From the NCBI GenBank assembly GCA_021324045.1, contig JAJPJV010000051.1:1-50314 (forward strand): a DNA stretch of 50,314 nt. Direction: 5' to 3'. The DNA comes from Actinomycetota bacterium (lineage in GTDB: Bacteria; Actinomycetota; Acidimicrobiia; Acidimicrobiales; RAAP-2). The first letter of the stretch is position 1. The number at the start of each line of letters is the position of its first letter. The position numbers and the translations under genes are program-made. Below are positions 1 to 50,314 of this stretch, piece after piece. The notes below the pieces were generated by a model that saw only the letters and a list, made by a program, of their open reading frames with translations, was not told the DNA's origin and did not search any database.

Positions 1-338
1 CACCCCGATCATCTCGGGGCCAACACCACGACCGGTGGATGGTCACGGCCCTCACCAGGAAATACTTGACAGGGCCGCGCTCAGGTGCCTATTCGCGCGG
101 CCTCTTAAGGTTCGCGACGACAGGCTGCAAGAAATCTTTGCTCTCTTGCAATTCTCTTCTATGTCAATTTCTTCTTTCTTCTTCGCTCTCCAATCCCTGC
201 CTCGATGTCGTGTCGCCAAGCCCATCGACCTCGGTGGCGATCCCGGTGCTGCCCCCGCCGCATCGCACGATGCGAGCACGGGCGAGGTCATCGGGTTCCA
301 TTGGCGGCGCACGCCCATCATGTGCAAGGGTCGGAGAC
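1..338. other. Upstream region without a convincing gene
   Basis: No open frame here looks protein-like. A weak sigma70-type promoter facing right can be drawn: TTGACA at 66-71, 18 bases, then TATTCG at 90-95. A C/T-rich stretch, unusual in this GC-rich window, runs from about 140 to 195. Positions 3-19 form a 6-bp hairpin (CCCCGA/TCGGGG) with no T-tract. The region probably serves as the leader of the hydratase gene that follows, but that is inference. Confidence 0.35.
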
Positions 339-866
339 GTGCCTGACACCTGGATCACCGATGACATGCGTGCCCTGATCGGGCGCGAGTTCGGTGAGGA
401 ACAGGTTTCCGCTCCGATCTCGCTCTCCGACATCAAGAAGTGGGCCATCGCGATCTACTACCCGGAACTGCCGCCACGGCTGTTCTGGGACGAGGCGTAC
501 GCGGCAACCACCGTCCACGGTGGCATCGTCGCCCCGGAGGAGTTCAACCCCTTCGCATGGTTCACCGCCGAGGGGCCGCGGATCGCACCGAGCTTCGAAG
601 GGCCGATCCGCGACGCCGGTCCCGAGCGCGCGTTCGGGGTCGCCCCACCGGAGACGAACTTCATCCTCAATGGCGGCATCGAGGTCACCTACGGTGTCCG
701 GATGCGGCCTGGCGACGTCATCACCTCGAGCCGCTCAAAGGTCGTCGAGTACAAGGAGCGCCAGAGCCGTCTCGGCCTCATGCTCATGACGACGACCGAG
801 ACGACGTGGACGAACCAGAACGCAGAGATGGTGAAGATCACCAGAGGAACCCTGATCCGGTACTGA
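339..866 (+). CDS. MaoC-like dehydratase, FAS1-type N-terminal half
   Basis: This 175-residue protein resembles the FAS1-like or N-terminal MaoC hot-dog subunit of two-subunit enoyl-CoA hydratases. The core around residues 32-75 (IKKWAIAIYYPE, then GIVAPEEFNPFAW) and the later block with RMRPGDVI near residue 121 fit the family. Such subunits usually lack the catalytic Asp/His and pair with a catalytic partner, which lies six bases downstream. I chose the GTG start because AAGGG sits eight bases upstream; the frame is open further upstream but looks non-coding. A likely role is hydration of an enoyl-CoA in fatty-acid or steroid side-chain breakdown; the substrate cannot be read from sequence. 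Confidence 0.82.
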   Translation: MPDTWITDDMRALIGREFGEEQVSAPISLSDIKKWAIAIYYPELPPRLFWDEAYAATTVHGGIVAPEEFNPFAWFTAEGPRIAPSFEGPIRDAGPERAFGVAPPETNFILNGGIEVTYGVRMRPGDVITSSRSKVVEYKERQSRLGLMLMTTTETTWTNQNAEMVKITRGTLIRY

Positions 867-872
867 AACCTC

Positions 873-1325
873 ATGGCTACAGAAGGATCGCCACCAGTGA
901 ACGTCAACGTCGGAGACGAGATCCCGACCTTTGAACGAATGTCGGGCTTCCACGCCTGGAACCGCTTCGCCGCAGTCAACGACGAATTCGTGCCGATCCA
1001 CATGGATGACGAGGCGGGGCGTCAGGCGGGCTATCCCGGTGCGTTCGGCATGGGGAACCTACAGTTCTCCTATCTCAATGCCGTGCTCCGCAACTGGATC
1101 GGTGACGACGGGCGGATTGTCTCGGTCTCGTGTCAGTTCCGCGCGCCAAACCTCCGTGGGCTCCGCACCATCGCCCGCGGACGGGTCACCGCCGTAAAGC
1201 AGGAAGGCAGTGAGACCATCGTGGACCTCGACGTCTGGACAGAAACCGAGCAGGGAACGGTTCTCGCCCCGGGCCGGGCCACGGTGGCCTTGCCATCCTC
1301 TCGACGGCCATCCTCTCGACGCTGA
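873..1325 (+). CDS. MaoC-like enoyl-CoA hydratase, catalytic half
   Basis: This 150-residue hot-dog protein carries the hydratase motif NDEFVPIHMDDEAG at residues 36-49. D37 and H43 are the expected catalytic pair. It begins six bases after the preceding FAS1-type subunit, so the two are probably co-translated and form a heteromeric hydratase, as in ChsH1/ChsH2 of cholesterol breakdown or HadAB. The C-terminus ends in a short Ser/Arg repeat (PSSRRPSSRR) produced by a small tandem DNA repeat, which looks like recent slippage. Function as an acyl-CoA hydratase is family knowledge; the specific substrate is unknown. Confidence 0.85.
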   Translation: MATEGSPPVNVNVGDEIPTFERMSGFHAWNRFAAVNDEFVPIHMDDEAGRQAGYPGAFGMGNLQFSYLNAVLRNWIGDDGRIVSVSCQFRAPNLRGLRTIARGRVTAVKQEGSETIVDLDVWTETEQGTVLAPGRATVALPSSRRPSSRR

Positions 1326-1364
1326 GCCCCGAGGAGCAGGCCCTCAGCGTTCGACAAGTTGTGC

Positions 1365-1385
1365 CCTCGAGGGCTCCCTCCGAGG
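1365..1385. terminator. GC-rich hairpin between convergent genes
   Basis: CCTCGAGGG pairs with CCCTCCGAGG with one bulged C, giving about nine base pairs around a very short loop. It lies between the ends of two convergent genes, so it could end transcription from both sides. No T-tract follows, so this is a tentative call. Confidence 0.35.
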
Positions 1386-1453
1386 ACACCGAGCCCAAAC
1401 CTGCGTCTTCGGCCCGAGGCAACGGCGGGCCGGCCGCTCGGGGACCCGAGATC

Positions 1454-1792
1454 CTAGGAACCAGGATGCACCAGGAGCCCGATCCACGCCCCCGCTGATC
1501 CAATCGCGATCATCACGACCGTGAACAGCGCCACCACCCGCAGCACACGGGAGCGTCGATGCACTCCTGGCTCGGGCTCCTCCCAGGGCTCCCCTTCCCA
1601 GTCGCCTGACCACCCCCAGGACCAGTCGCCGCCGCCGGAAGACCCCCCGCCGCCGGAGGGCCCACCCGGCCCGTCGCAGCCGACGAGCCCGTCGAACTCC
1701 ATGCCGAAGCCCGACCCGAGGTGGTCGGGGTCGAACACACCGAGCTCGAGCAGTCCTCGAGGAGCTTCGAGATCGCTCTCCAACGGGCTCAC
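1454..1792 (-). CDS. Small single-pass membrane protein, unknown function
   Basis: This 112-residue protein has an acidic, Gly/Trp-rich N-terminal part (residues 1-75), a basic HRRSR stretch, and one hydrophobic segment at about 84-106. The basic residues just before the segment suggest the N-terminal part stays in the cytoplasm. I do not recognise the family. The start is GTG; a 176-bp gap separates it from the divergent MpaB gene, enough for promoters on both sides. Coding is supported by the composition pattern and the clean membrane helix. Confidence 0.6.
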   Translation of the reverse strand: MSPLESDLEAPRGLLELGVFDPDHLGSGFGMEFDGLVGCDGPGGPSGGGGSSGGGDWSWGWSGDWEGEPWEEPEPGVHRRSRVLRVVALFTVVMIAIGSAGAWIGLLVHPGS

Positions 1793-1968
1793 TGCAACGC
1801 GAGGTTATCGAGAGCGAAACGTCCGCGCGCTGCCGCGCGATGCTGGACTGCATGGCCGACCACCACGAGGGCGAGACGACCCGCAACCCGCTCGGTCCAG
1901 CTGGTGGCGATGTGCTCCGGCACCTCGTCGCCCTGGGGACGCAAGCGTTGTTCGAGCCATTGCACCTT

Positions 1969-2943
1969 GTGCTGAACCTGGCAGAGCCGATCAGGCCCAG
2001 CCTGGGCCGAGGCCTCCGTCGCTCCTTCGGGTTGGGCGACCCCCCAGGCCCGCCATCGATGGATTCCCGCGCCGCCTTCTTCGATCCCGCTGGCGTCGCT
2101 CGCCGCGTGCACAGCGACTTGCCCTCGATGGTGATCGGGGGGCTGAGCGCGCTCTTCCTCCAAACACTGCATCCTCTCGCGATGGCCGGGGTCGCCGAGC
2201 ACTCGAACTACCGCGCCGACGCAGCTGGGCGTCTCCAGCGAACGGCGGCATTCGTCGGCACGACCACCTTTGGGTCGAAAGAAGAGGTCGACCGGGCCAT
2301 TGCCGAGGTCAAGGTGATCCATGAGCGGGTCAAGGGGATCGCCCCCGACGGACGGCCGTACTCGGCGAACGATCCTGAGCTGTTGACCTGGATTCATACC
2401 GCCGAGATGTCGAGCTTTCTCGCCGCGGCACAGCGGTTCGGCCCCCGCCGGCTGACCCCTGAGGAATGTGACGCCTATTTCGCCGAGACGTCCAAGCTCG
2501 CCCTGGCGATCGGGGCGAACTGGGCACCACGATCCTCCGAGGAGGTCACGGCATACCTGCTCCGCATGAGGCCCCAGCTGTACGCGGGACCTCAGGCGCT
2601 CGAAGCACGCGACTTCCTTCTGCGCGGCCTGAGCCGCCGTCCTGAGGATCGCGCCGTGCATGCGGTGACCGTTGCCGCGGCGATCAGCATCCTTCCTGCC
2701 TGGGCGCGGGCAGACCTCCGGCTCCCGAACCCCCCGCTCCTCGATCGGGTGGCCGTGGTCCCCGCTGCGCGGCTGTTTTGTGCCGGTGTTCGCTGGGCAG
2801 TCAGCGGACCTGGAGGCCCCACTCCCCCTCCCAATGGCCGCCGGGGGGAAGGGTCACCACGTCGATCCCGGAACGAAACGCATCGGGAGGGCACGTCATC
2901 GGCTCGATCGCGATCGCGCGCCGACGGCGCTCGGCGTCAGTGA
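1969..2943 (+). CDS. MpaB/DUF2236 family oxygenase-like protein
   Basis: This 324-residue protein matches the DUF2236 family (ER-bound oxygenase MpaB and rubber oxygenase catalytic domain), which in characterised members binds haem b. The typical core is present: SMVIGGLSALFLQTLHPLAM at residues 53-72, H69 and H79, the GRLQRT block at 87-92, and WIHTAEMSSF at 141-150. The start is uncertain: GTG at 1969 keeps the family-like Arg-rich lead, while ATG 1840 and ATG 2059 are in the same frame. The last 47 residues are Arg/Ser-rich and overlap the end of the convergent epimerase gene by 143 bp; they look like antisense read-through rather than a family domain. Its substrate is unknown. Confidence 0.78.
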   Translation: MLNLAEPIRPSLGRGLRRSFGLGDPPGPPSMDSRAAFFDPAGVARRVHSDLPSMVIGGLSALFLQTLHPLAMAGVAEHSNYRADAAGRLQRTAAFVGTTTFGSKEEVDRAIAEVKVIHERVKGIAPDGRPYSANDPELLTWIHTAEMSSFLAAAQRFGPRRLTPEECDAYFAETSKLALAIGANWAPRSSEEVTAYLLRMRPQLYAGPQALEARDFLLRGLSRRPEDRAVHAVTVAAAISILPAWARADLRLPNPPLLDRVAVVPAARLFCAGVRWAVSGPGGPTPPPNGRRGEGSPRRSRNETHREGTSSARSRSRADGARRQ

Positions 2944-3733
2944 CGCCATCCCCGGTGTAGCACATCAGATAATCGAACTGCGCGTCCACCCACAAGCACA
3001 GCTGCTGGGTCGACTCAGGGTCGGCGAGCGATGCCCACGCCAAGCCATTTGCATCACGGTGGAGCCCGGTATACGCGGCATCGAGCCTCGTAGAGCCGAT
3101 CACTCGCCCACAAGTGAAGTCGAACTCCGTGCCGCGAACACTCACCACCTCGCTCGTCGGCAGGCCTCGCGCGTCGAGGACAAGGCGCTCATGCGCGGGA
3201 AGACGCAGGATTGCCGAATCGATTCGGTCGCTCCGTACTCGCAGGTAGGGGTGGAAGCCGATGCCAAACGGTGCATCCTGGACTCCTGGATTGCGAGCGA
3301 TCGCAGTCACGACGAGGCCTTCTCGCCCAAGGCGGTACTGCACTCGAAGAGCCAAGGCAAACGGGTAGCCCGGCGTTGGGTGCAGGGTACATCCCAAGGT
3401 CACGGAGTTCTGCGCGTGTGCGACGAGTCGCCAGGCGATCCATCGCACCAACCCGTGAATGGCGTTCCCGCGCTCAGGCTCGTCAAGAGCGGCTTGCGCC
3501 TGGATGGCGGAGAATGCATAGCGCCCGTCACCGAGGCGGTTGGGCCAGGGGGCCAACACCTGTCCGCGCCCGTCCTGTGCCCACTCGTCGATCCCGAAGC
3601 CATCGATGATCGCGCGGCCCGCGACCTCGTAGGAGCGAAGCGTGGCACCGACTTCGGTGACGACCGCCTGCTGATCGCCATGCCTGATCGTCCACTGTTG
3701 GCCAGTTGGTCGCCACTGATCGGTGCTCGACAC
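2801..3733 (-). CDS. Aldose 1-epimerase family protein
   Basis: This 310-residue protein fits the galactose-mutarotase fold. It has WPNR at 63-66, a conserved His in NAIHGLVR (H93), a second in GFHPYLRV (H161), DAAYTG later, and a late Glu in AIAIEPM, which are the usual acid/base residues for interconverting alpha and beta sugar anomers. The GTG start is chosen because the protein-like pattern begins there; longer readings run into the divergent surE gene, which begins eight bases away. The family-typical ending GGHWEGEWGL shows that the overlap with the MpaB gene is a property of that neighbour, not of this one. The exact sugar is not predictable. Confidence 0.85.
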   Translation of the reverse strand: MSSTDQWRPTGQQWTIRHGDQQAVVTEVGATLRSYEVAGRAIIDGFGIDEWAQDGRGQVLAPWPNRLGDGRYAFSAIQAQAALDEPERGNAIHGLVRWIAWRLVAHAQNSVTLGCTLHPTPGYPFALALRVQYRLGREGLVVTAIARNPGVQDAPFGIGFHPYLRVRSDRIDSAILRLPAHERLVLDARGLPTSEVVSVRGTEFDFTCGRVIGSTRLDAAYTGLHRDANGLAWASLADPESTQQLCLWVDAQFDYLMCYTGDGVTDAERRRRAIAIEPMTCPPDAFRSGIDVVTLPPGGHWEGEWGLQVR

Positions 3734-3740
3734 CTGAGGA

Positions 3741-4652
3741 ATGGAACGATTCGAGAACGTGATGACGGTATCGTACCGATGGGTGCGAATTCTGCTCACG
3801 AACGACGACGGCGTACACGCGCCCGGGCTCGCTGCCATCACTGAAGCGCTCTCCAAATGGGCAAGGGATGCCACGCAAGGAGACCACGAGCTGGTGGTCG
3901 TGGCGCCGTTGGCCAATCACAGCGGAGCGTCTGCGGCAGTTGGCACCGTCTATGAGCGAGAAACCATCGCCTACCGCGCCGTCCACATCCCCGGAGCCGA
4001 GGATGTGGATGCGTTCGGGGTCGACGCACCCCCCGCGCTCGCGACGATCGTTGCGGTTCTGGGTGCCTTCGGCCCAAAGCCTGACCTGATCGTCTCAGGC
4101 GTCAACCTTGGAGCCAACGTCGGCCGGTCCGTTCTGCACTCGGGCACGGTCGGTGCCGTCCTGGCCGGAGCGCAACTGGGGGTCCGCGGGCTGGCGGTTT
4201 CGCTTCGCTCGGGCATGGACCCGACCCCCTGGGAGACCGCAACGGCCACTGCCGTTGCGGTCCTGCCAAGCCTCTTCGAGGCACCGACACCAACGGTCCT
4301 CAACCTCAACGTCCCGGCGCTGCCGCTCGGCGAGCTCCGCGGAATCCGGCGGGGTCGCATCGGATCGAGCGGCATCATCAAGGCTGCATGGTCCGCGGAC
4401 GGCGACGACGGCGCCCTGGGCTCGCTCGGTCGCCAAGCACGCCATGGCGAGATCCGCCTGGACCTCGGAGCAGCCGTCCCGTCGCTGGGCCGCACCAGCG
4501 GAGAGGATCCCGATGACGACGCGGCGCTCGTCGCCGCTGGCTACGCCTCCTTGACCCCGATCGTCGGGACGCACGAGGACACCAGCGCGCAAAGTTCCCG
4601 CCTGGTTGAACGGGCCATCGACGCAGCAGCGCGGGCGTTGGCGACGCCCTGA
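3741..4652 (+). CDS. surE: 5'/3'-nucleotidase SurE
   Basis: This protein of 303 residues (289 from the alternative start) dephosphorylates nucleoside monophosphates and needs a divalent metal. The SurE signature is complete: RILLTNDDGVHAPG with the metal-binding Asp pair (D22, D23), APLANHSGASAAVG, and the VSGVNLGANVGRSVLHSGTV block. Three starts are possible: ATG 3741 has GAGGA directly before it, ATG 3762, and GTG 3783 just ahead of RILLTNDDG. The gene is divergent from the aldose epimerase with almost no gap, so the two promoters must overlap. It converges on the GGQ hydrolase with nine bases between the stops. Confidence 0.9.
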   Translation: MERFENVMTVSYRWVRILLTNDDGVHAPGLAAITEALSKWARDATQGDHELVVVAPLANHSGASAAVGTVYERETIAYRAVHIPGAEDVDAFGVDAPPALATIVAVLGAFGPKPDLIVSGVNLGANVGRSVLHSGTVGAVLAGAQLGVRGLAVSLRSGMDPTPWETATATAVAVLPSLFEAPTPTVLNLNVPALPLGELRGIRRGRIGSSGIIKAAWSADGDDGALGSLGRQARHGEIRLDLGAAVPSLGRTSGEDPDDDAALVAAGYASLTPIVGTHEDTSAQSSRLVERAIDAAARALATP

Positions 4653-4661
4653 AGCTCGACG

Positions 4662-5066
4662 TCAGTCGTCAACGTCGGGCGCTCGCCGCTGCTGCTTGCG
4701 CTGCGCACGACGGTGCTTCTCGGCGAGCCGGCGCTCTCTGGCGTCCGGGGTCGGTGCCGTCGAGATCCTCGGAGGGGGGCGGCGCAGTGCACCGGCGAGG
4801 CGTTCGGCCAGCCGCTCCAATGCCACCTGGCGATTCTGGGACTGCGAACGCCGCTCGCCCGCGGTCGCCCGGACGACCGGCCCGAAGCGTTCGAGGAGCC
4901 GCGACCGCTGAATCGGACCGACTGCAGCCGAGCGGGTGACGTCGAAACGCACCTCGACTCTGGTGCTCGACCGGTTGGCGTGCTGGCCACCAGGGCCACC
5001 CGCTGGCACCGTGTGCCATTCGAGTTCGGAGAGTGGAATGACAAGGGTCGGACTGACTCGGAGCAC
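4662..5066 (-). CDS. arfB: ArfB-type peptidyl-tRNA hydrolase (ribosome rescue)
   Basis: This 134-residue protein has the release-factor GGQ loop in PAGGPGGQHANRSSTRVEV (GGQ at 26-28), which hydrolyses peptidyl-tRNA, followed by a strongly basic tail (REQ-type Arg/Lys run near the C-terminus) of the kind ArfB uses to enter the mRNA channel of stalled ribosomes. It lacks codon-recognition domains, as ArfB does. I chose the GTG start because LRVSPTLVIPLSELEW matches the usual ArfB beginning; longer readings overlap the acyl-CoA synthetase stop. It lies 37 bases downstream of that gene on the same strand. Confidence 0.87.
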   Translation of the reverse strand: MLRVSPTLVIPLSELEWHTVPAGGPGGQHANRSSTRVEVRFDVTRSAAVGPIQRSRLLERFGPVVRATAGERRSQSQNRQVALERLAERLAGALRRPPPRISTAPTPDARERRLAEKHRRAQRKQQRRAPDVDD

Positions 5067-5103
5067 GCCGGCAGCGGTCGAATCGATCCCGGGCCCGTCG
5101 TGC

Positions 5104-6846
5104 TCACGCGTTCTGCCCGGCATGGCGACCGTAAAAGCTGGACCGGATCTCTCGCTTGAGGATCTTTCCGACGGCGCTGCGAGGCAGCCGCTCATGAGTG
5201 ATCGTGATCAGCGAGGGAACCTTGAAGCTTGCAAGACGGGCGGCGACGTGCGCTTGGAGCTCCTCAGCCGTCACCTCGTGTCCCTCCCTGACGGTAACCG
5301 CGGCAGCCAGCTCCTCACCGAGCCGCTCATCGGGAACCCCGAAGACTGCAGCTTCGAGCACCGCAGGGTGCTCATAGAGGACCGCCTCGACCTCAGGCGA
5401 GAAGATGTTCTCCCCGCCACGGAGCACTACGTCTTTGACGCGGTCCTCGATGTACAAGAACCCCTCTTCGTCGAGGTGGCCGAGGTCGCCCGTTCGCAAC
5501 CAGCCGTCGACGAGGGCCTTTGCTGTGTCCTCAGGGCTGTTCCAGTACCCACGAATGAGGTTGGGGCCCTTGAGCCAGATCTCGCCGCTGTGGGACACCG
5601 GAACCGGGACCCCGGTCCGGTCCCGGATCTCGATTTCGAGGATCGGAACTGCCCGGCCCACGCTCTCAGGATGCGTGAGGTAATCCTCGCCGAAGTTCCC
5701 GGGACCGTAGGCATTCGTCTCGGTCATGCCGTAGGCGATGCTGGGGGCGGCATTGGAAAACCGGTCCTTCACCGCTCGTGCCAGCGCTGGTGGCGCGGGC
5801 GCCCCCCCGCCTGCGATGTTCACCAGGCTCGAGGTGTCGCGCTCGTGCGTCCGCAGCGCTTGGAGGAGGTCCCAGCTCTCCGTCGGGACACCGACGAAGG
5901 TGGTCACGCGCTCTCTTTCGATGAGCTCCAGCGCCTCTTCGGGGTCCCAGTGGTGCATGATGACCAGGCGCATGCCCACGGCAAGCGCCGCGAGCATCAC
6001 CGGGATGCAGCCGGTGACGTGGAAGAGCGGGACGGCGAGGATGCTCACGGGATGCTCCCCCCAGCCCGGGTTGTCAGGGTCCCTCGCTTGCTCAACCGCA
6101 ACGCGGCAACCGAACGCGGTCAGTGCCTGGAGGACGGCCCGCTGCGTGGAAACCGCCCCACGAGGGAATGCCGTCGTTCCGGCCGTATACAGGATCGTCG
6201 CGTCGTCCTCCGGATCGATCGCCACCTCGGGCAACGGCGCCCCAGGGACGACGACGTCTTCCCAGCGCGCAAGCGGTGGAGGCGCCGCACCCCCTCCAGC
6301 ACGGGAAACGGAATTGGGCAGGATCTCATCAAGCCCCCCCGGCTCGGAGCGGGCGACGATGATCGGAATACCAAGCCGTCGGCAGGCTGGAGCAGCCCGT
6401 TGCGCGCGGTGGACGTCGGCGATCAACACCGCGGTGCCGCTGTCTTCCAGGGCCCGACCCAGCTCCTCACCTGACCACCAGGCATTCAAGGACACCGAGA
6501 CGGCGCCAACCGAATGGATCGCGCCGAAGGCGATCACCCATTCGGGGAGGTTGCGCATCCCGATGGCAACACGGTCGCCCTTGTGCACCTGGTAGCCGTT
6601 GACCAGCGCCGCCCCCAGGGCGTCAACGCTCGCCATGACCTGGGCGTAGCTCCAACGCTCGTCCTCGTAGACGAGGAAGACGTCGTCACCACGACCGCGA
6701 GCCAAGTCGAAGAGCTCCCGCAGGCTTTTGGGGGCATTGCGAAACCCCCGGTATCGGACGCCACCGATCGTCAGGTCGGTGATCTCGTAGAACTGCCCCG
6801 GCGCGGTGACGTCGGCCACCGCTTCCTCGAAGCTCCGGATGCTCAC
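5104..6846 (-). CDS. Acyl-CoA synthetase (AMP-binding, ANL superfamily)
   Basis: This 580-residue enzyme activates a carboxylic acid with ATP and transfers it to CoA. The ANL motifs are in order: the phosphate loop YTAGTTAFPRGA at 220-231, YGMTETNAYG, WLRTGDLGHLDEEGFLYIED, and the C-terminal SAVGKILKR with catalytic K561. The phosphate loop deviates from YTSGTTGxPKG: the second Gly is Ala and the Lys is Arg. The GTG start lies one base after the nrdJ stop with TGAGG-type pairing upstream, so translation is probably coupled to nrdJ, an odd partnership with no obvious shared pathway. Substrate chain length cannot be inferred. Confidence 0.88.
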   Translation of the reverse strand: MSIRSFEEAVADVTAPGQFYEITDLTIGGVRYRGFRNAPKSLRELFDLARGRGDDVFLVYEDERWSYAQVMASVDALGAALVNGYQVHKGDRVAIGMRNLPEWVIAFGAIHSVGAVSVSLNAWWSGEELGRALEDSGTAVLIADVHRAQRAAPACRRLGIPIIVARSEPGGLDEILPNSVSRAGGGAAPPPLARWEDVVVPGAPLPEVAIDPEDDATILYTAGTTAFPRGAVSTQRAVLQALTAFGCRVAVEQARDPDNPGWGEHPVSILAVPLFHVTGCIPVMLAALAVGMRLVIMHHWDPEEALELIERERVTTFVGVPTESWDLLQALRTHERDTSSLVNIAGGGAPAPPALARAVKDRFSNAAPSIAYGMTETNAYGPGNFGEDYLTHPESVGRAVPILEIEIRDRTGVPVPVSHSGEIWLKGPNLIRGYWNSPEDTAKALVDGWLRTGDLGHLDEEGFLYIEDRVKDVVLRGGENIFSPEVEAVLYEHPAVLEAAVFGVPDERLGEELAAAVTVREGHEVTAEELQAHVAARLASFKVPSLITITHERLPRSAVGKILKREIRSSFYGRHAGQNA

Positions 6847-6847
6847 C

Positions 6848-9800
6848 TCACGAGCAACCGCTCGTGCTCCCACAGCTCGTGCACACATAGCACGATCCCG
6901 CGCGGATCATGGCATCGCCGCAGTTGTAGCAGTAGGGAGCATCTCGCATCTCGGCACTCATTCCCGTCACCTGCGACGTTACCGGACTGCCCTGCTGCGC
7001 GTGCCACGTTCCCCCGATCGGGCGATCGTCAACCAAACCGGCCGAGGGAGTCGTCGTCTCCTCGACCCCAGGAAGCGTCGGCTGGGTACGCTCTGCCGTC
7101 GAGAGCACGCCGAGATCGAGACGTTCCTCGTAGGGAAGGTACTCAAGCGCCAGCTTTCGGAAGATGTAGTCCACCAGACTCGTCGCCAAACGGAGGTCCG
7201 GGTCGTCAGTGAGGCCCGCAGGCTCAAACTTCATGTTCGTGTACTTGCGAACGTAGGTCGCAAGTGGAACGCCGTGCTGGAGCCCGAGGCTGATCGAGAT
7301 GGAGAAGGCGTCCATGATGCCCGCGAGCGTGGAACCTTGCTTGGAGACCTTGATGAAGACCTCACCCGGGCGGCCGTCTTCGTACTCGCCAACCGTGACG
7401 TAGCCCTCGCAGTCGGCCACACGGAAGGCAAAGGTCTTCGACAGCCGGCGCCTCGGGAGACGCTCCCGGACGGCACCGACCACCACCGGCTCATCCTTGC
7501 GGCGGCGCTCATTCTCGAGCGCCCGCTCGAGCTCCGCGACCCGTGCGGCAAGTTCGCGATCGTGCGCCTCCGCCGGCGATCCAGGAGGCACTGAACCGGC
7601 AGCCTTGGTCGTCGCCAAAGGTTGGGCGACCTTGCAGTTGTCGCGGTAGATGGCAATCGCCTTCAGGCCGAGCCTCCATGCCTCCATGTGCAGGTTCTCG
7701 ACGTCTTCGACCGTCGCGTCCTCTGGCATGTTGACGGTGTTGTGGTTGACGATGCCATTCCCAACGAATGCGTGGGTCGCAGGAACCGAGAGATCGTAGA
7801 CGTCCTGTTGGCCAACGTCGGTGACCTCGACCACCGAGCTGAAGTACAGACCGTCGTCGAGGATCATCCGCAGCCAGTCCGGTAACACCACCCCTTCAAC
7901 TGCAGCGACCTGCTCGAGCGTCCGCCTGCTGACCCTCCCGGCCTGCGGATCGAGGAGGAACTGGAACTGTGATCGGCACGAAGCCGGAAGTAACCGGTAC
8001 AGGTCTGCGCCCGAGATCCCCGGTACCAAGCCGAGCGTTTCCTCCTCGAAACGCTCAGCAAGCAGGCGTTCTGCAGCACCAGCCTTCTCGGATTCGAGGA
8101 ACGGGACCAGTCGCACCATCGCCTGAGCGTGTGCTCCGTGCGCGTGGACCTCGTCGCATGGCTTGCCGTCGGCGCCAACACGCACGCTGATCCTGGAGTG
8201 GACGATGCCGAGGTTGGTGAGCACCGCTTGGAGATCGTCGAGGAGCCCTGGCGCGTCGAGGCGGATCGCCCACCTGCCCGTCGGGAGCACGGAACAACCC
8301 GCGCCAAGGAACAATCCCTGCAGGAACGCCAGCACGCAGGACCGCGGTGACCGCAGGACGAGGTCGGGGATCCGCCTCCTCGTGCCAGCGCCACAACCGA
8401 GCCACTCGAACAGCTCAACCGCGGTCTGCGATCTGAGCTCGACACATGAGCACCGATCGTCGGGGTGGTTGACGGTTGCGTCAAGCCCGAAGACGCGGCG
8501 TGCGGCGGCGGCGATGCACTCGAGCACCGCGGCATCGGCGTTCGTGAACCGGATCGACCCGCGCGATCCCAGATCGCCTTGCGCAACGCAGGCGCCTGCG
8601 AGGAACGCCAGATCTTCGTTCATCTCGCTCGGGATCCGCCCGCGTTCGGCCGAACACGACGGCGTGCTCTCCCGGAACCTGATGCGCGGCGCCGTCTGCG
8701 ACCAAAGGTTGGCCCCGTACTGGGTTGCCACTTCGTCACCGACCTGGATCTCGTCGAGGCGCTTCCACTCAGGGCCGCCACCGCCGACGACGAGCACCCG
8801 ATGGTTGGGCGTCCCCGTCACGTGGTGGCCCGAACGAAGCCGCAGCCTCCTCACGGCCCGCTGGCCCCCGTAATAGAAGGCGTCTGTCTTCTGACTCCCC
8901 CCCAGAGAGGCGACGAGGATGTGCTCCGAACGGAAGGTGTCGGGATCCTCACCCTCAAAGAGGCTGCCGATCCGCACAAGTCCGTCTTCGGTCGGGATCA
9001 ACGTGCCTCCAGTTACGCATTTGGAGATCGCACCGGAGATGAACGGCTGGATCGCAGCCATCATGCGCACATGACCGAGGTAATGAATGGTGTTGTCGCC
9101 CATCGAGCACGCGAACACCGGTAGGTGGTCAGGGTTGAGACCTGGCGCACCCACGATCGTCTTGTGCTCGTCAATGTGCTTCACGATCGCCTCGATCTGC
9201 TCCGCGCGGTAGCCAAGCTGGCGAAGGGCCCGAGGAACCGTCTGATTGACGATCGACATGCTCCCCCCACCGACAAGCTTCTTCATCTTCACCAATCCCA
9301 GGTCCGGCTCGACGCCGGTGGTGTCGCAGTCGAGCAAGAACGAGATGGTCCCAGTCGGGGCGAGAACGGTGGCCTGCGAATTGCGCACTCCGAACTGTTG
9401 GGCGAGCTCAACGGCTTCGTCCCACGCTTCCTGCGCCGCGGAGAGCAGTTCCGGGGGCACGAGCTCTTCGTCGATCTTGGCGACATGGGCCTGGTGCTTC
9501 CGCAAGACGCCGAGCATCGCATCGGCATTGTCGTGGTAACCCGCGAACGGACCCATTCGGGCCGCGGTGCGAGCCGACACGGCGTAGGCGTGACCACACA
9601 TGAGCGCGGTGATCGCGCCTGCCCAGGCCCGACCGGCATCAGAGTCGTAAGGAAGCCCCTTTGCCATGAGGAGCGCTCCGAGGTTTGCGTACCCTAGGCC
9701 TAGCTCTCGGAAGCGACGCGACGTCTCAGCAATCTTCGGTGTTGGGTAATCGGCATTCCCAACGAGAATCTCCTGAGCAGTGAAGACCACCTCCACCGCG

Positions 9801-12800
9801 TGCTTCATTCCCTCGACATCGAAGTTCCCTTCTTCGTCGAGGAACTTCAACAGATTGAGGCTCGCCAGATTGCAAGCTGAATTGTCGAGATGCAAGTACT
9901 CGCTGCAGTTGCGAACGACGACGCCATCGACGATGTAGGAGTGATTCCGCGGCTCGGTGAGGTTGTAGGTCAGTTCGATTCCTTCGAATGAACGTTCAGT
10001 CAGTCGCACCGTTGGGCACACAGGACGTGAAGGACCCGGCACATCAGCAACGATGGCTCGCAGGAGTGCCACTTTGTGCGAGAGCGAGAAGCCGATGTGC
10101 TCTGCGAACTTCGTGACCGATTCCGAGGTAACCCGAAGCTCGTAGGCACTCTCCACCGTGTGCAAGTGACTCGAGATGCCGAAGGTGGTCAGCAGACGTT
10201 GAACATCGAGGAGGAGTTCACGCGACGCCGAGAGCAACCCGACGGACGAACCGCCTTCGTCTCCGAACGCGTCACCGTCCGCGTCGTAGAGACCCCTCAG
10301 GAAGGCAGCGACCACCTCCTGAGGCGCCTGCTCGATCGCCCACGGAACGTGCTTGGGGAAAGCCCCCTCGGCACCACCAACCCCAAGCGCCTCGAGGAAT
10401 CGCTTGAAGGCGGGGCTGGCGAGCCGGACATGTGCTGTCCCATCTTCTTGCTCGAGGACCTTGAGTGCGGAATCGCCGTTCACCCATTCAACGAGCTCCT
10501 TGTGAAGCGGCAGCACCTCGCAGCGGGCATCGGCGCCCCGGTAGGTGGTCGCGACGACGGAACGCCCAGAAATGCTCCCCTCTCCGACGAGCCAACCCAA
10601 ATAGTGCGCGAACTCCGGCGTCCAAAGGTCTGGAAAGCGCATCACACGCGGATGCTCACCATTGGCTAAGTAGTCCGCTGGATCAGTGGAGACCGGGAGC
10701 GCCGGATCTGCATTGATTGCAGGAGCAGGGAGATCCAGAATCTTAACCTCATCGGTTGCCTTGAGCTCGCACGCCTCGACATAGCCACGGTTCGTCGTGA
10801 AGATGCGGTGGCCGGGAGTGCATCGAAGTTCCATCCCGTTGTCGAACCGGAGCCGAACGATTTGGTTGTAGCCGGTGATCATGATTGCTTCCGGCGTGGT
10901 GATCTGCACCTGTTCAGCCGCTTCATCTGCGTTCGTGGCGTCGTGAGTGTAGATACCGAACGACTCACCGCTGTTGACTCGACTGACGAGCTCGGAGAAG
11001 CAGATGAGACCCTTGTCGGTATGCACCCTCGCCGATCCTGGGAAGCAGGGATTGCTCGCCGTGATCCGCCCAGCCCTCGGTGCAGTATGCCATGCATTGA
11101 TAGTCGTATCGAACTGGATGCCAGGATCGGCACATTCCCATGCGGCGTGCGCGACCTGACGGAAAAGGTCTCGTGCCCGGACGCGCTTGATCACCGAGCC
11201 ATCGGTGCGAGCAGTGAGCTCCCACTCAGCGTCGTCGATGACGGCTTGCATGAACTCGTCCGTCATACGGACGGAGTTGTTCGCGTTCTGGTATTGGATC
11301 GAGTGGCTATCGGCGCCGTCGAGGTCCATGTCGAATCCAGCGTCGCGAAGCACTCGCGCTTTGCGCTCCTCGAGCGCCTTGCACCAGATGAAGTCCTCAA
11401 TGTCAGGGTGATCGGCGTCGAGGATGACCATCTTCGCAGCGCGTCTCGTATTCGATGCATAGATCCCGTTCGCCGAGAGGAGATGGGTTCCCTCGACCTC
11501 GATGTCGTAGGTTTCTGCGACTTCGGTTGGAGTGACGGAATCCAGCGTGAGGCGAACACAACGTGAGATTTCATTCGGGGCTGCGGCCGGCCCTCGGCGC
11601 ACGAGAAGGGTCGCGACCACGCCGCTGTTTGTCTCGGTCGCGCCCAGCTGGCGCTGAGAAAACCCTCCGCTCCGCTGGTGGGAACGAGGTGCAAGCGGTT
11701 CGTCGACGCTCCAGTCCTCGTCGGCCTGCAGCATTTCGGTGCCGTCGACCTGCGCCCTCGCCGAATACACGCGGATGGAATCGAAGAGATGCTCGGCGTA
11801 CGTGGCGCCGACAACCGATAGCCGATAGGTCGAGGGCTTCGTCGGCGCGTTCCTGCTTCCCGTCAGTTGCGAGGGGATGCCGAGGGTGAGCAAGAGCTGC
11901 TGGAGCCGAACCAGGAAGCCTCGATCGGTCGACGTGAAGTTCCAGCCTTGGAGTTGGTCATACGCCCCGCTCGCGTCGACCACTCCAGCAATGAACGCTG
12001 CGCGCACGCTCACTTCGGCCCTGAAGAGCACATCGGGGAACCCAAGTGCATCGGCTCTACCCTTTGCGAGGCCATTATGGGTCAAGAAATCGACGAGGGC
12101 GCGGTGTGCGAACCCGATCTGTAGGCTGCCACCGGCACCACCGAGTACAAGCGGCCGCGCACCGAAGAGCTGGCGGCAGTACTGGGCGCACCGCTCGGCG
12201 GCAATGCTGGCCACGCGGTCCTTGCAGAACGCGAGCCCATGGTCGTTCGGAGCAGTCGGCCGGAACCCCCCTTCGCCGTACCACAGGCCAAGCACGTAGG
12301 CGAGACGATCATCGAGCTCCGAGGGGAATCGAATCTCGACTGGGCTCGCTGCGTCGGCAATCCCAGGCGGAAAAAGCGCGATGGTGGAGCCGCCCGTGCT
12401 CGGCTCGACCAGTGCGTAGAGCGACTCGCCAGGAGCGAAATGTTCGATGGGCTTGACGTCGAACCCTTCGTCGAGATCGTTCCAGTACGCGAACTTGTGA
12501 CCCTCTGTGACCTCGACCTCGTAACCTTCTTGCGTCTTCACCCGATAGCACAGCTTCGGTCCGTTGGGCATGAAATCGGCGACCGGGCGTGGTCCTTGGT
12601 GTGTGAGTACCAAGTCGCCGATGTGAAGCTGCTCGATCGGGCGCCAACCGTCGGGCGTGGCGACGAGGGTTCCCTCCCTAAAGCACTTTCCGCCAGATTT
12701 GATCGTTCCGGCCGATGCGTCCGCGCCGCGCATGAAGCTCACCGGTCCCGACGCCGTACCGCCACCCCTCAGGTGTTCGTAGGAGGATCGAATACGGGAA

Positions 12801-13792
12801 AGGTTGACCCCTGCCCCGGATCCGCCTTTGAAGATGATTCCCTCTTCGGTGTACCAGTTGAGAATGGAGTCCATCGAGTCCTCAACAGCGAGGATGAAGC
12901 AGTTGTGCACCCGAATGTCGTTGCTGAGGTACTCACCGCTCTCGGTCTGGATGTCATAGACGTCCATTTCGCCGAGCTCCTCGATGCCTTCGATCTCGAT
13001 CTGCCCCGACGCTGCCTCGGCAAACGCGACAGGGGTGATGTCACGCGGCTCGAAGGACTCCTGAGGATGCCAGGAGAGGCGGTCCCCGGGGCGCAACGAT
13101 CCGGCGAGAACGAAACGTCCCGTACCTCGGGAACCACAACGCCACACGAGATGGTCGGCCGTGACGTCGAGGACGGGTCCGGCCTTCGTGTGAACCCGGA
13201 GCACCGGCTTTCGACCGTTGGACTTCACGGCCACGATACGGGTGATCCCATGTGCGTCGAAGACCTTTTCACCAATCGCAGCACGCTCGACGAGCTCACC
13301 AATTGCGACCATCCCCTCCGGCGTGCTCACGAGCGAGTGGTAGGGCTGGCACGCGGAGGCCTGCTGGGGGACGCCGGCAACCCCGATGTTGAACCACACG
13401 GGTGAGTTGAACGCCGCCATTTGGTGGATGACGAGGTACTTCAGCTCGTCGCGGAAGGCCTCGGCCTCGGCTGCATCGACGAAGTAGCCGTCCTTGACTC
13501 CCCAAGCCGTGATGGTGTCCGCTACCCGGTCGACGACTTGCTTGAGCGACCACTCGCGTTCTGGAGTTCCCAGTGTCCCCCGAAAGTACTTCTGGGCCAA
13601 GATGTTGGTCGCATTGACGCTCCAAAACTCGGGGACCTCCACGCCAAGCTGCTCGAAAGCAACGGATCCATCCCGGTGATCGACGATCCGCGCATCCCGA
13701 CGCTCCCAGCGCACCTCGTCGTAAGGATGAACACCTGCAACGGTGAAGCGACGCCGGATTCCGATCCCGGTTCTCTGGGGTGCGATCGCCAT
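6848..13792 (-). CDS. nrdJ: Class II ribonucleotide reductase NrdJ precursor with four inteins
   Basis: The 2314-residue precursor would splice to about 945 residues, the usual length of adenosylcobalamin-dependent NrdJ. The reductase makes deoxyribonucleotides for DNA synthesis. Mature motifs include VHQMAAFNSPVWFN-like substrate elements, the redox Cys in ASA|CFILAVEDSMDS, the active-site NP|CSE, NSACNLASLNL, APTGTISFLLDCDTTG, and a Cys-rich zinc-ribbon end (CYNCGDAM, CYVCTSCG). Four inteins are inserted in frame, each at a conserved site. The ATG start has AAGGA and GGAG close upstream. A promoter with two NrdR-like boxes precedes it. The acyl-CoA synthetase begins one base after its stop. 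Confidence 0.95.
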   Translation of the reverse strand: MAIAPQRTGIGIRRRFTVAGVHPYDEVRWERRDARIVDHRDGSVAFEQLGVEVPEFWSVNATNILAQKYFRGTLGTPEREWSLKQVVDRVADTITAWGVKDGYFVDAAEAEAFRDELKYLVIHQMAAFNSPVWFNIGVAGVPQQASACQPYHSLVSTPEGMVAIGELVERAAIGEKVFDAHGITRIVAVKSNGRKPVLRVHTKAGPVLDVTADHLVWRCGSRGTGRFVLAGSLRPGDRLSWHPQESFEPRDITPVAFAEAASGQIEIEGIEELGEMDVYDIQTESGEYLSNDIRVHNCFILAVEDSMDSILNWYTEEGIIFKGGSGAGVNLSRIRSSYEHLRGGGTASGPVSFMRGADASAGTIKSGGKCFREGTLVATPDGWRPIEQLHIGDLVLTHQGPRPVADFMPNGPKLCYRVKTQEGYEVEVTEGHKFAYWNDLDEGFDVKPIEHFAPGESLYALVEPSTGGSTIALFPPGIADAASPVEIRFPSELDDRLAYVLGLWYGEGGFRPTAPNDHGLAFCKDRVASIAAERCAQYCRQLFGARPLVLGGAGGSLQIGFAHRALVDFLTHNGLAKGRADALGFPDVLFRAEVSVRAAFIAGVVDASGAYDQLQGWNFTSTDRGFLVRLQQLLLTLGIPSQLTGSRNAPTKPSTYRLSVVGATYAEHLFDSIRVYSARAQVDGTEMLQADEDWSVDEPLAPRSHQRSGGFSQRQLGATETNSGVVATLLVRRGPAAAPNEISRCVRLTLDSVTPTEVAETYDIEVEGTHLLSANGIYASNTRRAAKMVILDADHPDIEDFIWCKALEERKARVLRDAGFDMDLDGADSHSIQYQNANNSVRMTDEFMQAVIDDAEWELTARTDGSVIKRVRARDLFRQVAHAAWECADPGIQFDTTINAWHTAPRAGRITASNPCFPGSARVHTDKGLICFSELVSRVNSGESFGIYTHDATNADEAAEQVQITTPEAIMITGYNQIVRLRFDNGMELRCTPGHRIFTTNRGYVEACELKATDEVKILDLPAPAINADPALPVSTDPADYLANGEHPRVMRFPDLWTPEFAHYLGWLVGEGSISGRSVVATTYRGADARCEVLPLHKELVEWVNGDSALKVLEQEDGTAHVRLASPAFKRFLEALGVGGAEGAFPKHVPWAIEQAPQEVVAAFLRGLYDADGDAFGDEGGSSVGLLSASRELLLDVQRLLTTFGISSHLHTVESAYELRVTSESVTKFAEHIGFSLSHKVALLRAIVADVPGPSRPVCPTVRLTERSFEGIELTYNLTEPRNHSYIVDGVVVRNCSEYLHLDNSACNLASLNLLKFLDEEGNFDVEGMKHAVEVVFTAQEILVGNADYPTPKIAETSRRFRELGLGYANLGALLMAKGLPYDSDAGRAWAGAITALMCGHAYAVSARTAARMGPFAGYHDNADAMLGVLRKHQAHVAKIDEELVPPELLSAAQEAWDEAVELAQQFGVRNSQATVLAPTGTISFLLDCDTTGVEPDLGLVKMKKLVGGGSMSIVNQTVPRALRQLGYRAEQIEAIVKHIDEHKTIVGAPGLNPDHLPVFACSMGDNTIHYLGHVRMMAAIQPFISGAISKCVTGGTLIPTEDGLVRIGSLFEGEDPDTFRSEHILVASLGGSQKTDAFYYGGQRAVRRLRLRSGHHVTGTPNHRVLVVGGGGPEWKRLDEIQVGDEVATQYGANLWSQTAPRIRFRESTPSCSAERGRIPSEMNEDLAFLAGACVAQGDLGSRGSIRFTNADAAVLECIAAAARRVFGLDATVNHPDDRCSCVELRSQTAVELFEWLGCGAGTRRRIPDLVLRSPRSCVLAFLQGLFLGAGCSVLPTGRWAIRLDAPGLLDDLQAVLTNLGIVHSRISVRVGADGKPCDEVHAHGAHAQAMVRLVPFLESEKAGAAERLLAERFEEETLGLVPGISGADLYRLLPASCRSQFQFLLDPQAGRVSRRTLEQVAAVEGVVLPDWLRMILDDGLYFSSVVEVTDVGQQDVYDLSVPATHAFVGNGIVNHNTVNMPEDATVEDVENLHMEAWRLGLKAIAIYRDNCKVAQPLATTKAAGSVPPGSPAEAHDRELAARVAELERALENERRRKDEPVVVGAVRERLPRRRLSKTFAFRVADCEGYVTVGEYEDGRPGEVFIKVSKQGSTLAGIMDAFSISISLGLQHGVPLATYVRKYTNMKFEPAGLTDDPDLRLATSLVDYIFRKLALEYLPYEERLDLGVLSTAERTQPTLPGVEETTTPSAGLVDDRPIGGTWHAQQGSPVTSQVTGMSAEMRDAPYCYNCGDAMIRAGSCYVCTSCGSTSGCS
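7739..9019 (-). mobile_element. NrdJ intein 4: 427 residues, endonuclease probably dead
   Basis: It begins CVTGGTLIPTEDG after GAISK, ends VNHN, and is followed by Thr in TVNMPEDATVED. Block B is TGTPNHRVL. The endonuclease helices are recognisable but damaged: LAFLAGACVAQGD has Gln and FLQGLFLGAG has Ala at the catalytic acidic positions. Splicing residues (Cys-1, penultimate His, Asn, Thr+1) are intact, so the intein should still splice while no longer homing. Confidence 0.93.
9908..11047 (-). mobile_element. NrdJ intein 3: 380 residues, endonuclease looks intact
   Basis: It begins CFPGSARVHTDKG after ASNP, ends VVVRN, and is followed by CSEYLHLD. Block B is RCTPGHRIF. Both endonuclease motifs keep the acidic residue before the final Gly: YLGWLVGEGS and FLRGLYDADG. 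The penultimate residue is Arg, not His, a known but less common state. The insertion splits the NxCxE active-site motif, so the +1 Cys becomes the catalytic thiyl-radical cysteine of the reductase after splicing. Confidence 0.94.
11450..12685 (-). mobile_element. NrdJ intein 2: 412 residues, LAGLIDADG endonuclease
   Basis: It begins CFREGTLVATPDG after GGK, ends IYASN, and is followed by Thr in TRRAAKMV. Block B is EVTEGHKF. The first endonuclease helix, LAYVLGLWYGEGG, keeps its acidic residue; the second, FIAGVVDASG, has Ser where an acidic residue is expected, so cleavage is probably weakened or lost. The penultimate residue is Ser rather than His. Its +1 residue is Thr, whereas inteins 1 and 3 use Cys, so it is an independent insertion rather than a copy. 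Confidence 0.93.
12902..13351 (-). mobile_element. NrdJ intein 1: 150-residue mini-intein
   Basis: It begins with Cys in CQPYHSLVST, ends RVHN and is followed by Cys, so the splice chemistry is standard: Cys-1, penultimate His, terminal Asn, Cys+1. Block B is VTADHLVW and block F is VYDIQTESGEYLSN. No LAGLIDADG motifs are present and only about 45 residues lie between the N- and C-terminal splicing blocks, so it has lost its homing endonuclease. The +1 Cys is the redox-active Cys of the reductase (ASAC to CFILAVED). Confidence 0.95.
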
Positions 13793-13864
13793 GGTCCTTG
13801 CTCCTCTTCTCGGCCCGTTCGCTTCGACTTCCCGATCTCGGCCGACACCCCCCAGACCGCTCAA

Positions 13865-13880
13865 ACACAATATCTTGTGG
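13865..13880. promoter_or_regulatory. NrdR-box-like site 1 (nrdJ operator)
   Basis: The site reads ACACAATATCTTGTGG, close to the NrdR consensus ACACwATATATwGTGT. It lies between the predicted transcription start and the nrdJ ATG and is paired with a second, weaker site 32 bp away. NrdR represses ribonucleotide reductase genes in many bacteria; the nrdR gene itself is not in this window. Confidence 0.65.
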
Positions 13881-13896
13881 TTCGAGAGTCCTGGAG

Positions 13897-13912
13897 ACAC
13901 GAGATACAGGGG
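13897..13912. promoter_or_regulatory. NrdR-box-like site 2 (nrdJ operator)
   Basis: The site reads ACACGAGATACAGGGG, a weaker match to the NrdR consensus. Its 32-bp offset from site 1 is three helical turns, the usual spacing for cooperative NrdR binding. It overlaps the predicted transcription start, which fits repression. Confidence 0.5.
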
Positions 13913-13913
13913 T

Positions 13914-13943
13914 ATTACACCACTGTAGTTACAGCGATGTCAA
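13914..13943 (-). promoter_or_regulatory. Predicted nrdJ promoter
   Basis: Reading leftward, a perfect -35 TTGACA (13938-13943) is followed after 18 bases by -10 TGTAAT (13914-13919). Transcription would begin near 13907, giving a leader of about 115 bases. Both NrdR-like boxes sit at or just downstream of the start. Confidence 0.6.
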
Positions 13944-14093
13944 CGCCTGCCGCGCCCCAGGCGCCCTGAGGGAGACCGGCACGGGCCAAACGACGGGCAC
14001 TGGTTGGTCCGGTTGTACCGGCCAGGGAGTTGGAAGGCAACCCGCAGGGAGCGTGACCCGGAAGGAGTCGTACTGGTTGGAGGGGAAGCCAAG

Positions 14094-15677
14094 ATGCGCA
14101 CTGCTATCGTTGCCATCGACGCAGGGACCACCCGGATCCGCGCGACCGCCGTGGACGAGACCGCGGCGATCATCGAGGCTTCGTATCGGGAGCTCACCCA
14201 GTACTACCCGCAACCGGGGTGGATCGAGCACGATCCGGAGGAGATCTGGGCACTGGTTCAGCGAACGCTAAGCGATGTCGTTGGTGCATTGGCGACGCGG
14301 AACTGCTCCGTCGAGGCCATCGGAATTACGAACCAGCGTGAAACCATCATGGCGTGGGATCCACGATCCGGTCGACCGCTCCGTCGGGCGATCGGGTGGC
14401 AAGATCGTCGGACCGCCCAACGATGTCGCGCACTCGCCGAGGCCGGAGAGCTCCCGTTGGTACGCCAACGAACCGGGTTGGTGCTCGACCCCTATTTCTC
14501 TGCCACGAAGATCGCTTGGCTCATCCACGATGGAGGCCTAGCCGAGATCGCCGATCGCGTGCTGTTCGGCACGGTTGACACCTGGATCCTGTGGAAGCTC
14601 ACGGGAGGGGTTCGCAGCGGCATCTTTGCCACCGACCCCACGAATGCCAGCCGAACGTCGCTCTACGACCTCAATGCTGGGAACTGGTCCGAGGAGCTCC
14701 TGGAGCTCTTCGGGATTCCCGCGATCACCCTTGCGGACATCCGGCCGACCTGTGGAACGCTGGGCCGCGTCGCTGCCGGTGCGGTCGACGGTGTCGCACC
14801 TGGCACCCCCATCAGCGCTGTGGTCGGCGACCAGCAGGCAGCACTGTTCGGGCAAGCCTGTTTCGAGACGGGGATGACGAAGGCCACCCTTGGCACAGGA
14901 ACGTTCGTGCTGGCCAACGCGGGAACGCGCTGCCCCGCTCCGATCGATGGCTTGCTCACCTCCGTGGCGTGGGACCTTGGCTCCCATGGCGGGAGCACCG
15001 ACGCCCGAAGGGCGTCGAACCAGAATGCTCACGCCGGAATCCCTGAGGGGGATCAGGCGGACGCCCGTTCGTCGCTCACCTTTGCCCTCGAGGGTGCTGC
15101 TTTCGTTTCGGGGGCCGCCGTCCAATGGCTGCGGGACGAGCTCGGCTTGATCGAGGACCCCGATGCGATTGGTCCAATCGCCGAGGAGGTCCCCGACAGC
15201 CACGGACTCTTCGTGGTCCCTGCCTTCGCCGGACTCGGCAGTCCATGGTGGGACCCGCACGCACGTGGGATCGTTACCGGGATCACCATTGGCACGCGAC
15301 TTGCTCACCTGGCCCGGGCAGTCGTCGAATCGATGGCCTACCAGGTCCGCGCGATCGTCGAGACCATGACAGCAGGAACCGCCTTCGCGCTGCGCGAGCT
15401 GCGCGTCGACGGCGGCGCTTCGACCATGCCCTTGCTCCTCCAACTCCTCGCAGATCATCTGGCCACCACCGTGAGCCGACCTCGCTCAACCGAGACCACA
15501 GCACTGGGCGCCGCCATGCTGGCGGGATTGGGCGTGGGGTACTGGAGCTCGCTCGAGGAGCTCCTCGGGCTCTGGCAACCGGGGCTGCAACGAGTTCCGA
15601 ACGACGAACGATCCGCACAGGACGCGGCGTACGCTTCGTGGCGCGCGAGCGTCGAGCGAGCACGGGCGTGGGCCTGA
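14094..15677 (+). CDS. glpK: Glycerol kinase
   Basis: This 527-residue FGGY-family kinase phosphorylates glycerol to glycerol-3-phosphate with ATP. It shows IVAIDAGTTRIRAT at the N-terminus, GITNQRETIMAWD, WQDRRTA, TNASRTSLYDL, GDQQAALFGQ, and ALGAAMLAG near the end, as in GlpK. The ATG has GAGGGG nine bases upstream. One oddity: between AWDLG and FALEGAAFVSG, where typical GlpK has a short link, there is an extra hydrophilic stretch of roughly 25 residues (STDARRASNQNAHAG onward). No glycerol transporter or glpD lies nearby. It is divergent from nrdJ. Confidence 0.92.
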   Translation: MRTAIVAIDAGTTRIRATAVDETAAIIEASYRELTQYYPQPGWIEHDPEEIWALVQRTLSDVVGALATRNCSVEAIGITNQRETIMAWDPRSGRPLRRAIGWQDRRTAQRCRALAEAGELPLVRQRTGLVLDPYFSATKIAWLIHDGGLAEIADRVLFGTVDTWILWKLTGGVRSGIFATDPTNASRTSLYDLNAGNWSEELLELFGIPAITLADIRPTCGTLGRVAAGAVDGVAPGTPISAVVGDQQAALFGQACFETGMTKATLGTGTFVLANAGTRCPAPIDGLLTSVAWDLGSHGGSTDARRASNQNAHAGIPEGDQADARSSLTFALEGAAFVSGAAVQWLRDELGLIEDPDAIGPIAEEVPDSHGLFVVPAFAGLGSPWWDPHARGIVTGITIGTRLAHLARAVVESMAYQVRAIVETMTAGTAFALRELRVDGGASTMPLLLQLLADHLATTVSRPRSTETTALGAAMLAGLGVGYWSSLEELLGLWQPGLQRVPNDERSAQDAAYASWRASVERARAWA

Positions 15678-15749
15678 CGGCCTCATGACTGATGCCCTGG
15701 TGAGGAGCTCAAGCACACGGGCAGCTTCAAGAGACGGAAGGGAGGCACC

Positions 15750-16574
15750 GTGGCGGTCATCGTTCTTACGGGAGCAAGTGCGGGGATCGGCGCTGCTGCT
15801 GCCATCGAGCTCACCCGCCAGGGCCATCAGGTCGTCGCCTCAGGCCGGTCAGCCGACAAGCTCCGGTCAGTCCACGAACAGATGTCGGCGGTCGCACCGC
15901 CGGGGATCGACGTCCCTGAGCCGATCCCCGCAGACCTCTCGAGCTTCGCGGAGGTTCGGCGGCTTGCCCACACGATCATCGAGCGCTTTGCGACCATCGA
16001 CGTCCTCGCCAACAACGCGGGGATGACGACCGCGCGGCGACAGGTCTCCGTAGAGGGCATCGAGGCCGTTTTCGCGGTCAATCACCTCGCGGCGTTCCTC
16101 CTGACCAACCTGCTCCTCGAAAGACTCCAGGGCTCCGGCGGTCGGGTGGTCACCACTGCCTCTGCGGTGCATCGCATGGGCCGGATCGACTTCGAGGACC
16201 TCCAGCTCGAGCGAGGGTGGTCCCGCATGGGTGCGTACGCCCGCTCGAAGCTGGCCAACATCCTGTTCACCGCCGAGCTCCGGCGCCGCTCGCGGCTGGC
16301 GACAAGCTGCTTTCATCCGGGCACCATCGCGACCGACCTGTGGCGGGACACTTGGATGGGTCGGACGGCAAAGCTCTTTGGAGGTTTCATGCGGTCGCCC
16401 CAGCGAGGTGCCGACACGCTCGTCTGGCTGGCCACTTCAGAAGAAGGGGGGTCCCCCACCGGGCTGTACTACATCGACCGCAAGCCGGCGAAGCCTGCGG
16501 AGACCGCAACGGACCCCTCGACAGCCGCCAGACTGTGGACAGAGAGCGCTGTTTTGGTCGGGCTTTCCGCTTAA
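15750..16574 (+). CDS. Short-chain dehydrogenase/reductase
   Basis: This 274-residue SDR has the cofactor loop TGASAGIGAAA at residues 7-17, NNAG near 88-91, and the catalytic pattern Ser (TTASAVHRMG), Tyr-x-x-x-Lys (AYARSKLAN). ASGRS after the second strand suggests NADP(H) preference. The pattern resembles retinol-dehydrogenase-like SDRs that reduce or oxidise hydrophobic alcohols, but the substrate is not readable. The GTG start is preceded by GGGAGG at six bases. It lies 72 bases downstream of glpK on the same strand. Confidence 0.88.
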   Translation: MAVIVLTGASAGIGAAAAIELTRQGHQVVASGRSADKLRSVHEQMSAVAPPGIDVPEPIPADLSSFAEVRRLAHTIIERFATIDVLANNAGMTTARRQVSVEGIEAVFAVNHLAAFLLTNLLLERLQGSGGRVVTTASAVHRMGRIDFEDLQLERGWSRMGAYARSKLANILFTAELRRRSRLATSCFHPGTIATDLWRDTWMGRTAKLFGGFMRSPQRGADTLVWLATSEEGGSPTGLYYIDRKPAKPAETATDPSTAARLWTESAVLVGLSA

Positions 16575-16635
16575 CCCCGGTGATCGTCTCGACCCAGGGG
16601 TGGTCCAGGCCGCCCCGCACGCCAGCTGCGCCGCC

Positions 16636-17859
16636 TCAGCCGAGCTTGGTCAGGACCTTCCGCAGGCTCCGAACTGCCTGGCTGATGCGCTTTTCGTTCT
16701 CGATGAGCGCGAACCGAACGTGGCCGTCGCCGCCAGGGCCAAAGCCGATGCCCGGCGAGCTCGCGACCTTCGCCTCGCTGACAAGGAATTTCGAGAACTC
16801 CAACGAACCCATCTCCCGGTAGGGTTCGGGGATCGGGGCCCACACGAACATCGTGCCCCTCGGGGGTACGACCTCCCAGCCAATCCGGTTCAAGCCTTCA
16901 CAGAGGGCGTTCCTCCGGGCCTGGTAGCACTCGTTGACGCGGCGAGGGTAATCCGGTACCTCGTTGAGCGCGACGATCGCTGCGATCTGTATCGGCTGGA
17001 AGGTCCCATAGTCGAGGTAGCTCTTCAGCTTCGTGAGCGCCTGCACGATCTCCGCGTTCCCTACGACGAAGCCCACGCGCCAGCCGGCCATCGAGAAGGA
17101 CTTCGTCAGCGTGTACAACTCAACCGCGACGTCCTTGGCCCCTGGAACCTGCAGGATCGATGGCGGCCGGTACCCGTCGAAGGCGATGTCGGCATAGGCG
17201 AAATCGTGGACCAAGACGACGCCGCGCTCCTGCGCGAACCTCACGAGGCGCTCCATGAACGCCAGCTCGACGCAGGCGGTCGTCGGGTTGTGTGGGAATG
17301 ACAGGACGATCACCCTGGGCTTCGGCCAGGTCGACTCCCACGCCTCCACGAGGCCCTCGAAGAACGCCTCGTCCGGGCCGCTCCCGGTCGTCGAACCGTG
17401 GGGTGCATGGCGGGCCACGGGGCCCTCGAGTGCGACCTGGCGGACATCGGCGCCCGCGAACAGCGGCGAGTAGATGTGAATCGGGTACGAGGGCGACGGC
17501 ACGAGCGCCGTATCACCAGGGCCGAGGAGCACCCACATCAGGTGGGACAGCCCCTCTTTGGCGCCAATCGTCGTGACGACCTCGAGATCGGGGTCGAGCT
17601 CGACGCCGAACTGGTGACCGTAGCGGTTGCTGATGGCCTGACGGAGCTTGGCGATCCCTCTCGAGGCGGAGTACCGGTGGTTCTTGGGGTTCCGTGCCGC
17701 CTCGGCGAGCTTGTCGACTGCGGCAACCGGAGAGGGCAGGTCGGGATTCCCGAACCCCAGGTCGATGACGTCCTCTCCGGCACGACGTGCAGCCAGCTTG
17801 AGCTGATCGATCGTGGCGAAGACGTACGGCGGCAGGCCGTTGATGCGGCGGAACTCCAT
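16636..17859 (-). CDS. Class I/II aminotransferase (alanine/aspartate type)
   Basis: This 407-residue PLP enzyme has the fold-type I signature: [13 protein letters not shown] at 32-44, [12 protein letters not shown] at 187-198, the HDFAYADI Asp (D219), and the Schiff-base lysine K253 in [14 protein letters not shown]. The start [14 protein letters not shown] resembles the AlaC/YfdZ group that makes alanine from pyruvate, so an alanine transaminase role is plausible but not proven. The gene starts ten bases after the LLM oxidoreductase stop and ends a five-gene leftward set. Confidence 0.88.
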
Positions 17860-17869
17860 TCGAGCAAGG

Positions 17870-18592
17870 CTACCGTCGAGCGGACTCTGCCAATTTCTCC
17901 AGCGAGACGGGCCAAGCGAACACGGCCCAGCTCGCGCCAGCGCTCGCAAGGGACGAGACCAGGGCTCTCAGGGCATTGTCGTTGTCGGCATTGTCGTTGC
18001 CGCCGTTCGCGCCGCTGGCCCCGCCTGGAGGGACCCCCGCCCACGTCACCTCACTGCGCCCGGACTGCTCGGCGACCTCGCCGACCGGAGCTGCCCAGAG
18101 GTTCACCGCCACGCCGAGGTCCTCGGCGATGGCCTTCGTGCTTCGGTGACGACCGCCGATCCACACCGCGACACCGTCTGCGTGCAGCGCGCTCGCACAC
18201 CTGGCAAGGGATTCGAGGCGCTGGCCGGCGCTGGTCGCCGGAAGCCCGAACGCCGCGTTCTCTGCAGCACTGAGATGGTCCCCCGTACCGAGCCCGGCGA
18301 TGACCCGTCCCGGAGCAACCAGGTCAAGTGCCGCAAACTCGCCCCTCAGCACGTCATCGGGCACGAGACCGATACGGGCGACGAGGGTCCCGATGCACAC
18401 CCGCTCGGTCCTGCGCGCCACCGCACCCAGGAGCGGAAATGGAGCAATTGCCGGTCGATGCGGCTGCCCGAGCGGCCAGAGGTGATCGAAACAGAACACC
18501 CCGTCGATTCCTGCCTGCTCGGCCCGCTCAGCAACGGCGAGTGCCTCGTCGGCTGTGCTCCGGAAGCTGGGGAGAACGATCCCGACCTTCAT
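17870..18592 (-). CDS. LLM-class (F420-type) oxidoreductase, short
   Basis: This 240-residue protein has the luciferase-like beginning [37 protein letters not shown], and [11 protein letters not shown], all typical of F420- or FMN-dependent flavin reductases. It is shorter than the common 280-340 residues; the region after IGGRH is reduced and contains a low-complexity [17 protein letters not shown] stretch. ATG is preceded by GAGGG. F420 use is an inference from the family and the actinobacterial setting. Confidence 0.8.
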
Positions 18593-18623
18593 GCTCGACC
18601 CTCGACGACGCGGCGTTGCAGCG

Positions 18624-19682
18624 TCATGTCGCCTTCGCCGAAGCGCCTCGGGCGATGAGCGCGGCACCGACAGCGCCAGCACGCTCACCGAGCGCAGCCG
18701 GGACCAATGACGCCACACGGCGCACGGCCGAGCCCTCCAAGAGCTCGCGGAAGGCCTTGCGCGTTGGCTCGAAAAGGCAGTCACCGGCCGCGGCAAGGCC
18801 CCCGCCGATCGCGATCACCGGGGGGTCGAGCACCGCCGTCAAGTTCGCCAGCCCGAGCGCAACCCACCATCCGAGCTCGGCCATGACCGCCAATGCACCG
18901 GGGTCCCCTGCCGCGGCCGCAGCCGTCACATGCTCGCCGCGAAGGTCCTCGACCCTCCCTCCTGCGAGCTCGAGTGCCCCGGCGAGACGCCCAGCGCCCG
19001 CGGCCTCACGGGCACTCCGACCAAGGGCGTCTCCGGACGCAAACCGCTCCCAGCATCCGCGTCGACCACAAGGACACCACGGTCCCGATGGGTCGACGAC
19101 CATGTGTCCCACCTCACCTGCGAACCCCTCGGCACCTCGCAGGACCCGGCCCCTTACAAGGATCCCGCCGCCGATCCCCGTGCCGAGCGTCACCATCAAT
19201 GCCTCCTGTGCACCCTTGAGCGCTCCCGTCGTGGACTCGGCGACGAGTGCGCAGTTCGCATCGTTGTCGATGACGAGGACGACCCCGCCCAGACGAGGCG
19301 CCAGCATGACGGCCAGATCGATCCCCGCAGCGCTCGGAAGATGCGGAGAAAAGCGCAAGCGGCCCTGGTCATCGACCATTCCGGGGAGTCCGAGCCCGAG
19401 AGCGAACCCATCGTCTCCAGGACTCGGCGGGGTGCCGATCGCCTGGGTAAGTGTCGAGACCAGCCCCATGATGCATTCGACGATTTCTTCGGCTCGTTCC
19501 GTCTGTGCCTGTCCATGCGGGCCAGGTGTCGCGCTTCCGAGCGAGAACGCCGACTCCGGTGTGGGAGCTCGCGCCTCGGCGACCAGCGAGCCATCAGCAT
19601 CAAGAACGACCCCGAGCGCCTTGGTCCCGCCCAGGTCCACGCCGCAGAAGAACGGTCCCGCATGCGGCGCGTCGTTGCTCAC
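18624..19682 (-). CDS. ROK-family sugar kinase (glucokinase-like)
   Basis: This 352-residue protein has the ATP loop VDLGGTKALG at 15-24, the catalytic Asp in VIDNDAN (N140, D141), GTGIGGGIL, and the ROK zinc site H193 with C203, C205 and C210 (CPCGRRGCWE). It should phosphorylate glucose or a related hexose; a regulator-type winged helix is absent, so it is an enzyme rather than a repressor. Its GTG start overlaps the TGA of the SRPBCC gene (GTGA), indicating translational coupling. It contains one extra loop around residues 44-62. Confidence 0.87.
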   Translation of the reverse strand: MSNDAPHAGPFFCGVDLGGTKALGVVLDADGSLVAEARAPTPESAFSLGSATPGPHGQAQTERAEEIVECIMGLVSTLTQAIGTPPSPGDDGFALGLGLPGMVDDQGRLRFSPHLPSAAGIDLAVMLAPRLGGVVLVIDNDANCALVAESTTGALKGAQEALMVTLGTGIGGGILVRGRVLRGAEGFAGEVGHMVVDPSGPWCPCGRRGCWERFASGDALGRSAREAAGAGRLAGALELAGGRVEDLRGEHVTAAAAAGDPGALAVMAELGWWVALGLANLTAVLDPPVIAIGGGLAAAGDCLFEPTRKAFRELLEGSAVRRVASLVPAALGERAGAVGAALIARGASAKAT

Positions 19683-20122
19683 GGTAGAGACTCGACCCGC
19701 GCCTTGAGCTCTCTGAGCGCTGTCGTCATGATCCGTGCCTGGGCGCGCATCTTGATGAACCCCGGAATCGGCACCCGCAACTCGACCTCGAGGTGGTAGG
19801 TGACCTCAGTCGTCGATTCGTCGATCGGATCAAAGAGGTAACTGCCGTCCAGCCGGGTCGTGATGTCGCCTCGAGTCTGATGCCACGAAAGCGTTCTCGG
19901 AGCACCCGAGTAGTCGTATGCAAGGGTGTAGCTGGTACTTCGCCCAAACGCCGCGGCCCGAAAGGACACCATCGTGGGCCGACCTTCTCCGTCGCGGGCG
20001 TCAACAATCACCTCCTTGATATCCGCTGCCCACTCCGGATATCGCTCGATGTCGGCCGCGACACCGAAGCATCGTTCGGCTGCGGCCAATACCGTGATCC
20101 GCTCCGTGGCTACTTCGGCCAA
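19679..20122 (-). CDS. SRPBCC-family (polyketide cyclase/START-like) protein
   Basis: This 147-residue protein has the typical beginning AAERCFGVAADIERYPEWAAD, where a hydrophobic pocket binds lipids or polyketide-like molecules, and the ending VPIPGFIKMRAQARIMTTAL. I chose the TTG start at 20122 because GGAGGAGG lies five bases upstream, one of the best ribosome sites in the window; ATG 20176 is an in-frame alternative with a poor site. Mycobacterial relatives are often found near lipid and mannosyl-lipid genes, which matches the mannosyltransferase just upstream. Confidence 0.83.
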   Translation of the reverse strand: MAEVATERITVLAAAERCFGVAADIERYPEWAADIKEVIVDARDGEGRPTMVSFRAAAFGRSTSYTLAYDYSGAPRTLSWHQTRGDITTRLDGSYLFDPIDESTTEVTYHLEVELRVPIPGFIKMRAQARIMTTALRELKARVESLP

Positions 20123-20210
20123 CTGCCTCCTCCTATCGGTGGAGCCCCGCCGGACTGATGTTTCGAGGAAATTCATTCCGGCCGAGGACCAGCCCTTCCC
20201 CGGCGCCGAC

Positions 20211-21359
20211 CTAGGAGCCTCCCACTTCCGCCAGTGCGGTGGCCACCCGGGTCGCAAGACGCTCGTAGTCGAACAGCTCGGCAGCACGCCGCCGAGCGGC
20301 GGCACCCATCTTCTCGCGGAGCTCCGGCTCGGCGATCAAGGTCTCGATGGCTGCGGCGAGCGCTTCGGGACGTTGGGGTTGTCGAACGACGAGGCCGGTC
20401 TCCCCGTCGACGACGGCTTCGGCTGCCCCGCCGCTGTCCCCGGCGATCTGGGCGATCCCGGCCGCGGCGGCCTCGAGGAATACGATCCCGAACCCTTCTT
20501 GTTCCAGACCGCCCCATCGCTTCCGGCACGCCATCACAAACAGGTCCGAGGAGCCCAAGAGTGCCAGCTTGTCGGGCTCGGAGACAGCGCCCAGCATCCG
20601 AACGGGCGCACCGCTGCGCCCGATGCGGCGCCGGAGGCGCGGAGCGTCCCGTCCGGCTCCGGCAATCGCAACGACGAGCTGGGGATGACGCGCTGCCAGA
20701 AGTCCCGCGGCGTCGACCAGGACGTCCATCCCCTTCCGTGGGACCAACCGGCTGACGCTCGAAATGACGAGGGCGTCCAAGGGAAGACCGAGGTGCTGAC
20801 GGGCGCGTCTTCTGGCATCGCGGCTCAGAGGAGTAATCCGCTGCGGATTCACCCCTGGTGGTGCAACCACGATGCGCGCAGAAAGGCGAGGAACGCATCG
20901 CTTCAACTCCGCTGCGGGATACTCACCTGCCGAGATGATGAGCGACGCATGCTCAGCAACGTAACGAACTGCCCCCTTGGCGACCGGAATGCGCGCTGGC
21001 ACGGCGACCTCCGCCCCGTGAATCACGATCGCAAACGGCAAACCGAGTCGGGGGGCCATGAGCCCGAGGGGGACGGCGGGATCGAAGACCACGCATCCAA
21101 CGTCGGCCTCTTCGGCGAGACGTCGGATACGACGAAAGGCACGTGGCGAAGGGAAATAGAGGGTCCGACTGGAGACTCGTTCGATCCGAAGCCCTCGCCG
21201 ACGCTGTTCGGCATCGAAGCGCTCATGGTCCGGGTGCGAGCGTGCGGTCAACACGACCGCAGCGTCAGGGTCGAACCGCTGCCACAGCTCCCAGAGGTAG
21301 GACTGGATCCCTCCTACCTTCGGCGGGAAGTCGTTCGTGACCAGGAGGTGACGATTCAT
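20211..21359 (-). CDS. GT4 glycosyltransferase, PimB-like mannosyltransferase
   Basis: This 382-residue enzyme starts MNRHLLVTNDFPPKVGGIQS, very like the PimB' mannosyltransferase that adds a second mannose to phosphatidylinositol mannoside. The C-terminal half has VSRLVPRKGMD and EGFGIVFLEAAAAG, the GT4 nucleotide-sugar motif with the EX7E pattern, followed by IAGDSGGAAEAV. If correct, it acts on the cytoplasmic face of the membrane using GDP-mannose and contributes to glycolipid assembly. It opens a leftward set with SRPBCC, ROK kinase, LLM and aminotransferase genes. Confidence 0.87.
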   Translation of the reverse strand: MNRHLLVTNDFPPKVGGIQSYLWELWQRFDPDAAVVLTARSHPDHERFDAEQRRRGLRIERVSSRTLYFPSPRAFRRIRRLAEEADVGCVVFDPAVPLGLMAPRLGLPFAIVIHGAEVAVPARIPVAKGAVRYVAEHASLIISAGEYPAAELKRCVPRLSARIVVAPPGVNPQRITPLSRDARRRARQHLGLPLDALVISSVSRLVPRKGMDVLVDAAGLLAARHPQLVVAIAGAGRDAPRLRRRIGRSGAPVRMLGAVSEPDKLALLGSSDLFVMACRKRWGGLEQEGFGIVFLEAAAAGIAQIAGDSGGAAEAVVDGETGLVVRQPQRPEALAAAIETLIAEPELREKMGAAARRRAAELFDYERLATRVATALAEVGGS

Positions 21360-21443
21360 CGCGGGCCAAGATGATCGCCCACGGATGGTGAAGTCAGCCA
21401 GCTCAGTTGTCGCCTCCTGGGTCCCGATGACCTCCGGGCGAGC

Positions 21444-21659
21444 TCAGCCGGCCTTGGTCCCGAGGCATTCGTCGTAGCGAATCGCAGGAACGAGCCCCGC
21501 ACGTTCGAGCATCCGGACAGCCCTTTGCTCTTCGGCATCGATGACCACTGCATCGGCCGGGTCACGCTCCAACAAGAAGGTAACCAGGCAATCAGCACAG
21601 GTGTCGGTGTCCCTGCGCGCGCAGTGCTCGCAATCGATGATCAGCTCCGTCCCTGGCAT
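21444..21659 (-). CDS. Small four-cysteine protein, unknown function
   Basis: This 71-residue protein has four cysteines arranged CEHC at 10-13 and CADC at 21-24, a likely metal or redox site, followed by a helical part with the acidic DPADAVVIDAEEQ run. ATG has GGGAGA upstream. Small proteins of this kind occur next to lipid-sugar genes in actinobacteria, but I cannot name a function. It lies 84 bases before the mannosyltransferase start and could share its transcript. Confidence 0.65.
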   Translation of the reverse strand: MPGTELIIDCEHCARRDTDTCADCLVTFLLERDPADAVVIDAEEQRAVRMLERAGLVPAIRYDECLGTKAG

Positions 21660-21803
21660 CGTCTCTCTCCCTTCGCCTGGCTGGCTCCTTGGACCTGCGG
21701 CGTTGTCTCGTCCGAGCCGCGCGGTCACCTCGAAGCATGGCAGGAAGCTGTATCAGCGACCGCTCACAGACGATCGCCAAGCTGCGCTCTGGTCAGCGGT
21801 CGA

Positions 21804-22208
21804 TCACGGGCTCGATAGGAACGAAAGCCTGAGCCGGCGCCGAGGGTTGTCGACGTTCGTGTCGACGAGGACGACGGATTGCCAGGTACCAAGGGCCAAT
21901 CGGCCGTTGAGCACCGGAAGCACCAACGAAGGACTGACGAGAGCCGGAAGGAGGTGGTCGGCACCGTGGCCCCGCGACCCGTGGCGGTGTGCATAGCGAT
22001 CATCTCGGGGCAACAGCCGATCCAGGAGGTCCGAGAGGTCTTCTTCGGATCCAGAGCCGACTTCGATGAGTGCAAGACCTGCGGTGGCATGTGGAGCGAA
22101 GACATGGCAGAGGCCGTCGCCGCGCTCGGCACAGAATCGAGCAATACTGTCGGTCACGTCGGTGACGAGACGATCACCGGTGGCGACCTCGATGACGTTG
22201 GTGAGCAT
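21804..22208 (-). CDS. YjbQ/UPF0047 family protein
   Basis: This 134-residue protein has the full YjbQ signature: HVFAPHATAGLALIE at 35-49 and HRHGSRGHGADHLLPAL then LNGRLALGTWQSVVLVD. In other bacteria the family has weak thiamine-phosphate synthase activity and complements thiE mutants; the physiological role is unsettled. ATG 22208 is preceded at some distance by GGAGG; ATG 22229, overlapping the upstream TGA as ATGA, is an in-frame alternative. It belongs to a tight three-gene set with a thioredoxin-like and a zinc-ribbon protein. Confidence 0.85.
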   Translation of the reverse strand: MLTNVIEVATGDRLVTDVTDSIARFCAERGDGLCHVFAPHATAGLALIEVGSGSEEDLSDLLDRLLPRDDRYAHRHGSRGHGADHLLPALVSPSLVLPVLNGRLALGTWQSVVLVDTNVDNPRRRLRLSFLSSP

Positions 22209-22225
22209 TCGGCTTTCCATCCTCC

Positions 22226-22720
22226 TCATCCGTGGGTGGCCTCATCCCGTGCCCGATCAATGGCTGCAGCCATTCCCCCAAGCCCGACCGGCACGCCCTC
22301 GGTGGCCACGCGGCGCTCGTTCCGGTCGATCAGGACGTAGAACGGGGCTCCGAGGACGCCGTACACCTGCCAAGCGGCTTCCGACATGATCACGGGGACA
22401 TCCGGGGGAGCAAGGCGCGCAACGGCTTCGCACGCCTCGAACCGAGGGCCGTGCGTCACGATCACGGCGCTGATCGACCGGTCCTCGGTAAGCAAGAGGT
22501 CGCCAAGACCGCGCCACAAGTCGACACAGCCCTGGCAGTCGCTCGAGAGAAACACCAGGAGGAGCCATCGGCATGCTCCCCCACTCAAGGGGGAGCAATG
22601 GATCGGACGCCCCTCAACGTCGACACCATCGAATGGCTGCGGGCGCCGCGCCGGGCGATCGCGATAGGTGGGAATCGCAACGAGGCGAGGACCCTCAGGT
22701 GCCGCGTCGTTGCCCGTCAT
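22226..22720 (-). CDS. Thioredoxin-like protein with CxxC site
   Basis: This 164-residue protein has a thioredoxin-like core with redox motif SSDCQGCVDL (C62, C65), followed by ISAVIVTHGPR and a cis-Pro-type APFYVLIDR. This is the pattern of TlpA/MauD-type disulphide proteins, but there is no signal peptide or membrane helix, so it should work in the cytoplasm. Its ATG overlaps the stop of the zinc-ribbon gene as ATGA. A perfect 9-bp hairpin lies inside the coding sequence near codons 41-50. The reduction partner is unknown. Confidence 0.8.
   Translation of the reverse strand: MTGNDAAPEGPRLVAIPTYRDRPARRPQPFDGVDVEGRPIHCSPLSGGACRWLLLVFLSSDCQGCVDLWRGLGDLLLTEDRSISAVIVTHGPRFEACEAVARLAPPDVPVIMSEAAWQVYGVLGAPFYVLIDRNERRVATEGVPVGLGGMAAAIDRARDEATHG
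22574..22597. repeat. Perfect 9-bp inverted repeat inside a coding sequence
   Basis: TGCTCCCCC and GGGGGAGCA flank a six-base ACTCAA loop. The stem is fully paired and mostly G-C, within the thioredoxin-like gene. It encodes an ordinary Pro/Gly stretch on the coding strand, so it may be chance, or it may attenuate the downstream gene. Confidence 0.7.
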
Positions 22721-22935
22721 CGCTCGTCGTCGAGTGCCAGCACCTCAATCCCACGACCGTGGCCGCACCACCGGCACGTAACATCGTCGATCGACTCCTC
22801 CAGCACGACCTCGTCCTCCACAGTGAGGACACCGCCGAGGCTGTAGTGATAAAAGGCACGTGACGTTCGCGTCCTGGTGACATCGAAACGGGTCAGATTT
22901 CCGCATGCCGTGCAGCGGTACCGAGCCGCCTCCAT
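22717..22935 (-). CDS. Small zinc-ribbon protein
   Basis: This 72-residue protein has two CxxC pairs, CTAC at 8-11 (RYRCTACGN) and CRWC at 54-57 (VTCRWCGHG), spaced like a zinc ribbon. A negatively charged middle segment carries VEDEVVLEESIDD. Its ATG has no strong ribosome site but sits well for the cluster. It starts the set followed by the thioredoxin-like protein (ATGA overlap) and YjbQ. Zinc binding is a strong inference; function is unknown. Confidence 0.75.
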   Translation of the reverse strand: MEAARYRCTACGNLTRFDVTRTRTSRAFYHYSLGGVLTVEDEVVLEESIDDVTCRWCGHGRGIEVLALDDER

Positions 22936-23040
22936 GCCGCTACCGTAATGGCCTCTTCAGCGCCCGACAGCAGCCCGTCGTGCAGAGGTCATGCCCCAAC
23001 CACGACCGCTCGCCGGGCCCGGCGAGCACCGAGGAGGCGC

Positions 23041-23628
23041 TCAATCGATCCGAACCCCTCGGCTCGGTGTCACCTCGAGATCGCCAGGCACCGGAGGTGA
23101 CGATGCGGAACGCGAGGTTGCTGTCCAATGCGGGCGCGAGAGGCTGGTCGTCCTCCGGTGCCAGTCGAGCATGTCGAGCTGACGAGTCAACACGCGCTGC
23201 AAACGGCGAGGGCGGCGGACGTGATCGATCACGACCAGCCCCTCTCCTTCCACCTCAATCACAAGACGCCCAGAGCCGAGGATTCGCTCTACGAAGTACT
23301 GCCGGCAGTGGATGTCGACGATTCGCCGGAGGCGCAGCTGGGTCATGTGGCGACCGAGGATGCCGTGCTCGACCACCACCCGACGATCCGTGACGGTCAG
23401 CATCGTGCCGAGCCACCCGCCGAGGCGTCCCAGCATCCACAGTGCTGGAAGCGCCACGAGCACGATCAGGACCCAATCCAGAACCCGTGGAGGGCTCGAG
23501 AGCTCGACGAGTGTGGCGACAGCAGCGGCGACGGCGACAGCCGTCAGCAGCGCAGGTCCCAACAGCCTGGCCCAGTGCGGGTGCTGCGCGACGAGCACAC
23601 GCTCGCTTTCGAGGTCCAAGTGGTCCAC
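23041..23628 (-). CDS. PH-domain (YdbS-like) membrane protein
   Basis: This 195-residue protein has two transmembrane segments, about 25-46 and 54-75, then a bacterial PH domain with TDRRVVVEHGILGRHMTQLR and the VDIHCRQYFVERILGSGRLVIE pattern. Bacterial PH proteins of the YdbS group sit in the membrane with unclear roles. The GTG start is chosen because the preceding frame is low-complexity; SD pairing is weak. It is divergent from the large SpaA surface protein, about 110 bp away. Confidence 0.78.
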   Translation of the reverse strand: MDHLDLESERVLVAQHPHWARLLGPALLTAVAVAAAVATLVELSSPPRVLDWVLIVLVALPALWMLGRLGGWLGTMLTVTDRRVVVEHGILGRHMTQLRLRRIVDIHCRQYFVERILGSGRLVIEVEGEGLVVIDHVRRPRRLQRVLTRQLDMLDWHRRTTSLSRPHWTATSRSASSPPVPGDLEVTPSRGVRID

Positions 23629-23738
23629 GCCTCGGTCAGCGTAGCGAGGGGACAATCCCCGATCGCGGAAGTGTGGGGGATCCGCCGAAGAAGCAGTGGG
23701 ACGACGGACCGAGGACCCAGCGACCAGCGTGGGGAGGG

Positions 23739-26700
23739 ATGGCGGGAGTGCGTCCCGGCACAACTGCGACGATGCCCATCACCTCGAAGCGATTGCCAAC
23801 CACTCTGGGCCCGCGGAGGCGTCAGTGGCTCGGTCTCGCGGCCTGCCTTGTGCTCGGAAGCCTTGGGAGCACTGTCTCCGTCCTGTGGCCCCAAGCCGCT
23901 CCAGCGACCGCGGACGGCGCCGCGCCATGCACGGTTGGTCCCCCACCGTTTCCCTTCGCAGGATTCTGTGCGACCTACTCGGGAGCCAACACCTGGTACG
24001 GCTCCTATGGCCCTGGGTTCCCCACACCCCAGGGTTGGGCCTTCTGCGCGAACCCTCCCGCCAGCGGCGGTTTCTACCCCGCGCCTGACTACGACTATGC
24101 ACCAAGCAGCCCTCCGGCGGGCGCCGACGACGCCTACGACAACGCCCTTGGCTTCGCCTTCGGAGAAGCGCAGGCGGAGGGATGGTGGGGCGGCTCCGTC
24201 GGCCGCTTCACCGCGGACCAAGCGGCGGTCGCAGGCAAGCTCCTCTACGACGCAGTCGTCTGGGGCGACCCCATCCCCCCCATGGACCCCGGAGTCTTGG
24301 CTGCCTACGACAGCATCGATGGATGGTTCAACCAGGCCAGCGGAGCGACGGGGGTTCCGACAATGACCACTGGCTTGGTCGGAGGGGGCGCGAGCTTTTC
24401 GCAGAGTGCCTCGTGGTCGGTCCAGGTCGTCTTTCCGGGAACCGGGCATGGACTTGCCGGCCTTCCACTCGCCCTCTCGATCGCCGACGGATCCTTCAAT
24501 GCCCCCGGGGGCCCCTCTGAGATCGGGGTGAGCACGGATGCGAATGGTCAAGTAACCGTGCCCATCTACGCCAACGGGAGCTCGGTGACGGTGACCGCAC
24601 TGGCCGGTGTCGGACAGATCGGGCTCGACTTCTACCGTCCGACCGCCGACGAGCTCTCTGCTCAGCAGCTCGTCGCCTTCCCGGCACCGATCACGTTGCA
24701 GTCACATCAGGTGCTCTCCACCGAAGAGGAAACAGGCACCATCAAAGTGGTCAAGTCCGGAGACGACCAGAGCTACTACCCGGTACAGGGCGCGGTCTTC
24801 GAGGTTTTGGACCAATCATCAGGAAACGTCGAGGCCACGCTCACGACGCGCGCCGACGGGTTGACGCCGGCGGCTGTTGTTGCATCGGGAACCTACACAG
24901 TGCGTGAAGTCACCGCTCCACCCGGCTACAGCCTGGCCCCTGACCAAACGGCGACAGTCGATGCGGGGTCCACCACGACGGTCTCGTTCACGGGTCCCGA
25001 TGAGGACCGCATCCACCCTGCCTCACTGTCCATCGTCAAAGCCGATAGCCAATCCGGCGTGCCGCTCGCTGGTGCGGTCTTCGACGTCCGCTACGACAAA
25101 TCCGACGTCGGAGCCTTCTCGCAGGACGTTGGAACCTGCACCACAGGCACTTCCGGTACCTGCGATCCGCCGGGAAACGACGGTAGTGGCCTTTTGCCGG
25201 GGAACTACCAGGTAACCGAGCTTGCTCCCCCACCCGGATATGCCCTCAACCCCGCGACGGCGACACAGACGATCTCGCTCGCGCCGGGAGAAGATGGCAG
25301 GCTCGATTTCTCCGATCTGCGATTGGGCAGCGTTCAGATCGCCAAGCGCGGCGATGACACGGCGTACGCGACCATTGCAGGAGCTGTCTTCACGCTCAGC
25401 GGACCGACACCGAGCACCACGCTCGTCGGCCGCCTTTTGGTGGGAGACGACGGAACATCCAACGTGGTCAGTGACCTCGTCCCTGGCTCGTACGTGCTCA
25501 CCGAGACGGAGCCGCCGCCAGGATACGAGCCAGTCGCCCCGCAGGTGGTGTCGGTTCCAGGCGGCAACACCACGGTCATCGACGTCTTCGATCGTGTCCA
25601 GCCAGCTCGTCTGACCATCACGAAGGTCGATCTCCAGACGCACGCTCCGATCGCTGGAGCAGTGTTCGACGTTCGATACGCACCGACGCCGTCATCGAGT
25701 TTCGACGCGGACCTCGGACGCTGTACGACCGATCAAGACGGGACGTGCACCCCCGCCGGCAACGACGGGCCTGGCGCGCTGCTCCCTGGGGACTACCAGA
25801 TCACCGAGACGGCTGCTCCCCCCGGCTATGCGCTGACGACCGCGAATGCCACCCAGGTCGTCGACCTTTCCCCGGGCGAGAGCGCATCCGTGACCTTTCG
25901 CGATCCCCTGTTGGTCGCCGCGACGTTTCAGAAGGTTGCAACGGGCAACGTCGATCCCGCCCAGGTAATCCTCGCCGGTGCAACGATCGACGTCACACCG
26001 GACACGACGAACGCACCCGGACCCCCTCTCATCCCAGAGCTCCGGCCGGCGAACACCGATCCGAGTTCCCCGCAAGTTGGCGTGCCGACGGCGGTCGCCA
26101 CGACGTGTACGACCGGCCGTTCCGGTTCGTGCACCACGAGCCCCGTCCTCGTCTCGGGTGAGCGCTATTGCTGGACGGAGCCAACAGCACCACCGGGCCT
26201 GCTCCCTGGCGCGAGTGGATGCTTCGTCGCCACGAACGATCAAGCATCTCGTCCGATATCGGTAACTGACCCGGGAGATTTCGTCGGAGTCTCCGTGCGA
26301 AAGGTCGACCGTGCCCAGCCAGGTGTCGGGCTTGAAGGTGCGACCTTCGATCTCTACCGACTCGACGGCGGAACCGGGCCGGACCACCCGTCGCCGCCGG
26401 CCGGCACGGCGCAAGAGCCCAACGCGACGTGGGTCGGCAGGGCAGTCACGGGCCCTACAGGTACTGCGACCTTCCCACTCCAGTTCCCCGGATATGCCTA
26501 CTGTGCCCTCGAGGTGCAGCCTCCGCTCAACTACCAGCGGCGCTCCGGGATGTACTGCTCCACCGTGCTACGAGGTACGGTGAACGCCCCAGCTCCAGTT
26601 GCCAACATCACCGTCGCCGACGATCGCGCAACCGTCGACGTGAGCATCCACAAGTTCGACGCGCTCGCGCCTGACGTAGGCGTCGCGGGTGCCACGTACG

Positions 26701-27467
26701 ACCTCTACGTCGAAGGTCCTCTTCCACCGGGTGCATCCACGCCACCACGGCCTGCCAACGCCGTCGACGAACGGGGGGACACCTGGTTCGAACGGGGAGC
26801 GACGAATTCCAACGGCGACTTGACCTTCACGGTTCCCGCGGGCTACGCATGGTGCGTTCGTGAGGTCACCTCAGCACCGGACTACGTGCTCGACGAGGCC
26901 ATCCACTGCACAGCCGTCCTCGACGAGGGTGCCCCGTCGAGCCAAACCACTTTGGCAATCCCCGAAGTTCGAGCCACGGTTCGCATCGCCGCTTTCAAGT
27001 TCGACTCGCTTCAGCCACACACCGTCATTCCAGACGCGACCTACGAGTTGCTCGTGCAAGGTGTGGCTCCGCCTGGAAGCAAGACGCGAGCGGCACCCCC
27101 CGGCGCCAGCGTCCCGACCGGCGACGCGTTCTGGGCAGTAGGAACGACCAATGCCCAGGGGGTGCTGACATTTGCGGTCCCCGCGGGATACGCGTGGTGC
27201 TTCCACGAGCTGAGAGCTCCCTCGGACTACCGTTTGGATCCTGCATTTCACTGTACGGCCGTCATCACGACCGACTCCAGTACCGATGCCGCGACGATTG
27301 CCATCCCCGAGGTGCCCACGACGACGAGCCTGGCCTTCACCGGCGGTCCGGGAACGTGGATGATGACGAGCGGAGCTGTGGCGATCGTGTTGGGATCGAC
27401 GATCATGGTGGCCGGTCGACGAAGGCGGGCCCGCGAGCCTCGCGCCGCGGCTCGGGACCGTCTGTGA
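23739..27467 (+). CDS. Large SpaA/Cna-B repeat surface protein with LAFTG sortase signal
   Basis: This 1242-residue protein is exported and probably covalently attached to the wall. A signal segment (hydrophobic GLAACLVLGSLGSTVSVLWP near residues 31-50) is followed by a Cys-containing N-terminal domain, then eight Cna-B/SpaA-type beta repeats beginning near nt 24735, 25020, 25323, 25602, 25911, 26281, 26629 and 26971. Each opens with an xIxKxD-type strand and most carry AGAxFDVR/AGATYDLY and E-box-like TEPPPGYE or TAPPGYS motifs. The end has LAFTG (27330-27344), a hydrophobic segment and an Arg-rich tail, the LAxTG form recognised by class E sortases. Repeats 5-8 lack the PPGY end and form a second type. 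No sortase gene lies nearby. ATG 23739 and GTG 23748 are both plausible starts. Confidence 0.9.
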   Translation: MAGVRPGTTATMPITSKRLPTTLGPRRRQWLGLAACLVLGSLGSTVSVLWPQAAPATADGAAPCTVGPPPFPFAGFCATYSGANTWYGSYGPGFPTPQGWAFCANPPASGGFYPAPDYDYAPSSPPAGADDAYDNALGFAFGEAQAEGWWGGSVGRFTADQAAVAGKLLYDAVVWGDPIPPMDPGVLAAYDSIDGWFNQASGATGVPTMTTGLVGGGASFSQSASWSVQVVFPGTGHGLAGLPLALSIADGSFNAPGGPSEIGVSTDANGQVTVPIYANGSSVTVTALAGVGQIGLDFYRPTADELSAQQLVAFPAPITLQSHQVLSTEEETGTIKVVKSGDDQSYYPVQGAVFEVLDQSSGNVEATLTTRADGLTPAAVVASGTYTVREVTAPPGYSLAPDQTATVDAGSTTTVSFTGPDEDRIHPASLSIVKADSQSGVPLAGAVFDVRYDKSDVGAFSQDVGTCTTGTSGTCDPPGNDGSGLLPGNYQVTELAPPPGYALNPATATQTISLAPGEDGRLDFSDLRLGSVQIAKRGDDTAYATIAGAVFTLSGPTPSTTLVGRLLVGDDGTSNVVSDLVPGSYVLTETEPPPGYEPVAPQVVSVPGGNTTVIDVFDRVQPARLTITKVDLQTHAPIAGAVFDVRYAPTPSSSFDADLGRCTTDQDGTCTPAGNDGPGALLPGDYQITETAAPPGYALTTANATQVVDLSPGESASVTFRDPLLVAATFQKVATGNVDPAQVILAGATIDVTPDTTNAPGPPLIPELRPANTDPSSPQVGVPTAVATTCTTGRSGSCTTSPVLVSGERYCWTEPTAPPGLLPGASGCFVATNDQASRPISVTDPGDFVGVSVRKVDRAQPGVGLEGATFDLYRLDGGTGPDHPSPPAGTAQEPNATWVGRAVTGPTGTATFPLQFPGYAYCALEVQPPLNYQRRSGMYCSTVLRGTVNAPAPVANITVADDRATVDVSIHKFDALAPDVGVAGATYDLYVEGPLPPGASTPPRPANAVDERGDTWFERGATNSNGDLTFTVPAGYAWCVREVTSAPDYVLDEAIHCTAVLDEGAPSSQTTLAIPEVRATVRIAAFKFDSLQPHTVIPDATYELLVQGVAPPGSKTRAAPPGASVPTGDAFWAVGTTNAQGVLTFAVPAGYAWCFHELRAPSDYRLDPAFHCTAVITTDSSTDAATIAIPEVPTTTSLAFTGGPGTWMMTSGAVAIVLGSTIMVAGRRRRAREPRAAARDRL

Positions 27468-27569
27468 ACACGGTCGGAAAGGCGGTGCCCAGATCGGCCC
27501 CTCGGTCCGCCGCCTGGACCTGGATGTCCCGCTGGGCCGCGATGGGCATCTCTCGTAGAATCGCGCCCT

Positions 27570-27752
27570 GTGTCGGGAACCTATGCCGAGCCGGGCAGCC
27601 AGAGCTTTCGCTCAGAGCGTGGCGAGTACATCGGGACGTGCCGCAACTGCGGACAGGACATCGTCTTGCACTCCGAGTCCGGACGTTCCGAATGGCGGCA
27701 TCTACGATCCGGTGAAAACCGGTGTGTCGTGGTGGAACGGTCGGTCGCTTAG
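27570..27752 (+). CDS. Possible small zinc-finger protein
   Basis: This 60-residue frame has CRNCGQDI and a later Cys near ENRC, with several charged residues between. TAGAAT at 27556-27561, nine bases before the GTG, would make a leaderless transcript. The pattern fits a small actinobacterial zinc protein, but the frame is short and the call is uncertain. Confidence 0.45.
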   Translation: MSGTYAEPGSQSFRSERGEYIGTCRNCGQDIVLHSESGRSEWRHLRSGENRCVVVERSVA

Positions 27753-27786
27753 GCCCTGCGATCCGGTGGTCCGACACCTGGAACGG

Positions 27787-29511
27787 TCAGGGTCGCGACA
27801 CCAGCGAGCGTGATTGGGACGCCGCGACCTTCTCCAGCACCTGGTTCCCGATGACAAGGGCATCCATCTCAGTCGCGTCGAAGTCGGCGAGCGCTTCCTC
27901 CGGACGGTTCACCATTGGTTCGCCTCGCACGTTGAAACTGGTATTGAGCACGACCGGGACGCCCGTCAGCCGCTCGAAGGACTCGATCAGCCGGTAGAAC
28001 AGCGGATTGAACGTCCGCGTGACACTCTGGAGCCTCCCGGTCCCGTCCACGTGCGTCACGGCCGGGATCTCTCGCCGTCGTTCCGGCCGAACCCTTTCCA
28101 CGAGCAGCATGAACGGGTTGGGTCGATAGTCGACGAAGTACTCGCTTCCGCGCTCGTCGAGGATGCTCGGGGCAAACGGGCGAAACCATTCGCGATGCTT
28201 GACCCGCTCGTTGACGACGTCACGCATCTCGGCGCGGCGCGGATCGGCGAGAATCGACCGGGCGCCGAGCGCACGAGGGCCGACCTCGGCACGGCCTTGG
28301 TACCAGCCCACCACCTTCCCCTCGGCGAGGAGGCGAGCGGCATCGGCAGCCGGGTCCTGCGTCTGGCGTGCGGTGACGTTACGAAGGCCCCTGGACCTGG
28401 CAGCCTCGACCGCAGAAGCCAGCCGTGCGTCGGAGCTCCCCGGTCCGAGGAACGGGTGGCTCATCACCCAGCGTCGAGGCATCCCCAGGACCTGGTGCTG
28501 GATCCACAGCACCGCGCCCAGCGCATTTCCAGCGTCCGACGATGCTGGCTGCACAAAGATCTCGTCGAACCCGGCCTCCCTCAGGAGTCGGTCGTTCATC
28601 ACCGAGTTCAATGCCACACCCCCGGAGAGGCAGAGCCGGCGGGCCCCGCTTTGGCCCTGCAACCAACGAGCGAGGTGGAGCCCTGCCTCCTCGGTCAAGG
28701 ACTGGACGGCATAGGCGAGGTCCTTGTCCCGATCCGTGATCTCCGATTCGGGTGCGCGCGGTGGCCCATAGCGATGCAAGAAGCGCCGAGACACGGGCCG
28801 TCCCTCGCGCTGGTAGCGAAACCAGCGGAAGTCCACATCGACGCGCCCGTTCTCACCGAGGTGAAGGAGGCTCCGAAAATCCTTCACGTAGCGCTCGGTG
28901 CCGTACGGGGCCAAGCCCATGACCTTGCCCTCGTCGCCGTTGACCGCGAATCCCAGGTACCAGGTCAGGGCGCTGTAGACCTCGCCAATGGAGTCGGGGT
29001 TCGAGATCTGGGCAATGGTTCGCAAGCGGTTCCCTGTGCCGACCCGCAGCGTCGTGCACAGGTAATCCCCGCCACGGTCGATCGACAGCACTGCTGCCGT
29101 ATCGAACGGGCTGGCGAAGAATGCCGATGCCGCATGCGCATCGTGATGACCGACGTGCGCCACGTGCCCGCGAAATCCCCAGCGTCGGCGGAAGGCGATC
29201 TCTCGGGCCACAAGACGCGCGTCGGTGTAGACCTGCGCCGCGAACCGCTTGGGCGCGACCCTGCGAACTGCATCGGCCACGCCTCTTGCGAGATCGAGCC
29301 AGGGACGCTGCGCGAACGCCACGATGTCGATCTCTGCTATGGAGAGCCCTGCATGGTCGAGGCAGAAGCCGATGGCTTCGTCGGGGAAGGCCCGGCTGTG
29401 GCAGGTTCGATCGAATCGCTCCTGCTCAGCCATAGCCACGACCATCCCGTCCACGGAAAGGCAGGCCGCGGTGTCATGGCTGAAGCAATTGACCCCGAGA
29501 ATGACCGTCAC
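27787..29511 (-). CDS. Carbamoyltransferase, NodU/CmcH family
   Basis: This 574-residue enzyme has the family beginning ILGVNCFSHDTAACLS at residues 4-19 and the metal-binding HHDAHAASAFF (H122, H123, D124, H126). The C-terminal Kae1-like half has SGGVALNSVMND, VGWYQGRAEVGPRALGARS and the ending GEPMVNRPEEALADF. Members transfer carbamoyl from carbamoyl phosphate to a hydroxyl of a sugar or antibiotic. The GTG start has GGGGAG upstream. No secondary-metabolite genes surround it, so a cell-surface sugar acceptor is as likely as an antibiotic. Confidence 0.9.
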   Translation of the reverse strand: MTVILGVNCFSHDTAACLSVDGMVVAMAEQERFDRTCHSRAFPDEAIGFCLDHAGLSIAEIDIVAFAQRPWLDLARGVADAVRRVAPKRFAAQVYTDARLVAREIAFRRRWGFRGHVAHVGHHDAHAASAFFASPFDTAAVLSIDRGGDYLCTTLRVGTGNRLRTIAQISNPDSIGEVYSALTWYLGFAVNGDEGKVMGLAPYGTERYVKDFRSLLHLGENGRVDVDFRWFRYQREGRPVSRRFLHRYGPPRAPESEITDRDKDLAYAVQSLTEEAGLHLARWLQGQSGARRLCLSGGVALNSVMNDRLLREAGFDEIFVQPASSDAGNALGAVLWIQHQVLGMPRRWVMSHPFLGPGSSDARLASAVEAARSRGLRNVTARQTQDPAADAARLLAEGKVVGWYQGRAEVGPRALGARSILADPRRAEMRDVVNERVKHREWFRPFAPSILDERGSEYFVDYRPNPFMLLVERVRPERRREIPAVTHVDGTGRLQSVTRTFNPLFYRLIESFERLTGVPVVLNTSFNVRGEPMVNRPEEALADFDATEMDALVIGNQVLEKVAASQSRSLVSRP

Positions 29512-29646
29512 TGCTCTCCCCGCCTGAGCATTCGACCTCGCTGACCCCGAGCACCCTTGACGGCCGTGCCGGGCATCTCGTCGATCCAACAGGTCGTGGG
29601 TACCCGGCGAAGGTCCCCGACAAACCCGGCCCCGAGGCCCCAGGTC

Positions 29647-30030
29647 CTAGCTGCGCAAGCTCTCCATGAACCCGTCGATGTCAGGTCCGCCCCTGTCGAC
29701 GCGCTCGGAGTAGTAGCGACCCAGTCGGATGGTGTCAGTCCGTTGATCGATCTCGAAGATGACGACGGCCATCATCTCGATCCCTGCCGCCTCGAAGCCG
29801 CTTTCCATCCATACCTCGGCTCCGTTCTCGACCATGCGGTGCACGGTGATCCGCCCGTCGGGGTACTGCTCCCTGAGGGAGCTCATGTTCTTGACCTCCT
29901 GGTCGCGCCCTTTGAAGCCGCGGCGCGGATGCTGGGGAACGACCATTTCGAAGTCGGGGTGAAAGGCGGCTTCGAGGCCGCTGATGTCACCCCGATTGAA
30001 CGCATCGACAAACCTGAGGACGGGGTTCAC
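29647..30030 (-). CDS. SnoaL-like / NTF2-fold protein
   Basis: This 127-residue protein begins VNPVLRFVDAFNRGDISGLE and continues with AFHPDFEMVVP and MVENGAEVWME, the standard layout of SnoaL-like proteins. The fold forms a small hydrophobic cup used in many unrelated reactions, so no reaction can be assigned. GTG is preceded by AAGGA seven bases upstream, better than the longer ATG reading. It follows the carbamoyltransferase on the same strand with a gap of 135 bases. Confidence 0.8.
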   Translation of the reverse strand: MNPVLRFVDAFNRGDISGLEAAFHPDFEMVVPQHPRRGFKGRDQEVKNMSSLREQYPDGRITVHRMVENGAEVWMESGFEAAGIEMMAVVIFEIDQRTDTIRLGRYYSERVDRGGPDIDGFMESLRS

Positions 30031-30261
30031 CGTCAGTCCTTTCTGAGCAACCTCTGCGTTCCCAAAGTATGCGTGCTCCGATGCCATCGCACAACGAGAA
30101 CAACCCATCACGGCGACTCATCGAGGGGAGATTCGGACACGGTCGGTGACAGCGGCGTGACAGTCGCTGACGACGGTGGCAGGCTACCGCGCAAGGGGGG
30201 CAGGGGTTCTGGAGGCTCTCCAGGGCGATCACAGAGGGCAGGGAACGAAAGTGCAGACGCG

Positions 30262-32274
30262 ATGAACCGCGACGCAGGCCTCATGGATCCACTCTTCAGC
30301 GAGCCGTTCGTGGACATCGACGAATGGCGTGACGTGCCGGTGAGGCACCACTACCTGCACGGGGGGTTCAGCGGCACCGACTGTCGGTTCTCGATCTATC
30401 TCCCCGAGACACGACATTACGAAGGACGCTTCTTCCACCCAGTCAGCCCCATCCCAGGATCAGAACATGGAGCGACCGAGGGCGCGTTCGTCGGTTATAT
30501 CGAGTTCGCAATTTCCAGCGGTGGGTACTTGGTCGAGTCGAACCTGGGGCGATTTCGTCGAGCGCTGCGTGGTGAGGACTCCACGATCGCCGGCTATCGA
30601 GCAAGTGCCGCGGTCGCAACCTACTCACGCCTGTTGGCTTCGGAGCACTATGGAGCGCATCGCCCCTACGGCTACATCTTTGGAGGGAGTGGTGGCGCGT
30701 ACCGGGCAATCGCATGCTTCGAGAACATGCCCGGCGTGTGGGACGGTGCGGTGCCGTTCATCCACGGAACCATGATGAGCGTACCGAACATGTTCTCGGT
30801 CCAAGCCCACGCGTTCCGTGTGCTACACGACAAGATCCCACAGATCGTCGATGCGGTTGAACCTGGCGGCAGCGGTGACATGTTCGCCGGACTCAACGAG
30901 GAGGAACGTGAGGCCCTCGCAGAAGCGACCCGCATGGGCTTCCCGCCACAGGCCTGGTTCGATGCCGAACGCATTCGCCTCCAGTACACGACGGTGTGGG
31001 CTGGGCTCTTCGACCACTTCGTGGCTTGGGACCCAGGGTACTTCGACGACTTCTGGAACCTTCCCGGTTACCTTGGCGAGCATCCGACCGCATCCCTCAT
31101 CGGTGCGAGGCTGAAGCAGGAGACGAGAATCGTCGAGACAGTGCCGGCTGGGAATGCGGTGGAGCTCGGGCTTCCCGTTCCAATGGCCCTGCGCGGTCTG
31201 CACATCGACGACGTTCCGGTCGCCTACCGGCTCGACGACCTGCCCGATACCGACCTCACTGGCGCGCTGCTGCGATTCACGACGGGCAAGGCGGCGGGCC
31301 ATCACGTGTGGGTCTCAGGCCGGCGCGGTGAGTACCTCGCGACCGGGATCGGCCAAGAGGAGTTCGAGCATTTGCGCGGAGTCGCCATCGGCGATGCCGT
31401 GGTGCTCGACAACACGGCCTATCTCGCTTTCCAGACCTACCACCGCCATCAAGTCCCCGGCGACGAGTACCCCGAGTGGGACCAGTTCCGAGTCTGCGGA
31501 CGGCCCATCTATCCGCAACGACCAGAGTTACTCGGCCCGCGCTTCGTTCGCAACAACGGTGCCGGGACGCTGAGCGGTCGGTTCGCGGGAAAGATGAACG
31601 TCGTCCAGAGCCTCTTCGACGAGATCGCATATCCTCAGCAAGCCGACTGGTACCGCCGCCGGGTGCAATCGGTGCTCGGCGACCGCATCGACGACCAGTA
31701 CCGGCTCTGGTTCACCGAGCACGCCATGCATCAGGATCCCGCCGCGCTGCCGAGGATCCCCGTCCATCCCCATCGGGATACCAGGGTGATCAGTTATCGA
31801 GGGATCCTCGAACAAGCACTCAGGGATGTGTCTGCCTGGGTCGAACGAGGGCTCCCGCCTCCCGAGAGCACCGCCTACATCGTCGACGACGGGCAGGTCC
31901 GCGTTCGTGCGCGGGCTACGGATCGCCGCGGGATTCAGCCCGTCGTCGACCTCAAAGCCAACAACGGATCGCGCGCCGAGGTCGACGTCGGTGAGACGGT
32001 CGAGTTTGCAGCCTTCGTCGAGGTACCGCCGGGAGCCGGAGTCATCATCGCAGCTGAATGGGACTTCGAAGGACATGGCGACTTCCCCGTCGTCGAGCCG
32101 TTCACCAACGAGGATGTCGCCTACAACTCCATGCAGATCCGCCGCCAGTACCGCTTCAGCGCACCGGGTACCTACTTCCCCGCGCTACGCGTCACGGCTC
32201 ATCGCCTCGGGCAGGCTGACAATTCCCACTGCCGAGTCATGAACCTTGGTCGGGTCCGCGTTGTCGTCCGATAG
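30262..32274 (+). CDS. Alpha/beta hydrolase, tannase-like, with C-terminal PKD-like domain
   Basis: This 670-residue protein has a nucleophile elbow YIFGGSGGAYRA (Ser143) followed by CFENMPGVWDG, similar to tannase/feruloyl-esterase hydrolases. The central region (about 220-540) is not a standard lid and I do not recognise it. The final 90 residues (VEFAAFVEVPPGAGVIIAAE and the following sheet-like pattern) look like a PKD domain. There is no clear signal peptide at the chosen ATG. The likely chemistry is ester hydrolysis of a polar or aromatic compound, but the catalytic Asp/His positions are not certain. Confidence 0.72.
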   Translation: MNRDAGLMDPLFSEPFVDIDEWRDVPVRHHYLHGGFSGTDCRFSIYLPETRHYEGRFFHPVSPIPGSEHGATEGAFVGYIEFAISSGGYLVESNLGRFRRALRGEDSTIAGYRASAAVATYSRLLASEHYGAHRPYGYIFGGSGGAYRAIACFENMPGVWDGAVPFIHGTMMSVPNMFSVQAHAFRVLHDKIPQIVDAVEPGGSGDMFAGLNEEEREALAEATRMGFPPQAWFDAERIRLQYTTVWAGLFDHFVAWDPGYFDDFWNLPGYLGEHPTASLIGARLKQETRIVETVPAGNAVELGLPVPMALRGLHIDDVPVAYRLDDLPDTDLTGALLRFTTGKAAGHHVWVSGRRGEYLATGIGQEEFEHLRGVAIGDAVVLDNTAYLAFQTYHRHQVPGDEYPEWDQFRVCGRPIYPQRPELLGPRFVRNNGAGTLSGRFAGKMNVVQSLFDEIAYPQQADWYRRRVQSVLGDRIDDQYRLWFTEHAMHQDPAALPRIPVHPHRDTRVISYRGILEQALRDVSAWVERGLPPPESTAYIVDDGQVRVRARATDRRGIQPVVDLKANNGSRAEVDVGETVEFAAFVEVPPGAGVIIAAEWDFEGHGDFPVVEPFTNEDVAYNSMQIRRQYRFSAPGTYFPALRVTAHRLGQADNSHCRVMNLGRVRVVVR

Positions 32275-32397
32275 CTTGTCGCGCCAGACCACTGCTCACT
32301 CGAGCAGCATCGAATCGCCATCGAATAACGATATCTCTGTTGACAGAGCGTACCGAGGCCATGCTTACCCGATCCTCTGGGCGACGCCGATCCCGCG

Positions 32398-32987
32398 CTA
32401 GCGATCGCGCGAGGCCATCCTGCGAGAAGCCCCAGCCGTACACACAACCGGCGGCGCATCCACCGTCCGACCGTTCGGCTCGGTGGCCTGGGGATCGGTG
32501 ACGAGCCAGGCCGCGACGGCACCAGGAACGTCGGGAGGGATGCCAGCAGCAGCGTCAGACCCGAAGTCCCCATGTCCCGAAGTCCCCATGTCCATCGCCA
32601 TCCGCTCAGTGGTGACGAACCCCGGCTCGAGGTTGTGGGCACGGATCCCTTGATCGCCGAGTCCAATCCCAAGAACCCGGCGATCCGGTATGCCGTGGCC
32701 TTGCTCAACCCGTAGCCAAGTCCCCATCCACCCTTGCCCGCTGGCGCCGATGGCTCATGGAGCCCAGCGCCGGAGGACACAGTGGTGATCGTCCCGCCAC
32801 CGTGCTGGCGCCATGACGTTCGCTTCCAGGTGCTTGTCCAGCAGCATCGAACCCCACCGCTCAAGCAGTGCTCCCCTTCGGTAACGGTTCGCGCGCTGAT
32901 CGCGACGTCGAAGCCAGCGCGGGCGAAATGGAGGGCAATGGCCTTTCCGATCCCGCGACCCCCTCCGGTGACGAAAGCTGCCGGCAT
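32398..32987 (-). pseudogene. Broken short-chain dehydrogenase (frameshifts and internal deletion)
   Basis: The start is intact, with MPAAFVTGGGRGIGKAIALH. After about 38 residues the usual middle part, including the NNAG motif, is missing and the frame is lost. The catalytic-like YGLSKATAYRIAGFLG then reappears, after which the correct frame shifts near 32665 and continues as AHNLEPGFVTTERMAM and PPDVPGAVAAWLVTDPQA. No single reading gives a functional enzyme. A 16-bp tandem duplication (32560-32591) lies inside it. Confidence 0.8.
32560..32591. repeat. Two tandem 16-bp units
   Basis: The unit CCCGAAGTCCCCATGT occurs twice in direct tandem, without mismatch. It is inside the broken SDR gene. 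A 16-base duplication shifts a reading frame by one, so it is either a cause or a partial repair of the frame loss. Confidence 0.9.
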
Positions 32988-33033
32988 CAGGGCTCCTTTT
33001 TTGCGCTGCCCGGATGAGCCAAACGCACTCCGT

Positions 33034-34044
33034 TCAGCTCCGTAACGCGCGGACCGATGGCATGACCTCTCCGGCGAAGCGCTCGCGTTCGGGCACAGGG
33101 AGGGCGGTCATGAAGAAGTCGACACCGAGCTCGACGAGCTGACCGAGGCGGTCCGTGACGTAGGACGGAGGTCCGCCGATGCCCATCCAGTCCCCGAATT
33201 CCTCGTCGCATACCGCCGAGTTGGGATTTTCCGCCGGTGCTCCGGGGCGGTGGAACGAATAGTCGTAGCTGTGGCGCAGGACCGATGTCACCTTGCGAAG
33301 AATCTCGGGCTGGTGGGAGAGGTCCCCGCCGCTCTGCATGTGCGCCAGCGCCGACACCCTCGTCCGGATCGTCGCCCGCCCGCTCGCTCGATCCTCGGTG
33401 ATGGCCAGGGCTGCCAGCAACCCGACACGCACGTCGTCTCGATGACGCCCACTCGCCGCAAGACCCTCGTCGATGATGTCCAGCGCCCAGGCAACGTGAT
33501 CGTTGTTCATCCCGATGCCGAGACAGATCCGGTCCGCCACCCTCGCCGCCAAGGCGATCGCACGTGGCCCGCTACAGGCCATCTGGATTGGGATGTGTTC
33601 CCACGACAGATCGTCCGCCCACTCCAGTCGGCTGGACAGGCCACCGGGGTACTCCACCACACCGTTGTCGAGGTAGGTTCGCAGGTAGCCGAGGTCGCGT
33701 GCCATTTCCTCGATCCGTTGCCGTCTGCGGCCCGCAGCTGCCACTGCAGAGTCGCCGCTGGCGACGCCGCAAATGGCTCGCCCCCCGCTCAGGATCTGCA
33801 CGGGGACGATGCCCGCGGCTACCACCCCAGGGTGGCGAGTGACGAAATTGACCGGGCCAGCGGCAAGCTTGATCCTCTTCGTTGCCCTGGCCGCGTCACG
33901 CATCTCGCCGAAACAGTCGGTGGCCCTTGAGTGATTCTCGCTGAAACCCTGGATATCGAAGCCCAGCTCCTCAGCGAACCTGGCCCTCGCGGCTCCGTCG
34001 AACGCGGGGTAGAAGCCTGTGGTTCCGAATTCGACGTTCCTCAC
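33034..34044 (-). CDS. LLM-class (F420-type) flavin-dependent oxidoreductase
   Basis: This 336-residue protein shows the luciferase-like fold: [47 protein letters not shown], and [15 protein letters not shown]. This is the group including F420-dependent dehydrogenases and alkanal monooxygenase-like enzymes; the F420 preference is inferred from the actinobacterial context. The GTG start is preceded by GGAAGGGGGG. It is divergent from the cold-shock gene. Confidence 0.85.
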
Positions 34045-34119
34045 GCCCCCCTTCCATTGACCACCCAAGGCTATTTCCACACCTTGGATGCAGCCACTCG
34101 CCAACGACACATACCGCTT

Positions 34120-34148
34120 CTGACAGTGCTAGCGTGGCCCGGTACTCT
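34120..34148 (+). promoter_or_regulatory. Predicted promoter of the cold-shock gene
   Basis: A -35 CTGACA (34120-34125) is followed after 17 bases by -10 TACTCT (34143-34148). Transcription would start near 34155, giving a leader of about 75 bases before the GTG, as is common for cold-shock mRNAs. Confidence 0.5.
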
Positions 34149-34230
34149 CCCGTTACACGCCGGGGCAGTTCCTGCTAGGCCGACATGGACTCTGGCTGTT
34201 GGTTTGCGTGAGTTCGAAAGTGAGGCATCT

Positions 34231-34437
34231 GTGGGAACGGGTGTGGTGAAGTGGTTCAACAGCGACAAGGGGTATGGGTTCATCGCGCCCGACGACGGGA
34301 CGACGGATCTGTTTGTGCACTTCTCTGACGTCGAGGCGACCGGTTACCGATCGCTCGAAGAGGGTCAGCGAGTCGACTTCGAGGTCAAGCAGGGCAAGAA
34401 AGGTCCCCAGGCAGCTCAGGTACGCGTCGCCAAGTAG
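34231..34437 (+). CDS. Cold-shock protein, CspA family
   Basis: This 68-residue single-domain OB-fold protein binds single-stranded RNA and DNA as a chaperone. RNP1 is KGYGFI at 13-18 and RNP2 is LFVHF at 27-31, with [14 protein letters not shown] the family signature. The GTG start is preceded by GAGG at six bases. The frame is open further upstream, but the sequence before the GTG lacks family similarity. Confidence 0.95.
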
Positions 34438-34569
34438 GCAGCGTCGTCGCCACTACCGATCCAGGCCCGAGGACGACCACGCTTTCACGGCCTCGTCGTT
34501 GGGCACCCACGAGATGCAGGGTCGTGCGCGGACGACATTCCACCGATCGATCGCGTACCCTGTTGGGTC

Positions 34570-34773
34570 GTGGGCCGCTTTCGCCTGCACTTCGCCGACG
34601 ATGACTCCACGCTGTTCATCGAAGCCGACGACTTCGATGACGACGGCGAACAGATCTCGCTCTACGTCTACGTCCCGTTCGGAGGTGATCCCCTCGCGGA
34701 GGGCACGCGTAAAGAGGTCATCGCGGCGTTCGATCGAGAATCGCTGACCGGCCCCCCTCAGCTCGTCAGCTGA
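34570..34773 (+). CDS. Small acidic protein, unknown function
   Basis: This 67-residue frame is acidic (FADDDSTLFIEADDFDDDGE) and then regular (ISLYVYVPFGGDPLAEG), with an alternating beta-like pattern. TACCCT at 34555-34560 nine bases before the GTG could be a -10 box for leaderless translation. I do not recognise the family; coding is likely but not certain. Confidence 0.45.
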   Translation: MGRFRLHFADDDSTLFIEADDFDDDGEQISLYVYVPFGGDPLAEGTRKEVIAAFDRESLTGPPQLVS

Positions 34774-34897
34774 CGATTGGCGGACCCGCCACCTCGTTCA
34801 ACGGTGCTCCCTGCGCTGGGTGGCAGTGGCTGAGCTCCAGTGCGGACCCGGCCTGTGGCCCTCGGCATCGTTCCCGAACACGTCCTCCACGGGTCAG

Positions 34898-34930
34898 GGT
34901 GGGGCCGGCAGGGATCGAACCTGCGACCAA
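34898..34930 (-). other. 3'-terminal tRNA fragment (possible attachment site)
   Basis: Read leftward, a T-arm (GCAGG, loop TTCGATC, CCTGC) is followed by CGGCCCC, the last part of an acceptor stem. The matching 5' half (GGGGCCG, D-arm, anticodon arm) is not found in the next 100 bases. An isolated 3' tRNA end is the standard mark left by tyrosine integrases. No integrase gene lies in the window. Confidence 0.65.
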
Positions 34931-35068
34931 GGGATGAGTCCTGACGAGGACAGCCGGGACCTGGGTAAAGGGCCGTCAGTGGGTGCAACGGGGGACTCAT
35001 AGCGCCGAACGGGGGCACCGCCGTGCGCTGGCGTCCGGTGCCGTGCGGTGGTGTCCGACGCCAGGATC

Positions 35069-35143
35069 GGTTGTGCCACAGGTGGAAGAACGCGCGTTGG
35101 GTGCACTTCGCCCCGGGATGATGGGTACCGCCCGACGGGCGCG
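35069..35143 (+). repeat. 75-bp imperfect direct repeat, left copy
   Basis: It is about 80% similar by eye, allowing a few small gaps, to the sequence at 45776-45850. The conserved parts include GGTACCGCC..CGACGGGCGCG, matching GTACCGCCCCGACGGGCGCG in the other copy. The two copies flank the nuclease and methylase genes. The similarity continues weakly beyond the right end. Confidence 0.6.
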
Positions 35144-35902
35144 TGGCGGGGGTCGGCGCGGCGATGTGAACGATGGCTACACTGCGGCCACGACCCGATG
35201 CCGCTTCCTCGGTTCCAGCGCTCCCCCGAGCGCGGGCAACAGCGTCATTGACGAGTCGAAGCTGGGCGGTGAGCGCAGGGGCTGGGCAGGCCTCGGCGCT
35301 CGAGGAGATCGCCCGCCCGGTAGCAGAGGTCGCAGCCTCGTAGGGGATCGTCCGCTTCGGCCCGGCCGCGTGTCGCGAGGCCGGCAAGAAAGGCGACCTC
35401 GGTCTCCTGGTCGCCGAGGCGGCGACTGGTCCCCTGGAGGCCTCGCGGCGGGGATGCCGACGTCCGCGTGGGGTCGGCGTCCGGTTCGACGTCATAGCTG
35501 CAAGCCCGCTGGCCTGCGAGTGCGACGGTGAGAGTCCGGGGATGGTGTCGAAGGCCGGACTCGACGGGGGAGGGGGTCTGGGTGAACCCAAGCGAGCGGC
35601 GGGCGCCGGACGACCCGCGAGAGTGGCCTCTCCAGGCCCGCACGACCCTGGCCTTGGCCAGATCGCGCCAGGCGAACGTTGTTCCTCGGACCTCTCCGCT
35701 CCGAGGCCCAGCAGCCGGTCGAGAAGGCCGTGCAGGCATGCTGCTCCTCCGAGGCATCCGGCCTCCGCGCGCGCACGGGCGGGGAAGACCCTCGGACCAG
35801 GGGGCGACGTCAGCGGCGGCAACGGGGCACATCCCTAGCAGCGCCAGAGCTCCTGCCGAGGCCTTGCTGGAGCCGGATGCCGTGGTGCAGAGGCGGTGAG
35901 CC

Positions 35903-36814
35903 ATGCCCGTGATGTTCTTGGACGAGAGCGAGCAGGGGCAGTTCCTGTGCGTGGGCGGCGTCTACGCTGCGGTGAGCGCAGTAGGGCGAGTCGAGGCGCG
36001 TTGGCGCGATCTCAAGCAGCGTCTCGGGTTGGGGCCGGGCGACTGTTTCAAGTGGTCGCCCGAAGAGCGGGTCACGAAGAAGCTCAAGAGCCTGGCCGAG
36101 GCACGGCTGGCGGCAGCCGAGTTGGTCGCCTCCCTTGAGGAAATGACGGCAGTCTCGGTTGTCTTGCAAGAACGCCGCGGCAACTACGTCGTTTCTGAGC
36201 CCGGTCGGAAGCGGGAGATCCTATCTTGGGACCAACTCTCCGGTAACCAGCGCGGCGGAGTGCGTCACTTCTACTTGCGTGGGCTTGAGTTCGCCGTCCA
36301 GCGGTTCGCTCGTGACTGCGATCCCCCAGAGGAGCATGCGGCAATTGTGGTCGACAATCTCGACTGGACGAGGAATCCCAAGAATCGGAAGACGCTCGTC
36401 CGTATGCTCAAACGGCTTCCTCAAGCGGACAAATGGGCCATCAAGGACTGGATTAAGAAAGGGACGGAAGCAGCTCGCGAAGCCTATGCTCGGTGGCTCC
36501 ATGAGGGTTTGGACTCGCCCGGGTACCAGACTCGTCCGCTCAAGGATCTCCTGTTCGAGTCTACGTTCCACGAAGCAGCCGGGCGGTGGTCCGACGCACT
36601 GCAGATCGCGGACTTCATCGCGGGGTGCAGCGCGGCGTTCTTTGCCGACCTGGACAAGGACAAAGTCGGGGGCGCGTCAGAACGCTACTTGCGGCTTCTG
36701 CTGCCAAGGCTTCGCAACAGACCAGGGGTTGGGTGTGGCGTCTGGGGCAACGGACTCGTGCTGTGGCCTCCAAATCATACACTCTGGGAAGTGGCAAAGA
36801 AAAGGTTGTCATGA
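35903..36814 (+). CDS. DUF3800 domain protein
   Basis: This 303-residue protein starts MPVMFLDESEQG, with the conserved Asp and Glu (D7, E8) of DUF3800, and has the second family motif SDALQIADFIAG with Asp/Gln/Asp near residue 230. DUF3800 proteins have an RNase H-like arrangement of acidic residues and often accompany mobile elements and defence genes, but no activity is established. Its codon use is less GC-extreme than the genes after it. GGTGAG precedes the ATG. Confidence 0.85.
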   Translation: MPVMFLDESEQGQFLCVGGVYAAVSAVGRVEARWRDLKQRLGLGPGDCFKWSPEERVTKKLKSLAEARLAAAELVASLEEMTAVSVVLQERRGNYVVSEPGRKREILSWDQLSGNQRGGVRHFYLRGLEFAVQRFARDCDPPEEHAAIVVDNLDWTRNPKNRKTLVRMLKRLPQADKWAIKDWIKKGTEAAREAYARWLHEGLDSPGYQTRPLKDLLFESTFHEAAGRWSDALQIADFIAGCSAAFFADLDKDKVGGASERYLRLLLPRLRNRPGVGCGVWGNGLVLWPPNHTLWEVAKKRLS

Positions 36815-37001
36815 GGCCAGACGTTCTCATCCACTCATGGCCCCACCCGGCGCGGTGCGTGCCAACCCCTGAGAGGCAGATTCCTCATGGAGCGAAGGAG
36901 AAGCGCCGCCTGCACCCAACGGTCGCTCCGTGCCCAGCGCGCGGCCTTCGCGAGACGGAGGACGGGCTGCGCCTCGCTCTCCCGGCGTACGACCCGCTGC
37001 C

Positions 37002-37520
37002 TCACGAACGACCCAACGCCTCGCCCAGACCGGCCGCTGTCGGCGAGCGCGTGGGGCCTGCACCCCGCCCTCGCGCCGGCTTCGCGCGCCCCCGCACCAC
37101 CGCCTCGACCACGGCCGCGGCCGCGTCGGCGTCCTCGTGCTCCCAGACCCGCACGACGGCCCACCCCGCCTCGGCGAGGCGGCGGTCGGTGTCACGGTCG
37201 CGCTCCGCGTTGCGGACGAGCTTGGGGCCCCAGTACCAGGCGTTCGCTCTGGGCGCCGTCCCGTGCTCGGGGCAGGCGTGCCAGAAGCACCCGTCCACGA
37301 ACACCGCGACCCGCGGCCCCGAGAAGAGCAGGTCCGCCCGGCGGCGCACGCCAGGGACCGGGACCGCGGCGTCCACGCGGTAGCGAAGGCCCCGGCGCCA
37401 GAGCGCCTGGCGCAGGGCGAGCTCGGGCCCCGTGCCCGCGCGCCGCTGGGAGCGCATGCGCGACCGCGCGGCCTCCGAGCTCGGCGCTGGCCTCCTGCCC
37501 GGGCCGCCCGGGCCCCTCAC
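37002..37520 (-). CDS. vsr: Very-short-patch-repair endonuclease (Vsr family)
   Basis: This 172-residue protein carries the Vsr signature: MRSQRRAGTGPELALRQALW at residues 22-41, RRADLLFSG (metal-binding Asp), FVDGCFWHACPEH, and RVWEHE. Vsr nicks next to T:G mismatches that result when 5-methylcytosine deaminates, so it normally protects the targets of a cytosine methylase, such as the one at 41.3 kb. The GTG start overlaps the TGA of the HerA gene (GTGA), giving tight coupling. The C-terminal tail is low-complexity. Confidence 0.92.
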   Translation of the reverse strand: MRGPGGPGRRPAPSSEAARSRMRSQRRAGTGPELALRQALWRRGLRYRVDAAVPVPGVRRRADLLFSGPRVAVFVDGCFWHACPEHGTAPRANAWYWGPKLVRNAERDRDTDRRLAEAGWAVVRVWEHEDADAAAAVVEAVVRGRAKPARGRGAGPTRSPTAAGLGEALGRS

Positions 37521-39181
37521 GCTTCGGCGATCCGCCGCAGCGCCTCGTCGTTGCGCCGGACGTCGGCGCCGTGCCGACCGTCCCACTCCGCGGCCATCTG
37601 GAGGAAGTCCTCGCTCGACAGGTCGCTCGGCACGAGCTCCTTGTCGAACCGCACCTGGACCGCGAGGGGGAACCGCACCGCCGCGCCGCTGACGATCCCC
37701 TGGCCCGGCCCGAGCCCGGCCAGGGACCGGCGGTCCTCCTCCCCGAGGTTCTCCATCACGCGCTCGACGAACTGCTGGTCGCGCGGGTTGACGATGCGGA
37801 AGACCAGGAAGGTGTTGCACTGGGCGAGCGTCGTCTCGTCGAGGCGGCTCGGCCGCTGGCTCACGAGCAGCAGCCCAGTCCCGAACTTCCGCCCCTCGGT
37901 CGCGATCCGGCGGATCACCGCGAGCGACGGCGTCTCGGCCTGCCCCTCGCCTCGCGACGGCACGAGGTTGTGCGCCTCCTCGATCACCGTGAGGAAGGGC
38001 GGGATCCGGTCCTCCAGCTCGGTCCGGTGCTCGAAGAGCTCCCCGAGGAGGCTCGCGGCGATCGTCGACTGCGTGAGGTGCTCGTAGCCGCCGAGGTAGA
38101 CGATGCTCACCCGGCCGGGCCGGACGATCTCGTTCGGGGCCGTGCGCGGATCCGGCAGCGCCGCGAACCCGAGCCGCCCCATCCGCCTGCGGAGCCGTTC
38201 GTTCGCCGTCGCCATCGAGGCGAGCTGCCGGTCGACTCGGGACAGCTTCCGCCTCACGGCCGGGACCGTCCGGTGGTCGGTGGCAGCGGTGGTGGACACG
38301 TCCTCCAGGACCGCCCTCAGCGCCGCGATGAACTCCGACGCGTCCAGGGACCAGCGACTGTTCGCCTCGTCGCCAAGCTTCTGGATCACCTTGTCGAGCG
38401 CGATCTGGTACACGTGCTGCTGGGCCTCGCTCAGCCCGTCCGTCATCTCCTCGATCATCCACTCCAGCCGATCGGCGGTGTCGCGGTTGATCGTGACGCT
38501 CGGGTACCAGAGGCGGATCTCGGCGCCCAAGAAGCCCTCCTTCTCCTTGAGCCCGAGGTAGTCGCCGTGCGGGTCGAGGACCAGCACGGGGTAGCGCGCC
38601 TTCGCCAGCTCCCGAAGGATCCGCCGCACCGCGACGGTCTTGCCGCCTCCGGTCATCGCGAGCACGGCCATGTGGCGCGCGAGGATCGCGTTCGCCTTCC
38701 CCGTCACCGCGATCTCGCGCCTGCCGAGCAGCGTGCCGAGCTCGATGCGCGTCTCCTCCGGGTCCTCGCCAATCAGCACGCGCTCCACCGACTCCTGCGG
38801 GGGTCGCCGCACCGCTGCACCGGGCGGCACGGGGTACGCGAGGGGCTGGAGGAGCGTAGGCGCCGTCGCGTCGGTGAGCCCGAGCACGAGCGCCTCGGCG
38901 ACGACCTGGTCCCTCGTGACCGACAGGATCGTGTCGGAGATCCTGAGCTCCTCCTCGGCGAGCTCGAGCGCGGCCTCCCGCGGCATGAACGGGTTCTGCC
39001 GCGACAGGCTCACCACGCGTGCCCAGATCGTCCCCCCGGCCTGCGGCCCCTCCGCCTGCTCGGAGGGCGTCTCGACCGTGACGATGTCCCCCATGCGGGT
39101 CTCCCCGCGCTTGGCCTGGAACGAGAACGTCCGCGTCGAGGTGTCCCCGACCACGGTGCCGACAAGGATGTCGATCGCCAT
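37517..39181 (-). CDS. herA: HerA-like hexameric ATPase
   Basis: This 554-residue protein has an N-terminal HAS-barrel-like domain (VGTVVGDTSTRTFSF), Walker A MTGGGKT (176-182), VLDPHGDY, Walker B FLTVIEEAHN with E401 and E402, and the SQRPSRLDE and IVNPRDQQF segments of the HerA/FtsK group. HerA moves along DNA as a ring and powers the NurA nuclease. The NurA-like gene lies 18 bases upstream and Vsr overlaps downstream, so the three form one unit. The protein length matches the family. Confidence 0.93.
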   Translation of the reverse strand: MAIDILVGTVVGDTSTRTFSFQAKRGETRMGDIVTVETPSEQAEGPQAGGTIWARVVSLSRQNPFMPREAALELAEEELRISDTILSVTRDQVVAEALVLGLTDATAPTLLQPLAYPVPPGAAVRRPPQESVERVLIGEDPEETRIELGTLLGRREIAVTGKANAILARHMAVLAMTGGGKTVAVRRILRELAKARYPVLVLDPHGDYLGLKEKEGFLGAEIRLWYPSVTINRDTADRLEWMIEEMTDGLSEAQQHVYQIALDKVIQKLGDEANSRWSLDASEFIAALRAVLEDVSTTAATDHRTVPAVRRKLSRVDRQLASMATANERLRRRMGRLGFAALPDPRTAPNEIVRPGRVSIVYLGGYEHLTQSTIAASLLGELFEHRTELEDRIPPFLTVIEEAHNLVPSRGEGQAETPSLAVIRRIATEGRKFGTGLLLVSQRPSRLDETTLAQCNTFLVFRIVNPRDQQFVERVMENLGEEDRRSLAGLGPGQGIVSGAAVRFPLAVQVRFDKELVPSDLSSEDFLQMAAEWDGRHGADVRRNDEALRRIAEA

Positions 39182-39199
39182 CGCTCCCCTCCTTCCCTC

Positions 39200-41092
39200 C
39201 TACGCGGGGCGCCGGAAGAACGACCGCCCCAGGCGCGCGAACGCCTGCCGAGCCTGGCGGAACTCCTCCACCTTCCGCTCCCGGAGCAGGTGCGTGAGCA
39301 CGCGGTACGCGAGCAGGTCGCCCGCGGCGCCGGTGACCCAGCGCGGCACGCGCGCGTAGCGGTCGACGATCGAGAACCCCACCGGGAAGCCGTAGTTCGG
39401 CAGGAGCGCGGAGGAGTGGTAGAGGAGGACGGCGAGCTCGTCGAGACGGCCGGCGGCCGTGGCGTTGAACTCGACCCGGAACGGGGCAGAGCCCGCCCCG
39501 GGCTTGACGACGGTGACGTAGGGCTGCGGGTAGTGCCGGACCACGTCCTGCCACCGATCCCTGGCGTGGGTGGGGTCGGCCGTGAGCACCGGGAAGGCCG
39601 GGCTCAGGTACTCGCCGTCCTGGAGCAGGCAGCCGAAGAGCAGCGCGTCGTCGATCGCGAACGCCTTGGCCTTGTCGAGCATGCGCTGCGCCGTCCGCTC
39701 CTCGAGCGGGCCGTCGGGCTCGCTCGCCAGGCGCGCGAGCAGCCCCCTCGCGGCCACCAGGCTCGTCGAGTGCTCGACCACGCCGACGATGGGGACCGGC
39801 GAACCAAACGCCCGCCGGGCGATCGCGCCGTAGACGGCCACGAAGTGGTCCCAGAGCCGCCCGCCCTCCGGGTCCCCGTCGGGCCGCGGGCATAGGCCGA
39901 CGAGGGCGTCCTCGGGGCAGATGCCGTGCTCCTCGAGGAACCGGCGCTGGAGCCGGGGCAGGTAGTTCGGGCGCTCGTCATCGTACTGGTTGTACTTCGT
40001 CACGAGCGGTCCGTGCAGCAGCTGCACGTCGAGCCCCTCGCGCTCGGCCGTCTCGACGGCGCCGAGCAGCTCGACGAAGATCCGACAGGCCTGCACGAGC
40101 TGCGCCGGGTCCGGCGTCCGGTCCTCGCGCTCCTCCCCCAGGTCCGCGATCTCGCTCACGAGCCAGGCCTGCTGAAAGAACCGCTCCCGCGCGCCGTCCC
40201 CCTCCAGCCGCTCGTTGCCCGGCTGCGCCGCGTACGCGCCCGTGCGGATCACGGCCGAGACCGGGAACCGCTCGTCGTTCCCCACCATCCCGAGCCCGCC
40301 GTCGAGGAAGCCCACCCACCGTCCTTGCCAGGCGGCCCACGCCTCGAGATGGGAGCGCGCCACGCGCGCGATCCGCACCGGACTGCGCTCGTCCTCGAGG
40401 ACCGACCGGAGCTCCTGGGCGATAACGGTCGCGACGCTCGCGAAGCGCGCCACGACCTCCGGCGGCAGCTCGTAGACCCGTCGCAGCAGGAGGCCGACGA
40501 CCGAGGGCGAGGAGAGGAACGCTCTCGCCGGCAGCGCGAAGAGGTCAGGGTCCGATCTCCCATAGTGCTCCACGACGGCCTCGACCACCTCCTGGTGGCC
40601 GACGACGACGGCCCGCGCTCCGCCTCCCTCGTCGAGTACCTGCTCGAGGGCGCGCCGCTGCTCCACAGGTGCGACCTCGAGGAGGGTCGCGCTCGGGTCC
40701 TCGGAGGCGAAGTGGACGATGCAGCGCCACTCCCGGGAAGCTTCGTCCACGTCCTCGAGGACGACGACCGCCCACGCGTCCTCCCCCTCCTCGTCCAGGC
40801 GGTCGCGGAACATCGCAGCGAGCTGCTGGGAGTTGATCGAGGCCCGACGGACACCGTCGCTCCTCAGCCGCGCGTCGTCGACGATGCGCAACCGTCCGCG
40901 GCGCCCGCCGCGGACCTGCTCCCTGGCCGTCGCCACGAGCGACACGCCCTCGCGGAGCGAGACGAAATCGGAGAGGGAGCGCGCCACGCTCTCCCCGAGC
41001 GGCACGCGGTAGTCCCGAAGCTCGTCCCGCGCGTCGCCGAGACAGCGGAGCGGGAGGAGGATCACGAGCTTCGACGTCACCGGCGTCACCAT
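39200..41092 (-). CDS. NurA-like nuclease with long N-terminal extension
   Basis: This 630-residue protein has the NurA beginning motif GRWVGFLDGGLGMV at 257-270 (metal-binding Asp264), then SAVIRTGAY, and later IVGVVEHSTSL and FRVEFNAT, which match the NurA fold. NurA is a 5'-3' exonuclease that works with HerA. The first 250 residues are unlike NurA: a regular helix-strand pattern with VVLEDVDEASREW and VVVGHQEVVEAV. They may be a recognition or partner domain. A tRNA-like element lies just upstream. Confidence 0.8.
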   Translation of the reverse strand: MVTPVTSKLVILLPLRCLGDARDELRDYRVPLGESVARSLSDFVSLREGVSLVATAREQVRGGRRGRLRIVDDARLRSDGVRRASINSQQLAAMFRDRLDEEGEDAWAVVVLEDVDEASREWRCIVHFASEDPSATLLEVAPVEQRRALEQVLDEGGGARAVVVGHQEVVEAVVEHYGRSDPDLFALPARAFLSSPSVVGLLLRRVYELPPEVVARFASVATVIAQELRSVLEDERSPVRIARVARSHLEAWAAWQGRWVGFLDGGLGMVGNDERFPVSAVIRTGAYAAQPGNERLEGDGARERFFQQAWLVSEIADLGEEREDRTPDPAQLVQACRIFVELLGAVETAEREGLDVQLLHGPLVTKYNQYDDERPNYLPRLQRRFLEEHGICPEDALVGLCPRPDGDPEGGRLWDHFVAVYGAIARRAFGSPVPIVGVVEHSTSLVAARGLLARLASEPDGPLEERTAQRMLDKAKAFAIDDALLFGCLLQDGEYLSPAFPVLTADPTHARDRWQDVVRHYPQPYVTVVKPGAGSAPFRVEFNATAAGRLDELAVLLYHSSALLPNYGFPVGFSIVDRYARVPRWVTGAAGDLLAYRVLTHLLRERKVEEFRQARQAFARLGRSFFRRPA

Positions 41093-41215
41093 CGCGACCG
41101 AAGGCTATCCGTGGTCGAGGTGGCCGCGGGGGCCCATCCGCCGCCGATCACGCCGGCGGATGGCAACGTACGTCTCGCCCGGCGATCCGGTCGCACCCGA
41201 TCCTCGGTCCGCTGC

Positions 41216-41288
41216 ACGGCGGGAGGGCAACGGACCCCCCATCCCCCGGTTTCGGAGACCGGTGCTCTGCCAGTCGAGCTACCGCGGT
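41216..41288 (-). tRNA. tRNA-Arg(CCG)-like gene, probably degenerate
   Basis: The 73-base structure folds as a cloverleaf: acceptor ACCGCGG/CCGCCGT (one mismatch), D-arm GCTC/GAGC with GACTGGCA, anticodon stem CCGGT/ACCGG with loop CTCCGAA (anticodon CCG), variable GGGATG, T-stem GGGGG/CCCTC. The T-loop is TCCGTTG instead of TTCGANN, there is one extra variable-loop base, and no CCA follows. It lies between the m5C methylase and NurA-like genes. Confidence 0.6.
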
Positions 41289-41343
41289 CTGCGTGGCGCT
41301 GCACTGGTCGCCCGCACGGCAACCCAGCACCCACTGTCCGGGC

Positions 41344-42498
41344 TCAGGCCGCCGCGCCGTCGCCGGCCGTACCGAGATGCGCTTCCACGTCCTCCACGAA
41401 CCGCGCGTCGGCCCGCACCCGCCCCTCCCGCAGCCGCCCGAGGAAGCCGGCCGTGGCCCTCGGGGAGAGCGGGCGCAGCCCTGTGGGGTCGAGCAAGTCC
41501 GAGAGGTGGCGGTACGGCTCCCGCACCGGCCACGCGCTCGCTGCCACGGCGATGCGCCGTCCCGTGCCGTCCCCCCATGCCGCCGCGGGCCAGCCATGTC
41601 GCGGCCATCCCCACTCCGCGCAAACCGGCTCGCCCGGTGCGACGAGCCGCCGCCCCACCCACGCGGCGAGCGGCACGGGCACGGCGTTGCCGACGAGCCG
41701 CCAGCGGGTCGCGCCGCGCCGCGCGCTCCCCGCCGCCTCGGTCCACCCACGTGGGAAGCCCTGCAGCGCCTCGCCGTCCTCGAGGCCCGGCAGGACCAGG
41801 AGCCGGCCGGGAGCCTCGTGGGGCAGCCAGATCGCAGGCTGGCTCGGCGCCCCGACTCCGCTTCCGGCCTTGAGCGCCGGCACGCCGTCCTGCACCCACC
41901 CGATCCCACCGCGGCCCTCGGTCCAGTAGAAGCCGTAGGCGTCGGCTCTCAGCTCCTCGGCCCAGACCGGTCCCGCCTCGTCGGCGAAGAGCACGCCTCG
42001 CGGGTCGTGGCACGGCGAAGCCACGAGGATCACCCGCTCCCGGCGCTGCGGCAGGCCGAACGCCCTGGCGTCCACCACGCGATACGCAAAACGCCACCCG
42101 AGCGCTTCGAGTCCGTCCGCGACCACCCGCATGGCGCGCCCCCTGGCCAGGTGCACCATGTTGCGCACGTTCTCGAGCACCACCCACTCGACCGACTTGG
42201 GGGCCGACGCGAGCAACCGCAGCACCTCGCGGACCAGCCCCGACTGCGCCCCGTCGATGCCGGCCTTCCGCCCGGCCTGCGACAGGTCCGTACAGGGGAA
42301 GCCCGCCGTGACCACCTCGCACTCCGGGAGCGCCCGCATCGTCCGCACGTCCTCGTGCACCAGCACACCAGGGAAGCGCGCACCGAGCACGGCCTGCGCC
42401 GGCCCCCATGCCTCGCACGCCGCGACCGTCTCGATGCCCGACGTGCCGAAGCCGAGCTCGAACCCGCCGATGCCGGAGAAGAGGCTCGTGAGGCGCAT
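41344..42498 (-). CDS. DNA (cytosine-5) methyltransferase
   Basis: This 384-residue enzyme has the ordered m5C motifs: I LFSGIGGFELGF (6-17), IV TAGFPCTDLSQAGRKAG with catalytic Cys69, VI VVLENVRNM (Glu109), VIII QRRERVILVAS, and X RLVGNAVPVPLAAWVG. A specificity region lies between VIII and IX. It methylates cytosine at an unknown site and, with Vsr in the same cluster, fits a self-protection role. The gene begins 11 bases after the endonuclease stop. Confidence 0.93.
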   Translation of the reverse strand: MRLTSLFSGIGGFELGFGTSGIETVAACEAWGPAQAVLGARFPGVLVHEDVRTMRALPECEVVTAGFPCTDLSQAGRKAGIDGAQSGLVREVLRLLASAPKSVEWVVLENVRNMVHLARGRAMRVVADGLEALGWRFAYRVVDARAFGLPQRRERVILVASPCHDPRGVLFADEAGPVWAEELRADAYGFYWTEGRGGIGWVQDGVPALKAGSGVGAPSQPAIWLPHEAPGRLLVLPGLEDGEALQGFPRGWTEAAGSARRGATRWRLVGNAVPVPLAAWVGRRLVAPGEPVCAEWGWPRHGWPAAAWGDGTGRRIAVAASAWPVREPYRHLSDLLDPTGLRPLSPRATAGFLGRLREGRVRADARFVEDVEAHLGTAGDGAAA

Positions 42499-42509
42499 CG
42501 TCGCAAGCC

Positions 42510-43358
42510 TCAGTAGAACCGGACCCGGACGGCCTCGTGGTAGGACGGCGGGGTTCGTTCCAGCACGCACCGCACCATCCCGTCGACGAACCGGGCCGCT
42601 CGCGGTCGCGACCCGCCGGGGACGAGCCGCGCGACCGCCCTCGGGTACACGCGCACCGGCCGTCTCCGGCGCGCGACGAACCGGTCGATCGGCTCCACCA
42701 CGATCAGGCACGTGCGGTCGTACATCGTGCCGGAGTCCTGCATACGCACCATCGCGGCGGCCAGGCGCTCGAACGCCGTCCGAGGACAGTCGGCTCCGAG
42801 CAGGAGCAGGTACCCGAGCGCGGCGAGCGGGAAGCGCCCGCGAAGGTTGTGCGCGTCGCCGTAGGCCTCCTCCATCCGGTTGTTCGCGTTCTTGCCGTAC
42901 GCGCCGAGCATGCTCTTCGTGGACACGATGAGCTGCGGCCCGGTCTCCCAGCGCGACATGAGCACGTCCACTTCCTTCTCGTACGTCGCGCCGAGTACGC
43001 GGGCCTCGCTCAGGACGATCGAGGTGAACCGTCCGAGCGACATGCCCTTCCTCGCGAGCATGGGCATGAGCACGGCGAGCTCCCTCGGCAGGACTCGCGG
43101 ATCGCTGGCTCGCGGCCACACCTCGTCCGTCCCGAAGCCGCACCGCCGCAGCTCCTCGGCGAGCCACAGGTCGAGGGCGTGGCCGATCGCGACCGAGTCC
43201 CAGCCCCGGCCGGCCGTGGCGGGGAAGACGGCCGCCAGGAGCGAGGAGAGCAGGACCCAGTCCGGCCGGTGCGTCCGTACGCCGCCGACCTCCACGAAGC
43301 ACGGCGGTGGGGCGGAGTGGGCCGCCACGACCGGGTCGAGCTGGTCCCAGCTAGCCAC
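42510..43358 (-). CDS. Putative restriction endonuclease
   Basis: This 282-residue protein has no close family I can name. It has a likely PD-(D/E)xK-type core: YEKEVDVLM (D131) followed 17 residues later by IVSTKSM (K148), with Ser-Thr replacing the usual acidic residue before the Lys. This variant occurs in the Cfr10I/Bse634I type. It sits between an m5C methylase and an N6-adenine methylase, the position expected for their partner. The GTG start overlaps the last eight bases of the broken methylase gene. Confidence 0.65.
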   Translation of the reverse strand: MASWDQLDPVVAAHSAPPPCFVEVGGVRTHRPDWVLLSSLLAAVFPATAGRGWDSVAIGHALDLWLAEELRRCGFGTDEVWPRASDPRVLPRELAVLMPMLARKGMSLGRFTSIVLSEARVLGATYEKEVDVLMSRWETGPQLIVSTKSMLGAYGKNANNRMEEAYGDAHNLRGRFPLAALGYLLLLGADCPRTAFERLAAAMVRMQDSGTMYDRTCLIVVEPIDRFVARRRRPVRVYPRAVARLVPGGSRPRAARFVDGMVRCVLERTPPSYHEAVRVRFY

Positions 43359-44993
43359 GACGGCCGCCGCCCCGCTCCCCCTGCCCTCGGCGGCGCAGCA
43401 CCGCCTCGACGACCTCGCTCGCGAGCACGCGGTCCCGCTCGCGGAACGCCATCCGCAGCTGGCGCGTCTCCTCCAGCGACAGCGCGGAGGGCGGAGGGAC
43501 GGGGACGGTCCGTAAGTACTGAGCCTGGAAGCGCAGGGTCCCCCCGCGCATCCGCACGCCGTACGTCCCGACCCAGCGGCCCACCGCGTCGGAGAGGAGC
43601 CACCCGCCGAGGGCCTCCAGCCCCCATGCGTCGCTGGTGATCCACTAGAGGCCATGGTGGGGATACAGGCCGCCGGGGTCGAGGGTCGGCTCCAGTCTGG
43701 AGGCGAGCTCGGGTACGAGCAGCTTCGGCGTCCCGAGGAGCTTGGGCACGAGCCGGTCGATGGTCCGGTACCACTGCCCCGGACGCCGTCTCGCGGCGTG
43801 ACGGCCGCGCAGCTGCTCGCCGTGCGCCTCGAGGTACCTCCGCAGCCTCGGCCACGCCGCGAGGTCCGCGAGCCGGCCGTCGTCGTCCCAGGGGTTGACG
43901 AGCCAGCGACCGGACCAGCGAAGCTCCCCGTCCGCGAGGTCCTGCGTCGTCACGAGCGGGAGCAGCCGCTCGGGCTCGCAGGCCTCCGGGTCCGTGGTGA
44001 CGTAGACCGCGTCGGCCCCGGTCGCGACGCCGATCCCCACGCGCGTGCCCGTCGAGGGGTCCCCGAGTCGGGAGCACCCAGGAGCCGAACGGGGGGCGCG
44101 CTCGACGTCCTCGACCCGCCGTCGTCGGACCAACGCCGGTCCCGGCCGCTCGCGATCCAGCGAAGAAGCGACTGCATGCCGGGACGCTCGAACCGGGACG
44201 ACGCCGTGGCGAAGACCGTCGGTCCGATCCCGCGGTCCTTCGGTCGCGAGACGAGCACCACTGCCGGGTACGCCTGAACCTCGGACTCGAACGCGGCCGC
44301 GTCGCGCAGCTCGACCACGGCGTCGAGGCGGAACTCTGCTGCCACCATGGCCCGGAGACGCCGGCCGTACGCGTTGTGCATCCAGAGATCCGCGCAGATG
44401 ACGCACAGCCGGCCGCCCGGCACGAGCGCCCGCAGCCCGCGCTCCAGGAAGCCGACATAGAGATCGGCCCGCCCCCGCATCGTGGACCAGCGCGCCCGGT
44501 ACCGGGCGACGAGCGCTGGGTCGAGGTGCTCGAGGCGCACGTACGGAGGATTCCCGACGACGAGCGTCGCCGCGAGCTCATCGTCGGGAACGTCGAGGAG
44601 GAAGTCCGCACTGCGCACCCACCGGTGCGCGAGCCTGGCTGCGCGGTGACGCGAGATGCCACGGGCGACGAGCACCGATTCCGCAAGGTCGCTGGCCCTG
44701 GCGACGCAGGCCGGATCCAGGTCGACGGCAAGGATCTGGTCGTCTTCGAGCGTCCATCCGTGTCGGGACGCAGAATCCGCGAGGCGCTCGACGATCGCGC
44801 CGAGGAACGCGCCGTTCCCGCACGCCGGCTCGACGATCCGCTCCGCCGAGAGGTCCCGTTCCGGCCGGAGCCCGGCGAGGTCGAGCATCCCCTCGACCAA
44901 CCAGCGCCGCGTGAAGACCTGACCGTGCTCCGCAGCCTCGGCCTCGCGCACCGCCTCCCCCGCCTCGTCGCTAGAGCGACCCGTTGCACTCAC
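43351..44993 (-). pseudogene. Eco57I-type N6-adenine DNA methyltransferase, broken
   Basis: The N-terminal half is sound: VEPACGNGAFLGAI (AdoMet site), VVGNPPYVRLEHLD with NPPY at residues 148-151, and the TaqI-like C-terminal specificity pattern VGIGVATGADAVYV and QWYRTIDRLVPKLLGTPKLL. The frame changes between about 44060 and 44130, near a run of six Gs (44091-44096), and a TAG at 43645-43647 interrupts GLYPHHGL|WITSDAW. After the stop the frame continues to 43351. Two independent lesions argue against a working enzyme, unless they are assembly errors. GTG 44993 is preceded by GAGAGAAG. Confidence 0.85.
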
Positions 44994-45003
44994 AGAACTT
45001 CTC

Positions 45004-45800
45004 TCAATCCGCATAGATGCCCAGGAAGACCGGCGCCCGCCGTGAACGAGAGCGGCGAGACCGGCCCCGTCTGCACGAAAGGGTACCCGACCTCCAGCGC
45101 AGCCTCGGGGTCCGCGAAGCTGGCGGGGATCCGCGTGGCCGCGGGTCGCCGACCGCCTGCTCGAGCCGGCTCCTGGGTGCTCCTCGCCACCGGGCCGCAA
45201 CCCGTGGGCGTGGGCGGGCATCTGGCCCAAGACCGCAGGGCGCAGCGGCGCGAGGTCCTGCGCGACGAACATCCGCCCGAGCCCGTACTTCCGCGTCGTC
45301 CGGACGCGGTCCTCGAGGTCCTCGGCGAGCTCGCCCAGCTCGTCGTCCCGGTCGCGGAACGAGGAGGCGCAGCGGCGCGCCTCGTCGAAGACCAGCAGCA
45401 TGCCCACGCTCCCGCCCTGGAGGCGGCCCGGCTACACCTGCTGCCGCAGGGACAGGCAGGTCACGCGAACGATGTGCGCCTTGAGCTCCGGATCCCCCAG
45501 CGAGTCGCCCGCGTACCCGGTACCCGACGCGTCGGTCACCGTGTGGACGCGCCCGCGCTTCCCGTCGGGCCGCTCGAACGCGTCCATGAGCGCGGACGCA
45601 AGGGGGCTGCGCGGCCTGCCGTAGGGCTTCCGGCCGGCGAAGAGCGAGTGGATCGGCCGGAAGCCCTTCGGCGCCCGCTCCTGCTCGGCACGGCCCGCGA
45701 GGATCGGGGCGACGACCTCGTCGCGCCGGCCTCGCAGGCCGCGCGAGGCGCCGGACGTTCCGTCCCGGCGAGGCCGGTCGTGCCGCAGGCGGAAGACGCG
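45004..45800 (-). pseudogene. Relic of a HerA/AAA-like ATPase
   Basis: Minus-strand sequence here reads as a protein in pieces: ARVFRLRHDRPRR, EVVAPILAGRAEQERAPKGF, PIHSLFAGRKPYGRPRSP, RVHTVTDASGTGYAG, then a TAG at 45433-45435, then MLLVFDEARRCASS (Walker B-like) and ELAEDLEDRVRTTRKYGLG, and in another frame PEAALEVGYPFVQTGP and APVFLGIYAD. The Walker B-like segment and the GLGRMFVAQDLAPLR end resemble HerA-type ATPases. The stop codon and frame changes show decay. It ends just before the methylase start. Confidence 0.6.
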
Positions 45801-45850
45801 CGCGGTGGCACGCCTCGCCCGGGTTGATGAGTACCGCCCCGACGGGCGCG
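45776..45850 (+). repeat. 75-bp imperfect direct repeat, right copy
   Basis: It is the partner of the sequence at 35069-35143, and it overlaps the 5' end of the ATPase relic. The shared minus-strand reading (ARVFRLRHDRPRR here) supports an eroded coding origin in addition to, or instead of, an attachment site. Confidence 0.6.
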
Positions 45851-45867
45851 GCGCAGGACGGCGCGGC

Positions 45868-47425
45868 TCAGCTTGTCCCCGGCCGCGGCACGTTCAGCAT
45901 CGGCCCGTAGACCTTGATCGTGGCGGTCGCGCTGCGGGTGAAGACTGTCCGGTGGGTCTCGTCGAAGGTCGTCGTCGAGGCGAGCGCCTGCTTTGTGTCG
46001 GGCAGTGTGCCGTGCTTCGCGAGCGGGAGGAACGACACGTCGACCGTGGACGGCACCTGCTCTTCGACCTGCGTGCAGGTGCGCTTCGGGGGCGTGCCGG
46101 TGCAGACCGTGCGGAACACGGGCCGTGTGCCCGCGATCGCGAGCGTCACGGGCGTCGCGAAGCGCAGGTTCGGCAGGATCGAGAGCGTCGTGAACTCCGT
46201 CCCCCAGTAGACGGCGAACGTCCCGGTCGCGCTCAGCACGTAGGGCGCTGTGACCACCGACGGGGTGTTGAAGTAGGCGTCGATCCGCCCGATCGAGCCT
46301 GTCGGGTCTGTCGGGCCGGGCTTGAGCACGACGGACGCCGAGGCCTCGTAGGGGTTCGAGTCGAGGACCTCGGTTGTCGGGGAGCCGGGGACGGTGCGGT
46401 CCGGGCCGGGGCCGATGGAGAAGCGTGTGAACCTGATCCACTGGACCGGCAGGTCGAGGTGGCCGCCGTTGCGCACGACGGGCTCGAACTTGAACAGGTT
46501 GGGCTGCCCTGTGTCGAACGCGGCGAGCGGCCCGAGGGCGAAGAGGCTCTCTGTCGCAGGCGGTGTGTTGAACCCGGCCGTCGGGCACTCGGGGACCACT
46601 GTCGCCGAGCCGAGCGAGATCGTGGTCGTGCCGTCGGGGAAGAAGCCCGGCGGCGCCGGGTAGCTGCGCACCCGGTCGAGGCCGTAGACCGAGCCGACCG
46701 CGTCGACGGTCGGGTCCCAGCCGGGGAAGGAGGAGAGGTAGGCGAGCGTGAACGAGGCGCTGATCCGCCCCGTGCCCTTGCAGCCGACCTCGAAGGTCTG
46801 GTGGAACCGCCCCGTGCAGGGGGAGCCGACCTGGGTGATGGTCTGGCCTTGATAAGTGACGGACCACGAGTGCACGCAGACCTCGAACGCGTCGGCGGCG
46901 AATCCGTACTGCCAGACGATGGGGACTGTCGTCCGCGCGCCGGGGATCGGCGGTGTGAGCGTTGTTTTCGGCGGGACGGGTGTGCAGGTCGCGACCACGC
47001 TGCCGCCGTGCCCGCCCGCGCCGCGCCCGGTGCGCACGTGGCAGATGCTGCGGTGGCCCGGGGGGGCCAGAGACGAAGTACAGCGGCGGAGCCGCATTCG
47101 CGTGGGGAGGTCCCGGTGTGCGCACGTAGGATGTACACACACCCGTCACGGCGTCCGGCGTGCAGCCCGGCGCTGTCGGAGTCGCTGTCGAGCGCGGCGG
47201 AACGCCTGGTGCTGTCGCTGTCCACGGCGGCGTGACGTACGTCGTCGAGCCGGAGTGGGCCGATGAGGAGGGGGTCGATGTCGCTGTCACCTGCACCCCG
47301 AAGGCCCCCGAGACGCCGGGCGCCGCGACGACGAGCGTCGTCGCGAGGAGCGTCGCTACGGCGAGGAGGTGGGGCGCCGCGGTGCTCCGCTGGGGATGAA
47401 ATGCGTGTCGCGTGCGACTCATCAT
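45868..47425 (-). pseudogene. Secreted protein gene, frameshifted at a run of seven Gs
   Basis: An ATG with AGGAG eight bases upstream starts a signal peptide (LLAVATLLATTLVVAAPGVSG). The frame proceeds through TTYVTPPWTATAPGV and CTPDAVTGVCTSYVRTPG, then shifts at 47060-47066. The second frame continues as ICHVRTGRGAGG, IVWQYGFAADAFEVCVHSWS, RFTRFSIGPGPDR and VYGPMLNVPRPG to the stop. The joined protein would be about 518 residues with beta-rich, Cys-containing repeats. I do not recognise the family. A single-base indel in the homopolymer would restore it, so sequencing error is as likely as decay or phase variation. Confidence 0.7.
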
Positions 47426-47456
47426 CGCGGTTGCTCCTGGTGTCGGTGTGGGGCGG

Positions 47457-48743
47457 TCATCCCGCACAGAGTTCGTCGTGCTCCTCACGGCGTGTGGAGA
47501 CGGACGTGGGGTGCTCGGCCCCGTCGGATAGGACGATCGTCGGCGAGGGTGGGGACGAGGTACAGAAGGTGGTGATGGTCGGCAGCGCAGCGCTCGGGCC
47601 GACGAGGAATCCCGTCGGCCATGCGGCCCCACCGACGGCCGGCTGCCAGACCTGCATCCTGCGAGGGTCTGTTGCCGACGGGTGTCCCGGGCGCAGCTCG
47701 GCCCAGCCCGATGTGTACGCGGCGATGTCGTGCGCTGCTCCGGCGATCCAGGGAGCGTCGAATGAGACCTCGGCACCCCACGGGACCCACACCCGGTAGA
47801 CCCGCGTGAGCGAGCGGTTCGACTCGACGAAGAAGCCGGCGGGCCAGCGTGTGGTCGCGCTGTAGCTCGAGACCGGCGTCACCTGCGCGTTCGCCCAGGC
47901 GCTCTCCGCCGGCGAGGCGGCAGGCGCGTAGTAGCGGCGCGACGCCACGCACGATGTGGCAGCGGTCGGTGTCACGAAGAGAGGTGCGACGCCGGCGTAG
48001 GGCGCTCCAGACGTTGCGATGACCAAGCGCCGCTCACGGTGAGGGATCGTGCAGTCCCACGCTGACCCTTCCGCGACCTGCGCGTAGTAGGGCGATTTCG
48101 GATCAACGAACTGCGTGGCGAGCAGATGCGGCAGCTCGGCGGGGGTGACGGGCGGAGGGGTCGCAAAGACCGCCTCGTCCGCTGTCTCGTTCCACGCGAT
48201 CATCGTTGTGGCCGCCTCTTGGATCGCCTCCGCGACGGCGGTGGTGACCTTGAACGACTTGGCTCCGGTCGAGATGCCCGAGGTTGTGCGCAGATCGCGT
48301 GCAGTGACGACGGCTCCCGCCGGCACCGTCAAGCTCGTCGAGCCTGATGTGAGCGCGTCGGCCGTCGGGACGTAGAGGAGCACGTCTCCCGCGTACAGCG
48401 GACACCAGCCGCGCATCTCGCCCCCGAGCACGGATCGCCGGAAGACGGACTTCGGCCGCAGTGTCCGCCCGTGGGGTCCGGAGCAGGGCGCGGGCCGTGT
48501 CGTCCACGGCACGACGCGCCGCGTCGTGTAGTCCCACAGCACGTCGCGCGCGCCGGGCAACGAGCGCAGCGCCTTCGGGAGCGGGCCGATGCGCTGCGCG
48601 TGCGTCCGGTTCCGTCCGTGGCCCTTCGCGGCCGCAGCGCTCGGCGCCGCGACGCCGACGAGCCCTGCGCCGCTGAGCACGATGCGCGCCGCGATCGCAG
48701 CGACGGTGCGGTGGAGCCCGCGCGGGGGCTTCTCGTTCCTCAT
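47457..48743 (-). CDS. Secreted protein, unknown function
   Basis: This 428-residue protein has a clear signal peptide (residues 1-38, RTVAAIAARIVLSGAGLVG then AAPSAAAA) and a strong ribosome site, AGGAGG, nine bases before ATG. The body is rich in Thr, Ser and Pro with regular aromatic residues, and contains DVLWDYTTRRVVPWTT and a repeated style such as AAWPTGFLVGP and RWPAGFFVESN. It lacks a cell-wall anchor. No known domain is visible. It lies between two other secreted-protein genes and is the only one of the three with an unbroken frame. Confidence 0.75.
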   Translation of the reverse strand: MRNEKPPRGLHRTVAAIAARIVLSGAGLVGVAAPSAAAAKGHGRNRTHAQRIGPLPKALRSLPGARDVLWDYTTRRVVPWTTRPAPCSGPHGRTLRPKSVFRRSVLGGEMRGWCPLYAGDVLLYVPTADALTSGSTSLTVPAGAVVTARDLRTTSGISTGAKSFKVTTAVAEAIQEAATTMIAWNETADEAVFATPPPVTPAELPHLLATQFVDPKSPYYAQVAEGSAWDCTIPHRERRLVIATSGAPYAGVAPLFVTPTAATSCVASRRYYAPAASPAESAWANAQVTPVSSYSATTRWPAGFFVESNRSLTRVYRVWVPWGAEVSFDAPWIAGAAHDIAAYTSGWAELRPGHPSATDPRRMQVWQPAVGGAAWPTGFLVGPSAALPTITTFCTSSPPSPTIVLSDGAEHPTSVSTRREEHDELCAG

Positions 48744-48848
48744 GGTGCACACCTCCTGTCCCGTGGGCGATCCCAGCACGGGGTTGCGACCGCGCCGGCT
48801 CCCACCACTGGTATGGCGGGGCGGCGCGAAGCGCGGCGGCCGCAGCGA

Positions 48849-50314
48849 TCAGGTCGGGTAGTAGACCGGCGCCGCAGTCGCGCCGACGTGGATCGTGGTC
48901 TCGCCCGTGCTCGCTGTGTACGTGCCGGCAACGCCGCTGTAGGTCGCCGTCACCGTGTCTGTCCCCGCCGGGAGCGCCGTCGTCGCGCACGAGGCCGACC
49001 CGCCCGAGACCGCTATCCCCGAGCACAGCTGCGTGCCGTCGTGGGAGAAGGTGACGGTGCCGCCGGTGACCGGGCTCCCCTGGAACGTCGTCGTGGAGGC
49101 GAGTGTGACCGTCTCCCCGACGTACGCCGGGTCGGGCGTGCCCGTGAGCGTCGTCGTCGTCGTGTAGCGCGTAGGCGACGGCGGCGCCGTTGTGCCGCCT
49201 CTCGCTGTCGAGTGCACTGGCGGCGAGCTCGACCCCGACGCTGTGCCGAAGCGGAGCGTGATCGTGTAGTCGGGGCCGGGGCGGTCGGCGGCGTACTGGT
49301 TCTCGTCGTCGAGGCCGTAGCGCTCGGCATAGGAGTACCAGACGTAGTGGCCGTAGACGGTGTAGGTCCCGGCCGTCTCGTTGGTGACCCCCAGGCGCGC
49401 GGTCGAGGTCCCCGACAGCATGAGCGAGGTCTGCCCGTCGGGCATCGTCGGGTTGTGCGCTGTCCCGGCGACCCAGTAGCTCGTCGCCCCTGTCGAGCCC
49501 GAGAAGCCAATCCCGACCGTGTGGTCGTACCACGAGGCCGTGACCGACGGCTCGGGGCCTGCCGTCCATCCGCCGTCCGGCGGGATGAAGCGGTCCCACA
49601 GCTCGGTCGGCCCCGGGGTCGCCGCATGTGGGCACGTAGAACGCGGTGAAGCGCGCCGTGTCGGGTGTCCAGCCGTCCGGGGGCTGCCACGTGAATGTGT
49701 ACGAGAGCGACGGGTACTCCTTCACGTACCCTGTCATCTCGACGCCGACCCCGCACGTCGCGCTCATCGACCCCGTCGACCAGACCCGCGTCACGAGCCC
49801 GCCCCCGACGTTCGCCGGGCTGGCTGTGATGTGGAGGGTGCACGTCGAGAGGCAGCGGGCGTAGAAGTAGTCTGTGGACGAGGAGCCGCCCCTCGGGTCG
49901 GGGGGTGTCGTGATCGTCGTCGGGCTCAGGTGGAGCGCCACTGTGATCTTCGTCCCGGTCGGCGCGCTGCACGATGTCGTCCAGCCCGTCCCGTCCCAGC
50001 AGCTGAGCCCGTTCGTCGCCGATGTTGTGGTGGGCGTCGTCGACCCCCCGACGACGTCGAGGACCGGCTGGCTGTAGGCGAGCGGGAACGCGTACGCGCC
50101 CCCTTGGGCGTAGCCGCCCGCGGCGTTCCACTCGAAGACGTAGGCCTGCACGAACACGTCGCCCCCGTCGGGGGGCACCCGGCTGCGAGGCCTCGCGGGA
50201 CCGCCAGCAGGCAGACGAGCTCGCCCGGACCCCCGGTGGCCAGGCAGAACCCGAAGGGCTCGTCCTCCCGGGCGGCGTCGGTGAGCAGCCCGGTCGTCAT
50301 GGCGGTGACGGCGG
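48849..50314 (-). pseudogene. Secreted Ig-like-domain protein, frameshifted, cut by window end
   Basis: The sequence reads AVTAMTTGLLTDAA, then changes frame near a run of six Gs (50170-50175), then DVFVQAYVFEWNAAGG through FTAFYVPTC, and changes frame again at CCCCGGGG (49611-49618) into PTELWDRFIPPDGGW. The last 110 residues form a bacterial Ig-like domain (TLTGTPDPAYVGETVTLAS, GGTVTFSHDGTQLC, TDTVTATYSGVAGTY). The gene start is beyond the window end. Two lesions at GC runs suggest either decay or indel error. Confidence 0.65.

What the first reader, a model, noticed from the sequence alone, without database searches (positions are those of the whole stretch)
37002..45006. HerA-NurA motor-nuclease built into a restriction-modification cluster
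One leftward run contains an N6-adenine methylase, a putative endonuclease, an m5C methylase, a NurA-like nuclease with an unknown 250-residue N-terminal domain, HerA, and Vsr, with HerA/Vsr overlapping and most gaps under 20 bp. Known ATP-dependent types such as the NgoAVII/CglI group combine m5C methylase and Vsr with a Z1 helicase; here HerA-NurA takes the motor role. I do not recognise this exact combination, so it may be a variant defence system in which HerA-NurA degrades DNA cut or left unmethylated.
Basis: partly seen in the sequence, partly recalled or inferred. Interest (0 to 1): 0.78.

Follow-up and report, generated by a model that had tools for sequence, protein, structure and literature searches.

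The report
HerA-NurA motor nuclease beside cytosine methylase
A DNA-pumping motor and a nuclease best known from DNA repair sit here beside a DNA cytosine methylase, and related gene pairs elsewhere often sit beside DNA-marking enzymes, which suggests a bacterial defence that destroys DNA lacking the cell's own mark.

Summary
The adenine methylase is broken by a frame change and an in-frame stop, and a tRNA-Arg gene fills much of a 251-bp gap between the m5C methylase and nurA. HerA is clear; the NurA fold is predicted (Z 19.1 to Sulfolobus NurA).
The nurA gene is in 1 of 100 genomes of the family, the window's own. Of 54 related loci, 19 lie by DpdA/DpdC-like 7-deazaguanine genes, 5 by m5C methylases, 4 by adenine or type I/III R-M genes; 21 Pelagibacteraceae-type loci and 5 others show none. 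The window falls on the m5C side of the trees. Three viral-collection loci found through the NurA profile all carry an m5C methylase. The endonuclease family pairs with adenine methylases elsewhere and looks like a neighbour.
Best reading: an m5C-protected HerA-NurA restriction system with Vsr as repair helper, a new variant near TdpAB. The tRNA gap and the methylase-free Pelagibacteraceae loci speak against it. Nothing was tested at the bench.

The parts
37002..37520 (-). Vsr-type mismatch endonuclease, 4-bp overlap with herA
   Evidence: TIGR00632 120 bits; PF03852 5.8e-15; 53% identical over 151 aa to the Vsr beside an m5C methylase in Nocardia farcinica
37517..39181 (-). HerA-family DNA-pumping ATPase (554 aa)
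   Evidence: PF01935 9.1e-26; GGGKT at 178 and IEEAHN at 400; 49% identical to HerA of L124 and L125; the only match of this protein in its genome
39200..41092 (-). NurA-like nuclease (630 aa) with an N-terminal extension of roughly 200 aa
   Evidence: AF2 model matches 2ygk_A Z 19.1, 9x1m_G Z 16.8, 8wfd_G of the TdpAB complex Z 15.2; 28 of 31 family members match PF09376 at E up to 1
41214..41288 (-). tRNA-Arg (CCG) gene between the methylase and nurA
   Evidence: ARAGORN; Rfam RF00005 39.1 bits against 29
41344..42498 (-). m5C DNA methylase (384 aa)
   Evidence: PF00145 6e-43; PADLOC PDLC03324 1.4e-113 over 376 residues
42510..43358 (-). type II restriction endonuclease-like protein, probably a neighbour and not part of the system
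   Evidence: PF04555 XhoI 0.0033, under its cut-off; homologs in 13 of 295 other phylum genomes; conserved core
43351..45014 (-). remnant of an N6-adenine methylase (start codon uncertain), broken by a frame change and an in-frame stop
   Evidence: two-frame tblastn matches to three homologs; PADLOC PDLC03313 matches both pieces

Best explanation
The core is m5C methylase + NurA-like + HerA, with Vsr as helper: a restriction-modification system in which the methylase marks the cell's own DNA and the HerA hexamer, with a NurA dimer, is the restriction engine. HerA would load on incoming DNA and pump it with ATP into NurA, which cuts both strands processively. Methylation of target sites on host DNA would stop recognition or progress. 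Vsr would repair the T:G mismatches that deamination makes at methylated sites. The N-terminal extension of NurA, clear in four other m5C-type relatives and only weakly alike in the window, may read the site or the mark. Shown by sequence: gene order, HerA, Vsr and methylase families, the repeated m5C partner. Shown by prediction: the NurA fold. Inferred: complex formation, protection by m5C, antiviral role, site reading. The adjacent adenine methylase remnant and endonuclease are read as a separate, decayed type II system.
For: Repeated partner: of 54 loci found by NurA sequence, 5 have an m5C methylase in the fetched flanks, 3 of these with Vsr and AIPR; all 3 viral-collection loci do. With the window that is 9 loci, HerA whole in 7 of 9 (cut short in L012, contig end in L126), holding four m5C lineages whose best segments are 24-30% identical between lineages, so the pairing is not one inherited block. 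L011 is a compact m5C-NurA-HerA run with a TGATG overlap and no homolog of the window's endonuclease. The m5C and Pelagibacteraceae-type rows form one side of a branch with 100/100 support and the window lies there (NurA tree). HerA-NurA of Thermococcus cuts both strands of dsDNA with ATP (passages of PMC12977600). The family is sporadic: 1 of 100 genomes of the family, 3 of 396 of the phylum, 1 of 385 in the class of L014, each count including the genome at the centre. A chain of the TdpAB complex, by its chain letter taken as TdpB, resembles this NurA (Z 15.2).
Against: In the window the methylase is 251 bp from nurA with a tRNA between, and only 11 bp from the endonuclease, so it may belong with the latter. 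In Mycolicibacterium arabiense a homolog of the same m5C lineage, with a Vsr match in the same reading frame, lies next to an adenine methylase of the window's type. Close relatives of the window's m5C occur without HerA or NurA homologs in all 7 plasmid records fetched, 5 of them with a Vsr match. The 21 Pelagibacteraceae-type loci of the same tree branch show no modification marker. The window NurA sits on a very long branch (5.15) and its join with L011 and L012 is weak (91/35). The N-terminal domain could not be modelled (pLDDT 42.9). No activity was measured.
Confidence: 0.55

Rival explanations
1. Defence-island neighbours: the m5C-Vsr pair, the adenine methylase-endonuclease pair and HerA-NurA are three separate systems that lie side by side at a tRNA, with no shared mechanism.
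For: Relatives of the first two pairs stand without HerA-NurA elsewhere; a tRNA gene lies between methylase and nurA; one adenine methylase is broken; a possible tRNA 3' fragment near 34.9 kb could be an integration scar.
Against: m5C recurs beside NurA in 8 other loci with several unlike m5C lineages, in L011 as an overlapping run; the m5C and Vsr genes here flank HerA-NurA.
Confidence: 0.25
2. Clean-up after cleavage: the type II endonuclease cuts unmodified DNA and HerA-NurA degrades the ends, RecBCD-like.
For: Open endonuclease gene 11 bp from the methylase with its conserved core kept; end-dependent degradation is the described activity of HerA-NurA (PMC12977600 passages).
Against: No homolog of this endonuclease was found in the fetched stretches of the 54 genome loci or 3 viral loci; its methylase partner is broken.
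Confidence: 0.1
3. DNA repair: HerA-NurA is the ordinary end-resection pair and its neighbours are incidental.
For: HerA and the NurA fold are those of the repair pair; HerA is nearer to Thermococcus HerA than to TdpA; 21 Pelagibacteraceae-type loci lack modification markers.
Against: Only 1 of 100 family genomes holds the nurA gene; of 6 genomes from other phyla that hold the variant, 4 also hold a separate stronger NurA match; the HerA repair equivalog cut-offs are missed by far (180.7 of 970 and 121.6 of 800 bits; the two antiphage HerA equivalogs are missed as well); 28 of 54 loci lie by DNA-modification or R-M genes.
Confidence: 0.1

Closest known systems
TdpABC, phosphorothioate-linked defence (An et al. 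2025, doi 10.1038/s41589-024-01832-w; not read: title seen in reference lists; PDB names; mechanism recalled)
   Same: A HerA-like ATPase (TdpA) with a NurA-fold partner chain (Z 15.2), as recalled governed by a DNA modification.
   Different: The mark here would be m5C, not phosphorothioate. HerA here is far closer to Thermococcus HerA (5.8e-41) than to TdpA (2.3e-6). NurA here has exchanged conserved residues; TdpB was not compared at those positions.
MORC/MutL-helicase R-M operons (PMC2292703, passages) and the Mza system (PADLOC MzaE; what else Mza holds is recalled)
   Same: m5C methylase, Vsr and AIPR in one neighbourhood with an ATP-driven engine; AIPR of L014 matches MzaE at 4.6e-79.
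   Different: HerA-NurA stands where those operons have a GHKL ATPase, an SF2 helicase and an endonuclease. No AIPR was found in the window (tblastn with one AIPR).
NgoAVII/CglI ATP-dependent R-M (PMC4267653, passages)
   Same: m5C methylase plus an ATPase-coupled nuclease.
   Different: DEAD-Z1 helicase and PLD-B3 nuclease there, HerA and NurA here.
HerA-Sir2 (Nezha) and HerA-DUF4297 (table passage of PMC12948488)
   Same: HerA with a defence effector.
   Different: Other effectors; no DNA-modification partner in that table.
Dpd 7-deazaguanine island (PMC11888242, passages) and the BREX-related capture system with HerA and TGT (PMC12839542, passages)
   Same: 19 of the 54 relatives carry DpdC-like DUF6884 and/or DpdA-like TGT genes by NurA-HerA.
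   Different: The restriction genes named there are dpdD-K, or PglZ and others with HerA; NurA does not occur in the held text of PMC12839542.
Ordinary HerA-NurA end resection pair (PMC9960219 and PMC12977600, passages)
   Same: Same two folds, adjacent genes.
   Different: Sporadic, often next to modification genes, and D/H positions exchanged in NurA.

Membership tests
NurA | NurA RNase H-like fold | tested here: met
   Rows 1 to 11 of the predicted model's matches are NurA or NurA-like chains: 2ygk_A Z 19.1 over 287 residues, rmsd 4.4
NurA | Pfam PF09376 match | tested here: inconclusive
   Window protein: no match; 28 of 31 aligned family members match at E up to 1, best 1.7e-10
NurA | First two acidic residues (DGS Asp and helix Glu; roles recalled) | tested here: met
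   D264 51 of 51, E341 51 of 51; D264 aligns to the ordinary proteins' DGS motif
NurA | Asp of DG.L and His of the C-terminal AH motif (roles recalled) | tested here: not met
   H360 in 50 of 51 and D577 in 51 of 51 at these places; in the 4 ordinary proteins aligned, Asp in 4 of 4 and His in 3 of 4 (read by eye)
HerA | DUF87 ATPase with Walker A and B | tested here: met
   relaxed Walker A in 48 of 48 family rows
HerA DNA-repair equivalog | NCBIfam NF040819 cut-off | tested here: not met
   180.7 bits against 970
TdpABC | NurA-fold TdpB plus HerA-type TdpA | tested here: inconclusive
   Fold yes (Z 15.2); sequence of HerA only 2.3e-6 to TdpA
TdpABC | Phosphorothioation enzyme TdpC | not tested
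   not searched for in the genome
NgoAVII/CglI | DEAD-Z1 helicase and PLD nuclease | tested here: not met
   No such Pfam match in the ten proteins scanned between 33.0 and 45.4 kb; the rest of the window was not scanned
MORC/Mza-type operon | GHKL ATPase, helicase and AIPR | tested here: not met
   No AIPR in the window by tblastn with one query; no GHKL or SF2 helicase Pfam match in the ten proteins scanned
Type II R-M (adenine methylase + endonuclease) | Intact protective methylase | tested here: not met
   Frame change and in-frame stop; an assembly fault is not excluded
m5C-protected restriction system | Restriction blocked by m5C | not testable with these tools
   needs enzymes, phage and methylome

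The most novel reading that the evidence does not exclude
One HerA-NurA motor-nuclease family serves as a shared restriction engine that has been wired to several DNA-marking chemistries: 7-deazaguanine (DpdA/DpdC-like), adenine methylation (type I/III-like) and cytosine methylation (with Vsr and AIPR). Its branches largely follow the chemistry, and its nuclease has exchanged an Asp and a His at two conserved positions. The window is a cytosine-methylation member.
Probability: 0.45. Interest if true: 0.85.

Novelty: new variant of a known kind. Interest (0 to 1): 0.7.

Why it matters
If true, one DNA-pumping nuclease can be guided by unrelated self-marks, which would show how restriction engines read modification in general: by blocking translocation, by blocking loading, or through a reader domain. 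It would also give HerA-NurA a defence role in bacteria that can be compared across chemistries, and explain a compact m5C-NurA-HerA set found also on contigs of a viral collection.

Tried and rejected
Rejected or led nowhere: adenine methylase and endonuclease as parts of the system. Constant repair locus in the family. Pfam NurA as a census tool in the family: it misses the window's own protein, so its one weak hit in 41 genomes was not used. Sequence search of the NurA profile and of one member in the PDB: no NurA hit, only chance matches; the fold search was used instead. The first viral scan with the 3-row alignment found nothing; the scan with 31 rows found 3 loci, which were not put into the trees. 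No relative by tblastn in plasmids for three NurA queries or in phages for the window's. Fold of the N-terminal extension: model too poor to search. Integration at the tRNA-Arg: only short chance-like matches to its 3' part in the window. A further census in the class of L014: 1 of 385, the centre itself (in only 4 candidates a genome were scored where there were more). Rows dropped: a DUF6884 hit in L059 (4e-5, 25%, opposite strand); loci without a full-length ORF in the trees (50 of 54 loci in the NurA tree, 47 of 54 in the HerA tree, plus the window); one of five ordinary NurA loci for which the script found no frame (L097). The HerA tree is the quick one; the careful search did not finish. 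L060 was labelled 'none' in the trees, because its type III genes were recognised later. L006 and L007 are the same places as L053 and L054 and were not counted twice. L015 and L025, counted with the Pelagibacteraceae-type loci, are titled Proteobacteria. The Fisher value 4.2e-6 (5 of 5 against 0 of 28 loci) ignores kinship and is only a guide. Of 7 plasmid records with relatives of the window's m5C, 2 (L089, L090) gave no Vsr match.

Literature: searches gave no listed paper whose title or abstract start describes HerA-NurA with m5C/Vsr or with DpdA/DpdC; of the papers, only listings and passages were seen, in an open-licence library. One search (DUF6884, DpdA, HerA) held 2 papers, (HerA, NurA, Pelagibacter) none.
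Full report
What is there. On the minus strand between 45.0 and 37.0 kb lie, in reading order, an adenine methylase remnant, an endonuclease-like gene, an m5C methylase, a tRNA-Arg gene, a NurA-like gene, herA and vsr. Gaps from the coordinates: methylase remnant and endonuclease overlap by 8 bp, endonuclease to m5C 11 bp, m5C to nurA 251 bp with the tRNA inside, nurA to herA 18 bp, herA and vsr overlap by 4 bp. The genome belongs to the Actinomycetota: two genomes of its phylum (G185, G098) are the records of L053 and L054, which bear that name; its own name is not told.

The adenine methylase is broken. Homologs from three other loci (L068, L076, L084) match it in two different frames, and the second part runs through an in-frame stop (three-frame view). 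Whether this is decay or an assembly fault cannot be told; two separate lesions favour decay. The endonuclease frame is open and keeps the residues conserved among homologs. Its family pairs with adenine methylases elsewhere: in G097 (L068) with a methylase of the window's type in an adjoining frame, and on plasmids of Cnuibacter, Gordonia and Rhizobium with more distant ones (25-28%), without m5C, NurA or HerA homologs in those 16.7-kb stretches.

The NurA-like protein. The window protein matches no model of Pfam, PADLOC or NCBIfam at the limits used. In an alignment of 31 sequences (window plus 30 of the 54 loci), 28 of 31 members match PF09376 at E up to 1, best 1.7e-10. An AlphaFold2 model made with that alignment (mean pLDDT 70.1; 26 of 43 ten-residue blocks from residue 201 on are at 80 or more; the N-terminal part is poor) finds NurA structures on top: Sulfolobus NurA Z 19.1, Pyrococcus 16.9, Thermococcus HerA-NurA 16.8, TdpAB 15.2, Deinococcus 13.6; Argonautes, which share an RNase H-like core, follow from 11.4 down. 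Profile comparison with four ordinary NurA proteins gives 98.6% probability and E 1.1e-14. In that alignment the ordinary DG.L motif is HGPL here and the ordinary AH motif is VD here: His in 50 of 51 rows and Asp in 51 of 51, while the first Asp and the Glu stay (51 of 51 each). That these are the metal-binding positions is recalled, not tested.

How common and where. In the window's family 1 of 100 genomes has the gene, the window's own. In a draw of 396 phylum genomes 3 have it, the window's included, and in 385 of the class of L014 one, the centre itself. A scan of the genome collection gave 54 loci in Chloroflexota, Cyanobacteriota, Acidobacteriota, Poribacteria, Actinomycetota, Alphaproteobacteria and others. 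HerA of the same family follows: the gap is within 50 bp in 43 of the 47 loci where both were called. In 4 of 6 genomes tested a separate, stronger NurA match is also present, so the variant does not simply replace the ordinary protein.

What it sits next to. By marker tblastn and Pfam: 19 of 54 loci have a DUF6884 (DpdC-like) and/or TGT (DpdA-like) gene, 14 of 54 both. The TGT gene starts within 10 bp of the end of herA in 13 of 15 loci where both were called, and DUF6884 adjoins or overlaps nurA in 15 of 16 (first possible starts). PADLOC calls the TGT DpdA only weakly (2.6e-8 and 1.2e-4, two proteins). Five of 54 have an m5C methylase; three of those also Vsr and AIPR. Four of 54 lie by type I, type III or adenine methylase genes (L053, L056, L059, L060). 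Twenty-one Pelagibacteraceae-type loci and five others (L055, L057, L058, L062, L064) have none of the markers; L058 has a PLD-SNF2 helicase gene. In the Pelagibacteraceae-type group 17 of 21 share flanking gene clusters on each side, and 15 of 21 carry one of two ATPase families upstream. So 28 of 54, or 28 of 33 outside that group, lie by modification or R-M genes. No random-locus control was run.

A further check. Three loci of the viral collection, found through the NurA profile, all carry an m5C methylase: L124 NurA-HerA-AIPR-m5C; L125 integrase, m5C, an AspBHI-Mrr-like gene, Vsr, NurA-HerA, AIPR; L126 m5C-NurA at a contig end. None has a homolog of the window's endonuclease or adenine methylase in the fetched stretch. 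The hits were confirmed against the window's own protein, so relatives on its side were expected; the m5C gene was not part of the query. HerA of L124 and L125 is 49% identical to the window's, the highest among those compared. Counting the window, nine loci pair NurA with m5C methylases of four lineages whose best segments share 24-30% identity between lineages; HerA is whole in 7 of 9 (cut short in L012, beyond the contig end in L126); Vsr is in 5 of 9 and AIPR in 5 of 9.

Trees. In the NurA tree (51 rows) and the quick HerA tree (48 rows) the rows with m5C plus the Pelagibacteraceae-type rows lie on one side and the deazaguanine and adenine/type I-III rows on the other (100/100 and 100). 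All five labels need 6 changes in the NurA tree against a shuffled mean of 25.1, 8 against 24.3 in the HerA tree; near copies add to such clustering. The window's NurA branch is very long, so only its side of the tree is firm, not its sister.

Mechanism. Thermococcus HerA-NurA needs ATP to cut dsDNA and degrades both strands (passages of PMC12977600); Deinococcus NurA-HerA resects ends (PMC9960219, passages). The best reading is that this variant does the former to incoming DNA and is held off host DNA by the mark. In TdpAB, the nearest solved relative in concept, a phosphorothioation pathway modulates a HerA-NurA-like machine (title; details recalled). Vsr most likely serves the methylase: homologs of both lie together in Nocardia farcinica (50% and 53% identical), Sinorhizobium, Rhizobium and, on opposite strands, Burkholderia.

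What speaks against. The tRNA gap and the close endonuclease leave open that the window's m5C belongs to the type II pair; in Mycolicibacterium arabiense an m5C gene with a Vsr match lies by an adenine methylase of the window's type. Relatives of the window's m5C had no HerA or NurA homolog nearby in any of 7 plasmid records. The Pelagibacteraceae-type loci lack the markers. Neighbourhood is not function, and no activity was measured.

Known or new. Papers seen in passages describe MORC/MutL operons with m5C, Vsr and AIPR, NgoAVII/CglI, HerA capture systems and HerA with TGT in BREX-related loci. The listings showed no paper on HerA-NurA joined to m5C/Vsr or to DpdA/DpdC. I rate it a new variant of a known kind.

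Noticed in passing
window 34898-34960, minus strand: By eye, a fragment like the 3' end of a tRNA-Met; Rfam reported no match there. Its 24-base end recurs with 2 mismatches in contig C50, which was not examined. Possibly an attachment-site scar.
   Followed up: partly
window 45000-45407, minus strand: A short frame that reads like the end of a HerA/TraG-type ATPase (Pfam E 0.06, not significant); possibly a second decayed ATPase.
   Followed up: no
window 35903-36814, plus strand: DUF3800 gene convergent with vsr (PF12686 1.1e-4).
   Followed up: no
window 41214-41288: The tRNA-Arg(CCG) has an unusual T arm. A pattern search for its anticodon arm (up to 2 mismatches) found only this gene and a tRNA-Trp in the genome.
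   Followed up: partly
L016-L025, L027-L030, L032-L034, L041, L042, L048: Pelagibacteraceae carry this pair at a shared chromosomal place with a variable upstream set, often led by AAA/SMC-like ATPases (PADLOC NsnB and PDC-M55A matches for the two examined); it looks like a hypervariable locus.
   Followed up: partly
L035-L040, L043-L047, L051, L054, L061, L063: A compact DpdC-like, NurA, HerA, DpdA-like run in several phyla, with a queuosine-precursor-type transporter gene (Vut_1) in 5 loci; it may be a small 7-deazaguanine restriction system.
   Followed up: partly
L012 6447-6923: HerA is cut short in Paramagnetospirillum caucaseum next to whole m5C and NurA frames and near an integrase-like gene.
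   Followed up: no
L084 7857-9521: m5C methylase frame that also holds a Vsr match in Mycolicibacterium arabiense, overlapping an adenine methylase gene.
   Followed up: no
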